DNA from: Clostridiales bacterium
Lineage (GTDB): Bacteria; Bacillota; Clostridia; Christensenellales; Aristaeellaceae
DNA: 47,256 nucleotides
Assembly: GCA_015056125.1 (NCBI GenBank)
Contig: SVGW01000015.1
Span: 1 to 47,256, forward strand
Reading direction: 5' to 3'
The position numbers were made by a program, and so were the translations under genes. The notes below the pieces were generated by a model, which saw nothing but the letters and a program-made list of their open reading frames with translations, was not told where the DNA came from and ran no database searches. Of this stretch, positions 1 through 47,256 are shown piece after piece (the first letter of the stretch is position 1; each line of letters starts with the position of its first letter).

Positions 1-1
1 A

Positions 2-1090
2 TTCATCCGGGCGGATCAGTTGGAGGAGATGCCCGTTCCCTATGCGGAAAACGAACATTATGCCCGGGCGGTAGCAGTACTGAAAGAAACCGGCATCCAT
101 TTCACAGTCCGCGGTCTGTATGAAAAGGGCCTGAGCAGGCATCTGTATTTCTCTTTAGAAAATGGCGGCCTGCTGACCTATTATGCTTTCGGGGATGAAT
201 TCAATTTATATGATCTGAGAAATTGGGGTATCCCTTTAAAAGATATGAGTGATCAGGATGCCTCCAAATTCATTCATTATTTTTTGAATGTTGCTATTGA
301 TATTCAGGAGGGACGGGCAATTTATGATCATATGCAGCCAGATTATCAGGGGGATCTGGGAAAAAGAAATATGGAAGCGGCTGCACGAAACATTCTGTTC
401 AGTCTGGAATCCTTCGGCAATCAGGGCTTGACGATTATGATGGATTGCCTGGCTGCCCATGACGGAAATGATGCCATGAACAGCCTGCGGGCGCAGCTGG
501 CCTCCCGGATTCTGGGCAGGCGGGATAAGACGCCTGTGGATCCGAAAATGGGCTGCGATTGGTATGATGCACTGGTTCTGGCTGTGCAGGATGATTTGCC
601 TCATGTGGATGCGGCGGCCTATGAAGAGGATCCGCTGGCCCGTGCCGCTGCCCAGGCGATCATCGATGAGAAGGAGAGGATTGATCACAGCAACGATTCC
701 TTTTCCCCGGAAGTGGACAGAAATAAAGCAAAATATGTGATCGGTATAAAGATTTATAAAACAAAGAAAACAGAAAAAAGTGCCAACCTCTGGGCAAATG
801 TATCTGAGACGTGTTATGCCCTGTATGATGGAACAAATGCGTATCTGGTCAGCGGCAAATGGGCGCCCTGCCGCATTGAAATGAAAAAGGATCAGCGGGG
901 AAAATGGATGCTGGAAAAACTGATTTGGCCTCAGGACGGCGAATTGTATGCCGGAAGCATCCGGGAATTTTGCGACGGCGATCGGAAACTGGCGGATCAG
1001 ATGATGAAGGGTGAATATGCGGATACAGACGTATGCTTCCAGAAGTATCTGACCGCCAACGGATACGGCATCGTACAGTTTGAAAATTGA
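2..1090 (+). CDS. Hypothetical protein, 5' end outside window
   Basis: The reading frame is open from base 2 with no stop upstream, so the true start lies left of the window. A TTG at 20 and an ATG at 29 are possible internal starts, but neither has a convincing ribosome site in the bases shown. About 360 residues are visible. They are soluble, rich in acidic and aromatic residues, with no signal peptide or membrane segment. The C-terminal third (from roughly residue 235) looks like a separate beta-rich domain with many Lys and Trp residues. I recognise no family. The gene ends 190 bp before rpsB and no T-rich terminator is obvious between them, only a promoter. It is probably an independent unit unrelated to translation. 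Confidence 0.6.
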   Translation, partial: FIRADQLEEMPVPYAENEHYARAVAVLKETGIHFTVRGLYEKGLSRHLYFSLENGGLLTYYAFGDEFNLYDLRNWGIPLKDMSDQDASKFIHYFLNVAIDIQEGRAIYDHMQPDYQGDLGKRNMEAAARNILFSLESFGNQGLTIMMDCLAAHDGNDAMNSLRAQLASRILGRRDKTPVDPKMGCDWYDALVLAVQDDLPHVDAAAYEEDPLARAAAQAIIDEKERIDHSNDSFSPEVDRNKAKYVIGIKIYKTKKTEKSANLWANVSETCYALYDGTNAYLVSGKWAPCRIEMKKDQRGKWMLEKLIWPQDGELYAGSIREFCDGDRKLADQMMKGEYADTDVCFQKYLTANGYGIVQFEN

Positions 1091-1142
1091 TCAAAAAAGC
1101 TGAAAATCACTGAAAAAAATATAAAAAACAGGAGAAAAACAC

Positions 1143-1172
1143 TTGCAAAATCCCCTGCAATCGTGGTATAAT
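1143..1172 (+). promoter_or_regulatory. Promoter of rpsB-tsf
   Basis: TTGCAA at 1143-1148 and a perfect TATAAT at 1167-1172 are separated by 18 bp. The predicted transcript starts near 1179, which leaves a leader of about 100 nt before rpsB. Confidence 0.7.
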
Positions 1173-1202
1173 TTTACGGATCACGCATGCGGGGGGATTT
1201 TT

Positions 1203-1229
1203 CTGCCGGTGCCGCGAAAGTGGTGGCAG
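1203..1229 (+). promoter_or_regulatory. Hairpin in rpsB leader
   Basis: CTGCC (1203-1207) can pair with GGCAG (1225-1229). Inside, CCGC (1212-1215) pairs with GTGG (1220-1223) around a GAAA tetraloop. It lies in the untranslated leader, where a ribosomal-protein autoregulatory structure could sit. This is inference; I do not recognise a known S2 leader family here. Confidence 0.3.
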
Positions 1230-1280
1230 GGAAAGATGATCTCCGCAGAGGATACAACAATTTTAAGGAGGAAACTCAAA

Positions 1281-2015
<735 letters not shown>

Positions 2016-2070
2016 GATTATTTTCTGCCCGCTTGGGCTGATATGATATTGTTTTAAGGAGGAATTTACC

Positions 2071-2721
2071 ATGGCTATTACTGCGAGCATGGTTAAGGAA
2101 CTGCGTGAACGCACTCAGGCCGGTATGATGGACTGCAAAAAGGCTCTGATGGAAAACGATGGCGATATGGAAAAGGCGATTGCCTACCTGCGGGAAAAGG
2201 GCCTGGCTGCCGCTGCTAAGAAGGCTGGCCGCGTGGCTGCCGAAGGCGCTGTGGAAAGCTACATTCATATGGGCGGCAAGATCGGCGTTCTGGTTGAAAT
2301 CAACTGCGAAACCGACTTCGTTGCCAACACCGATACCTTCAAGAATCTCTGCCATGACATCGCTCTGCAGATCGCTGCTGCCAACCCCCTCTACATCAAC
2401 AAGGAAGATGTGCCCGCTGAAGTGCTGGAACAGGAAAAGGAAATCCTGCGCGCCCAGGCTCTCAACGAAGGCAAGCCCGAAAAGATCGTGGATCGCATGG
2501 TGGAAGGCCGCATCAAGAAGTACTATGACGAAAACTGCCTGATGGAGCAGGTGTTCGTGAAGAACCCTGACATCACCGTGGGCACCCTGGTGAATGAAGC
2601 CACCCTGGCTTCCGGCGAAAAGATCACCGTTCGCCGCTTCACCCGCTATGAGCGCGGCGAAGGCATCGAAAAGAAGGTCTCCGACCTGGCTGCCGAAATC
2701 GCCGAAATGACCAAGAAGTAA
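2071..2721 (+). CDS. tsf: Elongation factor Ts
   Basis: EF-Ts is the guanine nucleotide exchange factor that regenerates EF-Tu-GTP in the cytoplasm. The N-terminal UBA-like domain ([23 protein letters not shown], residues 4-26) and the core motif [13 protein letters not shown] (about residues 77-89) are clear; the TDFV segment contacts EF-Tu. At 216 residues it is shorter than the E. coli protein (283) and matches the single-core-subdomain form seen in many clostridia. The start at 2071 is fixed by AAGGAGG at 2056-2062. It is cotranscribed with rpsB and followed by a strong terminator at 2735. Confidence 0.97.
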
Positions 2722-2734
2722 TTAAAATGAAGAT

Positions 2735-2761
2735 GGGCGGCCTTTGTGCCGCCCGTTTTTT
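2735..2761 (+). terminator. Rho-independent terminator after tsf
   Basis: GGGCGGC (2735-2741) and GCCGCCC (2748-2754) form a perfect 7-bp stem, followed by G and six T. It separates rpsB-tsf from pyrH. I see no consensus promoter in the 30 bp between it and pyrH, so read-through or a promoter inside tsf must serve pyrH. Confidence 0.85.
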
Positions 2762-2792
2762 ATGAAAAGCAATAATGGGGGAAGGGATCGCA

Positions 2793-3506
2793 ATGGATAA
2801 GAAATATAAGCGCATTCTGCTCAAACTCAGCGGTGAAATGCTGGGGGAAAATGGCCGGCTTTTTGATCATGATATGATCGATCGTGTGGCCTCCGTGCTC
2901 TGCCAGATTGTGGATATGGGCGTGGAGCTGGGCGTAGTAATCGGTGCGGGCAATATCTGGCGCGGCCGTCAGGGCGGCGAAATGGATCGGGTGACTGCCG
3001 ATCATATGGGCATGCTGGGCACTGTGATTAATTGCCTGGCCATGCGGGATGCCGTGCAGCGGTCCGGCGGCAAGGCTGTGGTGATGAGCGCCATTGAAAT
3101 GCCCAAGGTGTGCGAAATTTATAATACCCAGAATGCCCTGCGCCATATGAAAAAGGGCCATGTAACCCTGTTTGCGGGCGGATCCGGCAATCCCTTCTTC
3201 TCCACCGATACCGCTGTGGTACTTCGGGCTGTGGAAGTGAATGCGGACGCCATTTTGCTGGCTAAGAATATTGACGGTGTATATGATGATGACCCCAGAA
3301 AGAATCCCAATGCCAAGCTGATTCGGGAAATTACCTACGAAAAAGCCCAGGATATGCGCTTGAAGGTGATGGATAGCGCCGCCTTTGCCCTGTGCGCTGA
3401 AAATAAGGTGCCTTTCGTGCGGGTGTTTGGCCTGTCTGAACCGGAAAACGTGCTGGATGTGCTTCATGGCGATGATATGGGCACGGTGCTCTTTCCCGAG
3501 GAGTGA
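2793..3506 (+). CDS. pyrH: UMP kinase
   Basis: Uridylate kinase phosphorylates UMP to UDP with ATP, the committed step of bacterial pyrimidine nucleotide synthesis; the family is hexameric and usually activated by GTP. The sequence has the amino-acid-kinase fold: a Lys-Leu-Ser-Gly-Glu phosphate loop at the N-terminus (residues 10-14), the GAGNIWRG motif, DRVTADHMGMLGTVIN (UMP binding), and FAGGSGNPFFSTDT. The ATG at 2793 is preferred over the one at 2775 because the GGGGGAAGGGA ribosome site lies between them; this gives 237 residues, typical for the family. The usual frr neighbour is missing; a ROK kinase overlaps the ribosome site region downstream instead. Confidence 0.96.
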   Translation: MDKKYKRILLKLSGEMLGENGRLFDHDMIDRVASVLCQIVDMGVELGVVIGAGNIWRGRQGGEMDRVTADHMGMLGTVINCLAMRDAVQRSGGKAVVMSAIEMPKVCEIYNTQNALRHMKKGHVTLFAGGSGNPFFSTDTAVVLRAVEVNADAILLAKNIDGVYDDDPRKNPNAKLIREITYEKAQDMRLKVMDSAAFALCAENKVPFVRVFGLSEPENVLDVLHGDDMGTVLFPEE

Positions 3507-3511
3507 ATGCC

Positions 3512-4375
3512 ATGATGAAGATCGGTATTGACGTGGGCGGAACAACCCTGAAACTGGGCGTTGTGGAAAATAATAAGGAAATTATCTACCGGGATACCCG
3601 CCCTTCCATTCATGATCCCAAAGGCATGGCCCAGTGCCTGTATGAAATGATCGTGGACGCCCGGAAAAAGTATCCCGGCGCACCGGCAGCTATTTCCATT
3701 GCCGGCTTGATCGATGCAGAAGGCAATGTGGACGCCAATCAGCTGAATTTCTGGCATGCGCCGGTGGGCCCCATGCTCTTTGAAAAGCTGGGCGAACGCG
3801 TGATGATTGAAAATGACGGCATTTCTGCCTTGTTGGCTGAATATCGCGCCGGTGCCTTGAAGGGGTGTGAATCGGGCTTGATGCTCACCTTTGGCACCGG
3901 TATTGGCGGCGGCGCCATCCTGGATGGCAAGCCCCTTCGCGGCTTCCGCGCAGGCGCTCAGCGAGCCAATGCTGAGCTGGGCCATATCATCACCCATGTG
4001 GATGGAGAAAGCTGCTCCTGCGGCCAAACGGGCTGCTGGGAAAGCTATGCTTCCTGCACGGCCCTTTCCAAAATGGCCGGTGGGCTCACGCCCAAGGAGA
4101 TTCTGGATAAGGTGCGTCAGGGCGAAATGACTGAGCTTTGGGATCGCTACATCCATGAAGTGAGCCAGGGCATTTTGGCGCTTTGCTCCGTGTTTTATCC
4201 TCAGGTGGTGGCTATTGGCGGCGGGCTGAGCAATGCGGGCGATATTTTTATTGGCCGCGTGCAGGAGGAATTGGATCATGTGCCCAATTTCCGGGTGCAT
4301 CATCCGGATACCAAAATCGTGTCTGCTCATTTTCTCAACGACGCCGGTATTCTGGGCGCTGCGGCGCTGATTTGA
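3512..4375 (+). CDS. ROK-family sugar kinase
   Basis: A 287-residue ROK protein that most likely phosphorylates glucose or an amino sugar such as N-acetylmannosamine with ATP. The N-terminal ATP-binding loop reads DVGGTTLKLGVV, the catalytic ENDG motif is present, followed by TFGTGIGGGAI and the ROK zinc site CSCGQTGCWESYAS (Cys-X-Cys-Gly-Gln-X-Gly-Cys). It has no N-terminal helix-turn-helix, so it is an enzyme and not a ROK repressor. The start at 3512 follows GAGGAG at 3498-3503, just past the pyrH stop, so the two genes are probably translationally coupled. Substrate specificity cannot be read from sequence. Confidence 0.88.
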   Translation: MMKIGIDVGGTTLKLGVVENNKEIIYRDTRPSIHDPKGMAQCLYEMIVDARKKYPGAPAAISIAGLIDAEGNVDANQLNFWHAPVGPMLFEKLGERVMIENDGISALLAEYRAGALKGCESGLMLTFGTGIGGGAILDGKPLRGFRAGAQRANAELGHIITHVDGESCSCGQTGCWESYASCTALSKMAGGLTPKEILDKVRQGEMTELWDRYIHEVSQGILALCSVFYPQVVAIGGGLSNAGDIFIGRVQEELDHVPNFRVHHPDTKIVSAHFLNDAGILGAAALI

Positions 4376-4387
4376 TAGTCATTTTTA

Positions 4388-4412
4388 AAGCAGCTGAAAA
4401 GCTGCTTTTTTA
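4388..4412 (+). terminator. Rho-independent terminator after ROK kinase
   Basis: AAGCAGC (4388-4394) pairs with GCTGCTT (4401-4407) around TGAAAA, followed by a run of T ending at 4412. Confidence 0.8.
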
Positions 4413-4424
4413 TTGCCCCTATTT

Positions 4425-4454
4425 GCATAGAAAGAAGGGAATTTTGCCAAAATA
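4425..4454 (+). promoter_or_regulatory. Candidate sporulation (sigma-F/G type) promoter of gpr
   Basis: GCATA (4425-4429), an 18-bp spacer, then CAAAATA (4448-4454) resembles the forespore sigma consensus GNATR-N18-CATNNTA known from Bacillus. There is no good TTGACA/TATAAT pair in the same gap. The predicted start near 4461 lies directly before the AAGGGGG ribosome site (4462-4468). This fits gpr, a forespore gene in Bacillus, but the match is imperfect. Confidence 0.45.
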
Positions 4455-4475
4455 CTTTGTAAAGGGGGATTGAAC

Positions 4476-5402
4476 ATGCAAATTCGCACGGATTTGGCGA
4501 TGGAAAGCCGGGATTCGGCCCAGGGGCTTCAAGGCGTATCCTATCGCACATTTACTCACGGAAATATCGAAGAAATACATGTGTGCATTGAAACGGAAGA
4601 GGCGGCTAAGGCCCTTGAAAAGGCCAGGGGAAAATATATCACGCTGAGCCATGCCAGCCTCTCCCACGCTGCGCCAGGTGAGCGCATTGCCCTTTCAAAA
4701 GCCCTGGCAGACATTTTAAGGCCCCTTCTGCCGCCCTTTGGGGATTTGCTGGTAGTGGGCCTTGGTAATCGTCATATCACGGCAGATGCTCTGGGAAGCA
4801 GGGTTTTGGACGGCATGCTGATTACTCGCCATATGAAGGATATTACGGAGCCCTCCCTGCGGGGACGGTTAAGGGGCGTATGCGCAGTGGCGCCGGGGGT
4901 GCTTGGAGTGACAGGGATGGAAACGGCAGAGGTGGCCCAGGGAATCGTGGAGCATGTGCGCCCATCTGCTGTGATTGCCATTGACGCCCTGGCGGCCAGG
5001 GAAACGAGCCGTATCTGCACCACCATCCAGGTAACGGATACGGGAATTCGCCCGGGCAGCGGCGTGGGAAATCACCGGCGGGGACTGACCAAGGAAACAT
5101 TGGGCGTGCCGGTGATCGCAATCGGGGTGCCTATGGTGGTGTATGCTTCTGTGATTGCACGGGATGCATTATCGCTGCTGCTTGAGGATATGGGCCTGGA
5201 TGAGAGGGAGCATGAGAATGCGATGGAAGCGCTGGTAGGGAAGGTGACAGAGCATGGATTGGGAGAATTGGTGGTGACGCCAAGAGAAGTGGATGAACTG
5301 GTGGGGAAGGTGGCCCGAATCATTGCGGAAGGATTGAATATCGCATTGCAGCCCCGGCTTTCCGAGGAGGAAATTGGCGCAATGATGCATGATGGCATGT
5401 GA
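4476..5402 (+). CDS. gpr: Germination protease (GPR)
   Basis: GPR is the spore protease that degrades small acid-soluble DNA-binding proteins during germination. It is made as a zymogen in the forespore. The 308-residue product has the family motifs VVGLGNRHITADALG and AIDALAAR. The two Asp residues in them, D104 and D170, are 66 residues apart, exactly the spacing of the catalytic D127 and D193 of Bacillus megaterium GPR. The N-terminal segment RTDLAMES resembles the propeptide cleavage region. The start at 4476 is preceded by AAGGGGG. spoIIP follows closely, an order also found in Bacillus, and the upstream gap holds a candidate forespore promoter. Confidence 0.96.
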   Translation: MQIRTDLAMESRDSAQGLQGVSYRTFTHGNIEEIHVCIETEEAAKALEKARGKYITLSHASLSHAAPGERIALSKALADILRPLLPPFGDLLVVGLGNRHITADALGSRVLDGMLITRHMKDITEPSLRGRLRGVCAVAPGVLGVTGMETAEVAQGIVEHVRPSAVIAIDALAARETSRICTTIQVTDTGIRPGSGVGNHRRGLTKETLGVPVIAIGVPMVVYASVIARDALSLLLEDMGLDEREHENAMEALVGKVTEHGLGELVVTPREVDELVGKVARIIAEGLNIALQPRLSEEEIGAMMHDGM

Positions 5403-5431
5403 AAGGGCATATGCTATGCCGAGGTGATAGC

Positions 5432-6265
5432 ATGCGTTTTTTTGCGGTGCGCGCAAAGGATCTGCTTTGTTGGCTGATCAGCGTGATGGTGTTGTTTTTT
5501 GCGTTGGGGCTGATAATTGGGAATTGGGGCGGAGAAAGGCTTGCTCAGGCGGTATCCATTGATTTAAACCCTGATCCTGTGGAAATGGATGATTTTTCAT
5601 TGGAGGTTATATCGGTGGTATCCTCAAGTGCAACGGTAAAAAGGGTATATATATATCACACCCATACCTACGAAGCTTATGAAATGGATGCTCAAAACCA
5701 ATATAAGCCCACGGAAACCTGGCGCACGGCAGATAGCCAACACAATATGATCCGGGTGGGAGCGGAGCTTAAAAAGAGACTGGAGGAAGCGGGAATTCAA
5801 GTAACCCACGATACCACAGCTTATGAGCCGCCGCGGCTGTCTTCTGCCTATTCCCGGTCATTGGAAGGGCTGAAAGCGGCGGCCCAGGAAGGGTATGATT
5901 TATATATCGATCTCCATCGGGATTCCTATTCCCAGAATAACGGCCCCAATACGGTGGAACAGGAAGGCAAAAAAATGATCCGGTTCCTTTTTCTGATTGG
6001 CCAGGGAACGGGGAATGGATTTGACGAGCGCCCGGAGTGGGAAAAAAATCAAAGGGCGGCGCAGATTATATCGGATGCGCTCAATGACCAAACGGACAAT
6101 CTGAGCCGGGGGGTATCTTTGAAAAGCGGACGGTATAACCAGCAGGCGGCCACTCCTGCTATCCTGATTGAAGCGGGAAACAATAAAAATACTTTAAATG
6201 AAGCCCTGGCGGCCATGCCCAGCCTGGCTCAAGCGATCTGCCAATATTTTGATTCCCTGGAATGA
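5432..6265 (+). CDS. spoIIP: Stage II sporulation protein P
   Basis: SpoIIP is a membrane-anchored peptidoglycan amidase and endopeptidase that, with SpoIID and SpoIIM, drives engulfment of the forespore. The 277-residue product has one N-terminal membrane helix (about residues 10-31) and then an extracytoplasmic catalytic domain. Probable zinc ligands or catalytic residues are visible in HTHTYEAY (H76 or H78), DLHRD (H161) and LIEAGNN (E246). The start at 5432 follows GAGGTGA (5421-5427); an upstream in-frame ATG at 5399 overlaps the gpr stop and has no ribosome site. It is short compared with Bacillus SpoIIP (about 400), lacking most of the linker between helix and catalytic domain. Confidence 0.92.
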   Translation: MRFFAVRAKDLLCWLISVMVLFFALGLIIGNWGGERLAQAVSIDLNPDPVEMDDFSLEVISVVSSSATVKRVYIYHTHTYEAYEMDAQNQYKPTETWRTADSQHNMIRVGAELKKRLEEAGIQVTHDTTAYEPPRLSSAYSRSLEGLKAAAQEGYDLYIDLHRDSYSQNNGPNTVEQEGKKMIRFLFLIGQGTGNGFDERPEWEKNQRAAQIISDALNDQTDNLSRGVSLKSGRYNQQAATPAILIEAGNNKNTLNEALAAMPSLAQAICQYFDSLE

Positions 6266-6266
6266 A

Positions 6267-6295
6267 TTGCAACCCTTCCCATTCTATGCTATAAT
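6267..6295 (+). promoter_or_regulatory. Promoter of murI
   Basis: TTGCAA (6267-6272), 17 bp, perfect TATAAT (6290-6295). It starts two bases after the spoIIP stop, so murI has its own vegetative promoter separate from the sporulation genes. Confidence 0.8.
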
Positions 6296-6332
6296 ACGGA
6301 GGAATGAATTGGAAAGGGAAGGGGGAGCGACC

Positions 6333-7091
6333 GTGCGGGAAGACAAGATAGGGCCCATTGGCATGTTTGACAGCGGCGTGGGCGGTATCAGCGTGCTGAA
6401 AGAGGCGGTGAAGCAGCTGCCCAAGGAGCGCTTCCTCTTTTATGGCGATACTTTGCACGCCCCCTATGGCACCAAAACCCGAGAAGAGGTATTATTCCTT
6501 TCTGAACAAGTGGTGGAATATCTTCTGGATCGTGGCGCCAAGGCCATTGTGATTGCCTGTAACACGGCCACCAGCGCGGCGGCGGCGACCCTGCGGGAAA
6601 AATACAGCCTGCCCATCATCGGCATGGAACCGGCCCTCAAGCCTGCCTCTATGCTGCATAAGGATGGCATGGTGCTTTCTTTGGCTACCCCTGGCACCAT
6701 TGCCGGGGAAAAATATGCCCATTTATTTTCTTTGTATGGAGAGGGCGTGGTATCCCAGCCCTGCCCGGGACTGATGGAATTTGTGGAGCGGATGGAAATG
6801 GACGGCCCCAGAATCCGGGAATATCTGGAGCGCCTCTTTTCTCCTTATCGGGAAAAGAAGGTGGAAGCCATCGTGTTGGGATGCACTCACTATGTGTTTC
6901 TGCGTAAAATTATTGCTTCTTTTTTCCCGAAAGTTCCGTTGATTGATGGCAATGAGGGAACGGTGCGCCAACTGATCCGCAGGCTGAATGAGGAAGGATT
7001 GCTGGCGAATGAGGGAGAGGGCAGCGTGGAGCTGATTTCCTCCGGCGGGCATGAAGCAGAGGCAATTATGAGGGCACTGATGCAAGCATAA
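6333..7091 (+). CDS. murI: Glutamate racemase
   Basis: Converts L-glutamate to D-glutamate for peptidoglycan, without a cofactor, using two cysteines as acid and base. The 252-residue product has IGMFDSGVGG at the N-terminus (D13), the first catalytic Cys in VIACNTATSAA (C76) and the second in VLGCTHY (C184, H186). The GTG at 6333 is chosen because GGGGGAG lies at 6321-6327 and the protein then has the normal family length. Upstream codons in the same frame overlap spoIIP and the promoter. It is monocistronic; a tRNA gene with its own promoter follows. Confidence 0.95.
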   Translation: MREDKIGPIGMFDSGVGGISVLKEAVKQLPKERFLFYGDTLHAPYGTKTREEVLFLSEQVVEYLLDRGAKAIVIACNTATSAAAATLREKYSLPIIGMEPALKPASMLHKDGMVLSLATPGTIAGEKYAHLFSLYGEGVVSQPCPGLMEFVERMEMDGPRIREYLERLFSPYREKKVEAIVLGCTHYVFLRKIIASFFPKVPLIDGNEGTVRQLIRRLNEEGLLANEGEGSVELISSGGHEAEAIMRALMQA

Positions 7092-7121
7092 AAATTTTTA
7101 AAAAAAATTTTCAAAAACCTC

Positions 7122-7150
7122 TTGCATTTTATGGAGAAGTATGGTATATT
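7122..7150 (+). promoter_or_regulatory. Promoter of tRNA-Arg(ACG)
   Basis: TTGCAT (7122-7127), 17 bp, TATATT (7145-7150), about 40 bp before the mature tRNA 5' end. Confidence 0.6.
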
Positions 7151-7189
7151 ATAAAAGCTGCTTGACAGAGTAGCTAAAAACAAAAACGA

Positions 7190-7266
7190 GCGCCCCTAGC
7201 TCAGCTGGATAGAGTGTTTGACTACGAATCAAAAGGTCACAGGTTCGAATCCTGTGGGGCGCGCCA
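7190..7266 (+). tRNA. tRNA-Arg(ACG)
   Basis: A 77-nt cloverleaf. The acceptor GCGCCCC (7190-7196) pairs with GGGGCGC (7256-7262), discriminator G, encoded CCA at 7264-7266. The anticodon stem TTTGA/TCAAA encloses the loop with anticodon ACG at 7224-7226, read as ICG after deamination. The T arm contains GTTCGAATC. Confidence 0.97.
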
Positions 7267-7271
7267 GAGAA

Positions 7272-7300
7272 AACCAGTTTCGAAAGAAACTGGTTTTTTT
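7272..7300 (+). terminator. Terminator after tRNA-Arg(ACG)
   Basis: Perfect 10-bp stem AACCAGTTTC (7272-7281) with GAAACTGGTT (7286-7295), GAAA tetraloop, T run to 7300. Confidence 0.9.
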
Positions 7301-7310
7301 CATATTCCAA

Positions 7311-7358
7311 ATGCGCAAAAAAAGCAGGCGACGTAAATGTTTTACGTATCTTTTTGCT
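7311..7358 (-). terminator. Possible terminator of the histidine kinase operon
   Basis: On the minus strand ACGTAAA (7347-7341) pairs with TTTACGT (7337-7331), and an outer GCAAAAAG can pair with CTTTTTTTGC. A T run ends the structure near 7315. It is less regular than the other terminators in the window. Confidence 0.45.
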
Positions 7359-7359
7359 T

Positions 7360-9972
7360 TTAAATCGCATGATTCTTTTCCGCTATTGCAGGCATCGTGA
7401 CGGTAACCACTGTGCCCACATTTTCCGCAGAAGAAATGGAGATGCCATACGGTTCGCCAAAATGAAGCCGAATGCGGCTGTGGATATTGACAAGGCCAAC
7501 GCTGACGGCCAATTCCGACTGCTTAAGGGAAGCCTGTAATTTCTCCAAAGCAGCAGGGGAGATGCCCTCGCCGTCGTCCCGGATGACCACGGTAAGCATT
7601 TCATTCATCAGGGCGGCGGTGACCACGATTCGGCCGTGCCCCTGGGGCTTGATGCTATGATCAATGGCATTTTCAATCAGCGGCTGAAGAAAAAATTTGA
7701 CTACCTGGAGGGATTCCAAGCCTGGAGCAATGGAAAAGGTGATATTCAGGCTGTTTGGGTAGCGGGTAAGCATAATATCCGCATACATATGGGCATAGGC
7801 CAATTCTTCGCCAAAGGAGATCATGTGTTTTTCCAGGCGGGTAACAAATCGGAGCATATCGGATAATTTCATCAGCATGGAGGCAGCTTGCTCCCCGCGG
7901 TGCTGATGAATCAGATGAATAATGTTTTCAAAGGTATTGTACAGAAAGTGGGGGCGGATCTGAAGCTGCAGCAGGGTCAACTGCGCCTGCTTTCGGCTGA
8001 GCTCCAGCTGATATTGCTGACGCTGTACAATGATCATGTTTTCGTGAAGGGAGCGCACGCGTTCCACCATTTCGGAGTATGTATCGCCCAATTGTTCTAT
8101 TTCAGTAATATGGCTGTTAAGATGCAGCGGCGTTCCCTCGCTTAGAAGTTCGGTATGATTCATCACATCCAGCAGGTGAAGGAACTGCCGCTCAATCATG
8201 TAGGCAAAGAGGTAACTAAGCAAGGCAGATACAACCAGCATGATAATCAAAAGATACAGGCTATCGGACAGATATTGATCGGCGTATTCAGAAATGTAGC
8301 CTGTGTTGGGAAGCAGAACCAGTGAAAAGGGCGTATCCTCCAAGGGCATCTGGAAGGCTGCATCATCTTTTTGGGGCGTATAGATGCTGCCAATCAGATG
8401 CTGCTGGGTGCTGACGAATATACGGCCCGTTTCCGTTTCAATGAGCATTTTGGAATAAGCATTGTTGGCGCCTAATCCTTCCAACTGCTGGGCATGAAAG
8501 CGGCAGGTGAGATAACCGGCCGGAGCATATCTGTTTAAATCTTTGAGAATCAGCTGAAACTGCAAAAGCTGAGTGCCATTGTGATCAAAGACCCGCCAGG
8601 AGCGTATATTTTTTTCTTCAGGATGGTGGCCAAGCAATTGATGAACGCTGGTGCCATAGGCAACTTCTCCATTCAGGTTATATAGCGTGAAATCCAGCTT
8701 ATATTCGAATTTTTCCCATGTGGACAGAAGTGCATCATATATTTCTTCTTCAAATACTACATTTTCACTCCATTCGGGTGCTTCTGTTTGCTCAATAGAA
8801 GCATCTTCATTGCTCAGGAGGCGAATGATATTCGTATCGTATCCTAAATAAATCGAAGATTCCACGATTTTATTCAGGTAAGCATCGATTTCAGATTTGG
8901 TTTCCCGGGCGATATCTTCCAAGGAACGGGAGGCGGCAGACGTGATCATATCATTAATCAGCATATAGGAGCCGCCGCCCAGAAGGACACCTGTAACAAA
9001 TACCACGGAAAAAAATAGCGCAAACGTGCGGCGGCGTATATTCATAGGGGGAAGCGCTGTGGGAACGGAAGATGAATCCAGGCGAAGCTGGGTCATTTGC
9101 TGGGTGAATTTTTTAATGGGCGAAACGATTCGATTAGAAAAGACAACGCTGCAGCAGATCATCAGAAGCGCTACCAAAACGGTTACGATCAGCAGCTTGG
9201 TGCGGGTTATGCTGTTGTTGTCCGCCGCAGCGGTGGCTTCCGGATGATAAATCAGCGAAAAAGTATCAAAGGAATCCAGGGTATGAACGAATACATCGCT
9301 TGGGGGAGCGCTAAGCGCCTCAGGGAGGAGGGCGGTATTATTGGAAAATATTTGTCCGTTTCCAATCAAAGCGCTGCGATCGACTTGCAAGGCCGTGGAA
9401 GGGAGAATCAAAATGACGCAGGCAGAAAGAGATTCCCAGTGCAGAGGAACGGCAAAAAAGGTGTAGGCAGATAGATGATAAATTTCCCGGTCATCCACTG
9501 CCGGCACCAGAATAGGCGCATCCTGAATTTGAGGATATTTTTGATATAAATGATCCAGCGAATTAATTCCAAGAGACAGAATACTTAAATTAATCACGCT
9601 GTTTTCCAGAATCAGCGCCATATGCAAATGATCCCGGCTTTGGCGATTGATACTGCTGTATATATTGCGCAGAGCAGAAACCATGTACATTTTGTCCACG
9701 CTGTCGGCTGAAGTGTAATCCCTGGCGATAACGAAGAGAGAATCGTTATTTTTGAGCCAATTGGAGATATCGTTGAGGGTTTCCAAATGCTCCGATGCAG
9801 TGAGAACGGCTTGCTCAAAAAGAATCTGCTGCATTTCATCCTGCTCATTCCGATCAAAGCGCTGAATGATATTGGAAAACTGAACGCTATTGACAACAAT
9901 GAAAGCAAGGGTGAGCAGGAGGGAAATGAGCATCAGCAAATAACGCAGGGGAATGGCGAAAGATCGTTTCAT
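7360..9972 (-). CDS. YesM-type sensor histidine kinase with two sensor modules
   Basis: An 870-residue membrane histidine kinase, the likely partner of the response regulator encoded just upstream. Order: membrane helix 1 (about 11-30), first extracytoplasmic domain (31-257), helix 2 (258-280), a HAMP-like stub (SPIKKFTQQM), helix 3 (317-339), second extracytoplasmic domain (340-570), helix 4 (571-593), HAMP (594-650), His_kinase domain with QIRPHFLYNTFENI (phospho-acceptor H675), and an ATPase with ENAIDHS (N768) and RDDGEGI (D800). Relatives of YesM usually have about 580 residues and one sensor, so this looks like a second helix-sensor-helix unit fused in front. The ATG at 9972 overlaps the regulator stop (ATGA), giving tight coupling; an upstream in-frame extension to 10053 lies inside the regulator and is not used. 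Predicted role: sensing an extracellular sugar or binding-protein complex and controlling the divergent importer. Confidence 0.9.
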   Translation of the reverse strand: MKRSFAIPLRYLLMLISLLLTLAFIVVNSVQFSNIIQRFDRNEQDEMQQILFEQAVLTASEHLETLNDISNWLKNNDSLFVIARDYTSADSVDKMYMVSALRNIYSSINRQSRDHLHMALILENSVINLSILSLGINSLDHLYQKYPQIQDAPILVPAVDDREIYHLSAYTFFAVPLHWESLSACVILILPSTALQVDRSALIGNGQIFSNNTALLPEALSAPPSDVFVHTLDSFDTFSLIYHPEATAAADNNSITRTKLLIVTVLVALLMICCSVVFSNRIVSPIKKFTQQMTQLRLDSSSVPTALPPMNIRRRTFALFFSVVFVTGVLLGGGSYMLINDMITSAASRSLEDIARETKSEIDAYLNKIVESSIYLGYDTNIIRLLSNEDASIEQTEAPEWSENVVFEEEIYDALLSTWEKFEYKLDFTLYNLNGEVAYGTSVHQLLGHHPEEKNIRSWRVFDHNGTQLLQFQLILKDLNRYAPAGYLTCRFHAQQLEGLGANNAYSKMLIETETGRIFVSTQQHLIGSIYTPQKDDAAFQMPLEDTPFSLVLLPNTGYISEYADQYLSDSLYLLIIMLVVSALLSYLFAYMIERQFLHLLDVMNHTELLSEGTPLHLNSHITEIEQLGDTYSEMVERVRSLHENMIIVQRQQYQLELSRKQAQLTLLQLQIRPHFLYNTFENIIHLIHQHRGEQAASMLMKLSDMLRFVTRLEKHMISFGEELAYAHMYADIMLTRYPNSLNITFSIAPGLESLQVVKFFLQPLIENAIDHSIKPQGHGRIVVTAALMNEMLTVVIRDDGEGISPAALEKLQASLKQSELAVSVGLVNIHSRIRLHFGEPYGISISSAENVGTVVTVTMPAIAEKNHAI

Positions 9973-11465
9973 TTTTCCGTCTCCATAGGTGCGGCATGGG
10001 CACGCCGCCATGTTTGCGCAGTCATGCCGAAATTTTCCTGGAATAAAGTACAAAAGCGCCGGTAATTTTCATATCCCACCTGCATAGCAATGGAAGCAAC
10101 AGTCAAGTCTGTGGATTGAAGGAGATGGCATGCTTTTTCAAGTCGAATATTTCGGATATATTCGTGGAGCTTGACGCCTGAGCGTTTATAAAAAAGCGTG
10201 CTGAAATAAGAAGGGTTCATATAAAATCTTTTAGCCAGTTCATTCAGGGAGAGGGGTTCGGCATAATGAAGGTGGATATATTGCTGTGTTTGCAGAATCA
10301 CATCATTTCCTTTTTGGCGATTGGACGAAAGCAAGGCATAAAGCTCTTCCAGCTTTTGAAGAACCTGCTTGCGGAAAATGCCAAAGGATTCACAGGATTG
10401 AAAGGAAGCGCAAAGCTCGCTCACTTGCAGCGGCGCATGAACCCCATTTTGCTTTTGAATGTTTTGCGAAATTTGCCCCAATAATTCTGCGCATTGGATA
10501 AACAACATATCCGGATTTTCCATGGCAGCGGCGTAGGTATCCAGGTAGCCTACCAATAATTCGGTCGCTTCGGCCTGGGAACGGTGCAAAAGCGCATCCC
10601 ATAGCAGCGAAGCGTGAAGCGGCTCGGTGGGCGCGGCCTTTTGAGGAAGATCCGTTGCCCGGCCGGGGGAAATATAAAAGCCGTTCCAAAGGCATTCATT
10701 GATACGGGCATATGCCGCTGCGGCGTTTTCAAGGGTAGAAAGGGGAGGGGAAACCAATAATTGCCCCTTGCTGCATGCCCATTCCAGGGCAGCTTCGGTG
10801 GGAAGCGCGCCGTGGAGGAGGATCATGAGGATGCTCATGTGCTCAGATACATAAGCAGAGGCGCCCCTGCTGCTCAGCATATCCTCGCATTGTTTTTTGG
10901 TGATGGGGCTGCCAGGGCGCATGGCCCAAAGGGTATAAGGGCCCTGCCCAAGCTGCGGAGCAAGCTGCAGCAAAGCTTCCTGGGATATTTCGCCGGATAA
11001 ATATTGCATAATGGCGCCGGAAATCTGTGCGCGTTCAATTCCCTGCACAGCCTGCTCCAGATATTGGCGGTGGGCGCGGGCGGCTTGCTCCTGGTGGATT
11101 TCAAAGGCGATCTGGCGGCAAAGACCAATCAATTCTTCCTGCTTAACTGGCTTGAGCAAATAGCCGCGCACGCCATTGCGAATGGCCTCCTGGGCATAAT
11201 CAAATTTATCATAGCCAGATAAGACGATGCAGCGCATACTGGGATATAGTTTTCGCACCTGGGCGATAAGCTGCAGGCCATTCATTCTGGGCATTTCAAT
11301 ATCCACCAGCATGATTTGTGGGGAGAGGTGCTCAAGATCCTCCAGCGCATCTTCTGCACTTTCAGCACTGCCAATAACCCGAATGCCCTCAGATTCCCAG
11401 GCGATATCCTCGGCAATTCCCTGTCGGATCAAAAGTTCATCATCGACAATGTATAATCCCAGCAC
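9969..11465 (-). CDS. YesN-type response regulator, AraC output
   Basis: A 498-residue cytoplasmic response regulator. The receiver domain (1-120) has acidic pocket D8/D9, phospho-acceptor D55 in MLVDIEMPRMNG, S83 and K105. A linker of about 270 residues follows. The C-terminal 100 residues are a double helix-turn-helix AraC domain (LSLNELAKRFYMNPSYFSTLFYKRSG, then VASIAMQVGYENYRRFCTLFQENFG). I start it at the GTG at 11465 because AAAGGAG lies 8 bases upstream and the receiver then begins at once with LGLYIVDDE. It overlaps the kinase gene by 4 bp. The operon is divergent from the importer at 11672, the usual arrangement for a regulator of that importer. Confidence 0.93.
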   Translation of the reverse strand: MLGLYIVDDELLIRQGIAEDIAWESEGIRVIGSAESAEDALEDLEHLSPQIMLVDIEMPRMNGLQLIAQVRKLYPSMRCIVLSGYDKFDYAQEAIRNGVRGYLLKPVKQEELIGLCRQIAFEIHQEQAARAHRQYLEQAVQGIERAQISGAIMQYLSGEISQEALLQLAPQLGQGPYTLWAMRPGSPITKKQCEDMLSSRGASAYVSEHMSILMILLHGALPTEAALEWACSKGQLLVSPPLSTLENAAAAYARINECLWNGFYISPGRATDLPQKAAPTEPLHASLLWDALLHRSQAEATELLVGYLDTYAAAMENPDMLFIQCAELLGQISQNIQKQNGVHAPLQVSELCASFQSCESFGIFRKQVLQKLEELYALLSSNRQKGNDVILQTQQYIHLHYAEPLSLNELAKRFYMNPSYFSTLFYKRSGVKLHEYIRNIRLEKACHLLQSTDLTVASIAMQVGYENYRRFCTLFQENFGMTAQTWRRAHAAPMETEK

Positions 11466-11618
11466 ACAGACCACTCCTTTTTTCATATTATACATGATGA
11501 AGATGTATTTTGAAAGCGATTTGGGCAAAATCAAAAGAATTAAGACAAATCCAAAATTTTGATAATATGGTAATATTTCAACCTCCAAAGAAATGGAACG
11601 AATCCAAAAATGTGGGAA

Positions 11619-11647
11619 TTGAAAAAAATATGACCATATTTTATAAT
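11619..11647 (+). promoter_or_regulatory. Promoter of importer operon 1
   Basis: TTGAAA (11619-11624), 17 bp, perfect TATAAT (11642-11647). Transcription would start near 11654, just ahead of the AAAGGAGAGG ribosome site, so the leader is only about 18 nt. Confidence 0.65.
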
Positions 11648-11671
11648 GTTGGTGAAAGGAGAGGATGCTGG

Positions 11672-12619
11672 ATGAGCATTGCGGCTATGCGTACTCAGGG
11701 TAAAGGCAGGCATTTATGGGTTCAGGTAAAAAAGCATTGGCCCTATTATCTGGTGATTGCGCCCATCGTGATTTACTTTTTTATTTTTAAGTATATTCCT
11801 ATGTATGGGGTTACCATTGCATTTAAGGATTATACATATAGCCGCGGGATTTTGAACAGCCCCTGGAGCGTGCCGCTTCTGAAAAATTTTGACCGTGCGT
11901 TTTCCAGCATCTTATTTTGGCGGGCTTTCAGGAATACGTTGATTCTCAGCGTGCTGGGGCTGGTCATCAATTTTCCGTTGACCATTCTCTATGCGCTGCT
12001 GCTGGATGAAATGCCGGGCAGGAAGTATAAGCGGTTTATTCAAACGGTTTCCTATCTTCCCCATTTCATTTCCTGGGTAGTATTGGTGGGTATTTTTCGC
12101 ACGATTTTTTCGCCTACCACCGGCGTGGTGAATGCGGTGATTGAAGCCTTTGGTGGAAAAAGCATTTATTTTATGGCGGATGCGAAATGGTTTCGTCCGA
12201 TGGTGGTGATCACCAGCCTGTGGAAGGGAATCGGCTATGGCTCCGTTATCTATATTGCTGCAATCACCGGCATTGATCAGGAGCAATATGAGGCGGCCTA
12301 TATTGACGGCGCCAACCGCTTTGCCCGGGTTTGGCATATCACGCTGCCCAATCTTGCGCCTATCATCTGCATTCAGTTGATCATGAGCACCTCCAATATT
12401 CTGGAAGGCAGCTTTGATCAAATCTATAATATGCTCTCCGGGGTGACCAATTCGGTAGGCTCCATCATTGAAACGTATGTATATCAATTGGGTATTGTCA
12501 ATACCAAGTACAGCCTTTCCACGGCAATTAATCTTTTCCAGAATGTGGTGGGCATGGTATTGCTGGTGGCGGCCAACTGGATTGTGCGCCGGATCAATTC
12601 GGAAAACAGTTTGTTCTAA
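11672..12619 (+). CDS. ABC sugar importer permease, LplB-type (system 1)
   Basis: One of two inner-membrane permeases of a CUT1-like oligosaccharide importer. The 315-residue product has six predicted helices beginning with HWPYYLVIAPIVIYFFIFKYIPMYG, and the cytoplasmic coupling motif YEAAYIDGANRFARVWHITLP (EAA-X3-G-X9-I-X-LP type), where an ATPase docks. The ATG at 11672 follows AAAGGAGAGG (11655-11664); an in-frame extension upstream to 11510 crosses the promoter and is rejected. The next gene is the YtcP-type partner 12 bp downstream. No ATPase gene is in the operon; a shared MsmX-like ATPase elsewhere is expected, as known for this family. Confidence 0.93.
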   Translation: MSIAAMRTQGKGRHLWVQVKKHWPYYLVIAPIVIYFFIFKYIPMYGVTIAFKDYTYSRGILNSPWSVPLLKNFDRAFSSILFWRAFRNTLILSVLGLVINFPLTILYALLLDEMPGRKYKRFIQTVSYLPHFISWVVLVGIFRTIFSPTTGVVNAVIEAFGGKSIYFMADAKWFRPMVVITSLWKGIGYGSVIYIAAITGIDQEQYEAAYIDGANRFARVWHITLPNLAPIICIQLIMSTSNILEGSFDQIYNMLSGVTNSVGSIIETYVYQLGIVNTKYSLSTAINLFQNVVGMVLLVAANWIVRRINSENSLF

Positions 12620-12631
12620 GGAGGGAAGCTT

Positions 12632-13510
12632 ATGAAATATAAATCCAGAGGAGAAAAGTGCTTTGACGCATTTGTGATCGTGCTGATGGCGTTGCTGGCA
12701 TTTTTATTCCTGTATCCGTTCATCGATCAATTTTGGCTTTCCTTCTACACCTATGAAAATTCCATCTATTCAGGTCAGCGCCTGATTCCCAGAATGCCCC
12801 TGGTGCTGGATTCCTATAAGGAAGTATTTAAAAACGATGTATTTCTTGTTGCGCTGGGCAATTCTGTGTTCCGGGTGATTCTGGGCACGGTATATACTGT
12901 GTTTTTCACGTTTTGCGGCGGATATGTGCTCAGCAAAAAAAGCCTTCCTTTCCGCAATGGGCTGCTGGTCTATTTTATGTTTACCATGTTCTTTAGCGGC
13001 GGCTTGGTGCCCAGTTTCATCCTCATGCGGAACCTTGGCCTGTTTAACAGCCGCTTGGCCTGGATTTTGCCGGGTATGACCTCGGCCTGGAACATGATTT
13101 TGACCCGCAACTTTATCCGCACGGTGCCGGAGGCCCTGGAGGAAGCGGCGGTGGTGGATGGCGCAGGAATCTGGCGGGTGATGTTTGGCATTATGCTTCC
13201 CCTGTCCATGCCCATCATTTCCGTGCTGGCTCTTTGGTCGGCCATCGGCCACTGGAATTCCTGGTTTGACGTGCTGCTGTATACCAGAAAGAACGAACAA
13301 TTGACCCTGGCGCTGATGCTGCGAAGGATTATTATGGAAAATTCCGTGGATCTTTTGGGCGAAAGCATGACCGAATCGATTCCTACCCGCACGCCCGATA
13401 CCGTAAAGGCGGCTACTATGATGACGCTGGTAATTCCCATTGCCTGCGTTTATCCCTTCTTGCAAAAATACTTTGTGAAAGGAATTCATGTAGGCTCCGT
13501 AAAGGGCTGA
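12632..13510 (+). CDS. ABC sugar importer permease, YtcP-type (system 1)
   Basis: The second permease of importer 1, 292 residues, six helices starting with CFDAFVIVLMALLAFLFLYPFIDQFW. The coupling loop is LEEAAVVDGAGIWRVMFGIMLP. The C-terminus CVYPFLQKYFVKGIHVGSVKG is the hallmark ending of YtcP/AraQ-like permeases. The ATG at 12632 follows AAGGAGG (12619-12625). It forms the channel as a heterodimer with the upstream LplB-type subunit and takes substrate from the binding protein encoded 70 bp downstream. Confidence 0.93.
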   Translation: MKYKSRGEKCFDAFVIVLMALLAFLFLYPFIDQFWLSFYTYENSIYSGQRLIPRMPLVLDSYKEVFKNDVFLVALGNSVFRVILGTVYTVFFTFCGGYVLSKKSLPFRNGLLVYFMFTMFFSGGLVPSFILMRNLGLFNSRLAWILPGMTSAWNMILTRNFIRTVPEALEEAAVVDGAGIWRVMFGIMLPLSMPIISVLALWSAIGHWNSWFDVLLYTRKNEQLTLALMLRRIIMENSVDLLGESMTESIPTRTPDTVKAATMMTLVIPIACVYPFLQKYFVKGIHVGSVKG

Positions 13511-13580
13511 TCCATTTGTTACCAAGCGGCAGGAAAAGCGCGCATTCCAGCCGCTAAAATAGAAAAAGGAGTGTACCCCT

Positions 13581-15098
13581 ATGAAGAAAAAGGTTTCCCT
13601 TTTCCTGGTGTTGGTTCTTCTTTGCTCCCTGTTTGGAGCACAGATTTCCTTCGCCGAAGAACCCATGGACATTCACTGGATCGTGTACGGCCAGACCACC
13701 GGTGAAACGCCTACCACCAGCAACAGAACCATCGATTACCTGAATGAACGCTTCAACATCAACATCATCGTGGAAGAATTGAACAGCTTCACCGAACAGT
13801 GGAACGTATTCTGGGCTTCCGGCGGAAGCGCGGACTACATCCAGACCAATAAGGGCGGCGATGTATTCAAGCTGGTTGAGCAGGGCGTGGTTCGCTCCAT
13901 TCCCGACGGCTGGCTGGATGAATATGCCCCCGATCTGATGGCCCAGATTTATGCCCGCATTCCCAAGGATGTAGTAAAGGCCTCCATCTCCCGGGACGGC
14001 AAGGATTACTGCATTCCCTACACCAGCAATTTCGCCACTTCCTTTGCCATGGTGTTGCGCTCTGATTATGTGGAAAAGCTGGGTATCACCGAGCTGCCCA
14101 CCACCTTTGAAGGCTTCCATGAACTGTGCCGCCAGCTGACCTTCGGCGATCCCGATGGCAATGGCATTGATGATACCTATGCCCTCAACGGCCCTCAGAC
14201 CGGCGTGGAATTTGCCTATCTTTCCTGCATGTACGGTTTCTTCCCCGGCGCCTACTATCTGGGCGAAGATGACAAGGTTACCTTCACCGGCACCTATGAT
14301 CAGTATAAGGAACTGCTGCACGTGCTGAATGATTGGTACGAAGAAGGCCTGATCGATCCTGAATTCGTAACCGATACCCGGGATGATATGCACCGGAAAT
14401 TTGCTGAAGGCCGCATTGGTATTGCTGTAAATAATCACGGCTGGCTGGCTAATACCCTGATCCCCATGCTCAAGGAAATGAACCCCGAAGCGGAATTGGT
14501 GTTCCTGCAGCCCTGGGAAAGCGAAGATGGTCGCCAGTGGGCGCATACCTTCCTGGCCAATTGCGCCGGTGACGGCGCCGGATTCTTCGGCATCGATTGC
14601 CCGGATGAAGTGGTGAAGAAGGTGCTCCAGATCCAGAATGAAATGGTGAAGGATCTGGATCTGTACAAGCGGCTGTATTTCGGCGAAGAGGGCGTGGACT
14701 ACACGCTGGATGAAAATGGCCAGATGTATCAGACCGACGAGCAGAAGAGCGCTTCCTACGTCACCAAGCACGGCCTTAAGCAGACCTTCTGCGTGCGCAC
14801 CATTGATTTCGAAGCTGCTACTGCCATGCAGAATGAAAACATGCGCTTCGTGCTGAAGGAACTGGCCAAGAACCCTGCGGAAGACCGGCTCTATGCCTAT
14901 AATAACTTCATTGCTCCTGAAACCAATGAAGCCTATAATGACCTGAACAGCGAAGTGAACACCATTTACAAGGAATTCTACATCAATGCCATCACCGGCA
15001 AGGTGGATATTGATGCAGAATGGGATAACTATCTGGCGCAGCTGAATCAGGTGGGCCTCCAGGATATTCTGGATGAATACAATGCCATGTTTGAATAA
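13581..15098 (+). CDS. Extracellular solute-binding protein, LipO-type (system 1)
   Basis: A 505-residue sugar-binding protein for importer 1. The N-terminus is a signal peptide (MKKK, hydrophobic core 5-20, likely cleavage after SFA at residue 25). C15 lies in the core but is preceded by Val-Leu-Leu, not a standard lipobox, so lipid anchoring is doubtful. This is unusual for a Gram-positive binding protein, which is normally a lipoprotein. A calcium-loop-like DPDGNGIDDTYAL (near residue 195) is typical for the family. AAAAAGGAG at 13563-13571 sets the start. Codon usage is strongly optimised, so high expression is expected. A terminator follows at 15115. Confidence 0.92.
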   Translation: MKKKVSLFLVLVLLCSLFGAQISFAEEPMDIHWIVYGQTTGETPTTSNRTIDYLNERFNINIIVEELNSFTEQWNVFWASGGSADYIQTNKGGDVFKLVEQGVVRSIPDGWLDEYAPDLMAQIYARIPKDVVKASISRDGKDYCIPYTSNFATSFAMVLRSDYVEKLGITELPTTFEGFHELCRQLTFGDPDGNGIDDTYALNGPQTGVEFAYLSCMYGFFPGAYYLGEDDKVTFTGTYDQYKELLHVLNDWYEEGLIDPEFVTDTRDDMHRKFAEGRIGIAVNNHGWLANTLIPMLKEMNPEAELVFLQPWESEDGRQWAHTFLANCAGDGAGFFGIDCPDEVVKKVLQIQNEMVKDLDLYKRLYFGEEGVDYTLDENGQMYQTDEQKSASYVTKHGLKQTFCVRTIDFEAATAMQNENMRFVLKELAKNPAEDRLYAYNNFIAPETNEAYNDLNSEVNTIYKEFYINAITGKVDIDAEWDNYLAQLNQVGLQDILDEYNAMFE

Positions 15099-15114
15099 TT
15101 CATGGTAACCGGTC

Positions 15115-15146
15115 AAGGATCGCTCCTTCGGGAACGATCCTTTTTT
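15115..15146 (+). terminator. Terminator of importer operon 1
   Basis: AAGGATCG (15115-15122) pairs with CGATCCTT (15135-15142), with an inner TCC/GGA pair around a TTCG loop, then a T run to 15146. Confidence 0.92.
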
Positions 15147-15161
15147 CGTTGGGGAAAATGA

Positions 15162-15190
15162 TTGCAAAAGTGGGGCGGTTATGCGATAAT
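15162..15190 (+). promoter_or_regulatory. Promoter of the acyltransferase-like gene
   Basis: TTGCAA (15162-15167), 17 bp, GATAAT (15185-15190). It directly follows the importer terminator, so the next gene is an independent unit. Confidence 0.65.
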
Positions 15191-15228
15191 TAGGTATCCT
15201 ATGAAAAAGGAAAGGACTGATTGGTAAT

Positions 15229-16443
15229 ATGACAAAGCAGCAAATGATGGAGTCGATGAATATATCCGCTCTATCCGATGAATGGGCCGCAATTTACGAA
15301 GAGGCGGTGAAGGGCTGGGAAGGACAGATACGGATAATTTGCAAGAAGGATCATCTGCTGGAAATCATGGAAACGTATGGGCTTTTTAAGGAATCAAGGC
15401 AGGAAATCCTGATGGCAGCAGAAGAGATCCTTCAGAACAAAGAAATTGCGCTTTTGACCTGCCTGATTGATCGGGCTCTGCTGTCGGGGAATCCGGCTCT
15501 CTATACGCCAGGCGAAACCGAATTGCCGTTTGGGAAAGATTTGGCCCATCGGTTTTATCTGCTGATTCCCATTATTCGCAGGATTCCTGCGATCATTGAG
15601 CGTTATCGAGAGATTTGCATTTCCGATGAGGTGATTTTTGCGACACTTCAGGAATATGAAACCTGCCTGGAGATATTCAGATTGCATAACGGATATACCG
15701 GCTTTGATAAGCGCTATTATAAATGGACGCTTCGCGTCATGAATAGCACCCTCTTTAGGATCGGGCGGTTTAATTTTGAAGTAAAGACCTTTCAACACAG
15801 CGTTTGCGGCTTTCGACATCAGGATGGTCGCATCATGGTTCTTGCCGATGGGATGCGGCTGCACAAGAGCGGCCAGGTGCTGGGCAGCGCTGGATGCGAT
15901 GAGGAAGAGGGAGCTTTCGATGCTGTAATCACCGAAACGGAGGACGCCTATGTGGGTTTCCCTGCCGATGAAATGGGAAGGATTAAAAAGGAACCGATTC
16001 GTCTTTCCAAGGCAGAATGGAGCCCTGTACTGCGCCGTGGGGATGACGTGATCTCCGTGCATATTCCAAGGGCGGGGGCACTGACAAAGGAAGCGTGCGA
16101 AGCGTCCTATGAGACCGCCTGGAAACTCTTGCGAAAATGTTTTCCGGAGCATGATTTCAAGGCGATTATCTGCTGCTCCTGGATGATGGACAGGCAGCTT
16201 CAAAAGCTGCTCAAGCCCACTTCCAATATTGTTTCATTCCAGAATCGCTATATGCCTTATCCCTGTAAAAGCGCAGGTGGCGCAGTGTTCATCTTTGTAT
16301 TCCAATTTCCGGTGGGAACGGATCTGGAAAAGATCGATTATCAAGCGCTTCCCGAGGATAGTAGCTTGCGCAAAGCGGTGAAGGAATTATATCTTTCCGG
16401 CGGCGCGATTTATGAAAATGGCGGAATATTTCTGATGAATTGA
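15229..16443 (+). CDS. Acyltransferase-like protein (two-part GNAT-like fold)
   Basis: A 404-residue soluble protein resembling the clostridial and Bacteroides proteins annotated as acyltransferase domain-containing. The N-terminal helical part (about 1-200) precedes a GNAT-like C-terminal domain (about 200-404). The most recognisable stretch is HIPRAGALTKEACEASYETA, followed by ICCSWMMDRQLQKLL and SNIVSFQNRY. The reaction and acyl acceptor are unknown. The ATG at 15229 lies 13 bp after an AAAGGAAAGGA ribosome site. It has its own promoter. Before the repeat insertion just downstream, its terminator was probably the hairpin now duplicated at 16450 and 16729. Confidence 0.6.
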   Translation: MTKQQMMESMNISALSDEWAAIYEEAVKGWEGQIRIICKKDHLLEIMETYGLFKESRQEILMAAEEILQNKEIALLTCLIDRALLSGNPALYTPGETELPFGKDLAHRFYLLIPIIRRIPAIIERYREICISDEVIFATLQEYETCLEIFRLHNGYTGFDKRYYKWTLRVMNSTLFRIGRFNFEVKTFQHSVCGFRHQDGRIMVLADGMRLHKSGQVLGSAGCDEEEGAFDAVITETEDAYVGFPADEMGRIKKEPIRLSKAEWSPVLRRGDDVISVHIPRAGALTKEACEASYETAWKLLRKCFPEHDFKAIICCSWMMDRQLQKLLKPTSNIVSFQNRYMPYPCKSAGGAVFIFVFQFPVGTDLEKIDYQALPEDSSLRKAVKELYLSGGAIYENGGIFLMN

Positions 16444-16449
16444 AAAAAA

Positions 16450-16471
16450 GAGGCTTTCAATTGAAGGCCTC
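16450..16471 (-). terminator. Hairpin copy 1, terminator for minus-strand reading
   Basis: A near-palindromic 22-bp sequence (GAGGC...GGCCTC) preceded by seven A (16443-16449). Read on the minus strand it is a hairpin followed by seven T. In the plus direction it is followed by AGTTTG of the inserted repeat and lacks a T run. An exact copy lies at 16729-16750. Confidence 0.75.
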
Positions 16472-16731
16472 AGTTTGTCGAAAAAGTATTTTCGACAAAC
16501 TGCGAATGGAAGTCAGCTAAAGCAGTCTTCCATTCGATCCATCACATTTACTGCAAAAATGGCTTTCCAGCCCTGTGAAAAGGGATGGAAAGCCTATTTT
16601 TGCGATCGTAAATTGATATAGGAAGCGGAATACTTCCGCTCCTCGCCGCCGCACATGTCGCCGGCTGCGGATTTCAGTCGAAGGGCAGCGGCCCTTCGAC
16701 GCATCCCAGGGGTTTTTTGACAGGCTGAGAG
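16469..16731. mobile_element. Structured repeat with terminal inverted repeats, copy 1
   Basis: About 260 bp without an open frame, inserted in a terminator. The left end TCAGTTTGTCGAAAAA matches the reverse complement of the right end (TTTTTTGACAGGCTGA) at 13 of 16 positions. Internal hairpins: 16471-16502 (14-bp perfect stem, loop AGTA), 16503-16536 (10 bp), 16553-16603 (17 bp with one bulge), 16620-16643 (10 bp with one bulge), 16677-16700 (10-bp perfect stem, loop AGCG). A second copy starting at 47113 is about 98 percent identical over 144 nt. The flanks are exact 22-bp copies of the host terminator hairpin. No transposase is present, so if mobile it is non-autonomous. Confidence 0.75.
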
Positions 16732-16756
16732 GCTTTCAATTGAAGGCCTCTTTTTT
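16729..16756 (+). terminator. Hairpin copy 2, terminator for plus-strand reading
   Basis: The exact duplicate of the 16450-16471 hairpin, here followed by six T (16751-16756). It can end plus-strand transcripts from the acyltransferase-like gene after they have crossed the repeat. Confidence 0.8.
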
Positions 16757-16761
16757 GATGC

Positions 16762-17094
16762 TCAGCCAATGAAATCTTCCCGCATGGGGGTGAAGATATC
16801 CAGCAGCGTGCCCGCTTCCAGGCACACCGTGCCGTGGAGAATATCCGGGGGGAAAGCGATGGTATCGCCGGCGGTGACATCCACATCCTTTCCATCGATG
16901 GTGAAGCGGAAAGCACCGGATTTTACATAGGTGCTTTGCACATGAGGATGGGTATGGGGGGCGCCCACGCCGCCCTTTTCAAATACCACCTCCACGATCA
17001 TCTGCTGAGCATTATAAGCCAGCACACGGCGCTTTACGCCGCCTCCGAGCTCTGTAAAGGGAACCTCGTGATGCAGGACTACTTTGGCTTCCAT
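16762..17094 (-). CDS. Cupin-domain protein
   Basis: A 110-residue single-domain cupin. The metal-binding motif is visible as APHTHPHVQSTYVKSGAFRF (two or three His plus a downstream partner), and the second conserved motif as AGDTIAFPPDILHG with His near residue 87. Such small cupins bind a divalent metal and act as sugar isomerases, dioxygenases or ligand sensors; KdgF-like uronate-processing enzymes have this size and motif layout, but the match is not decisive. AGGAG upstream fixes the ATG at 17094. It lies 23 bp after the membrane AraC regulator and is probably cotranscribed with it. Confidence 0.75.
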   Translation of the reverse strand: MEAKVVLHHEVPFTELGGGVKRRVLAYNAQQMIVEVVFEKGGVGAPHTHPHVQSTYVKSGAFRFTIDGKDVDVTAGDTIAFPPDILHGTVCLEAGTLLDIFTPMREDFIG

Positions 17095-17117
17095 ACAATT
17101 ATTCTCCTTTCGTGAAG

Positions 17118-19331
17118 TCAGGGATTATTTCCTCGCGCCTGCTCACGCATGGCGGTAGGGGTGAGATTAAAGCGGCGGCGAAACGCCTTATAGAAGGAAT
17201 TGGAGGAGGCATAGCCGCAATGGGAAGGAATCTGGCCCACGGGCATATCGCTGCAGGAAAGCAGCTGCTGGGCCAGGGCCATCCGCTGCGCTTCCACATA
17301 ATCCTGGAAGGTGGTAGAGGTGATTTTGAGCAAAATTCTTCGCAGGTTGCTTTCGGAAATGCTGAATTCATCCGTGACCATGCGAATGCAAAGATCGGAA
17401 TTATTCAGGCGATCCTGAATGAAGTGAAGAATTTTCCGCTCAAAGTTTTCTTCGCTGCTTTGGCGCTGGGTGCTGATATGATGGCAAAGGGCGCGACAGC
17501 GATCGGCCAGCTTTTCAAATACTTCATTCACTGAAAGCTGGGCAGGATATTCGGGGAGGGGACCCAGGATATCGGCGCCGGGAATTTCACTTTGCGCCTG
17601 AGAAAGAGCGTGGCGGTAAACGAAGAAAAGCTGCTGCACCTCGATATCGTGCACCATTCCCAGGGCTTTCAACTCTGCCACGTCCTGGCTCATCAGCGCC
17701 AGCGCCACATCCATTTCGCCCCGGATCAGCATATCATAAAATTTGGCAGCCGATGCGCCCTTGGGGCTTTGCAGCACCCAAGGATTATCCAGGGCATAGA
17801 GCACGTTTTCGCCCTTGTTGCCAGAGAGACGAAGCAGATGGCGAAGCTGCTGGAATACTGAGGAAATTTTATCCATTCCTGAAAAAGGCGCGCTTACAGA
17901 AAACTTCAAATTCACGATTTCACCCAAGGCCGCATTCAAATGATTAAAAAGCAATTCACACTGAGAGCGCGGGCTATCGGGCTCGCAGGGGAGGAGCACC
18001 ACAGTTTGGTTGAATGCCTGATTGGGCAAAGCATGGGTGATGGCATTGGCAGGCAGGATGCGCTGAAGAGAATCCAGCAGCTGCATCTGAATGGCAGAAA
18101 GAACGGTGATATCGGCATTGCCTTCCGGGATGGACTTGATCAGGATCATGCGGCAGCAGGCAGGAAAATGGGGAAAATACTTCTGGGCGAATACTTGCAG
18201 ATCACCCTGATAATAATCCCCGCGTAGCAAACGCTCAAAGGAGCTTTCCTTTAGCTGGGTGATCTGCTCGGAAAGCGTAGTCTTTGAATTGACCACTTCC
18301 GTACCCATCTGGTCAATTAAGGCGTGGATATATTCATAAGAATCTTTATATGTCGTAATCGGGGCATTGGGCAGGCTCATGCCCGCTTCCTGACCTTTCT
18401 TTTCGGCAGCCTGGATTACCCGAACCACCGGCCGCGCATTGCGCCAGGAATAGGCGGCTGCCAATATAATGGCCACCAGGAAATAAATACACATGCCGAT
18501 GATGATATAATTCCTGAAATAAGCCATTTCCCGGGAAAAGACGGCTGTATCTATTTTTACGGTAACAGATAATTGATAACGAGCAGCATTATGGGTAACG
18601 GTTACGGTATCTTTAAAATCTATCGGGGCATAGGAGATCAACTCCTGGCCGGTGCTGCTCAATACAAGACTGCAGGATGATTCATAAGAGGGGAGAAGCA
18701 GCAGATCCAGCAATTCATCCTGATCGTAAACGGCGTAGAAAAACGCATTGCTGTTGCCGGTATTCAAAGGAAGGGGCGCCGAAAAGATTAGAACAGGGCG
18801 GGTTCCGTTTGAAGTGGTCAGATTCATGGAAGAAAGAGAATAGGCTTTTCCCTTCAAAGAAAGGTGAGAAACCCATTCATCCCAAGTGGGATGATCCACA
18901 GAATAAAGAAAGGGAGAAACATAAGCGTCTCGGTAAGACTGGAAATAACGTCCGGAGGCGATCAGTGAATCATTTCGCATGAACAGACCGGAGTCTTTTA
19001 ATAAAGGAATAGACATGGTGATATTTTTATATTCTTCCAGGCCCTGCTTGATTTTATATACATCGGTGGGATCCTGGAAAGAGGTGAGATAGAACAGAGA
19101 AAAGATACGCTGATCTTCATATAATGTGCGTGCGGCGGTAGAAGCAATATAAAAGGAATCCTCCAAGCGCTCCATTCCGGCGGCAAGAACGGCGCTCATG
19201 GTTTCCAACGTGCGGTTTTCTACTTCTTTAATAGAGCGCTGGTAACTGGGAACCAGAAGCAACAGTAAAAAAATCAGAAAGGAAGCGTATAAAGCGAAGA
19301 AACGGCGAAAGATGCGTTTCTTGGCGGCCAT
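17118..19331 (-). CDS. Membrane-anchored AraC-family regulator
   Basis: A 737-residue one-component regulator: membrane helix 1 (about 11-29), extracytoplasmic sensor domain (30-272), helix 2 (275-294), a cytoplasmic middle region of about 340 residues, and a C-terminal AraC double helix-turn-helix (about 640-735, ending with GYASSNSFYKAFRRRFNLTPTAMREQ). It lacks kinase and receiver domains, so signal and DNA binding reside in one chain, a type common beside LplB/YtcP importers in clostridia. It is divergent from importer operon 2, the likely target, and its own promoter lies at 19380-19408. The start at 19331 follows a GAGGGGG site. Confidence 0.9.
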   Translation of the reverse strand: MAAKKRIFRRFFALYASFLIFLLLLLVPSYQRSIKEVENRTLETMSAVLAAGMERLEDSFYIASTAARTLYEDQRIFSLFYLTSFQDPTDVYKIKQGLEEYKNITMSIPLLKDSGLFMRNDSLIASGRYFQSYRDAYVSPFLYSVDHPTWDEWVSHLSLKGKAYSLSSMNLTTSNGTRPVLIFSAPLPLNTGNSNAFFYAVYDQDELLDLLLLPSYESSCSLVLSSTGQELISYAPIDFKDTVTVTHNAARYQLSVTVKIDTAVFSREMAYFRNYIIIGMCIYFLVAIILAAAYSWRNARPVVRVIQAAEKKGQEAGMSLPNAPITTYKDSYEYIHALIDQMGTEVVNSKTTLSEQITQLKESSFERLLRGDYYQGDLQVFAQKYFPHFPACCRMILIKSIPEGNADITVLSAIQMQLLDSLQRILPANAITHALPNQAFNQTVVLLPCEPDSPRSQCELLFNHLNAALGEIVNLKFSVSAPFSGMDKISSVFQQLRHLLRLSGNKGENVLYALDNPWVLQSPKGASAAKFYDMLIRGEMDVALALMSQDVAELKALGMVHDIEVQQLFFVYRHALSQAQSEIPGADILGPLPEYPAQLSVNEVFEKLADRCRALCHHISTQRQSSEENFERKILHFIQDRLNNSDLCIRMVTDEFSISESNLRRILLKITSTTFQDYVEAQRMALAQQLLSCSDMPVGQIPSHCGYASSNSFYKAFRRRFNLTPTAMREQARGNNP

Positions 19332-19379
19332 TTTTCATCCCCCTCTCTGCACATTAAGCTTTTTTTAAGCGCTTTTTAT

Positions 19380-19408
19380 ATTATAGCGGAGAATTATATT
19401 TTTCGCAA
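19380..19408 (-). promoter_or_regulatory. Promoter of the AraC regulator and cupin
   Basis: On the minus strand TTGCGA (19408-19403), 17 bp, perfect TATAAT (19385-19380). The leader contains a GAGAGGGGG ribosome site. Confidence 0.7.
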
Positions 19409-19534
19409 CAGCAAAAAGGAACTATACACGAAGAAAAAAGGAAAAATCCAGTCAAAACCTACCTAAACGGTTGAAAACATGTATTAAATGGTATAAAAGA
19501 GGAAAAATCAACAGGAGTTGAATGTTTTTTACAC

Positions 19535-19563
19535 TTGTATATCCAAATAAATAAATATATACT
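19535..19563 (+). promoter_or_regulatory. Candidate promoter of importer operon 2
   Basis: TTGTAT (19535-19540), 17 bp, TATACT (19558-19563). The -35 is weak, as expected for an activator-dependent promoter. An alternative TTGAAA (19471) with TATAAA (19492) has only a 15-bp spacer. The rest of the 19409-19627 gap is AT-rich with no other clear signal. Confidence 0.4.
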
Positions 19564-19627
19564 GAATCTATCAAGAAACGGATGGAAACAGGCCGTTTCA
19601 CACATTATAAAAAGGAGGAACCCCGGT

Positions 19628-21229
19628 ATGAAGAAATTTTTGGCGACCCTCTTGGCCGCGATCATGCTGATGAGCTGCTCTGCTCTGGCGGAAATCGTCC
19701 CCGGCCAGCTGCCCCTGTCCGATGAAACCGTCACCCTGACTATCGGCATCGGCACCAACACCATGGTTGAGGATTGGAACACCAATGCTCAGACCCTGAT
19801 CATGGAAAAGAACCTGAACATCAACCTGGAATTCATTGAACTGGGCTCCGGCGATGACCTGAACACCAAGCTGGACCTGATGATGATGGACGACAGCCAG
19901 AAGCTGCCCGACATCCTGATGGTTGGCCTTTCTCTGGACGCCGCCATGAAGTATGGCCAGATGGGCCGCATCATCCCTCTGACCGAATACTTTGAAAACG
20001 GCAAAGCCTACTTCACCGAGCAGACCCTGGCCGAGGGCGGCTACACCATGGATCAGCGCCTGCCCTACGTGACCTGCTACGACGGCGAAGTATACGGTAT
20101 GTTTGCTTTTGCCGATACCGTGCACAACAGCTATTCCAAGTCCTTCGCTTTCGTATTTGAACCCTGGCTGGAAGCCCTGGATATGGATAAGCCCCAGACC
20201 ACCGAAGAATTCGTAGAAATGCTGCGCGCTTTCAAGGAAAAGGATCCCAACGGCAACGGCATTGCCGATGAAATCCCCATGATGAGCTGCAACAACTATG
20301 TGAAGACCAACCTGATGTACTTCCTGATGAACCCCTTCATTCCCACCAAGCTGAATTACCTGGATGTGAACGAAGAAGGCACCATCACTTTTGCTGCCAA
20401 TGATACCCGCTGGAAGGACGGCATGAAGTGGGTGAAGAGCCTGATCGATGAAGGCCTCCTCAGCCCCCTGTCTCTGACCCAGGATCAGGCCCAGCTTACC
20501 GCCATCATGAATCCTGATCCCGAAGTGGTTGGCGTTATCGCCCGTATCTCCTCCACCAACCTGGGCGCTTCCGATATCCGTCGCTCCCAGTATATCTGCC
20601 TGGATCCCCTGGAAGGCCCCGATGGCGAACGCAACTCCACCCGCGATGCCATCCTGCCCACCCTCCGTGCCTCTATTACTGCTGACTGCGAGAATCCCGA
20701 TGTCGCTTTCGCGTTCCTGGATTACATGAACGAAGAAATGATGGGCGTGTGGAACCGCTACGGCGAAAAGGATGTTGACTGGAAGGAACCCGAAGCCGGT
20801 GCTGTGGGCGCCTTCGAATCCTTGGGCTTCCCTGCTCAGATCACCGTGATCTCCACCTGGGGCGTGCTCCAGAATCAGTGGTGGGCTCAGACTGGCCCTG
20901 GCATCCTGCTGGCCAAGTGGGGCTCTGGTCAGGCTATTGAAAACATCGATTACAACGCTGCTGCCGCCATCGGCCGCTCCATGGCCAAGTGCGTAGAATA
21001 CGCCAACGATTCTCTGGTCGGCTTCGTATACAGCGAAGACGAACAGGAAATCATCAACGAATTCCAGTCCACCATCAACACCTATGTGGTCAACTCCTGG
21101 TCTGAATTCGTGACCGGCGTGAAGGATATCGATGCTGAATGGGATAAGTACGTAGGCGAATTTGAAAAGATGGGCCTGAGCACTTATCTGGAAGCCGTGC
21201 AGAGCTGCTACGATCGTATGTTCAAGTAA
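19628..21229 (+). CDS. Extracellular solute-binding protein, LipO-type (system 2)
   Basis: A 533-residue sugar-binding protein for importer 2. The N-terminus MKKFLATLLAAIMLMSCSALAEIV has a signal peptide with C17 after Leu-Met-Ser, a weak lipobox, and an ALA cleavage site at residue 21; either lipid anchoring or simple secretion is possible. A calcium-loop-like DPNGNGIADEIPM lies near residue 210. AAAGGAGG at 19611-19618 defines the ATG at 19628. Here the binding protein comes first in the operon and the permeases follow, the reverse of system 1. Codon usage indicates high expression. A strong hairpin lies between this gene and the first permease. Confidence 0.92.
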   Translation: MKKFLATLLAAIMLMSCSALAEIVPGQLPLSDETVTLTIGIGTNTMVEDWNTNAQTLIMEKNLNINLEFIELGSGDDLNTKLDLMMMDDSQKLPDILMVGLSLDAAMKYGQMGRIIPLTEYFENGKAYFTEQTLAEGGYTMDQRLPYVTCYDGEVYGMFAFADTVHNSYSKSFAFVFEPWLEALDMDKPQTTEEFVEMLRAFKEKDPNGNGIADEIPMMSCNNYVKTNLMYFLMNPFIPTKLNYLDVNEEGTITFAANDTRWKDGMKWVKSLIDEGLLSPLSLTQDQAQLTAIMNPDPEVVGVIARISSTNLGASDIRRSQYICLDPLEGPDGERNSTRDAILPTLRASITADCENPDVAFAFLDYMNEEMMGVWNRYGEKDVDWKEPEAGAVGAFESLGFPAQITVISTWGVLQNQWWAQTGPGILLAKWGSGQAIENIDYNAAAAIGRSMAKCVEYANDSLVGFVYSEDEQEIINEFQSTINTYVVNSWSEFVTGVKDIDAEWDKYVGEFEKMGLSTYLEAVQSCYDRMFK

Positions 21230-21273
21230 TTGGTAAACCTGAATGCGCATGATGCTGTATCCTGCGCGTTTCA

Positions 21274-21302
21274 CCCGGCTCCGGAGTCTCTCCGGGGCCG
21301 GG
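21274..21302 (+). promoter_or_regulatory. Intercistronic hairpin after binding-protein gene
   Basis: CCCGGC-T-CCGGAG pairs with CTCCGG-G-GCCGGG over 13 positions with one G-U, loop TCT. No T run follows (GCTCTTCT), so it probably protects the upstream mRNA or lowers permease expression relative to the binding protein and does not fully terminate. Confidence 0.6.
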
Positions 21303-21352
21303 GCTCTTCTATGGAAGAACCCTGAAATGAATTCAGAAAGGATGGAGCGAAC

Positions 21353-22273
21353 ATGCTTGCGAAGTTCAGAAAAAAGGTTGCCCCTTACTGGCAGCTGTAT
21401 GTTTTTTTGATTCTGCCGGTAGCATATATCCTGATTTTTGCGTATTGGCCTATGTTTGGCCTGCAGATTGCCTTTAAAAAATTTACTATTGTGAAAGGCG
21501 TGTGGGGCAGCCCTTGGGTGGGATTTAAGAATTTCACCAAATTCTTTAATGCCTATCAATTTGAGAGCGTGCTCACCAATACGCTCACCCTTTCCCTGTA
21601 TTCCATTTTTGCCGCGTTCCCGTTCCCCATTATTTTTGCCCTGCTTCTGAACACCGTTGAAAACCTCAGATGGAAAAAGACCGTGCAGACCATCACCTAC
21701 ATGCCCCACTTCATCTCCACCGTGGTATTGGTAGGCATGCTGATGCAGATTTTCCATCCCATGGTGGGCCTTTACGGCAAGGCCATGCAGACCATAAACG
21801 GCGAAATGCCAGCCGACCTCTTTGCCAATCCCAACGCCTTCCCGCATCTGTATGTATGGAGCGGCGTATGGCAGCAATTTGGCTACAACTCCATTATCTA
21901 TGTGGCTGCCCTCACCAGCGTAAGCGGCGAATTGCATGAAGCCGCCGAGGTGGACGGCGCCAACCGCTGGCAGCGTGTGCTGCATATCGATTTCCCTGCC
22001 CTGCTTCCTACCATCGTGATCATGCTGATCCTGCGCACCGGCAGCGTGATGAGCATCGGCTTTGAAAAGACCTACCTGATGCAGAACAGCTTGAACCTGA
22101 GCAGCAGCGAAATCATTTCTACGTTCGTATATAAGAAGGGTCTTGGCGCAGGTTCCGCCAACGACTATTCCTATTCCACGGCCATTGGTATGTTTAACTC
22201 CGTGGTGAACCTGATTCTCATCAGCGTTGTGAACTGGATTTCCCGCCGCGTAGGCGACACCAGCTTGTGGTAA
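21353..22273 (+). CDS. ABC sugar importer permease, LplB-type (system 2)
   Basis: A 306-residue permease with six predicted helices, beginning YWQLYVFLILPVAYILIFAYWPMFG. The coupling motif is LHEAAEVDGANRWQRVLHIDFP. It is the LplB-type half of importer 2. GAAAGGATGGAG before the ATG at 21353 supports the start. It ends 16 bp before its YtcP-type partner. As in system 1, no ATPase gene accompanies it. Confidence 0.93.
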   Translation: MLAKFRKKVAPYWQLYVFLILPVAYILIFAYWPMFGLQIAFKKFTIVKGVWGSPWVGFKNFTKFFNAYQFESVLTNTLTLSLYSIFAAFPFPIIFALLLNTVENLRWKKTVQTITYMPHFISTVVLVGMLMQIFHPMVGLYGKAMQTINGEMPADLFANPNAFPHLYVWSGVWQQFGYNSIIYVAALTSVSGELHEAAEVDGANRWQRVLHIDFPALLPTIVIMLILRTGSVMSIGFEKTYLMQNSLNLSSSEIISTFVYKKGLGAGSANDYSYSTAIGMFNSVVNLILISVVNWISRRVGDTSLW

Positions 22274-22289
22274 GGAGGGGAGAGAAGAT

Positions 22290-23210
22290 ATGTCTACCAA
22301 AACAATCGCACATGACAAGCCTGTCAAGGTGAAGCGCTCCACGGATGATAAGATTTTCTTTGCCATCAGCGGCGTTATCATTGGCTTTTTGACCCTCATC
22401 GTTCTTTATCCCTTGATCTATATCCTTTCTTGCTCTTTCTCCTCCGCCAATGCCGTGAGCACCGGCCAGGTGGTTCTCTGGCCCGTGGATCTGAGCGTGA
22501 TGGGCTATGAAAAGGTATTTGAAAATGCTCGCGTGTGGACCGGCTATAAGAACACCATCATCTATACCGTGCTGGGCACGCTGGTCAACGTATTTATGAC
22601 GCTGATCTGTGCCTATCCTTTGGCCCGCAAGAAGCTGCCCTACAAGGGATTTTTCACCTTCCTCTTTACCTTCACCATGCTCTTTGGCGGCGGCATGATC
22701 CCCACCTACCTGGTGATGCGTAACCTTAAGATTCTCAACAGCATTTGGGTTATGATCCTGCCTGGCGCTATCGGCGTATCCCAGATGATCGTTACCCGCA
22801 CCTTTATCGTGAACACCATTCCCGATGAACTGCTGGAAGCCGCCCAGATTGACGGCTGCAATGACTTTAGGTTCTTTGGCCAGTTTGTGCTGCCCCTGTC
22901 CAAGGCTGTTATCGCCGTAATCGCTATGCAGTATGCTATTGGCCACTGGAACTCCTACATGAGCGCGTTCATCTATCTGACCAACGCGAAAATGTATCCC
23001 CTGCAGCTGTACCTCCGTGAAATTCTGATCATGAGCAAGATTGACCTGGCTGAAATCGCCGACCCCGAAGCGGCCATTGCCATGCAAGGCATGGCGGACC
23101 TGCTCAAGTACTCCCTGATCGTGGTGGCTACCGCACCCATTCTGTGCGTGTATCCCTTCATTCAGAAGTATTTCGTCAAAGGCGTTATGATCGGCTCTCT
23201 GAAGGGCTAA
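22290..23210 (+). CDS. ABC sugar importer permease, YtcP-type (system 2)
   Basis: A 306-residue YtcP-type permease with coupling motif LLEAAQIDGCNDFRFFGQFVLP and the typical C-terminus CVYPFIQKYFVKGVMIGSLKG. It partners the LplB-type subunit just upstream; AAGGAGGGGAGAG precedes the ATG. The operon continues 16 bp later into a putative polysaccharide-degrading enzyme, which links import to intracellular breakdown. Confidence 0.93.
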   Translation: MSTKTIAHDKPVKVKRSTDDKIFFAISGVIIGFLTLIVLYPLIYILSCSFSSANAVSTGQVVLWPVDLSVMGYEKVFENARVWTGYKNTIIYTVLGTLVNVFMTLICAYPLARKKLPYKGFFTFLFTFTMLFGGGMIPTYLVMRNLKILNSIWVMILPGAIGVSQMIVTRTFIVNTIPDELLEAAQIDGCNDFRFFGQFVLPLSKAVIAVIAMQYAIGHWNSYMSAFIYLTNAKMYPLQLYLREILIMSKIDLAEIADPEAAIAMQGMADLLKYSLIVVATAPILCVYPFIQKYFVKGVMIGSLKG

Positions 23211-23226
23211 AGAAAGGAGAAGAGAT

Positions 23227-25392
23227 ATGCATTTTCCTGTGAAAGAATATACGGAATTACTGGCCAAATGGGTAGCCTTTTCTCAGAAGCATCTTTACTA
23301 TTGTCCCGAGCGGGAAGGGCTGATCTGCTATGGCGCGGGCGAGCACGGCCATTGGGGCGTGCACACCCACCAGAAGGCGTTTTCCGCCTTTGCCGTGGCC
23401 GCTATGTGCGATGATATTGATTGGAAAGGATATGGGCTTACCAAGGAACAGGTGCTTTCCCAGGCGCTGGGCATGCTGCGCTATAACCTGGCCACCCATC
23501 TCACCGGCGATTTCGTTTGCACCGATGGCGAAAAGTGGGGCCACAACTGGATCTACGTGCTGGGCGTTGAGCGCATGTTCCACGGCATTGAGGCCATTGA
23601 TGAATACCTGACGGCGGATGATCAGGCAAAGCTCCGTGCCATGGTGCTCTCCGAATGCGATTTCCTTCTGGAGGAATATCCCATCCAGGCTGGCCTGATT
23701 CAAAACAACAAGCCCGAAAGCAATATCTGGAACGGCGCTACCCTCTATCGCGGCGCGTTCATGTATCCCGATTGCCCCAATAAGGATCGCTACATTGAAA
23801 AGGCCCAGCGCTTCTTTGCCAACGGCATTTCCATCGAATCGGATGAAAATTCCGATGAGATCGTGGATGGCCGCCGGATTGGCGATATGTTTGTGGGCGC
23901 GAATATGTTCAACTCCTACGCCACCAACCATCATGGCTATATGAACGTGGGCTATATGGTGATTTGCCTGTCCAATATCGCCATGCTTCACTTCTCCATG
24001 AAGGCCCGGGGCATCCAGGCGGATGATATCGTGTATCATCATATGAAGGAGCAGTGGGAATTGATCCGCACTTGCACCTTCGATGATGGGCGTCTTTTGC
24101 GTATCGGCGGCGACAGCCGTGCCCGGTATTGCTACTGCCAGGATTATGCCATCCCCATGTGGGCTTTGGTGGAAGATCTTTACGGCGATGATTGCTCTGA
24201 ATTGGAAAACGGGTGGCTGAAGATTCTGGAAAAGGAAACCTCTGTCAATGGCGATGGTTCCTTCCTGTCCAACCGCTTTGGTTCCTTTGAGGATCGCTCT
24301 CCCGTGTATTACACCCGTCTGGAATCCGACCGGGCCAACGTGATCTCCATGGCCATTTACTGGCACAAGAAGTATCAGCTTTGCGGAAAGAACAAGGTGG
24401 AAGTGCTCAAATCCTGGCATGATGATTATCATGGCGCAGCCATGGTGACTGATGAAAAGCGGTATGCCTCCTTTGTGTGGCGCGCTTCTGAAAAGCCCCA
24501 GGGCATGCTGCTGCCCAAGGATGACAGCTCCATGGCCGAATGGCGCTATAATCTTTCCGGACGGATCCTGGGCGTTGGCAGGTATAATTTTGATGAAGTG
24601 AATAATCATCAGGAATGGATGTATGAGGGCGGCTTCCTTACTGCCGGCAGCACCATTGTATATTCCGATAATTTCATGGCTGAGGGCCAATTGAAGGAAA
24701 CCATGGCCCGCAAGCATGTGGCCTTTGCCGCGCTGCCGGACGGCGAATCCGTGTTGGGGCTCCAGCATGCCGATGCTTTGAACCGTACTTTCGTATCCTC
24801 TGTGAAGGGGATCATGTGGAACGTGGCAAATGATATTTTCAACAGCCGTGCCCGCACCTTTACGCACGCTCATGGAAAAGATATCCTCCAGGGCGGCGAT
24901 TACGCGAAAACATTTGAAATGATCAGCGCGGGAAATTGGGTCAACGTGGATGGCAAGGTTGGCCTTGTATCCCCAGATCCGCTTACGATTGTGCGCATGG
25001 GCGAGCGCCAGGTGGAAATTAAGGGCCGCGATCGGGATAGCTCCACCCTGTATGCCGAAGAAGTATGCTCCACCGTGTCCACCCGCTGCCGCTGGTATGA
25101 CCGGGGCGAAAACCTGCTTAAAACCAGCTATGCCATGACCATTGGCTCGGCTGATGAGACCAAGGCTCTGGCAGATAGCCTTTTTGCCCCTGAAATCGCT
25201 GGCGTAAATGCCATTGGCGCTATGGGCAAGGATGGCAAAAAATATGTGCTGCTGGCCAATTTCGGCGCCAAGGAATGCACGGTGGACGCTGCGCAGCTGA
25301 ACATCGGCGAAGTGAAGGACTTGCGCACCGGAGAAAAAGCCGATAAGATTACCCTTGCTGAAGACGAAGCTGTGGTTTTGGCCCAGTTTTGA
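23227..25392 (+). CDS. Putative alpha/alpha-toroid polysaccharide-active enzyme
   Basis: A 721-residue cytoplasmic protein without signal peptide. The first half (about 1-400) is mostly helical with regularly spaced aromatic and His motifs, such as NIWNGATLYRGAFMYPD, and NSYATNHHGYMNVGYM near residue 238. This looks like an alpha/alpha barrel of the kind seen in heparinase-type lyases and some glycoside hydrolases. The second half is beta-rich, like the sandwich that follows such barrels. The His pair in NHHGY and nearby Tyr and Asn residues are candidate active-site groups. I cannot assign a CAZy family or substrate. Position directly behind importer 2, and before a BNR_4 protein, supports a role on imported oligosaccharides. 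Confidence 0.55.
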   Translation: MHFPVKEYTELLAKWVAFSQKHLYYCPEREGLICYGAGEHGHWGVHTHQKAFSAFAVAAMCDDIDWKGYGLTKEQVLSQALGMLRYNLATHLTGDFVCTDGEKWGHNWIYVLGVERMFHGIEAIDEYLTADDQAKLRAMVLSECDFLLEEYPIQAGLIQNNKPESNIWNGATLYRGAFMYPDCPNKDRYIEKAQRFFANGISIESDENSDEIVDGRRIGDMFVGANMFNSYATNHHGYMNVGYMVICLSNIAMLHFSMKARGIQADDIVYHHMKEQWELIRTCTFDDGRLLRIGGDSRARYCYCQDYAIPMWALVEDLYGDDCSELENGWLKILEKETSVNGDGSFLSNRFGSFEDRSPVYYTRLESDRANVISMAIYWHKKYQLCGKNKVEVLKSWHDDYHGAAMVTDEKRYASFVWRASEKPQGMLLPKDDSSMAEWRYNLSGRILGVGRYNFDEVNNHQEWMYEGGFLTAGSTIVYSDNFMAEGQLKETMARKHVAFAALPDGESVLGLQHADALNRTFVSSVKGIMWNVANDIFNSRARTFTHAHGKDILQGGDYAKTFEMISAGNWVNVDGKVGLVSPDPLTIVRMGERQVEIKGRDRDSSTLYAEEVCSTVSTRCRWYDRGENLLKTSYAMTIGSADETKALADSLFAPEIAGVNAIGAMGKDGKKYVLLANFGAKECTVDAAQLNIGEVKDLRTGEKADKITLAEDEAVVLAQF

Positions 25393-25441
25393 TCTGTTCT
25401 TCTCAATTAAATGCCGCCAATGAAATAGGAGGGATTTTTCT

Positions 25442-26758
25442 ATGATTTTTAAGGATCAGGCGAAGGAAATCCGCATTAAGCGCGCCAATACCGACTGGTG
25501 GATCAATGAAAAATGCATTGTGGCCGATAACGGGCTGACCTATATCGCCTATGTAACCGATATTGGTGAAATCCACGTAAAGGAATTTGACGCCAAGTGC
25601 AGCCATTCCGTGAGCCGCGATGTACGCCTTTGTCGGCTGAACTGTGACTATTCTGATGAACATAACGCTCCCTCTATGTGCATCATGAAGAGCGGCCGCA
25701 TCATCGTGGCCTATACCGGCCATGCCCAGACCGCCACCCTCAAATACCGGGTGACCAAGAACCCCTATGATATTATGTCCTTTGGGGAAGAACATACTTT
25801 GTTCTACGAGAAGAGCGTCACCTACGTTCAGCTTTTTGAAAATGAGAAGCAGAATCAGCTCTGGCTCTTTACCCGTGTAAATTCCGTTACCTGGGAATTC
25901 CGCTATTCTGCCGACGAAGGGGAAACCTGGAGCGAAGCTACCACCTTCCTCAAGTCCGACGCAGGCGGGCTGTTCTATCTGGATGTGCGCAAGCAATATG
26001 TGGCCACCCGCGAGGCGGTTGAGGAGCAGTGGGTGTTCGCCCTGTATGGACATCCCCGCATTTCTATGGACCACACTATTCGCAGCGGTATCTTTGATTC
26101 CGACGGCTGGCTGCTTACTATGGATGGAGAAAAGACCAAGCTGAATCTGTACGGCGAGGTAAACGGCGAAAAGACAGAAACACTGCTGCAGCTTCCGGAA
26201 TTGGCCACGGTGTATTCTGCGCCTGCCGGCACCACGGTGCGCCTGCTGGAAGTGGCCCCCACCCGGCCCCTTCGCATCGGTCTGGCCACCTTCCAGATGG
26301 CCCATCCCGAATCCATCACCTATTATGCCGCCACCTATCGCAGCGGCGAATGGGCTCTTTCCAAGCCCATTGCTAAGGGCGGGTCTTTCCTGGCTCCCTA
26401 TCAGACTGACGGTTCTCAGACCTATGTGGGCGGCATGGCATTCTATTATGGTGTGGGCGAAGCCGGGCTTCATGTGATGAACGGCGGCGATACGGAAACC
26501 AACCGCGTCTTTACTGCTCGAGCCGATGAAAATGGCTGGGCCGTGGAAAGCTATGTATCCCACGATTGCGGCGCTTCCTATCAGCTGGAGCAGGAAATCA
26601 AGCGCATTCCCGCTGAGGATGGGCGCAAGATGTGGCGGCCCATCGTGCCCATCTATGCCCAGGATAACCTGCAGGTCTACTGGCATGAAGGCACCTATTC
26701 CGCCCATAGCGGTGGCTGGCATTGCGATGAAGTAATGCTGGTGGAATACGATGACTGA
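25442..26758 (+). CDS. BNR_4-type beta-propeller protein, possible polysaccharide lyase
   Basis: A 438-residue cytoplasmic protein with sialidase-like BNR motifs: RYSADEGETWSE (near residue 160) and DHTIRSGIFDSDGW. The stretch DEHNAPSMCIMKSGRIIVAYTGH (about residues 73-95) is the signature of BNR_4 proteins, which include seven-bladed propeller polysaccharide lyases of the ulvan-lyase type; the His in this motif is a catalytic candidate. No signal peptide is present, so it acts on imported material. It is the last gene of the importer 2 operon and is followed by a strong terminator. A non-enzymatic or hydrolytic role cannot be excluded. Confidence 0.65.
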   Translation: MIFKDQAKEIRIKRANTDWWINEKCIVADNGLTYIAYVTDIGEIHVKEFDAKCSHSVSRDVRLCRLNCDYSDEHNAPSMCIMKSGRIIVAYTGHAQTATLKYRVTKNPYDIMSFGEEHTLFYEKSVTYVQLFENEKQNQLWLFTRVNSVTWEFRYSADEGETWSEATTFLKSDAGGLFYLDVRKQYVATREAVEEQWVFALYGHPRISMDHTIRSGIFDSDGWLLTMDGEKTKLNLYGEVNGEKTETLLQLPELATVYSAPAGTTVRLLEVAPTRPLRIGLATFQMAHPESITYYAATYRSGEWALSKPIAKGGSFLAPYQTDGSQTYVGGMAFYYGVGEAGLHVMNGGDTETNRVFTARADENGWAVESYVSHDCGASYQLEQEIKRIPAEDGRKMWRPIVPIYAQDNLQVYWHEGTYSAHSGGWHCDEVMLVEYDD

Positions 26759-26774
26759 TCCACAATAAAAAGCG

Positions 26775-26819
26775 AAAAGGCCTTGCATCTGCTTGTGAAG
26801 TGGATGCAGGGCCTTTTTT
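26775..26819 (+). terminator. Terminator of importer operon 2
   Basis: AAAAGGCC-TTGCATC pairs with GATGCA-GGGCCTTTT, followed by T residues. Position agrees with the end of the BNR_4 gene. Confidence 0.85.
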
Positions 26820-26862
26820 ATGGAGAAAATTTCCTGATATAGAAAATCTTCCGGGATATCCC

Positions 26863-26891
26863 TTGACATTGTACTGTAGCTGTGCTACAAT
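26863..26891 (+). promoter_or_regulatory. Promoter of tRNA-Arg(CCG)
   Basis: Consensus TTGACA (26863-26868), 17 bp, TACAAT (26886-26891). The strongest promoter match in the window. Confidence 0.85.
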
Positions 26892-26916
26892 ATATGAGCC
26901 TTCCAGAGAAGGCGAT

Positions 26917-26993
26917 GGACCCGTAGCTCAGTTGGATAGAGTGTCAGACTCCGACTCTGAAGGTCGCGCGTTCGAGTCGCGCCGGGTTCGCCA
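26917..26993 (+). tRNA. tRNA-Arg(CCG), integration target
   Basis: A 77-nt cloverleaf: acceptor GGACCCG (26917-26923) with CGGGTTC (26983-26989), one G-U pair, discriminator G, encoded CCA (26991-26993). The stem TCAGA/TCTGA holds anticodon CCG at 26951-26953. The gene is intact; its 3' part from the anticodon loop is repeated at 34290, so an element integrated here and restored the gene. Confidence 0.97.
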
Positions 26994-27033
26994 AAGAAAA
27001 AGCCTTGAAACATCAGTGTTTCAGGGCTTTTTT
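26948..27033 (+). repeat. attL direct repeat (tRNA 3' half plus terminator)
   Basis: 86 bp, 85 identical to 34290-34375; the single difference is T27013 versus G34355. It includes the tRNA terminator (stem AAAGCCTTGAAACA with TGTTTCAGGGCTTT, T run to 27033). Confidence 0.92.
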
Positions 27034-27062
27034 GCTTTTTCTTTTTATTCGGTTTTTGGTGG

Positions 27063-27085
27063 TTTGGGGACTATTTTGGGGACTA
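27063..27085 (+). repeat. Left arm-type repeats TTTGGGGACTA x2
   Basis: Two direct copies of TTTGGGGACTA at 27063-27073 and 27075-27085 (12-bp period), between the attL core and the integrase stop. The same pair recurs at the right end. Likely integrase arm-binding sites. Confidence 0.65.
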
Positions 27086-27092
27086 CTGCTCA

Positions 27093-28277
27093 TTATTTCG
27101 CCTCCAACGCGCTTGCAATGGCTTCTGTGGCTCTCGAATTGGCATCCATGAAGGCATGGGCGTAGATGTTCATGGTGGTGCTGGTCTGGGCGTGACCTAG
27201 ACGGGCGGCAACATCCCTTGCATTCAAGCCTTGTGCAATCATGATCGTTGCGGCGGTATGTCTCAGGCCGTATAGGGTGATGGGGCGTAAATCGTATTCT
27301 TTGATGATCTTTTGAAATTTTTGAGTGGGGGAACTGATGTTAAGCCGAAAGCCCAGGCCTCCTGTGAATACGGCATCCGGCTCAGGCCAATCACTCCCGA
27401 AGCGAAGCCGATATTCTGCCTGTTCCTTTTTGTGCTGTTGGAGCAGGCGCATGACGGCTGGAGGAAGATCAATCAGACGGATAGACTTTTGTGTCTTGGG
27501 GCGGTCCGTGCGGATCGTTCCTTTTCCGGGCATGTAGACCGATCCGGCGCGAACTGTGAGAACATTTCCAGTAATATCCTGCCAATTCAGACCGATCAGT
27601 TCCCCCGGCCGCATGCCTGTGTAAATCGCCATGGTGAAATATAAGCGCCATTGCAGATCAGGAAGTTCCTCCAGCGCCTTTAATAGCCCCCTGCAATCCT
27701 CCAATTCATAGAAGCTTGTTTCCTTGGTATCCTTCCGGGGAGGCTCTACGGCATCGGCAGGATTGACGGAGATATATCCCATACGCACGGCAAAGGCCAG
27801 CATGGAATGCAGGGTTACATGGTATTTGAGCCGATAAGTGCCGGATAGCTTGCCAGTTTTCGACCGGGCGGTTTTTGCTGGCTCTTTCTCCAACTGCTGA
27901 TAGAACTTGTTAATATCTTTCGGCACAATATCCTGCACATATCGCTTTCCGAACGCCGGGAGAATGCGACCGTCTATCAAATCCCTGTATTCACGGGCGG
28001 TGGAGGCCGCAAGCCCCCGGCGCTTTACATGGTCGGTCATAAATTCCTCGGCCAGATCAGCCATCGAAACCTTCTTTCCATCGGTGATTAGGTGGCGGCG
28101 ATAGTCTGTTTCAAGGGCAGCTGCAAGGCGTTCCGCTTCTTTTCGCTGGGCATTTTCAGTTTTGTTCGGGTCAACCTTTACTGTACGCTGGAGGCGGCGT
28201 TTCGATCCGTCTGGGTTGTAACCGCCTGAAATAGTGATCCTCCAGCTTCCGTTCCCTCTGTTTTCAAGGCTTGCCAT
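27093..28277 (-). CDS. int: Tyrosine integrase
   Basis: A 394-residue site-specific recombinase that would insert and excise the island at tRNA-Arg. An N-terminal arm-binding region (1-70) is followed by a SAM-like core-binding domain (about 75-170) and the catalytic domain. Visible catalytic residues are R223 (GMRPGEL), R339 (GLRHT), H362 (LGHAQ) and nucleophile Y372 (NIYAH). The first His of the usual H-X-X-R box is Tyr336 here (YGLR), a substitution that occurs in some active integrases. The gene reads towards attL and ends 7 bp from the arm repeats, the usual position for a phage or satellite integrase. Confidence 0.93.
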   Translation of the reverse strand: MASLENRGNGSWRITISGGYNPDGSKRRLQRTVKVDPNKTENAQRKEAERLAAALETDYRRHLITDGKKVSMADLAEEFMTDHVKRRGLAASTAREYRDLIDGRILPAFGKRYVQDIVPKDINKFYQQLEKEPAKTARSKTGKLSGTYRLKYHVTLHSMLAFAVRMGYISVNPADAVEPPRKDTKETSFYELEDCRGLLKALEELPDLQWRLYFTMAIYTGMRPGELIGLNWQDITGNVLTVRAGSVYMPGKGTIRTDRPKTQKSIRLIDLPPAVMRLLQQHKKEQAEYRLRFGSDWPEPDAVFTGGLGFRLNISSPTQKFQKIIKEYDLRPITLYGLRHTAATIMIAQGLNARDVAARLGHAQTSTTMNIYAHAFMDANSRATEAIASALEAK

Positions 28278-28293
28278 TCTGTTTCACCTCAGA

Positions 28294-28905
28294 TCAAAAT
28301 GGTAATTCTTCATAATCAACCGAGAATACTGGCTCCTTCTCAGCTCTTTTTATCAATCCATCTCGCATGGTTTCTTTAAAGGTTTCAAAGACATCCGGCA
28401 TCTGTTTCTGTAATTCATCCATTTTCTTGATACCTTCAAAGTATTTAACGAGTCCCGATACGTTGAAAGTGAACGTGACACTATCGACGTCATATTCTCT
28501 ATAACGCATATTACCGGATCCTTGATCGAAATATTCGTCTACTACTGTCCGTTTACTGAGGTCAAATGAAGCGGAATCCGAAAATGCATCCAGCAGTGCC
28601 TCCAGCATTCTGGCTGCATCAGCGCAGGTTTCGAGGGTGATTTTCTCCGGGGCATGTTTTGAAGATGGCTTGCCGCCTGTTTCAATTCCCAGCAGATCAT
28701 TTGGGGTCACATCCAGCACTTTTGCAATCTTTTCAAGTACGACGGCATCTGGGGTGCGTTCGCCGTTGCAATAGTTACTGATCGTTCCTGGTTGCAAGCC
28801 AACTGCTGCGGCTAATGCCGCTTGTGTGATTCCCTTTGCGGCGATTGATTTACGAATGGCTGTTGGAAGCTGATGGTTATATCCGATTGATTCGTTCTTT
28901 TTCAT
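28294..28905 (-). CDS. XRE-family repressor
   Basis: A 203-residue protein with an N-terminal helix-turn-helix (about 13-70: ITQAALAAAVGLQPGTISNYCNGERTP, then LEKIAKVLDVTPNDLL) and an unrecognised C-terminal domain of about 120 residues, without the SOS-cleaved peptidase motif of CI/LexA. In satellites such a protein (Stl-like) is inactivated by contact with a helper-phage protein, which would fit the missing protease. It is divergent from the Cro-size HTH gene, with GCAAATG heptamers between them. AGGAGG precedes the ATG. Confidence 0.85.
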   Translation of the reverse strand: MKKNESIGYNHQLPTAIRKSIAAKGITQAALAAAVGLQPGTISNYCNGERTPDAVVLEKIAKVLDVTPNDLLGIETGGKPSSKHAPEKITLETCADAARMLEALLDAFSDSASFDLSKRTVVDEYFDQGSGNMRYREYDVDSVTFTFNVSGLVKYFEGIKKMDELQKQMPDVFETFKETMRDGLIKRAEKEPVFSVDYEELPF

Positions 28906-28990
28906 TTGCGTATCCTCCTATCTTGCAAATGTGAAATGTTTACAAAAACGATGAATTGTATTGCAAATGATGTTGCTGCAGTGATATAAT
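28903..28990. promoter_or_regulatory. Island switch region: promoter and GCAAATG sites
   Basis: The rightward promoter is TTGCAA (28961-28966), 18 bp, TATAAT (28985-28990). The heptamer GCAAATG occurs at 28925-28931 and 28963-28969, and inverted at 28903-28909 over the repressor start codon. These are candidate operators for the XRE repressor; one overlaps the rightward -35. Confidence 0.5.
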
Positions 28991-29038
28991 ATCACCAGAC
29001 AGGAAAGCTGTCAACAACAAATTATCGGAGGTGAACCT

Positions 29039-29209
29039 ATGAATCAGGAAATTAAGAAGGCTATGAAGGAACACAAGGTGAAGCAATGGCAGATTGCGGA
29101 AAAATTGGGCATGTCTGAATTTACCCTTTCCCGCTGGTTTCGCCATGAACTGCCGGAGGACAAAAAGCGGATGGTGCTGGAGGCTGTGGCGGCTCTGGGG
29201 GGTGTGTAA
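29039..29209 (+). CDS. Small Cro-like HTH protein
   Basis: A 56-residue protein, first gene of the rightward island operon, with CGGAGGTG at 29025-29032. Sequence begins MNQEIKKAMKEHKVKQWQ and contains a helix-turn-helix, IAEKLGMSEFTLSRWFR (residues 19-35). Size, position and divergence from the XRE repressor suggest a Cro-like or Str-like antagonist. Its stop abuts the next ATG (TAAATG), so translation is coupled. Confidence 0.7.
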   Translation: MNQEIKKAMKEHKVKQWQIAEKLGMSEFTLSRWFRHELPEDKKRMVLEAVAALGGV

Positions 29210-29398
29210 ATGCTGGTAAACACCAAGGAAGCCTCTAGGATCACCGGTCTTTCGGAATATGAACTGCGCCGGGGCTATCTGGAAGGGAAATATCCTGCCC
29301 TTGTGATCGGCAGGGGAGATCAGCGCCGAAGACTCAGATGGAACATGGAAGCCTTACAAGAAGCAATCCAGAAGCAGATGGGCATGGTCGGAGGCTGA
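29210..29398 (+). CDS. Excisionase-like small DNA-binding protein
   Basis: A 62-residue protein with a MerR/Xis-type winged helix-turn-helix: VNTKEASRITGLSEYELRRGY, then a wing-like IGRGDQRRRLRWNMEAL. Such proteins act as excisionases or transcription factors in integrated elements. It starts immediately after the upstream stop and 3 bp lie between it and the initiator gene. Confidence 0.6.
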   Translation: MLVNTKEASRITGLSEYELRRGYLEGKYPALVIGRGDQRRRLRWNMEALQEAIQKQMGMVGG

Positions 29399-29401
29399 TG
29401 G

Positions 29402-30073
29402 ATGACAGAAAGAACAATACAATCATCCTGGATGCGACTGTGGTTTCAGGATATGGATTGTCTGGAATCCCTGAACGATGTAGACCATCGCCGGGTGATC
29501 CATGCCTTACGTGTGCTGGCTGAAACAGGCGAGGAAACGCCGCTGGAGGGAGCAGCCAGAATGGCCTATAACTTCATGGCAAACCGGGTGCGGCAGGACT
29601 GCGAAGCCTATTTAAAAACCTGTGAACGAAACCGAGAAAACGGCAAAAAGCGAAAAGCCAGTGGAACCCAGTGGGAGCCAGTGGATGCCACTGGGGCCGA
29701 AGTAAGAAGTAAGAAGCAAGAAGTAAGAAGTGAGAATAATAATAGTTCTCCTCCTTCGGAGTCGAAAAAGCTCGATAAAAAGCCCAAGAATAATATCGAA
29801 ATGGAAAACCGCTTTGATGAATTCTGGAGGGATTACCCTAGGAAGCAAGCGAAACAGGAAGCGCATAAGGCGTTCATGGCGCCTTCTCCTGATGAAGTGA
29901 CCCATGCCCGGATGCTGGAGGCTATCAGGAGGCAGAAAGCCGGGGAGCAATGGAAAGATCCGCAATTTATCCCACATCCAGCCACATGGATTCGAGGTAA
30001 GCGCTGGGAGGACGAAACGGCTTCCAGCCCGTCAGCACAGTTTCAAAATTTGAAAGGGATGGTGATGTTATGA
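29402..30073 (+). CDS. Replication initiator-like protein with internal iterons
   Basis: A 223-residue protein in two parts. The N-terminal part (1-80, MRLWFQDMDCLESLNDVDHRRVI...) resembles DUF6291-type phage proteins. The C-terminal part (about 137-210, FDEFWRDYPRKQAKQEAHKAF ... FIPHPATWIRGKRWED) is typical of phage replication and primosomal proteins. The middle (80-135) is low complexity (EVRSKKQ repeated) and is encoded by tandem DNA repeats. Directly downstream, overlapping by 4 bp, is a DnaC-like loader, so the pair looks like an O/P-type initiator and loader. Function is inferred from neighbours and layout. Confidence 0.6.
   Translation: MTERTIQSSWMRLWFQDMDCLESLNDVDHRRVIHALRVLAETGEETPLEGAARMAYNFMANRVRQDCEAYLKTCERNRENGKKRKASGTQWEPVDATGAEVRSKKQEVRSENNNSSPPSESKKLDKKPKNNIEMENRFDEFWRDYPRKQAKQEAHKAFMAPSPDEVTHARMLEAIRRQKAGEQWKDPQFIPHPATWIRGKRWEDETASSPSAQFQNLKGMVML
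29658..29734 (+). repeat. Iteron cluster, candidate replication origin
   Basis: CCAGTGG occurs at 29658, 29668 and 29678, exactly 10 bp apart, with the inverted form CCACTGG at 29688. Five tandem heptamers AAGTAAG (29700-29734, with AAGCAAG and AAGTGAG variants) follow, then AT-rich DNA. They lie in the linker-coding part of the initiator gene, as in lambda ori. Confidence 0.55.
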
Positions 30074-30936
30074 ACTATGAAGATGTTGTTCGGGGTGTTC
30101 ACCAGCGCTATGGTACCACAACGCCTCCTGCCGATCAGGAACGTGCCCAAATCATTCAACGCAACCGCGCTATGTTTCCGGAGGCTGTGCGGGCTGCAGA
30201 ACGGATGCTGCAAAAAAACGAAAGGTCTCAGGAGGCCGAAAAATGTCCCTTGTGCGGCGGTACTTCATGGGCTGATGTGGGGGAACTGATCGACGGCTAT
30301 CATTTTGTAACTCCTTGCAGATGTGCCGAAGCCTCTGCAGCCAAACGCAAAATGGAGGAGAGCGGACTTTCTCAATTCATGAAGGATCGAACATTTGATA
30401 CCTTCAGAATTGCAAAGCCTTTTCAGCAGGAAATGGCTAGAACGGCCGCAGCCTTTGTGCAAGATTATCTGAATGCCGATCCATTCAAGCCGCGTCTATG
30501 GCTTTTTCTTGGTGGTCAATCAGGCAGCGGAAAAACCCACCTATGCACAGCTGTTCTCAATCAGCTGCTTAATGAAAGTATTCCGTGCCTCTATGTTTCA
30601 TGGTTAGAGGAATCCAGACGGCTGAAAAGCCGGATCAATGAAACCGACTATGGTGAAATGATTGGCAAAATGCTGCATACACCCGTATTGTATATTGATG
30701 ATCTGTTTAAAAGCAAGGATAAAACCCCGCCCACGGATGCAGATATCAAAGTGGCCTTTGATATCATCAATGGACGGTATGTGAAGGGGAATGCCACCAT
30801 AATCAGCAGTGAATGGACGCTTCCGGAACTGATCGCCCAGGATGAGGCTATCGGCAGCCGTATTAAAGAAAGATCTACCAGCTATGCACTGAGCATTTCG
30901 CAGGATAGTACGAAAAACTATCGTTTGAATGCCTGA
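30070..30936 (+). CDS. DnaC/IstB-like helicase-loader ATPase
   Basis: A 288-residue AAA+ protein expected to load the host replicative helicase at the island origin. An N-terminal zinc site is formed by C59, C62, C83 and C85 (CPLCGG ... PCRC), as in many phage DnaC-like proteins. Walker A is GGQSGSGKT (148-156), Walker B LYIDD (D210, D211), with a sensor-like IISSEW and the arginine-containing GSRIKERS near the end. It overlaps the initiator gene by 4 bp (ATGA), so they are translated together. Confidence 0.85.
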   Translation: MNYEDVVRGVHQRYGTTTPPADQERAQIIQRNRAMFPEAVRAAERMLQKNERSQEAEKCPLCGGTSWADVGELIDGYHFVTPCRCAEASAAKRKMEESGLSQFMKDRTFDTFRIAKPFQQEMARTAAAFVQDYLNADPFKPRLWLFLGGQSGSGKTHLCTAVLNQLLNESIPCLYVSWLEESRRLKSRINETDYGEMIGKMLHTPVLYIDDLFKSKDKTPPTDADIKVAFDIINGRYVKGNATIISSEWTLPELIAQDEAIGSRIKERSTSYALSISQDSTKNYRLNA

Positions 30937-30961
30937 GAACAGGCAGAAAGAGAGGAAATGT

Positions 30962-31255
30962 ATGTTTATTACCGGGTGCGGAATCAATGAGCAGGGAAAC
31001 AGCGTAGCCTTTACAGGAGAATTCAAGGGGCTGGAGGCATCTTCCGGAGAACCGCTCACCGTGATCACTGGCGCTGGCCGCTATCTGGTGGAGCGGGACG
31101 GTTATGATGGAATCGACCTTCTTAATGCCCTTGATAAACCTCTGAAAGCTTTTGATCTGGAATCCAGCCTGTCTGCCTGGGAGGAAGAGAAAGCTTCTGC
31201 TGTACCCTTCAGTGAGGATAAAGAAGCCTCCAGCACGAATGAACAGCAAGCGTAA
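30962..31255 (+). CDS. Hypothetical island protein
   Basis: A 97-residue protein of unknown function. AGAGGAAA before the ATG at 30962 supports the start. The sequence is mixed alpha/beta in its first 70 residues and ends with a Glu/Ser-rich tail. No motif is recognised. It lies between the helicase loader and the small-terminase-like gene on the same strand. Confidence 0.6.
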   Translation: MFITGCGINEQGNSVAFTGEFKGLEASSGEPLTVITGAGRYLVERDGYDGIDLLNALDKPLKAFDLESSLSAWEEEKASAVPFSEDKEASSTNEQQA

Positions 31256-31324
31256 AGGGAATGCCGGGGAATTTGAACTCATGCATAAGAAAACGCTATC
31301 TTTGGAACGTTGCAAGGAGGCTGT

Positions 31325-31804
31325 ATGGCGAAATATCAGGAATGGACAACGTCGGAAGGACTGGCGAAAATTGAAGGCTGGGCGCGTTCCGGCCTGATCG
31401 ATGAGCAAATTGCCCATAACATCGGGATCAACACGGCCACCCTGTACCGCTGGAAAGATCAGCATTGCGAGATTTGCGAGGCCATAAAAAAGGGCAAGCA
31501 AGTGGCCGATCAGGAAGTGGAAAATGCGCTTTTCAAACGTGCGTGCGGCTATAAGTGCGTGGAGATCAGGCGAGCGCCCAGGCAGGACATGGAGACAGGT
31601 GAAACCATGCTGGATGTCATAAGCGAAACGGAAAAGGAAGTGCCACCAGATGTGACGGCGGCAATCTTCTGGCTGAAAAACAGAAAGCCGGAGGAATGGC
31701 GGGACGGGAAGAATCTGGAGTTTTCCGGGAAGGTTGTGCCACGGGGTGATTTTGAAATCGTCATAGAGAACGCCGAGCCGGAGCCTGATCTTTTACCCGA
31801 GTAA
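31325..31804 (+). CDS. Phage terminase small-subunit-like protein
   Basis: A 159-residue DNA-packaging recognition protein. The N-terminal helix-turn-helix (AKIEGWARSGLIDEQIAHNIGINTATLYRWKD, about 14-45) and the motif EVPPDVTAAIFWLKNRKPEEWRD near residue 110 are typical of small terminase subunits of clostridial siphophages. AAGGAGG at 31314-31320 fixes the ATG at 31325. No large terminase follows; a hairpin terminator ends the operon. A lone small terminase is a known trait of satellites that redirect helper-phage packaging. Confidence 0.75.
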   Translation: MAKYQEWTTSEGLAKIEGWARSGLIDEQIAHNIGINTATLYRWKDQHCEICEAIKKGKQVADQEVENALFKRACGYKCVEIRRAPRQDMETGETMLDVISETEKEVPPDVTAAIFWLKNRKPEEWRDGKNLEFSGKVVPRGDFEIVIENAEPEPDLLPE

Positions 31805-31817
31805 AAAGCCGGATGCA

Positions 31818-31844
31818 CAAAAATGGCTCTCAGGGCCATTTTTG
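31818..31844 (+). terminator. Terminator of the rightward island operon
   Basis: CAAAAATGGC (31818-31827) pairs perfectly with GCCATTTTTG (31835-31844). The T run is part of the stem. Confidence 0.65.
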
Positions 31845-31923
31845 AAGGCTTTTAAGAAATAGATTTACATATTACAGAGGGCCAGCGGCGGGAAAGCGTC
31901 CATTCTGACGAAAAAACGCAACG

Positions 31924-31956
31924 AAAAACCCCAGGCGCTTGATTCAGCGCCCGGGG
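31924..31956 (-). terminator. Terminator of the leftward small-protein unit
   Basis: CCCC-A-GGCGCT (31929-31939) with AGCGCC-C-GGGG (31946-31956), one mismatch. On the minus strand it is followed by five T (31928-31924). Confidence 0.65.
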
Positions 31957-31962
31957 ATTCTT

Positions 31963-32097
31963 TTATTCTGCCGATTCGGTTTCCTGCATAATGAGCATAC
32001 AGTATCTGTATACCCTGCCAAGTTGTTCTTTCGCGTTCATTTTATCTATGAGATACTTAACATCCAAGCGCAGTTCTAGCAGTTCTTCTTGGTTCAT
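31963..32097 (-). CDS. Small protein, 44 residues
   Basis: Not recognised. AAAGGAG (32113-32107) lies 9 bases before the ATG at 32097. It is acidic and helical, begins MNQEELLELRLDVKY and contains LGRVYRYCMLIM. This RV-X-RYC segment is shared with the 54-residue product of the next gene upstream (LSRVLRYCELHY), so the two look like paralogues. It is followed by a terminator on its strand. Confidence 0.55.
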   Translation of the reverse strand: MNQEELLELRLDVKYLIDKMNAKEQLGRVYRYCMLIMQETESAE

Positions 32098-32179
32098 TCT
32101 CTTTGGCTCCTTTGTTATGTGTGTTCGATAGGGGCAATCATACGCTTAAGTTTTGCTGTCACAGCGTTGCTGGCCCCTT

Positions 32180-32344
32180 CTATGCAGTTTTTCTTTTTGC
32201 CGATCCATCAGGCGCGGCGTGTTTCTTTTGTTCCCATGCTTCCAGATAGTGCAATTCGCAATATCTGAGTACCCGGGAAAGCCGCGTATCGTCCAGGTTC
32301 TTCAGGATGTCGGCGATTTCCTCAAGCATATTTTCCCTGTCCAT
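32180..32344 (-). CDS. Small protein, 54 residues
   Basis: Not recognised. AAAGGAG (32357-32351) precedes the ATG at 32344; the frame is open further upstream but without a ribosome site at any earlier start. The sequence has a helical core, MLEEIADILKNLDDTRLS, followed by RVLRYCELHYLEAWE and a basic tail. It shares the RV-X-RYC motif with its 44-residue neighbour. The unit is driven by the divergent promoter at 32713-32685 through a long leader. A regulatory role in the island is possible but only inferred. Confidence 0.55.
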   Translation of the reverse strand: MDRENMLEEIADILKNLDDTRLSRVLRYCELHYLEAWEQKKHAAPDGSAKRKTA

Positions 32345-32684
32345 TCGTTTCTCCTTTCTGCCTCTGATCCTGGGCAGTTCGAGGGCTTCCTGTACGTGAT
32401 CCGCCTTATTGGCGGGCCGGTCTTTCCCGGCTGCCACGGCTGCTCCCTCGCCGTCCTGGGGCCGTCTTTGCGGCCTGTCAGCGCGGATCCGCTCCGCTGC
32501 CGGCGCCCAGTCTATTCCGGGGTGTCACATCATGTCGGGGCCGTCTGCTGCCCTGTCGGGCGGTGGGGCAGGTTTACCAATTCCCGGCGGCGCTCTGTCG
32601 CAATGACCGCTCTTCCGCTGGCGACAAGGTTTTTTACCCCTGGCCTCTCAGCCTTGGGAACCTTGATCCCCTTACCTTGATTAT
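32345..32684 (-). other. GC-rich transcribed leader without a clear gene
   Basis: About 330 nt between the minus-strand promoter and the 54-residue ORF, visibly richer in GC than the flanks. Frames are partly open but lack a start codon with a ribosome site. Inverted segments occur, for example TGTCGC and GCGACA about 20 nt apart. It may be a structured untranslated leader or the remnant of a gene. Confidence 0.4.
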
Positions 32685-32742
32685 ATTATATCATCTTACG
32701 TTAGATGTTGCAAGGTGCAAACATGTACAAATCTTACGTTAG
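32685..32742 (-). promoter_or_regulatory. Leftward promoter and paired operator-like repeats
   Basis: On the minus strand TTGCAA (32713-32708), 17 bp, TATAAT (32690-32685). The 12-mer ATCTTACGTTAG lies at 32693-32704, inside the spacer, and again at 32731-32742. A DNA-binding protein at these sites could silence this promoter and touch the rightward one. Confidence 0.6.
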
Positions 32743-32762
32743 TTTTTTGTAATATCTAACAG

Positions 32763-32791
32763 TAGACTAATGGTACAAAGCGTGCTATAAT
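32763..32791 (+). promoter_or_regulatory. Rightward promoter of the RHH-DUF4160-DUF2442 unit
   Basis: TAGACT (32763-32768), 17 bp, TATAAT (32786-32791). A leader of about 60 nt contains the hairpin-like GGCCCCAGCACGGGGCGGCC before AAGGAGG (32843-32849). Confidence 0.6.
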
Positions 32792-32856
32792 TATGGTAAA
32801 GGTGGAGAAGGCCCCAGCACGGGGCGGCCCACCCTTACGAGCAAGGAGGGCGCACG

Positions 32857-33083
32857 ATGCCAAGGATGAATAAAAGCGGAATGAGCGCGACAGATTATAA
32901 GCGGGCATTCAACGAAAAAACCTATGATCGTATTTCGGTCACGATCCCCAAGGGCCAGAAACAGGCCGTAGAGGCCATGCAAAGAGCAAGGGGCAATCTG
33001 TCAACGGCCTGATAAATGCGCTCCTGGTGGCTGATATGGGGCTTTCTGAGTGGTCAGCGGTGGAGGAAGAAAAGGAGGGTTGA
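32857..33083 (+). pseudogene. Frameshifted ribbon-helix-helix-like protein
   Basis: The ATG at 32857 has a perfect AAGGAGG site. The frame encodes MPRMNKSGMSATDYKRAFN, then DRISVTIPKGQKQAVEAM, a typical start of an Arc/MetJ-like strand-helix-helix protein, but it stops at 33010-33012 after 51 codons. Adding one base near the G run 32990-32993 opens the next frame, which continues sensibly as QSVNGLINALLVADMGLSEW to a stop at 33081-33083, a 75-residue protein. So a 1-nt deletion (or a sequencing error) has split the gene. The RHH protein could be the regulator for the ATCTTACGTTAG repeats upstream. DUF4160 starts 2 bp after the restored stop. Confidence 0.65.
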
Positions 33084-33085
33084 GC

Positions 33086-33337
33086 ATGCCGGAAATTGCG
33101 CGGTTCTATGGTATTGTTATCAAGATGTTTTTCAAGCCCAAGGAGCACGAACCGAGCCACATTCATGCATTGTACGGCGAGTATATGGGCGAATTTAACG
33201 TTCGCACCATGGAAATGATACAGGGGGATCTTCCTAAAAAGGCTCAGGAGCTTGTGCAGGAGTGGCTTTCTCTTTATCAAAATGAATTACAGATCATGTG
33301 GGATCGGCAGCAGATCGGAAAACTGCCGCCCCTCTGA
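33086..33337 (+). CDS. DUF4160 protein
   Basis: An 83-residue protein with the DUF4160 signature MPEIARFYGIVIKMFF, then HEPSHIHALYGEYMGEF. The His pair and Glu are conserved in the family; function is unknown. Genes of this family are commonly followed by DUF2442, as here, and the pair is often suspected to be a toxin-antitoxin-like module. AAGGAGG lies 7 bp before the ATG. Confidence 0.85.
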   Translation: MPEIARFYGIVIKMFFKPKEHEPSHIHALYGEYMGEFNVRTMEMIQGDLPKKAQELVQEWLSLYQNELQIMWDRQQIGKLPPL

Positions 33338-33348
33338 CAGGAGGAAAC

Positions 33349-33591
33349 ATGATGATTCAGCGAATGAAAAGCGTTGAAGCGCTGCCGGATTTTATGCTTT
33401 CTATTGTCTTTGATGATGGGCACCGGGTGATTTATGATGTAAAGGAGGATTTTGCCCTTCCCGGATATGATGCCCTGCGGACGGTCCCCGGCCTATTTCA
33501 GCAGGTGCAGATGGACGAAAGCAGGACTTGCGTATACTGGAATGATGAAATAGACCTTCCCAGCGATATCATCCGGGAGTATGGAAAATAA
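33349..33591 (+). CDS. DUF2442 protein
   Basis: An 80-residue DUF2442 protein: SVEALPDFMLSIVFDDGHRVIYDVK, then the family-typical WNDEIDLPSDIIREYGK at the end. It follows DUF4160 by 11 bp with AGGAGGAAAC as ribosome site. It is the probable partner of the DUF4160 product; the biochemical role is unknown. Confidence 0.85.
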   Translation: MMIQRMKSVEALPDFMLSIVFDDGHRVIYDVKEDFALPGYDALRTVPGLFQQVQMDESRTCVYWNDEIDLPSDIIREYGK

Positions 33592-33727
33592 GGCATTTCC
33601 GTCCATTCTAAGAGGTTCTGTGGCAGGAGCAAGATTCTTTCTACCTGCCGGAAGAATGTGGCTTTCTGTGGCATGCAGTGAAATGGATGTATTGGATGTG
33701 ATGTATGGATCGAAAGCCATGTGGTAA
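33581..33727 (+). CDS. Possible small coupled ORF, 48 residues
   Basis: Not recognised. The ATG at 33581 overlaps the DUF2442 stop by 11 bp (ATGGAAAATAA), which allows coupled translation; no separate ribosome site is seen. The product is hydrophobic and basic in the middle (SILRGSVAGARFFLPAGRMW). It ends just before a terminator. It could be a chance frame. Confidence 0.35.
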   Translation: MENKAFPSILRGSVAGARFFLPAGRMWLSVACSEMDVLDVMYGSKAMW

Positions 33728-33749
33728 ATTAAGTTTGGGCATTTTGGAG

Positions 33750-33776
33750 CGCACAGCGGATGTCTGTGCGTTTTTT
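33750..33776 (+). terminator. Terminator after the DUF4160-DUF2442 unit
   Basis: CGCACAG (33750-33756) pairs with CTGTGCG (33764-33770), followed by six T. Confidence 0.85.
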
Positions 33777-33861
33777 ATTTTTTCAAAAAGGGGGAGCCAT
33801 ACAAAAAGGCGCCGCTATGATAGCCTGGCATTGCCCCTTTGGAAAAAGAAAGGAGAATGAT

Positions 33862-34074
33862 ATGGAGTATACTTTTTTAATCATTGAAAGAGCGCAGAAA
33901 CGAGGATTTGATAATCGCCGGCTCAGTGACCGGGAATTGCAATACTTGAATTCATACAAAGAAGAAAGAATGAAAGTATTCGCCATGTCGGAAGAAGAGG
34001 CGGCAGAAAAGGCTTTTATCCAATATCAGGTAAAAATCCCTGGAAGCACCTTGGAAATACAACGTATCTTCTAA
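33862..34074 (+). CDS. Small hypothetical protein, 70 residues
   Basis: Not recognised. AAAGGAG (33850-33855 region) precedes the ATG at 33862. The product is charged and helical (MEYTFLIIERAQKRGFDNRR, then SEEEAAEKAFIQYQ) without signal or membrane segment. It is the last gene before the right arm sites and has a terminator just downstream, so it is a plausible separately expressed cargo gene. Confidence 0.5.
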   Translation: MEYTFLIIERAQKRGFDNRRLSDRELQYLNSYKEERMKVFAMSEEEAAEKAFIQYQVKIPGSTLEIQRIF

Positions 34075-34104
34075 TATTGGTCTAATCAACCAAGGGGGCA
34101 AAGA

Positions 34105-34148
34105 TCCCTCCAGCATCAATAGTTTGTGCTGGAGGGAGTCTGTTTTTT
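34105..34148 (+). terminator. Terminator at the right end of the island
   Basis: TCCCTCCAGCA (34105-34115) pairs with TGCTGGAGGGA (34127-34137), T run within GTCTGTTTTTT. Confidence 0.85.
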
Positions 34149-34162
34149 GATTTGCTCTGCCG

Positions 34163-34204
34163 TTTGGGGACTATTTTGGGGACTACCCATCCGATAGTCC
34201 CCAA
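34163..34204. repeat. Right arm-type repeats TTTGGGGACTA x2 plus one inverted
   Basis: Direct copies at 34163-34173 and 34175-34185 with the same 12-bp period as on the left, and an inverted TAGTCCCCAA at 34195-34204. The segment from 34149 to 34289 holds no gene. Confidence 0.65.
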
Positions 34205-34289
34205 GATTGGGAAAAGATAGACAAGCGAAAAGCCTTGTAAAATAAGGCTTCCGGCACTATGCAATGCTATACAAAACGGCTCTGTTCAC

Positions 34290-34375
34290 ACTCCGACTCT
34301 GAAGGTCGCGCGTTCGAGTCGCGCCGGGTTCGCCAAAGAAAAAGCCTTGAAACAGCAGTGTTTCAGGGCTTTTTT
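34290..34375 (+). repeat. attR direct repeat (truncated tRNA-Arg copy)
   Basis: Contains the tRNA from its anticodon loop to CCA and the terminator, without the 5' half or promoter. It is not a functional tRNA. It marks the right boundary of the island. Confidence 0.92.
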
Positions 34376-34387
34376 TGTCGGTGTGAA

Positions 34388-35146
34388 TTATATCATATTC
34401 GCTTCCTTCCGAATTTGGGAGGGAGTTTTTTGATGGATGGAAGAAAGCAGCTTTCGAAAGTAGGAAGCAGAGCTCAAGTGAATTTGATCACAGATTTCTT
34501 CCACAGTCAGATTGGTGGTGGTGAGCAGCTCAATGGCGTTTTCACAAATTACTTCCTGTCGAAGGCGATTGGGCGTTTTGTGGACGGCTTTTTTGATGCA
34601 GCCATACAGCAGCGATTCACTGATGCCGCAAAGCGTTGCATATTCTGTAATGGACAAGTGGGGATTTTGATGCAACAGCATCATGAATTGATCCAATACT
34701 GCATTTTCCTTATTCACAGGGGCTGCTTGCAGGATTTTTTCAAGCAGACCCAACAAATGATAGAGATGGCCAATGGATGCAGCATGCACGGTTTTATCCT
34801 TGGATAGGGGAAGGAAAGCGTGAAGAATTTGCTGATCATAGTCGATCTTTTGCAGTTCATATCCGTTGGGGGCGATAGTAGGAAAATGAAAAAAACCGAT
34901 GGCATGAAAGCGCACGTTTTGCTCCTCGGTTATCCAATACGAATGATAGGAGCAGCCCTTGGGAATATAAAACATATCATTTTCCCGTACTTCAATCCTC
35001 TTGCCTTTTGATACCAGAATTCCTTTTCCGTGTTTCATAAATCCAATGGAGTGGCAAGGGACGCCTTTGGTGTTATCCCGATGCACATTCTCTATAAAGC
35101 AAAATTCATTGAATCGAAACTGCTCACGGAATAGTATATCATTCAT
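34388..35146 (-). CDS. AraC-family regulator with cupin-like sensor
   Basis: A 252-residue soluble AraC regulator. The N-terminal beta-rich domain (about 1-110, with SIGFMKHGKGILVSKGKRIE and MFYIPKGCSYHSYW) is the sugar-binding cupin-type fold; the C-terminal domain (about 150-252) has both helix-turn-helix units (SITEYATLCGISESLLYGCI; TVEEICDQIHLSSASYFRKL). It is divergent from the epimerase gene, and a direct repeat with 21-bp spacing lies in the gap. The gene sits just outside attR, so it is host DNA. Confidence 0.88.
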   Translation of the reverse strand: MNDILFREQFRFNEFCFIENVHRDNTKGVPCHSIGFMKHGKGILVSKGKRIEVRENDMFYIPKGCSYHSYWITEEQNVRFHAIGFFHFPTIAPNGYELQKIDYDQQILHAFLPLSKDKTVHAASIGHLYHLLGLLEKILQAAPVNKENAVLDQFMMLLHQNPHLSITEYATLCGISESLLYGCIKKAVHKTPNRLRQEVICENAIELLTTTNLTVEEICDQIHLSSASYFRKLLSSIHQKTPSQIRKEANMI

Positions 35147-35169
35147 ATGCCTATGCCTGCCTTTTTTGC

Positions 35170-35230
35170 AGAATAATGTGTGCTTTTAATAGAATAGTGT
35201 GTTTTGCAGCAATTGTCAAGATGCTATAAT
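35170..35230 (+). promoter_or_regulatory. Candidate AraC operator and epimerase promoter
   Basis: AGAATAATGTGTG (35170) and AGAATAGTGTGTT (35191) are direct half-sites 21 bp apart, typical AraC-family spacing. The second abuts the -35-like TTTGCA (35203-35208), followed after 16 bp by TATAAT (35225-35230). Confidence 0.5.
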
Positions 35231-35251
35231 AATAGACAGGAGGCGATAAAA

Positions 35252-36196
35252 ATGTTGAATGGAAAAAGATATTTGCTGATTGCTGGCGGTGGAACTCTTG
35301 GTACCTATACCTCAAATGAAATTTTGCGTTTAGGCGGACAGGTTGACGTGATTTGTCCGGAAGAAAAGGTTTCTCATGATGAAAGATTGGTATTTCATCA
35401 AAGCCTGGTGAGCGATCAATTGCTGAAAGAATTGTTTGCCCATACCCATTATGACGGTATTGTGAATTTTATTCATTATCAGAATGCGGAAGATTATAAA
35501 AAGGTGCATCCGTTATTAATTCAAAACACGGATCATCTGATCTTTCTTTCATCCTATCGGGTTTATGCGGATGAGCAGCATCCCATCACGGAAAGCGCCC
35601 CGCGGCTTCTGGACGTATCAAAAGATGAAAATTTCCTTGCTACGGAAACTTATGCGCTTCCCAAGGCAAAATGCGAAGATTACTTGCGCAGCGAGTGGGC
35701 GGGCGCACCCTGGACCATCGTGCGCCCTGTGATTTCTTTTTCCAGCAGGCGATTGGATCTTTTGCTTTATTCAGGCCGCCGCGTACTGGATTATGCTGAG
35801 AGCGGCGAGGAAATGCTGATGCCCGAATTGGTGAAGAATTATGCAGCTGGCATTGATTGGGCGGGCAATTCAGGGAAGCTGATTGCCAATCTGCTTTCAA
35901 AGCCGCATACCATGGGCCAGGCTTATACGATCTATTCCGGCCATGGAATGACCTGGGGCCAGGTGGCTAACGATTATGCAGAATTAACAGGTGTAAAGAT
36001 TCGTTGGTGCGATGAAGAAGAGTATGTAAAAAGTTTACCTCAAGGGATCATGGTAGCATGGAGATATGACCGGCGCTTCAACCGGGACATTGATCCATCG
36101 GCCATTCTTGAGGCGACAGGATTAACCAGGGGAGACTTTGCCACTGTGAAGGAAGGCATCCGGCATGAACTGGATGTGCTGGGGTGGAAGCGCTGA
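35252..36196 (+). CDS. NAD-dependent epimerase/dehydratase (extended SDR)
   Basis: A 314-residue oxidoreductase of the nucleotide-sugar epimerase type. The Rossmann motif is IAGGGTLGTYTSNEIL, the active site SSYRVYADEQHP plus Y-X3-K in YALPKAKCEDYL. AGGAGGCG before the ATG at 35252 sets the start. The C-terminal substrate domain contains SGHGMTWGQVANDYAELTG. It may act on a sugar or nucleotide sugar; specificity is unknown. It is probably controlled by the divergent AraC protein. Confidence 0.85.
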   Translation: MLNGKRYLLIAGGGTLGTYTSNEILRLGGQVDVICPEEKVSHDERLVFHQSLVSDQLLKELFAHTHYDGIVNFIHYQNAEDYKKVHPLLIQNTDHLIFLSSYRVYADEQHPITESAPRLLDVSKDENFLATETYALPKAKCEDYLRSEWAGAPWTIVRPVISFSSRRLDLLLYSGRRVLDYAESGEEMLMPELVKNYAAGIDWAGNSGKLIANLLSKPHTMGQAYTIYSGHGMTWGQVANDYAELTGVKIRWCDEEEYVKSLPQGIMVAWRYDRRFNRDIDPSAILEATGLTRGDFATVKEGIRHELDVLGWKR

Positions 36197-36199
36197 TTA

Positions 36200-36237
36200 C
36201 AAAAAGCCTTGAAACATTTGCTTCAAGGCTTTTTTTG
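36200..36237. terminator. Two-way terminator between epimerase and glycosidase
   Basis: AAAAGCCTTGAA pairs with TTCAAGGCTTTT, with an A run on the left and a T run on the right, so it can serve both convergent genes. Confidence 0.85.
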
Positions 36238-36238
36238 T

Positions 36239-38614
36239 TTACAGTATTTTATGCAATGTGACAGGACCCAATAGGCCGCCGGAGGGGGCTTGAGCTTCGG
36301 CAATCACCATATTTTGATGATACGAGCCCACATCCTCAATGGGTTTTTGATCAAAATAATCTGTGCGGGCGCATTCGTTGGCCGGAGTATTGGCCACGAC
36401 GATTTCCAATTCTTCTCCGCCGTGCAGCTTTCCTAAATCTACCTGATAAGGAGGATAGGGTGTTTCGCCAATGTATTTGCCGTTCAGGTATACCAGCGCG
36501 GTATTGTGCATGTCGCCCAGCTGCAGCCGATATTGGCCGGGAGCGAGCGCCGGGAGGGTGCAGCGATAGGATACTTCTCCGGAAAGCGCTTCATCCCAGA
36601 GGCCAAGTGAGGTGGGCGCAAGCATATCATCGCCTGGCAGATTCAGAATGCCTCGCTCGCCATCCAGCTTGTATACCCGCTTTACCTGGGTTTTAAAATC
36701 CACAAGTGCTATGGAAAATTCCGTTTTGGGAAGAGCAGGTGCACTTTGCTTTTCATCCGTCAGATGCAGAAAAATTCCTTCGCCGCGATGGAGGGAGAGG
36801 GGCAAAAGAATCCGGCCGTTTTCCTGGGTGTGTTCGGGGGTATAGCATGCCCCTGTTTCCAGGCAAATGGCGGAAAGATGGCGCTTGGATGCAATAGCAA
36901 CCGTATCAGAAAGCGTTTTTCCATCGGTATTGCAAATAAAATATCCCTCGCTGCCATCGGAAAAGCGAAGCTTTCTGCTTTGCAGGAAGGAATTATGCCT
37001 TTCGATGCAGGGCTCAATCTGCTGCGGAAGGCAGGATAATTTTTCGAGAATTTCCTTTTTTTCAAAGGGTCCCTCCGGCACAAATACGTTACGGTAGGAT
37101 ACCGGCCCGCAAATTAGCGCACCATCCCGAATTTCTCCGCTGCCCACCAAATCTTCATCAATGAGATCAAAGGAAACGCCTTCCCGTTCCAGCATTTCGC
37201 CCAATTGTTCAAAGCTGTCCATGGCTTTTTCACCCTTGGGGCCGCTGGCGCAGATTGAGCGGAAGGGAAAATAAAGGGCGGTGGCAATATCGGCGCGGCT
37301 CTCCTGGAGCAAATGGGAAAGGCGGGCTGTGTAATCATTGATGGTGTGCAGCCGATCCATCCCCACATTTTCAGGAATAAAATTAGGGCGATACTGATGG
37401 GCCATGGGGGTTTTACGGTCGTAGGAGATCACCATGAAATTGAATTGACTGATTCCCCGCACCGCCTGATAATTAACGGCGTAGCGCATCCGCTCGGGAT
37501 CCACGTGCGCCCCATAGACAGCGAAGCTTTCGCTGACGCAGCGGCTGTGGCCTATCTGACGGGCTGCAGAGGACGCAAGCCGCGGAAAGAATTCATAGCC
37601 TTCCTTGCAGCTTTTTCCGTTTTGGGGATAATCAATTTGGCTCCAGATCACGTCGATACCGGGCACGTCAAATTCACGCAGGGTTTTTAGGGCATTGCCG
37701 TAGCGGTTGCGCATAGCTCCTTCTATTTTATTATCGTTATCCAAGTGACCGGTGGAGAGCATGCTGTGTCGGTTCAGCCATTCCTTCATGGGCTTGAAAT
37801 AATTTTCTCTCACCAAATCGCCGCAGAGCATTATGTAATCACTTTTGGCCTGGCAATGCTCATCCGTTTGCGGGGGAAAACGATTGCTGATGATCTGGGG
37901 AATATAATCCTTGATATCGTAGCCGTAGCGCTCCAAAAACAGCTGATCCAACCCCTGGGACCATTGGCCCATGAATGCCTCATCGTCAAACATAAGGGTG
38001 ATATCCGTGCCCATGCGATCGCCAAAGCGCTGCTTTAATTTTTCATGGGTCATTTCCAGGAAAAGATCGGTATTGCGCCTTTGGGCGATATCGGAGCGAA
38101 TACGGGCATGAGCATCATCGGAATCCCGCCAGCGATATTCCCGGATTGCGATTTCTTTTTCAAAGGTATCTCCAGAGTGCACACGCACGCTTTGAGAAAA
38201 GGCGGAAAGGGCACGGGCGTGGGGGGCATAGGGCGTATGAGGGGGCAGCGAAAAATCCACGCTTTCCAGTTGCTTCATGGCCAGCTCAGGATATTTTTCT
38301 CTGATTTTTCCGCATACCATACCGGAGGGAAAGCCGCCCTCATTATAAAGCCAGGTATACATCCCCTTTTCTTTTGCCGTTTCATAGGCGTAGTATACCA
38401 GATCAATATACTCATCGGAAAGGTATTCGGGAGAAAGATGGGTTTTTCGGGTTTGAGGACGGAAATTTTCCGGCTCGCCGATGATATAAAATGCGCGGAT
38501 GCCGGCGGCGTACATATCATTGATTTGGCGTTTGATTTCATCCCGGGTGATGTTTCCGTTCCAGAGCCAGGTGTAAACGGGATAAGCAGAAGCGGGAACG
38601 TGCTGAAAATTCAT
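36239..38614 (-). CDS. GH106-like glycoside hydrolase (putative alpha-L-rhamnosidase)
   Basis: A 791-residue cytoplasmic enzyme resembling GH106-type rhamnosidases. A TIM-barrel-like N-terminal region begins YPVYTWLWNGNITRDEIKRQ and MYAAGIRAFYI; acidic residues in TLMFDDEAF and VSESFAVYG are catalytic candidates. The C-terminal 120 residues form a galactose-binding-like sandwich (YRLQLGDMHNTALVYLNGKYIGE). AAAGGAG at 38627-38621 selects the ATG at 38614; an in-frame ATG further upstream overlaps the promoter. No signal peptide, so it works on imported oligosaccharides. It has its own promoter and no adjacent transporter. Confidence 0.7.
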   Translation of the reverse strand: MNFQHVPASAYPVYTWLWNGNITRDEIKRQINDMYAAGIRAFYIIGEPENFRPQTRKTHLSPEYLSDEYIDLVYYAYETAKEKGMYTWLYNEGGFPSGMVCGKIREKYPELAMKQLESVDFSLPPHTPYAPHARALSAFSQSVRVHSGDTFEKEIAIREYRWRDSDDAHARIRSDIAQRRNTDLFLEMTHEKLKQRFGDRMGTDITLMFDDEAFMGQWSQGLDQLFLERYGYDIKDYIPQIISNRFPPQTDEHCQAKSDYIMLCGDLVRENYFKPMKEWLNRHSMLSTGHLDNDNKIEGAMRNRYGNALKTLREFDVPGIDVIWSQIDYPQNGKSCKEGYEFFPRLASSAARQIGHSRCVSESFAVYGAHVDPERMRYAVNYQAVRGISQFNFMVISYDRKTPMAHQYRPNFIPENVGMDRLHTINDYTARLSHLLQESRADIATALYFPFRSICASGPKGEKAMDSFEQLGEMLEREGVSFDLIDEDLVGSGEIRDGALICGPVSYRNVFVPEGPFEKKEILEKLSCLPQQIEPCIERHNSFLQSRKLRFSDGSEGYFICNTDGKTLSDTVAIASKRHLSAICLETGACYTPEHTQENGRILLPLSLHRGEGIFLHLTDEKQSAPALPKTEFSIALVDFKTQVKRVYKLDGERGILNLPGDDMLAPTSLGLWDEALSGEVSYRCTLPALAPGQYRLQLGDMHNTALVYLNGKYIGETPYPPYQVDLGKLHGGEELEIVVANTPANECARTDYFDQKPIEDVGSYHQNMVIAEAQAPSGGLLGPVTLHKIL

Positions 38615-38670
38615 AATAGGCTCCTTTCCTGCCAGACATCCGACAGAAAATGCATTTTTCATATGATCCA

Positions 38671-38699
38671 ATTATATCATAAAAAATATCAGTGGACAA
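38671..38699 (-). promoter_or_regulatory. Promoter of the GH106-like gene
   Basis: On the minus strand TTGTCC (38699-38694), 17 bp, perfect TATAAT (38676-38671). Confidence 0.75.
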
Positions 38700-38755
38700 G
38701 GTGAAGAAAAAATCCGGCAGGGAGGAAAGCCATGCCGGAAGAAATTTGATTTTGA

Positions 38756-41700
38756 TTATTTGCCAAAGAAGCTTACGTTGCCATTGGTATCGATAATCTG
38801 CCAGGTGCCGCTCATGGTTTTCACATCGCAGGTGCCGTCTGCCTTGAAAGCGGACACTTCTGCGTATTTACAGGGGATCACCAACTGATTTTGCGTGTTG
38901 ATAAAGCCCCATTTACCGTTTTGCTGCACTGCGGCATAGCCGTTGGAGAAGCTGTTCACGATATCCCAGCATACTTCGCCAATGGTTTGGCCCTGTTCAT
39001 TGATAAAGCCATATTTTCCGGTGGAACCATCCTGCACCATGGCCATGCCGTCCGAGGAAAATTCTCCGATGGATTTCCATATGGCCGCGCCGAGCGCCTT
39101 GCCGCTTTCATCGATAAAGCCCCAGGAACCGCTGGTGGATTGCACCATCATGCGTCCGTTGGAGAAGGAGGGCACGGCAATTTTGCAATAGGAATTATCC
39201 CAGGAAGCGGCACTGTCGTAGCTATTCCAGGAATCATTTTTAGAATTGCCCAAGGTGCGCCAGGGGGAGGAGGTGATCTTTTTTCCGTTGGCATCCATGA
39301 GGGAAAAATAATAGCGGTGATAAAAGTAAGAAGAATAGGAGGAATATTTCTCGTAGCGGAGGAGCGCAACCGTGCACAGATCATCTTTGCTGAAATCGGA
39401 TACGCTGAAGAAAATGCTGGGGATCACTTCTTTACCGTTCATATCGATATAGCCGTAGGTATCATACATGTTGCAGGACCAACTGTAGCGCTCACGCGAG
39501 CCGCCGCTGATAAATACTTTCAGCAGCCCCAATTGGCTATAGCGGGCGGATTGATCATACGTGATGGTCGTATATTTGGCGGGGGTGATCACGTTGGTAT
39601 TGAGATTGGCGATGCCCCACAGATCATGGAATTCAAAGATCAGCACACCGGTGGCGATTTGCTTCGTCGTATCGGAACGGCTGAGATTGCCCACCACTTC
39701 GGCCTTGGCGGCGCTGTCCTTATAATCGCCCAGGGCAACGAAGGTTTCATAGGCCGCTTTCATATTGCCGTTCAGGGCGTCCTCCAGGGCGGCCTGGTAG
39801 ATCAAGCCGGTCTGTGCCTGCATGAGCAGGGAAGCGCTGTCCTTATAGTTGCCAAGGGCCATGAACGTATCTGCTGCATCAGAGAATTTTTCGGCATTCA
39901 GATTCGCTATGGCATTTTCATAATTGCGTTCGCGAATCTTTTCTTCCAGTGCTGCCAGGCGATCCATACAGTCTTTATAGTTCCCCAGCTCAGTATAGTA
40001 GGCCTGAGCAAAGTAATAATCGCCGTTATCTTCCGCATCAATAGCGGCCTGATACTTCATTGCCCGCTGCTGCTCAGCGGCCATTTCTACCACTGCCGCG
40101 GCGCGCTGGGCGCTGTCGCTATATTCGCCCAAGGCAATAAAGGCATCGTGAGCAGCGGCATATTGGCCCTCCGCTTCCAGATCGGCAGCTCGCTGATAAT
40201 CCCGCTGGAGGATTTTTTCTTCCACTTGAAGAATCCGAGCATCTACGCCCTCATACTGGGGGATCAGACGCAAAGCTTCAATGGCCTCTTCAAAACGGCC
40301 TTCATTTTCCAGATCAACGGCTCGCTGATAATCCCGCTGGAGGATTTTTTCTTCCAGTTGGAGAATCCGGGCGGCCACGCCTTCATATTCGGGAATCTGG
40401 TTCAAAGTATCAATAGCATCTTCAAAGTGGCCTTCCGCTTCCAAATCGGCGGCAAGCCGGCAAATGCCCTGATTGATTTGCTCCCGCAGATCTGCTGCGT
40501 GCTGAGCGCTGGCGTTGTAATCGCCCAGGGTGAGGAAGATTGCAATAGCTTCTTCCAATCGCCCAGCGTCCTCCTGGGCCTTGGCGGAAGCATAGGTATC
40601 GGCATAATAGGTTTCTCTGGCATTGGCGGCGCGATTGGCAGAATCGGCATAATCGCCCAGCCAATCAAACACACCAGCAGCTTCCAGAAGCTTTCCTTCC
40701 TGCTCCAGGGCTTCTGCAGAGGCGTACACCTGGGTATTGATTTTTTCCCGGGCTTGAACGGCTCTGTCTGCGCTGTCGCTATAGCCCTGCAGCATTTCAA
40801 AGGCGCGGATAGCCTCTTCGTACTTTCCGGCTTCATCCAGGCTGCTGGCGGCGGCATAAGCATTTTCTTTGAAATAAACCAGATTGCCCTGCCGGTCGAT
40901 TACCTGCCATCCCAGAGAAGGGTTCTGCACCAGGCACAGGTCGTTTTCAAAGGAGTGCACGGCGGAATACTGAGGAGCAATCACAGGAACGTTATTTTCA
41001 TCGATGAACCCCCATAGCCCATCAACCTGCACTGCCGCATAACCATTTTCAAAATCTCTGGCGTCCTCATACTGGGGGACGATAGCGATTTGGGCGTCTT
41101 CCTGGCGGAGGAAACCAACCAATCCGTTTGTCCAGCCAATTACCCGGATATATCCGTTCTTTGGTGTACCGATTTCTCTAAAGCCGGTTTCATTCAGAGG
41201 ATTGCCGGCCAGATCAAAAAGCCAATGGACGCGCTGGTTCTCTACTTTTACAGCATCAGAGGGGCTATTGAGACTATAATAGGAAATGCTTTGAACGTTG
41301 TTGAAGCGACTGCCCTGACTGATGAAGTCGATAGCGTTTCCCTCCAGATCGAGCAATTGCCAGGTTTTAAATTTATTTTGAGCGATGATGGTGCCGTTGG
41401 TAAAGGAGGGGGCGTTCAGGTAAGCTGAATTATATTTGCTTCCGGGAGAAGAATTGTATGAACTGCCAAGCCTGAGCCAATTATCAGAAAGCACCTTCCC
41501 CTGAGGCGAAATCAGGGCAAAGCTGTAGGCATTATTGGAGGAAGTGGCAGAGAGGGCGGAATAATAGCCATTTTGCCCCAGCAGGATATTTTGCCATGAG
41601 CCAGAAAGCACCTCTTGACCGCGGCTGTTGATCAGAGTGGCGCCGGAGGCAGTCTTGGCAATGGCAAGGCCATTTTGATCAAAGGCAGAAATGCTGTTCC

Positions 41701-42997
41701 ACGTAGGGGCGATATCCCAGTTTTCATTGAGGTTAATCAGGCCCCATTTATCTTCCAGCTTGAAGCCGATCACGCCGGAAGAAAGCTTCTTATTCTCGGC
41801 ACTCAGATCGCATATCCCCAACAAGCGGGCCTTTTCGGAGGAATCCTTGTAATTGCTGATGGAAAGATAGGTCTTCTTGGCCTGGGCACAGCTTCCCTCG
41901 TTTGCCAGTATAAAAGCCTTGCGATAGGCGGCTTCCTCCTGGATGGAAGCGGCTTTTTCCGCCGCATCCCGGTGGCCCGAAAGGGCGGTGAAAGCATCGA
42001 AAGCGGCAATTAGATCATCATTTTGCAAAAGTGCGCAGGCTTCCTCATAAGCGGCGTCCCATATTTTATATTGCACGGCAGCGGCACAATCCTGGCTGTC
42101 CTTATAATCGCCAAGCTCGGTGAAAAGGGAAAGGGCGTTTTTCCAATCGCCGGATTCATCCCAAAGCTTTCCCTGGAGGTAGATGCAGTTCAGCGCACGA
42201 TCAGCGCTGTCCTGATAATCTTCAAGGGCGATAAAAGCATAATAGGCGTTTTCCAGATCCCCCTCTTCCTGCAACGCTTCTGCTGCGGCGTAATCCCGGG
42301 CGAGAATCATTTCCGTCAAAGCGTCTGCCCGGGCCTTGGCGTCAGAATAGCTGCCAAGGTACTGGAAGGCAGCGCGGGCGCTTTCCAATTCTCCTTGTTT
42401 TTCCTGGGCATCGGCAGCGGCATAGGCCTGCTGATTGAGCAGCTCGCGGATATCTTCAATACGCTTTAAAGAATCCTGATAGCCGTCCAATTCCTCGTAA
42501 GCGGAAATGGCGCGTGCGTATTGGCTGTTCTTTTCCAGGGAAAGGGCATATTCATAGTCCCGCTGAAGCACCAAACCAGGCATTTGATCCGCCCGGGCCT
42601 TGGCATCGCGAAACTGAGCGATGGTCATGTATTGCGCTTGCGCCAGCTCATACTCTTTTTCGCTTTCCAGCGCCTTGGCTCCATAATAGATGCTCAGATA
42701 GCGGCTATCTAAAAAATCATCCATCAGAAGGAAGGTGGCGGCAGCTTGCTCATAATCGCCTTCCGCGGCAGAGAGCAGGGCCTGGCAGTACAGCGCATAT
42801 TCGCTGGCATCATAATAATGCCCAAGGGCTGAAAATGCCGCGGCAGCCTGCTGATATTTTCCTTCCTGGAGAGAGGCGATGGCCTGGCGGTAATTGTTTT
42901 CGGCAGTGGGTGTTTCTTCTTTTTGCGCACAACCGGACAATGCCAGCATCATGCATAGCAGCATCAGGCAAATAGCGAAGAGGCGATGTTGTTTCAT
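38756..42997 (-). CDS. Giant lipoprotein alternating TPR-like and WG-repeat blocks
   Basis: A 1413-residue exported lipoprotein; the signal peptide ends in the lipobox LSGC (C23). Four blocks alternate: TPR-like helices (about 33-395), WG repeats (405-708), TPR-like helices (711-1100), WG repeats (1112-1413). Helical units have the pattern A-X2-L-X3-G-X-Y-X2-A-X3-F-X2-LGDYKDS; the WG units contain KWGLINLN, LWGFIDENN and KWGFINTQN with intervening ENGYAAVQ. Two neighbouring helical units of 44 residues are nearly identical (about 878-965). WG and TPR repeats serve protein or wall contacts, but no function is established here. GGAGG precedes the ATG. Confidence 0.9.
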   Translation of the reverse strand: MKQHRLFAICLMLLCMMLALSGCAQKEETPTAENNYRQAIASLQEGKYQQAAAAFSALGHYYDASEYALYCQALLSAAEGDYEQAAATFLLMDDFLDSRYLSIYYGAKALESEKEYELAQAQYMTIAQFRDAKARADQMPGLVLQRDYEYALSLEKNSQYARAISAYEELDGYQDSLKRIEDIRELLNQQAYAAADAQEKQGELESARAAFQYLGSYSDAKARADALTEMILARDYAAAEALQEEGDLENAYYAFIALEDYQDSADRALNCIYLQGKLWDESGDWKNALSLFTELGDYKDSQDCAAAVQYKIWDAAYEEACALLQNDDLIAAFDAFTALSGHRDAAEKAASIQEEAAYRKAFILANEGSCAQAKKTYLSISNYKDSSEKARLLGICDLSAENKKLSSGVIGFKLEDKWGLINLNENWDIAPTWNSISAFDQNGLAIAKTASGATLINSRGQEVLSGSWQNILLGQNGYYSALSATSSNNAYSFALISPQGKVLSDNWLRLGSSYNSSPGSKYNSAYLNAPSFTNGTIIAQNKFKTWQLLDLEGNAIDFISQGSRFNNVQSISYYSLNSPSDAVKVENQRVHWLFDLAGNPLNETGFREIGTPKNGYIRVIGWTNGLVGFLRQEDAQIAIVPQYEDARDFENGYAAVQVDGLWGFIDENNVPVIAPQYSAVHSFENDLCLVQNPSLGWQVIDRQGNLVYFKENAYAAASSLDEAGKYEEAIRAFEMLQGYSDSADRAVQAREKINTQVYASAEALEQEGKLLEAAGVFDWLGDYADSANRAANARETYYADTYASAKAQEDAGRLEEAIAIFLTLGDYNASAQHAADLREQINQGICRLAADLEAEGHFEDAIDTLNQIPEYEGVAARILQLEEKILQRDYQRAVDLENEGRFEEAIEALRLIPQYEGVDARILQVEEKILQRDYQRAADLEAEGQYAAAHDAFIALGEYSDSAQRAAAVVEMAAEQQRAMKYQAAIDAEDNGDYYFAQAYYTELGNYKDCMDRLAALEEKIRERNYENAIANLNAEKFSDAADTFMALGNYKDSASLLMQAQTGLIYQAALEDALNGNMKAAYETFVALGDYKDSAAKAEVVGNLSRSDTTKQIATGVLIFEFHDLWGIANLNTNVITPAKYTTITYDQSARYSQLGLLKVFISGGSRERYSWSCNMYDTYGYIDMNGKEVIPSIFFSVSDFSKDDLCTVALLRYEKYSSYSSYFYHRYYFSLMDANGKKITSSPWRTLGNSKNDSWNSYDSAASWDNSYCKIAVPSFSNGRMMVQSTSGSWGFIDESGKALGAAIWKSIGEFSSDGMAMVQDGSTGKYGFINEQGQTIGEVCWDIVNSFSNGYAAVQQNGKWGFINTQNQLVIPCKYAEVSAFKADGTCDVKTMSGTWQIIDTNGNVSFFGK
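40188..40356 (-). repeat. Recent 132-bp tandem duplication inside the WG/TPR gene
   Basis: A 37-nt segment at 40188-40224 recurs exactly at 40320-40356. The period of 132 bp equals one 44-residue helical unit, so the reading frame is kept. Confidence 0.75.
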
Positions 42998-43048
42998 AAC
43001 GCAGTTCCTCCGTAGGGCCCGGGTATTCCGGGTAATTCAACTTTTATT

Positions 43049-43077
43049 ATTATAGCATCTTTTGGCTTAATACACAA
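43049..43077 (-). promoter_or_regulatory. Promoter of the WG/TPR lipoprotein gene
   Basis: On the minus strand TTGTGT (43077-43072), 17 bp, perfect TATAAT (43054-43049). Confidence 0.7.
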
Positions 43078-43101
43078 TCTGCGGAAACAGAAATTGAAAT
43101 T

Positions 43102-43132
43102 ATTGTAGAAAGTACGGAGGCACAACTACAAT
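43102..43132 (+). promoter_or_regulatory. Candidate promoter or operator of the aldolase operon
   Basis: TTGTAG (43103-43108), 18 bp, TACAAT (43127-43132). ATTGTAG and CTACAAT form a perfect inverted 7-mer spanning the promoter, so it may also be a repressor site. The remaining 168 bp to the gene hold no clear feature. Confidence 0.4.
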
Positions 43133-43300
43133 ACAGGAGAAACGGAATAGAGAAGATTCTGCTGTGCGTTTAGTTTTTTTAAAGCCTCGCTCCTCCAAAG
43201 GTATATTGGTATGCTGGCAGGAAACAGCAGAAAAACGGCGAATGAAAAAACGTTGGCTATTCAAGCAGAAATGAACTGCTTAACGCAAGGGGGAAAACCT

Positions 43301-44272
43301 ATGAATCCTTATCTTGGCCATGAATCTCAGCTGCACCGGGTGGAGGAGTATCGGTTAATGGGCGGCAAAGGGGACGGCATGCGATTGCTGGAAATTGATA
43401 ATGGCTGCGGGCTGCAGATGACGCTGTCTCTGGATCGGTGCTGCGATATCAGCCGCCTGAGCTACAAAGGAATGAATATGGGTTTTTTTGCTCCCTGTGG
43501 CTATGTGGCGCCAGCTTATTATAATGGCAAGGATTTTCTCAAAGCCTTCACAGCGGGCTTTCTCACCACCTGCGGCCTGGAAGCGGTGGGCGGTCCCTGT
43601 GTGGACGCAGGAGAAGAATTGCCCCAGCACGGCTCTATCAGCTTCATGCCTGCCAGCCGGTATTGGTGGGAAATGAACGAGGAAGAGATCCGCATTCATG
43701 CTGTGATGGAGGATGCCTGGATTTTTGCCAGAAAGCTGACGATGGAACGCACGGTAATCGTATCTCTTAAAAAGGGCAGCTTTCAGATCGTGGATGACAT
43801 CCGCAATGACGGCGATAAAGAAGAACCCTTGGAAATCCTGTATCATATGAATATGGGCTATCCCTTATTGGATGAAGACAGTGTGCTTTCTATTGCCAAT
43901 GATGGAAAGGTGACGGCCAGAAGCCAGAATGCCCGGGATCACATTGATACTTGGAATCAGATAGAAAAGCCCCAGCCGCAGTATCAGGAAAGATGCTACT
44001 ATCATGCTATGCCCAAAGAAGGAAAAGCGGCCCTCTGGCAGCCCAAACACAAAAAGGGGATTCTGCTCACCTGGGATAAAGATAACCTGGATTGCTTCAC
44101 CCAGTGGAAGATGATGGGAATAAGGGATTATGTGCTGGGATTGGAACCTGGCAACTGCTATCCAAACGGGCGCAAGGAAATGCGGGAAAAGGGAATTTTA
44201 AAATTCATTCAGCCGGGGCAGACCGTGCGGTATGCCCTTCAAATTGACTGTATCACGAATTGGGAGGAGTAA
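43301..44272 (+). CDS. DUF4432 aldose-1-epimerase-like protein
   Basis: A 323-residue protein of the galactose-mutarotase superfold. Family features are DNGCGLQMTLSLDRCCDISRLSYKGMNMGF near the start, the loop LPQHGSISFMPA with the conserved His, LYHMNMGYPLLDEDS, and LGLEPGNCYPNGR near the C-terminus. DUF4432 proteins are thought to interconvert sugar anomers or bind aldoses. The ATG at 43301 is supported by AAGGGGGA (43287-43294). The aldolase gene starts 3 bp after the stop, so the two are one operon. Confidence 0.85.
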   Translation: MNPYLGHESQLHRVEEYRLMGGKGDGMRLLEIDNGCGLQMTLSLDRCCDISRLSYKGMNMGFFAPCGYVAPAYYNGKDFLKAFTAGFLTTCGLEAVGGPCVDAGEELPQHGSISFMPASRYWWEMNEEEIRIHAVMEDAWIFARKLTMERTVIVSLKKGSFQIVDDIRNDGDKEEPLEILYHMNMGYPLLDEDSVLSIANDGKVTARSQNARDHIDTWNQIEKPQPQYQERCYYHAMPKEGKAALWQPKHKKGILLTWDKDNLDCFTQWKMMGIRDYVLGLEPGNCYPNGRKEMREKGILKFIQPGQTVRYALQIDCITNWEE

Positions 44273-44275
44273 ATC

Positions 44276-45118
44276 ATGCTAATCACGCTACAGGAAATCA
44301 TGGCTATGGCCCAGGAAAAGAAGTGCGCTATCGGATCTTTTAATACCCCGAATCTGGAAAGCCTGCAGGCCGTATTGGATGCGGCGGAAAAATTCAACGT
44401 GCCGGTGATCATCAGCCATGCTCAAGTACATGAAGGCGCTATGCCCCTGGTGGAGATTGGCCCGATGATGGTGGAAGCGGCAAAAAAGGCCAAGGTGCCC
44501 GTGTGCGTGCATCTGGATCACTGTGAGAGCCTGGATTATATGAGGACTGCATTGGAAATCGGTTTTACTGGAGTCATGTATGACGGCAGCGTGCTGCCCT
44601 ACGAAGAAAACGTGAAAAATACCGTGACGGCCGTTGAAATGAGCCGGAAATTTGGCGCGGGCGTGGAAGCGGAAATTGGCCAGATGGGCACCGCTGAAAA
44701 TGGCAGCGGAAATGGAAGCGGCCCTGTTTATACCGATCCTGTGCTTGCGAAGAAATTTGCCGATGAAACCGGCATTGACGCTCTGGCCCCCTCCTTTGGC
44801 ACCAGCCATGGCCTGTATAAAGCTGCGCCGGTATTGGATCTTGAACGGGTGAAAACCATTGCCGATATGACCGGGCTTCCCCTGGTGATGCACGGCGGCA
44901 GCGGCGTTTCTCCTGCGGATTATAAAAAAGCCATTGCCCAAGGCATTCGCAAGATCAATTATTACACTTATATGTCCCGGGCGGGCGTAAATGCCATGAG
45001 AGAAATGCTGGAAAAGGACGGCAATGCCTATTTCCACGATCTGGCCCATGCAGCCCGCAAGGCCATGCAAAAGGATGTGGAGGAAGCCATTAAAGTTTTT
45101 TACGCAGATGAAGCATAA
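44276..45118 (+). CDS. Class II (zinc) fructose-bisphosphate-type aldolase
   Basis: A 280-residue aldolase of the FbaA/GatY/KbaY family, cleaving a ketose phosphate to dihydroxyacetone phosphate and an aldehyde. Catalytic D81 and zinc ligand H82 lie in HLDHCES, E133 in EAEIGQMG, H178 in GTSHGLYK and H206 in MHGGSG. The glycine-rich loop NGSGNGSG (about 142-149) stands where the flexible potassium-binding loop lies. The ketose phosphate used (fructose, tagatose or other) is unknown. It is cotranscribed with DUF4432 and probably DUF4838 downstream (47-bp gap). Confidence 0.9.
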   Translation: MLITLQEIMAMAQEKKCAIGSFNTPNLESLQAVLDAAEKFNVPVIISHAQVHEGAMPLVEIGPMMVEAAKKAKVPVCVHLDHCESLDYMRTALEIGFTGVMYDGSVLPYEENVKNTVTAVEMSRKFGAGVEAEIGQMGTAENGSGNGSGPVYTDPVLAKKFADETGIDALAPSFGTSHGLYKAAPVLDLERVKTIADMTGLPLVMHGGSGVSPADYKKAIAQGIRKINYYTYMSRAGVNAMREMLEKDGNAYFHDLAHAARKAMQKDVEEAIKVFYADEA

Positions 45119-45165
45119 TGCACTGGTGCAAAAGGTTTCTTGCTTGGTAGCAAAAGGAGGATGGC

Positions 45166-47082
45166 ATGCTCTTCATCAACAAAACCAGCAACCATGAAGT
45201 GGTGGATTACGCTGCACATGAATTGAAAAAATATCTTCGCATGATGCAGCCGGGCTGCGGGGATGTAAAAATTGCATACGCTCCTGACTCGGATTGTGGG
45301 TTCAGAATTGGCTTGATGCAGGATTTCGGACTGGATGTATCTGATGTGAAAGAGCCTGAATTGGACGATATTCTCTATATCGATACAACCGCAGAAAGCG
45401 GAATTATTGCGGGCGACAATCCCCGGTCCGTGCTTCTGGCTGTGTATGCGTTTTTGCGTGAAAATGGATGCCGGTGGCTTTTTCCTGGCGTTGACGGTGA
45501 ATATATTCCCTTGAAAGAGATACAAGCGGTTCGGTATCGCCATGTGCCCTCCTGCCGCTATAGAGGGCCTTGCATTGAAGGCGCATGCTCTCAGCAGGTG
45601 CTGCTTGAAACCATTGACTTTATTCCTAAAATGGGAATGAATCTTTTCCAGATGCAGTTTCTGGTGCCTACGGTGTTTTATAAACGGCATTATGAGCATG
45701 AAGCCAATAAAACAAGGGCGCCCGAGCCTGTATCCAATGAAACCATGCTTCAATGGAAATCTCAATGCGAAGTGGAGTTAGCCAGGAGGGGCATTGAATT
45801 TCATGATGTGGGGCATGGTTGGACAGTTGCCCCCTTTGGGGTCGATACATCCTATGGATGGAAGATGATCGATAATGAGCATCTTTCTGATGATGCCAAG
45901 AAATACCTTGCACTGTATGACGGAAAAAGATCCCTTTATAAAGGCGTTGCGTTGAACACGCAGTTTTGCATGTCCTCCACGGAAGCCAGGAAAAAGGTGG
46001 CTTCTTATATTGCTGAGTATTCAGCTATTCATTCCAATGTGGATTATCTGCATGTGTGGTTGGGGGATAGCCATGACAATCATTGCGAATGCGAGGCGTG
46101 CGTTCAAAAGACTGTTTCCGATTGGTATGTGATGCTGCTCAACGATATCGATGAAGCGCTTTCGGCAAAGGGACTCAACACACGAATTGTGTTTATTGAG
46201 TATGCAGAAACGATCTGGGCGCCCCAGAACGAAAAAATCAGGAATGCGGATCGCTTCGCCCTGATGCTTGCGCCCATTGCCAGAAGCTACACCAGAACCA
46301 TGACGGATAGCACTCCTCAAATTCTGCCCTTTGAAAGAAACCATATCCAAATTCCTCGCGATCTGGATACATATATGGCTTATTTCAAAGAATGGAGAAA
46401 AACCTGGAAAGGCGCTTGCCTTTCTTATGAGTACCATTTCTGGCGCCATCAGATTGCCGATCCTTCCGGCATGCTTCTTGCTAAGCGGATCTATGAGGAT
46501 ATTGAATGCTATAAGGCCAATGGCATTGATGGACTGATTGCATGCGGCAGTCAGCGTTCCTATTTTCCCACTGGCTTTGCCTACTATGTTTTTGCAAGAA
46601 AACAGTATGATCTATCGCTGAGCTTTGAAGATATCCTGAAAGAATATTTTCTTTGTGCCTTTGGATCGGATTGGAAGCAGTTTGCTGATTATCTATATGA
46701 AATTGCAGACTGTTTTGGTGATAGATATCTGGAAGGTGAAGAATCGGCAGATGTATCCATCTCCAAATATTATCATCCAGAAAGGGCGGCAAAACTGCGT
46801 GGCGCAGAAGTGGTGCTAAAAAAAGGTTTTGCATTGATCCGATCTCATTACAATTCTGCAGATAGAGTCAGAACGGCTTCTGTGAGAATGCTGGAGGAGC
46901 ATGCAGGTTACTTTGCGCTTCTTGCAAAGGCATTTACGTTGAAGGCAGAAGGAAATAATGAAGGAGCGCTGAATGCGCATGAAACGTTGCAGGCCTATAT
47001 GGATGAGCGGGAAATTGTTATGGAAAAATATTTTCCGCATCATACTGCCTCTTGGTACCTGGAGAAGATGATCAAATCATAA
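45166..47082 (+). CDS. DUF4838 protein (glucuronidase-like fold)
   Basis: A 638-residue cytoplasmic protein. The N-terminal domain (about 1-125: SNHEVVDYAAHELKKYLRMM, IIAGDNPRSVLLAVYAFL, NGCRWLFPG) resembles the first domain of alpha-glucuronidases and GH20-type enzymes. The middle DUF4838 barrel contains WLGDSHDNHCECEACV and SYEYHFWRHQIADPSG. Candidate acidic catalytic residues lie in these motifs, but activity is not established. The C-terminal 100 residues are helical. AAAGGAGG precedes the ATG. It closes the operon; the hairpin at 47090 was its terminator before the repeat inserted. Confidence 0.8.
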   Translation: MLFINKTSNHEVVDYAAHELKKYLRMMQPGCGDVKIAYAPDSDCGFRIGLMQDFGLDVSDVKEPELDDILYIDTTAESGIIAGDNPRSVLLAVYAFLRENGCRWLFPGVDGEYIPLKEIQAVRYRHVPSCRYRGPCIEGACSQQVLLETIDFIPKMGMNLFQMQFLVPTVFYKRHYEHEANKTRAPEPVSNETMLQWKSQCEVELARRGIEFHDVGHGWTVAPFGVDTSYGWKMIDNEHLSDDAKKYLALYDGKRSLYKGVALNTQFCMSSTEARKKVASYIAEYSAIHSNVDYLHVWLGDSHDNHCECEACVQKTVSDWYVMLLNDIDEALSAKGLNTRIVFIEYAETIWAPQNEKIRNADRFALMLAPIARSYTRTMTDSTPQILPFERNHIQIPRDLDTYMAYFKEWRKTWKGACLSYEYHFWRHQIADPSGMLLAKRIYEDIECYKANGIDGLIACGSQRSYFPTGFAYYVFARKQYDLSLSFEDILKEYFLCAFGSDWKQFADYLYEIADCFGDRYLEGEESADVSISKYYHPERAAKLRGAEVVLKKGFALIRSHYNSADRVRTASVRMLEEHAGYFALLAKAFTLKAEGNNEGALNAHETLQAYMDEREIVMEKYFPHHTASWYLEKMIKS

Positions 47083-47089
47083 AAAGAAA

Positions 47090-47113
47090 GGCGATACGAA
47101 ATTCCGTATCGTC
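47090..47113 (+). terminator. Terminator hairpin interrupted by repeat copy 2
   Basis: GGCGATACG (47090-47098) pairs with CGTATCGTC (47105-47113), loop AAATTC, with five A upstream. It is followed by TCAGTTTG of the repeat and lacks the expected T run. Confidence 0.7.
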
Positions 47114-47256
47114 TCAGTTTGTCGAAAAAGTATTTTCGACAAACTGCGAATGGAAGACAGCTAAAGCAGTCTTCCATTCGATCCATCACATTTACTGCAA
47201 AAATGGCTTTCCAGCCCTGTGAAAAAGGGATGGAAAGCCTATTTTTGCGGCCGTAA
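47113..47256. mobile_element. Structured repeat, copy 2 (cut by window end)
   Basis: 144 nt matching 16469 onward, with one substitution near the second hairpin (GACAGC here, GTCAGC in copy 1), one extra A, and GGCCG for GATCG near the end. The first three hairpins are present; the second has a longer stem here (GAAGAC/GTCTTC). The rest lies outside the window. Confidence 0.85.

Follow-up and report, generated by a model that had tools for sequence, protein, structure and literature searches.

The element in the window and its ends

The window, that is, the whole stretch of 47,256 nucleotides analysed here, holds two copies of a hairpin-rich repeat that had been picked out by eye from the sequence. 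Both copies proved to be real and are 97% identical over their common part, the second one being cut off by the end of the contig. The extent first proposed for copy 1, positions 16469 to 16731, was slightly too wide. The element is real, but its true bounds are 16471 and 16727, and the remaining bases belong to a duplication of the target. The terminal inverted repeats are 15 bp long and imperfect. Within the 257 bp of the element there is no open reading frame of at least 100 amino acids, and a transposase gene is absent. The features at the two loci are:

16471 to 16727, plus strand: element copy 1, 257 bp, gene-free, defined by the end repeats, the flanking duplication and a covariance model hit (258 bits over model positions 1-254)
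16471 to 16485, plus strand: left terminal inverted repeat CAGTTTGTCGAAAAA, which doubles as the 5' arm of hairpin 1
16713 to 16727, minus strand: right terminal inverted repeat, reading inward CAGCCTGTCAAAAAA, the same as the left end of L425, an IS1182-family element
16449 to 16470, plus strand: left-hand member of the duplicated pair of terminator hairpins, 22 bp, with the T-run no longer behind it
16728 to 16749, plus strand: right-hand member of the duplicated pair of terminator hairpins, 22 bp, 0 mismatches, followed by the T-run
47115 to 47256, plus strand: element copy 2, ending at the contig end (model positions 1-137)
47090 to 47114, plus strand: terminator-like hairpin at the left junction of copy 2, read from the sequence

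When the window was scanned with Rfam 15, only two tRNA genes scored above the gathering threshold, both on the plus strand (7190 to 7263 and 26917 to 26990). A scan of seven loci with E values up to 1 returned RT-9 (E 0.2) and cow-rumen-3 (E 0.38), both far below their gathering scores.

Insertion at terminator hairpins

Readable insertions adjoined the foot of a hairpin, and when both flanks were readable the whole hairpin was usually found on both sides of the element. After de-duplication, 58 copies with both ends were available, and the flanks were usable in 56. A direct repeat of at least 18 bp flanked the element in 38 of these 56 copies (17 of 20 in the source genome), whereas 0 of 227 mismatched flank pairings, used as a control, showed such a repeat. 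The 38 repeats measured 18 to 41 bp with a median of 24.5, and their length followed the length of the stem-loop (r 0.77). In 20 of the 38 copies, repeat and stem ended at exactly the same position, and in 32 the two ends were no more than 3 nt apart. By the same test, 18 of the 56 copies had no repeat of 18 bp; they include diverged pairs of hairpins that can still be recognised (L010 with a 2-nt indel, and L227) and copies without a hairpin (L007).

A T-run stood to the right of the right hairpin copy in 35 of the 56 cases and an A-run to the left of the left copy in 24; one or the other was present in 44. The target hairpins are Rho-independent terminators, terminator-like by these T- and A-runs. 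At copy 1, only the right-hand hairpin keeps its T-run, and it is also the only terminator-like site that was scored between 16380 and 16800 (at 16727 to 16752), so the upstream transcript is expected to read through the element and to end past it. The location downstream of genes, seen from the sequence alone, is borne out by these results and is explained by the terminator being the target.

Copies and mobility in the source genome

The source genome is a draft of 2.86 Mb in 122 contigs and is 82% complete. Searching it with the exact end-repeat pattern gave 119 matches, compared with 0 for the reversed control pattern. From 99 loci of this genome, with 100 of the 119 end matches covered, 114 element-host junctions were obtained (53 left and 61 right). 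These came to about 74 sites when they were linked by position or by a common target, and 36 junctions stayed unpaired. The site number for the 114 junctions lies between 57 and about 75, where the minimum of 57 assumes that every unpaired junction has an unrecognised partner, and one or two may be chance motifs. The element occupies roughly 60 to 75 sites in the source genome; the further copies on which the sequence-only reading had made its proposal depend are therefore there. Among the best 40 of 151 scored candidates, most full-length copies of this genome were 95-100% identical to copy 1, and one was 85% identical. Many contig ends lie inside the element, which breaks assemblies.

A hairpin ended at most 5 nt from the junction in 100 of the 114 cases. 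Several of the other 14 junctions have hairpins that the simple scan cut differently, and no hairpin was visible at L007, L012, L057, L075 and L135.

The site at the end of dnaN was compared between genomes. There the element was present only in the source genome, whereas 20 of the 21 other genomes examined were empty and one had a remnant; the comparison covers 22 of the 25 genomes with a match, and the terminators differ between species. The copy at dnaN is a lineage-specific insertion. The gene preceding copy 1 is poorly conserved, with a match in 12 of 29 genomes and 28-33% identity outside the source genome. Terminal inverted repeats, target duplications and the dnaN insertion together support the earlier suggestion that the repeat is a mobile DNA element.

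Relation to IS1182-family insertion sequences

Two complete IS1182-family elements, L101 and L102, were found in the genus (420 and 431 bits with NCBIfam NF033551, whose cut-off is 270). Both lie inside terminators with the whole hairpin duplicated, over 22 and 33 bp, respectively. The same was observed for plasmid IS1182-family elements of other bacteria, where the whole hairpin was duplicated in 10 of 10 cases over 18-30 bp; these ten, which include ISBspe1, were hand-picked out of 40 that were listed from a total of 1,809 records. In a later sample of full-length IS1182 loci from the taxonomic family, from which L426 with its two stops was excluded, hairpin duplication was found in only 2 of 13, and 5 of the 13 had truncated flanks. 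One of the two is L425, an element of the same taxonomic family (409 bits), and its left end equals the right end of our element over 15 bp. The ends of L101, L102 and L104 are similar to the element's ends as well.

The likeness to L101, L102, L425 and the ten plasmid copies extends over several features. The ends start with CAG and have a TGTC-like block, the right end has GGGGTTT, insertion occurs into terminator-like hairpins and the whole hairpin is duplicated. In contrast to these insertion sequences, the element has no transposase gene but a conserved multi-hairpin inside. Because of its end repeats and its target behaviour we file the element with IS1182, and it is very probably a non-autonomous transposable element (MITE) of this insertion-sequence group. 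The earlier view that the repeat belongs to no described family holds in so far as no Rfam family matched above its gathering score, but by its ends and its choice of target it groups with the IS1182-family elements.

The plasmid IS1182-family elements L285-L288 repeat their left end in inverted orientation just inside it, in some cases with a T-run behind the inverted copy. The left end thereby forms a terminator-like hairpin that resembles hairpin 1 of the element.

No match to the IS1182 family, DUF772, DDE_Tnp_1_6 or DDE_Tnp_1 was found in the 82% complete draft of the source genome. A full-length IS1182 match was present in 14 of 120 genomes of the taxonomic family, and in these 120 genomes the element and an IS1182 match did not co-occur beyond chance (p 0.58 for full-length matches, 0.86 for any match). 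These two results, like the 2 of 13 above, count against the IS1182 assignment, but since metagenome drafts lose repeats, a missing transposase is weak evidence. In 35 DDE loci of the genus the end motif had no exact match. The end motif at L061 was considered as a gene-carrying copy and rejected, the neighbouring gene being one that, by eye, we take to encode an acetyltransferase.

A proposed pathway for insertion

We propose that an IS1182-family transposase acts in trans on the element. With the target hairpin extruded, the transposase would connect the two 5' feet of that hairpin with the ends of the element, and repair of the gaps would then leave a copy of the hairpin on either side. The hairpin bearing the T-run would end up beyond the element. 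The element would thus lie in the 3' untranslated region, where little harm is to be expected from it.

ISfinder lists variable target repeats for IS1182. Two published cases count against the IS1182 assignment. For ISPse1, an IS1182 element, a 4-bp duplication is given in the account of PMC3281130, and IS1272, also of the IS1182 family, targets stem-loops and terminators and removes the stem-loop, as described in the relevant parts of PMC4923244 and PMC5678879. The same parts indicate that IS1272 and TnSha1 of Staphylococcus choose hairpins or terminators by structure and not by sequence, as the element does; in their case, however, the stem-loop is removed without a target duplication, whereas in ours it is duplicated. 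The element does not show a replacement of the stem-loop in the manner of IS1272, its target stem-loop being duplicated and not removed. In pathway b of Figure 13 in PMC5678879, the ends attack the two 5' feet of an extruded hairpin and the whole stem-loop is duplicated. The outcome at our element matches this pathway in that the length of the duplication is set by the target fold, and the joining step would be the one drawn there.

The description of bacterial MITEs such as QMITE2 in the review PMC10969869 fits the element in that they are short, gene-free, strongly folded, present in many copies and, as we propose for the element, moved in trans by an insertion sequence. Unlike these QMITE2-type MITEs, the element has a target duplication that is set by a hairpin and a covarying inside that is common to many genera. 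IS1182 has 0 occurrences in this review. Our search, which covered only an open-licence library, turned up no account of IS1182 members duplicating a whole terminator, nor of an IS1182-type MITE like this one. Within the IS1182 type, what is new is the duplication of the whole hairpin, together with the copy number and a covarying inside that is conserved from genus to genus.

Distribution among relatives

By DNA similarity search, the element was detected in 28 of the 29 genomes of the genus, the source genome included, and in 1 of 31 other genomes. A covariance model built from 27 copies extended this to 68 of 120 sampled genomes of the taxonomic family and to 33 of 50 genera, the copies per genome being minimum numbers taken from the best 17 per genome. 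The covariance-model search that the sequence-only reading had suggested has thus brought up many more copies. Of 40 distant copies, 11 lie between direct repeats that are 15 bp or longer and form a hairpin themselves; the other 29 failed this strict test. The covariance model takes no account of these repeats. At least 95 stretches contained the core pattern, and the titles listed name uncultured Clostridia, Clostridiales or Christensenellaceae, with ruminants as the origin wherever a source is given. The element had no match in the phage and plasmid collections, nor did a distant copy match phages.

Internal hairpins

The inside of copy 1 is made up of six hairpins:

16471 to 16502, plus strand: hairpin 1, formed by the left end repeat and its inverted copy
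16503 to 16536, plus strand: hairpin 2
16541 to 16617, plus strand: hairpin 3, with a long stem and a tip that occurs in both orientations among the copies of the source genome (36 and 11 of 47)
16620 to 16643, plus strand: hairpin 4, where the conserved core begins
16644 to 16672, plus strand: hairpin 5 with flanking conserved motifs, ending in CTGCGGAT
16677 to 16700, plus strand: hairpin 6, followed by the conserved CATCCC at 16702-16707

When the fold of copy 1 was compared with shuffled sequences, z was -10.0 for the plus-strand RNA, -10.2 for the minus-strand RNA and -12.2 for DNA, and in each of the three tests 0 of 200 shuffles folded as well. The unpaired motifs around hairpins 4-6 (CTCCTCG, CTGCGGAT and CATCCC) are among the best conserved positions between genera, and hairpin 3 has a constant internal loop at its base. 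Copy 2 does have a longer second stem, from which selection on the structure had been suspected, but it is private to this copy, most examined copies keeping the mismatch. Selection on the structure is strongly supported by the covariation between species described below, but the single base change is no evidence for it.

Several copies deviate from this plan. In L050 (600-1100), L051, L026-L030, L053 and L054, hairpin 4 is interrupted by a module of about 110 bp with hairpins of its own, which begins with AACCTCACAATTCGGCATTGT and contains GTAAGCGGGGTAAAGTCCCGCTTAC. The loop of hairpin 6 is enlarged in L055, L064, L071, L084, L089, L090 and L091 by a module beginning with CGTATTCCGCGAGCTCAAAGG. 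The insides of the element may be exchanged as modules. In L088 and L095, a short left-half version runs into sequence that also precedes another copy, as if an element had been inserted in a terminator beside a remnant. On the minus strand of L081, about 30 bp at offset 639 correspond to hairpin 1 alone (32 bp), directly before a terminator and with the rest of the element absent.

Covariation and the possible role of the fold

For the analysis of the helices, seven odd copies were removed by hand before clustering; of the 29 non-redundant copies that resulted, 27 were aligned with MAFFT (without L049 and L179) at a mean identity of 0.68. The 58 predicted pairs of this alignment were paired in 97.1% of the cells, compared with 37-49% when the partners were slid, and 33 of the 58 showed changes on both sides. 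In a model-fitted alignment of 46 copies from the taxonomic family, changes on both sides were found in 49 of the 58 pairs. There, 517 two-sided cells stood against 12 one-sided cells, so covarying pairs, whose search had been proposed with the sequence-only reading, do exist; these counts are of cells and are inflated by common ancestry.

The inside of the element may be a DNA device and not an RNA, a reading that we hold to be somewhat less likely than not. The hairpins with their conserved core would have to be in folded form within duplex DNA for a host protein or the transposition machinery to recognise them, and would have been maintained for this through the divergence of at least 33 genera.

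It is also conceivable, though unlikely, that the helices are kept without selection, one arm being copied from the other by quasi-palindrome correction or hairpin-mediated recombination. The arms are indeed nearly perfect in their Watson-Crick pairing, and the tip of hairpin 3, inverted in 11 of the 47 copies of the source genome, is a sign of hairpin-mediated DNA events. Such copying, however, predicts neither the conserved unpaired motifs around hairpins 4-6 nor the constant internal loop at the base of hairpin 3. As we read it, arm-to-arm copying alone leaves the conserved motifs unexplained.

A functional structured RNA, for instance a stabilising or regulatory RNA of the 3' untranslated region that is spread by transposition and selected on one RNA strand, seems to us still somewhat less probable. 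The covariation across the taxonomic family, the conserved unpaired motifs and the position in likely 3' untranslated regions would agree with it, but the comparison with RNase P does not. In the MAFFT alignment, the ratio of two-sided to one-sided cells was 230:12, whereas it was 253:84 for RNase P of matching divergence (0.65; an order-level set of 27 of 30 loci) and 47:72 for RNase P of the genus. G-U made up 1.5% of the variable pairs of the element, compared with 12.8% and 18.1% in the two RNase P sets. Among pairs with at least two Watson-Crick types, there were 12 G-U and 17 A-C cells in the element and 59 and 15, and 28 and 0, respectively, in RNase P. When all pairs were counted, the element had 40 G-U cells, 27 of them in one invariant column pair, and 22 A-C cells. 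Since an A-C cell is a G-U on the opposite strand, there is no strand preference in this alignment. In the model-fitted alignment G-U did exceed A-C (20 and 10 of 1,976 cells), in favour of a one-strand RNA, although such an alignment leans to G-U. Further against it, both strands fold about equally well, scoring for a promoter-like site gave none, and the gene contexts were without a clear orientation bias (14, 12, 9 and 4 of 39, by crude ORF calls). Watson-Crick double changes maintain the internal helices, and little or no preference for either strand is seen. With covariation that is nearly free of G-U, the structured RNA that had been suggested from the sequence is unsupported in the usual one-strand sense.

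The fragment of another terminator-targeting element, such as a group II (class C) intron, is hardly to be considered: group IIC introns insert beside terminators, but the inverted end repeats and the whole-hairpin target duplications speak against one, and the Rfam scan of the window returned no group II intron. REP sequences with their RAYT transposases are similar in having many palindromic intergenic copies that persist in a lineage; they differ in that, to our knowledge, REPs have no inverted end repeats and no long target duplications. The intron, REP and IS200/IS605 readings were all dropped on the end repeats and the duplications.

As for what maintains the fold, the few G-U pairs and the little strand preference suggest that the hairpins are preserved in DNA, or else in the RNA of both strands, and not in that of one strand. 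The folded form would then act as DNA, in a hairpin or cruciform during transposition, or as an RNA that can be read from either side.

Significance

In print, structure-guided targeting by the IS1182 family means that the target hairpin is lost, whereas here many natural insertions duplicate it. As the duplication is as long as the hairpin, a mechanism acting at the foot of the hairpin becomes directly testable. The choice of target suggests how many copies can be carried safely, since a terminator hairpin complete with T-run is restored on the far side of each insertion. In general, short MITEs should decay. In this element, by contrast, a covarying fold has persisted across a taxonomic family, in a way that differs from RNase P; this invites a search for DNA-structure functions in other hairpin-rich repeats that have been taken for RNAs or junk. 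If the inside is a DNA device, the element would be a long-lived parasite that relies twice on DNA secondary structure, once in the cruciform of the target terminator and once in the element itself.
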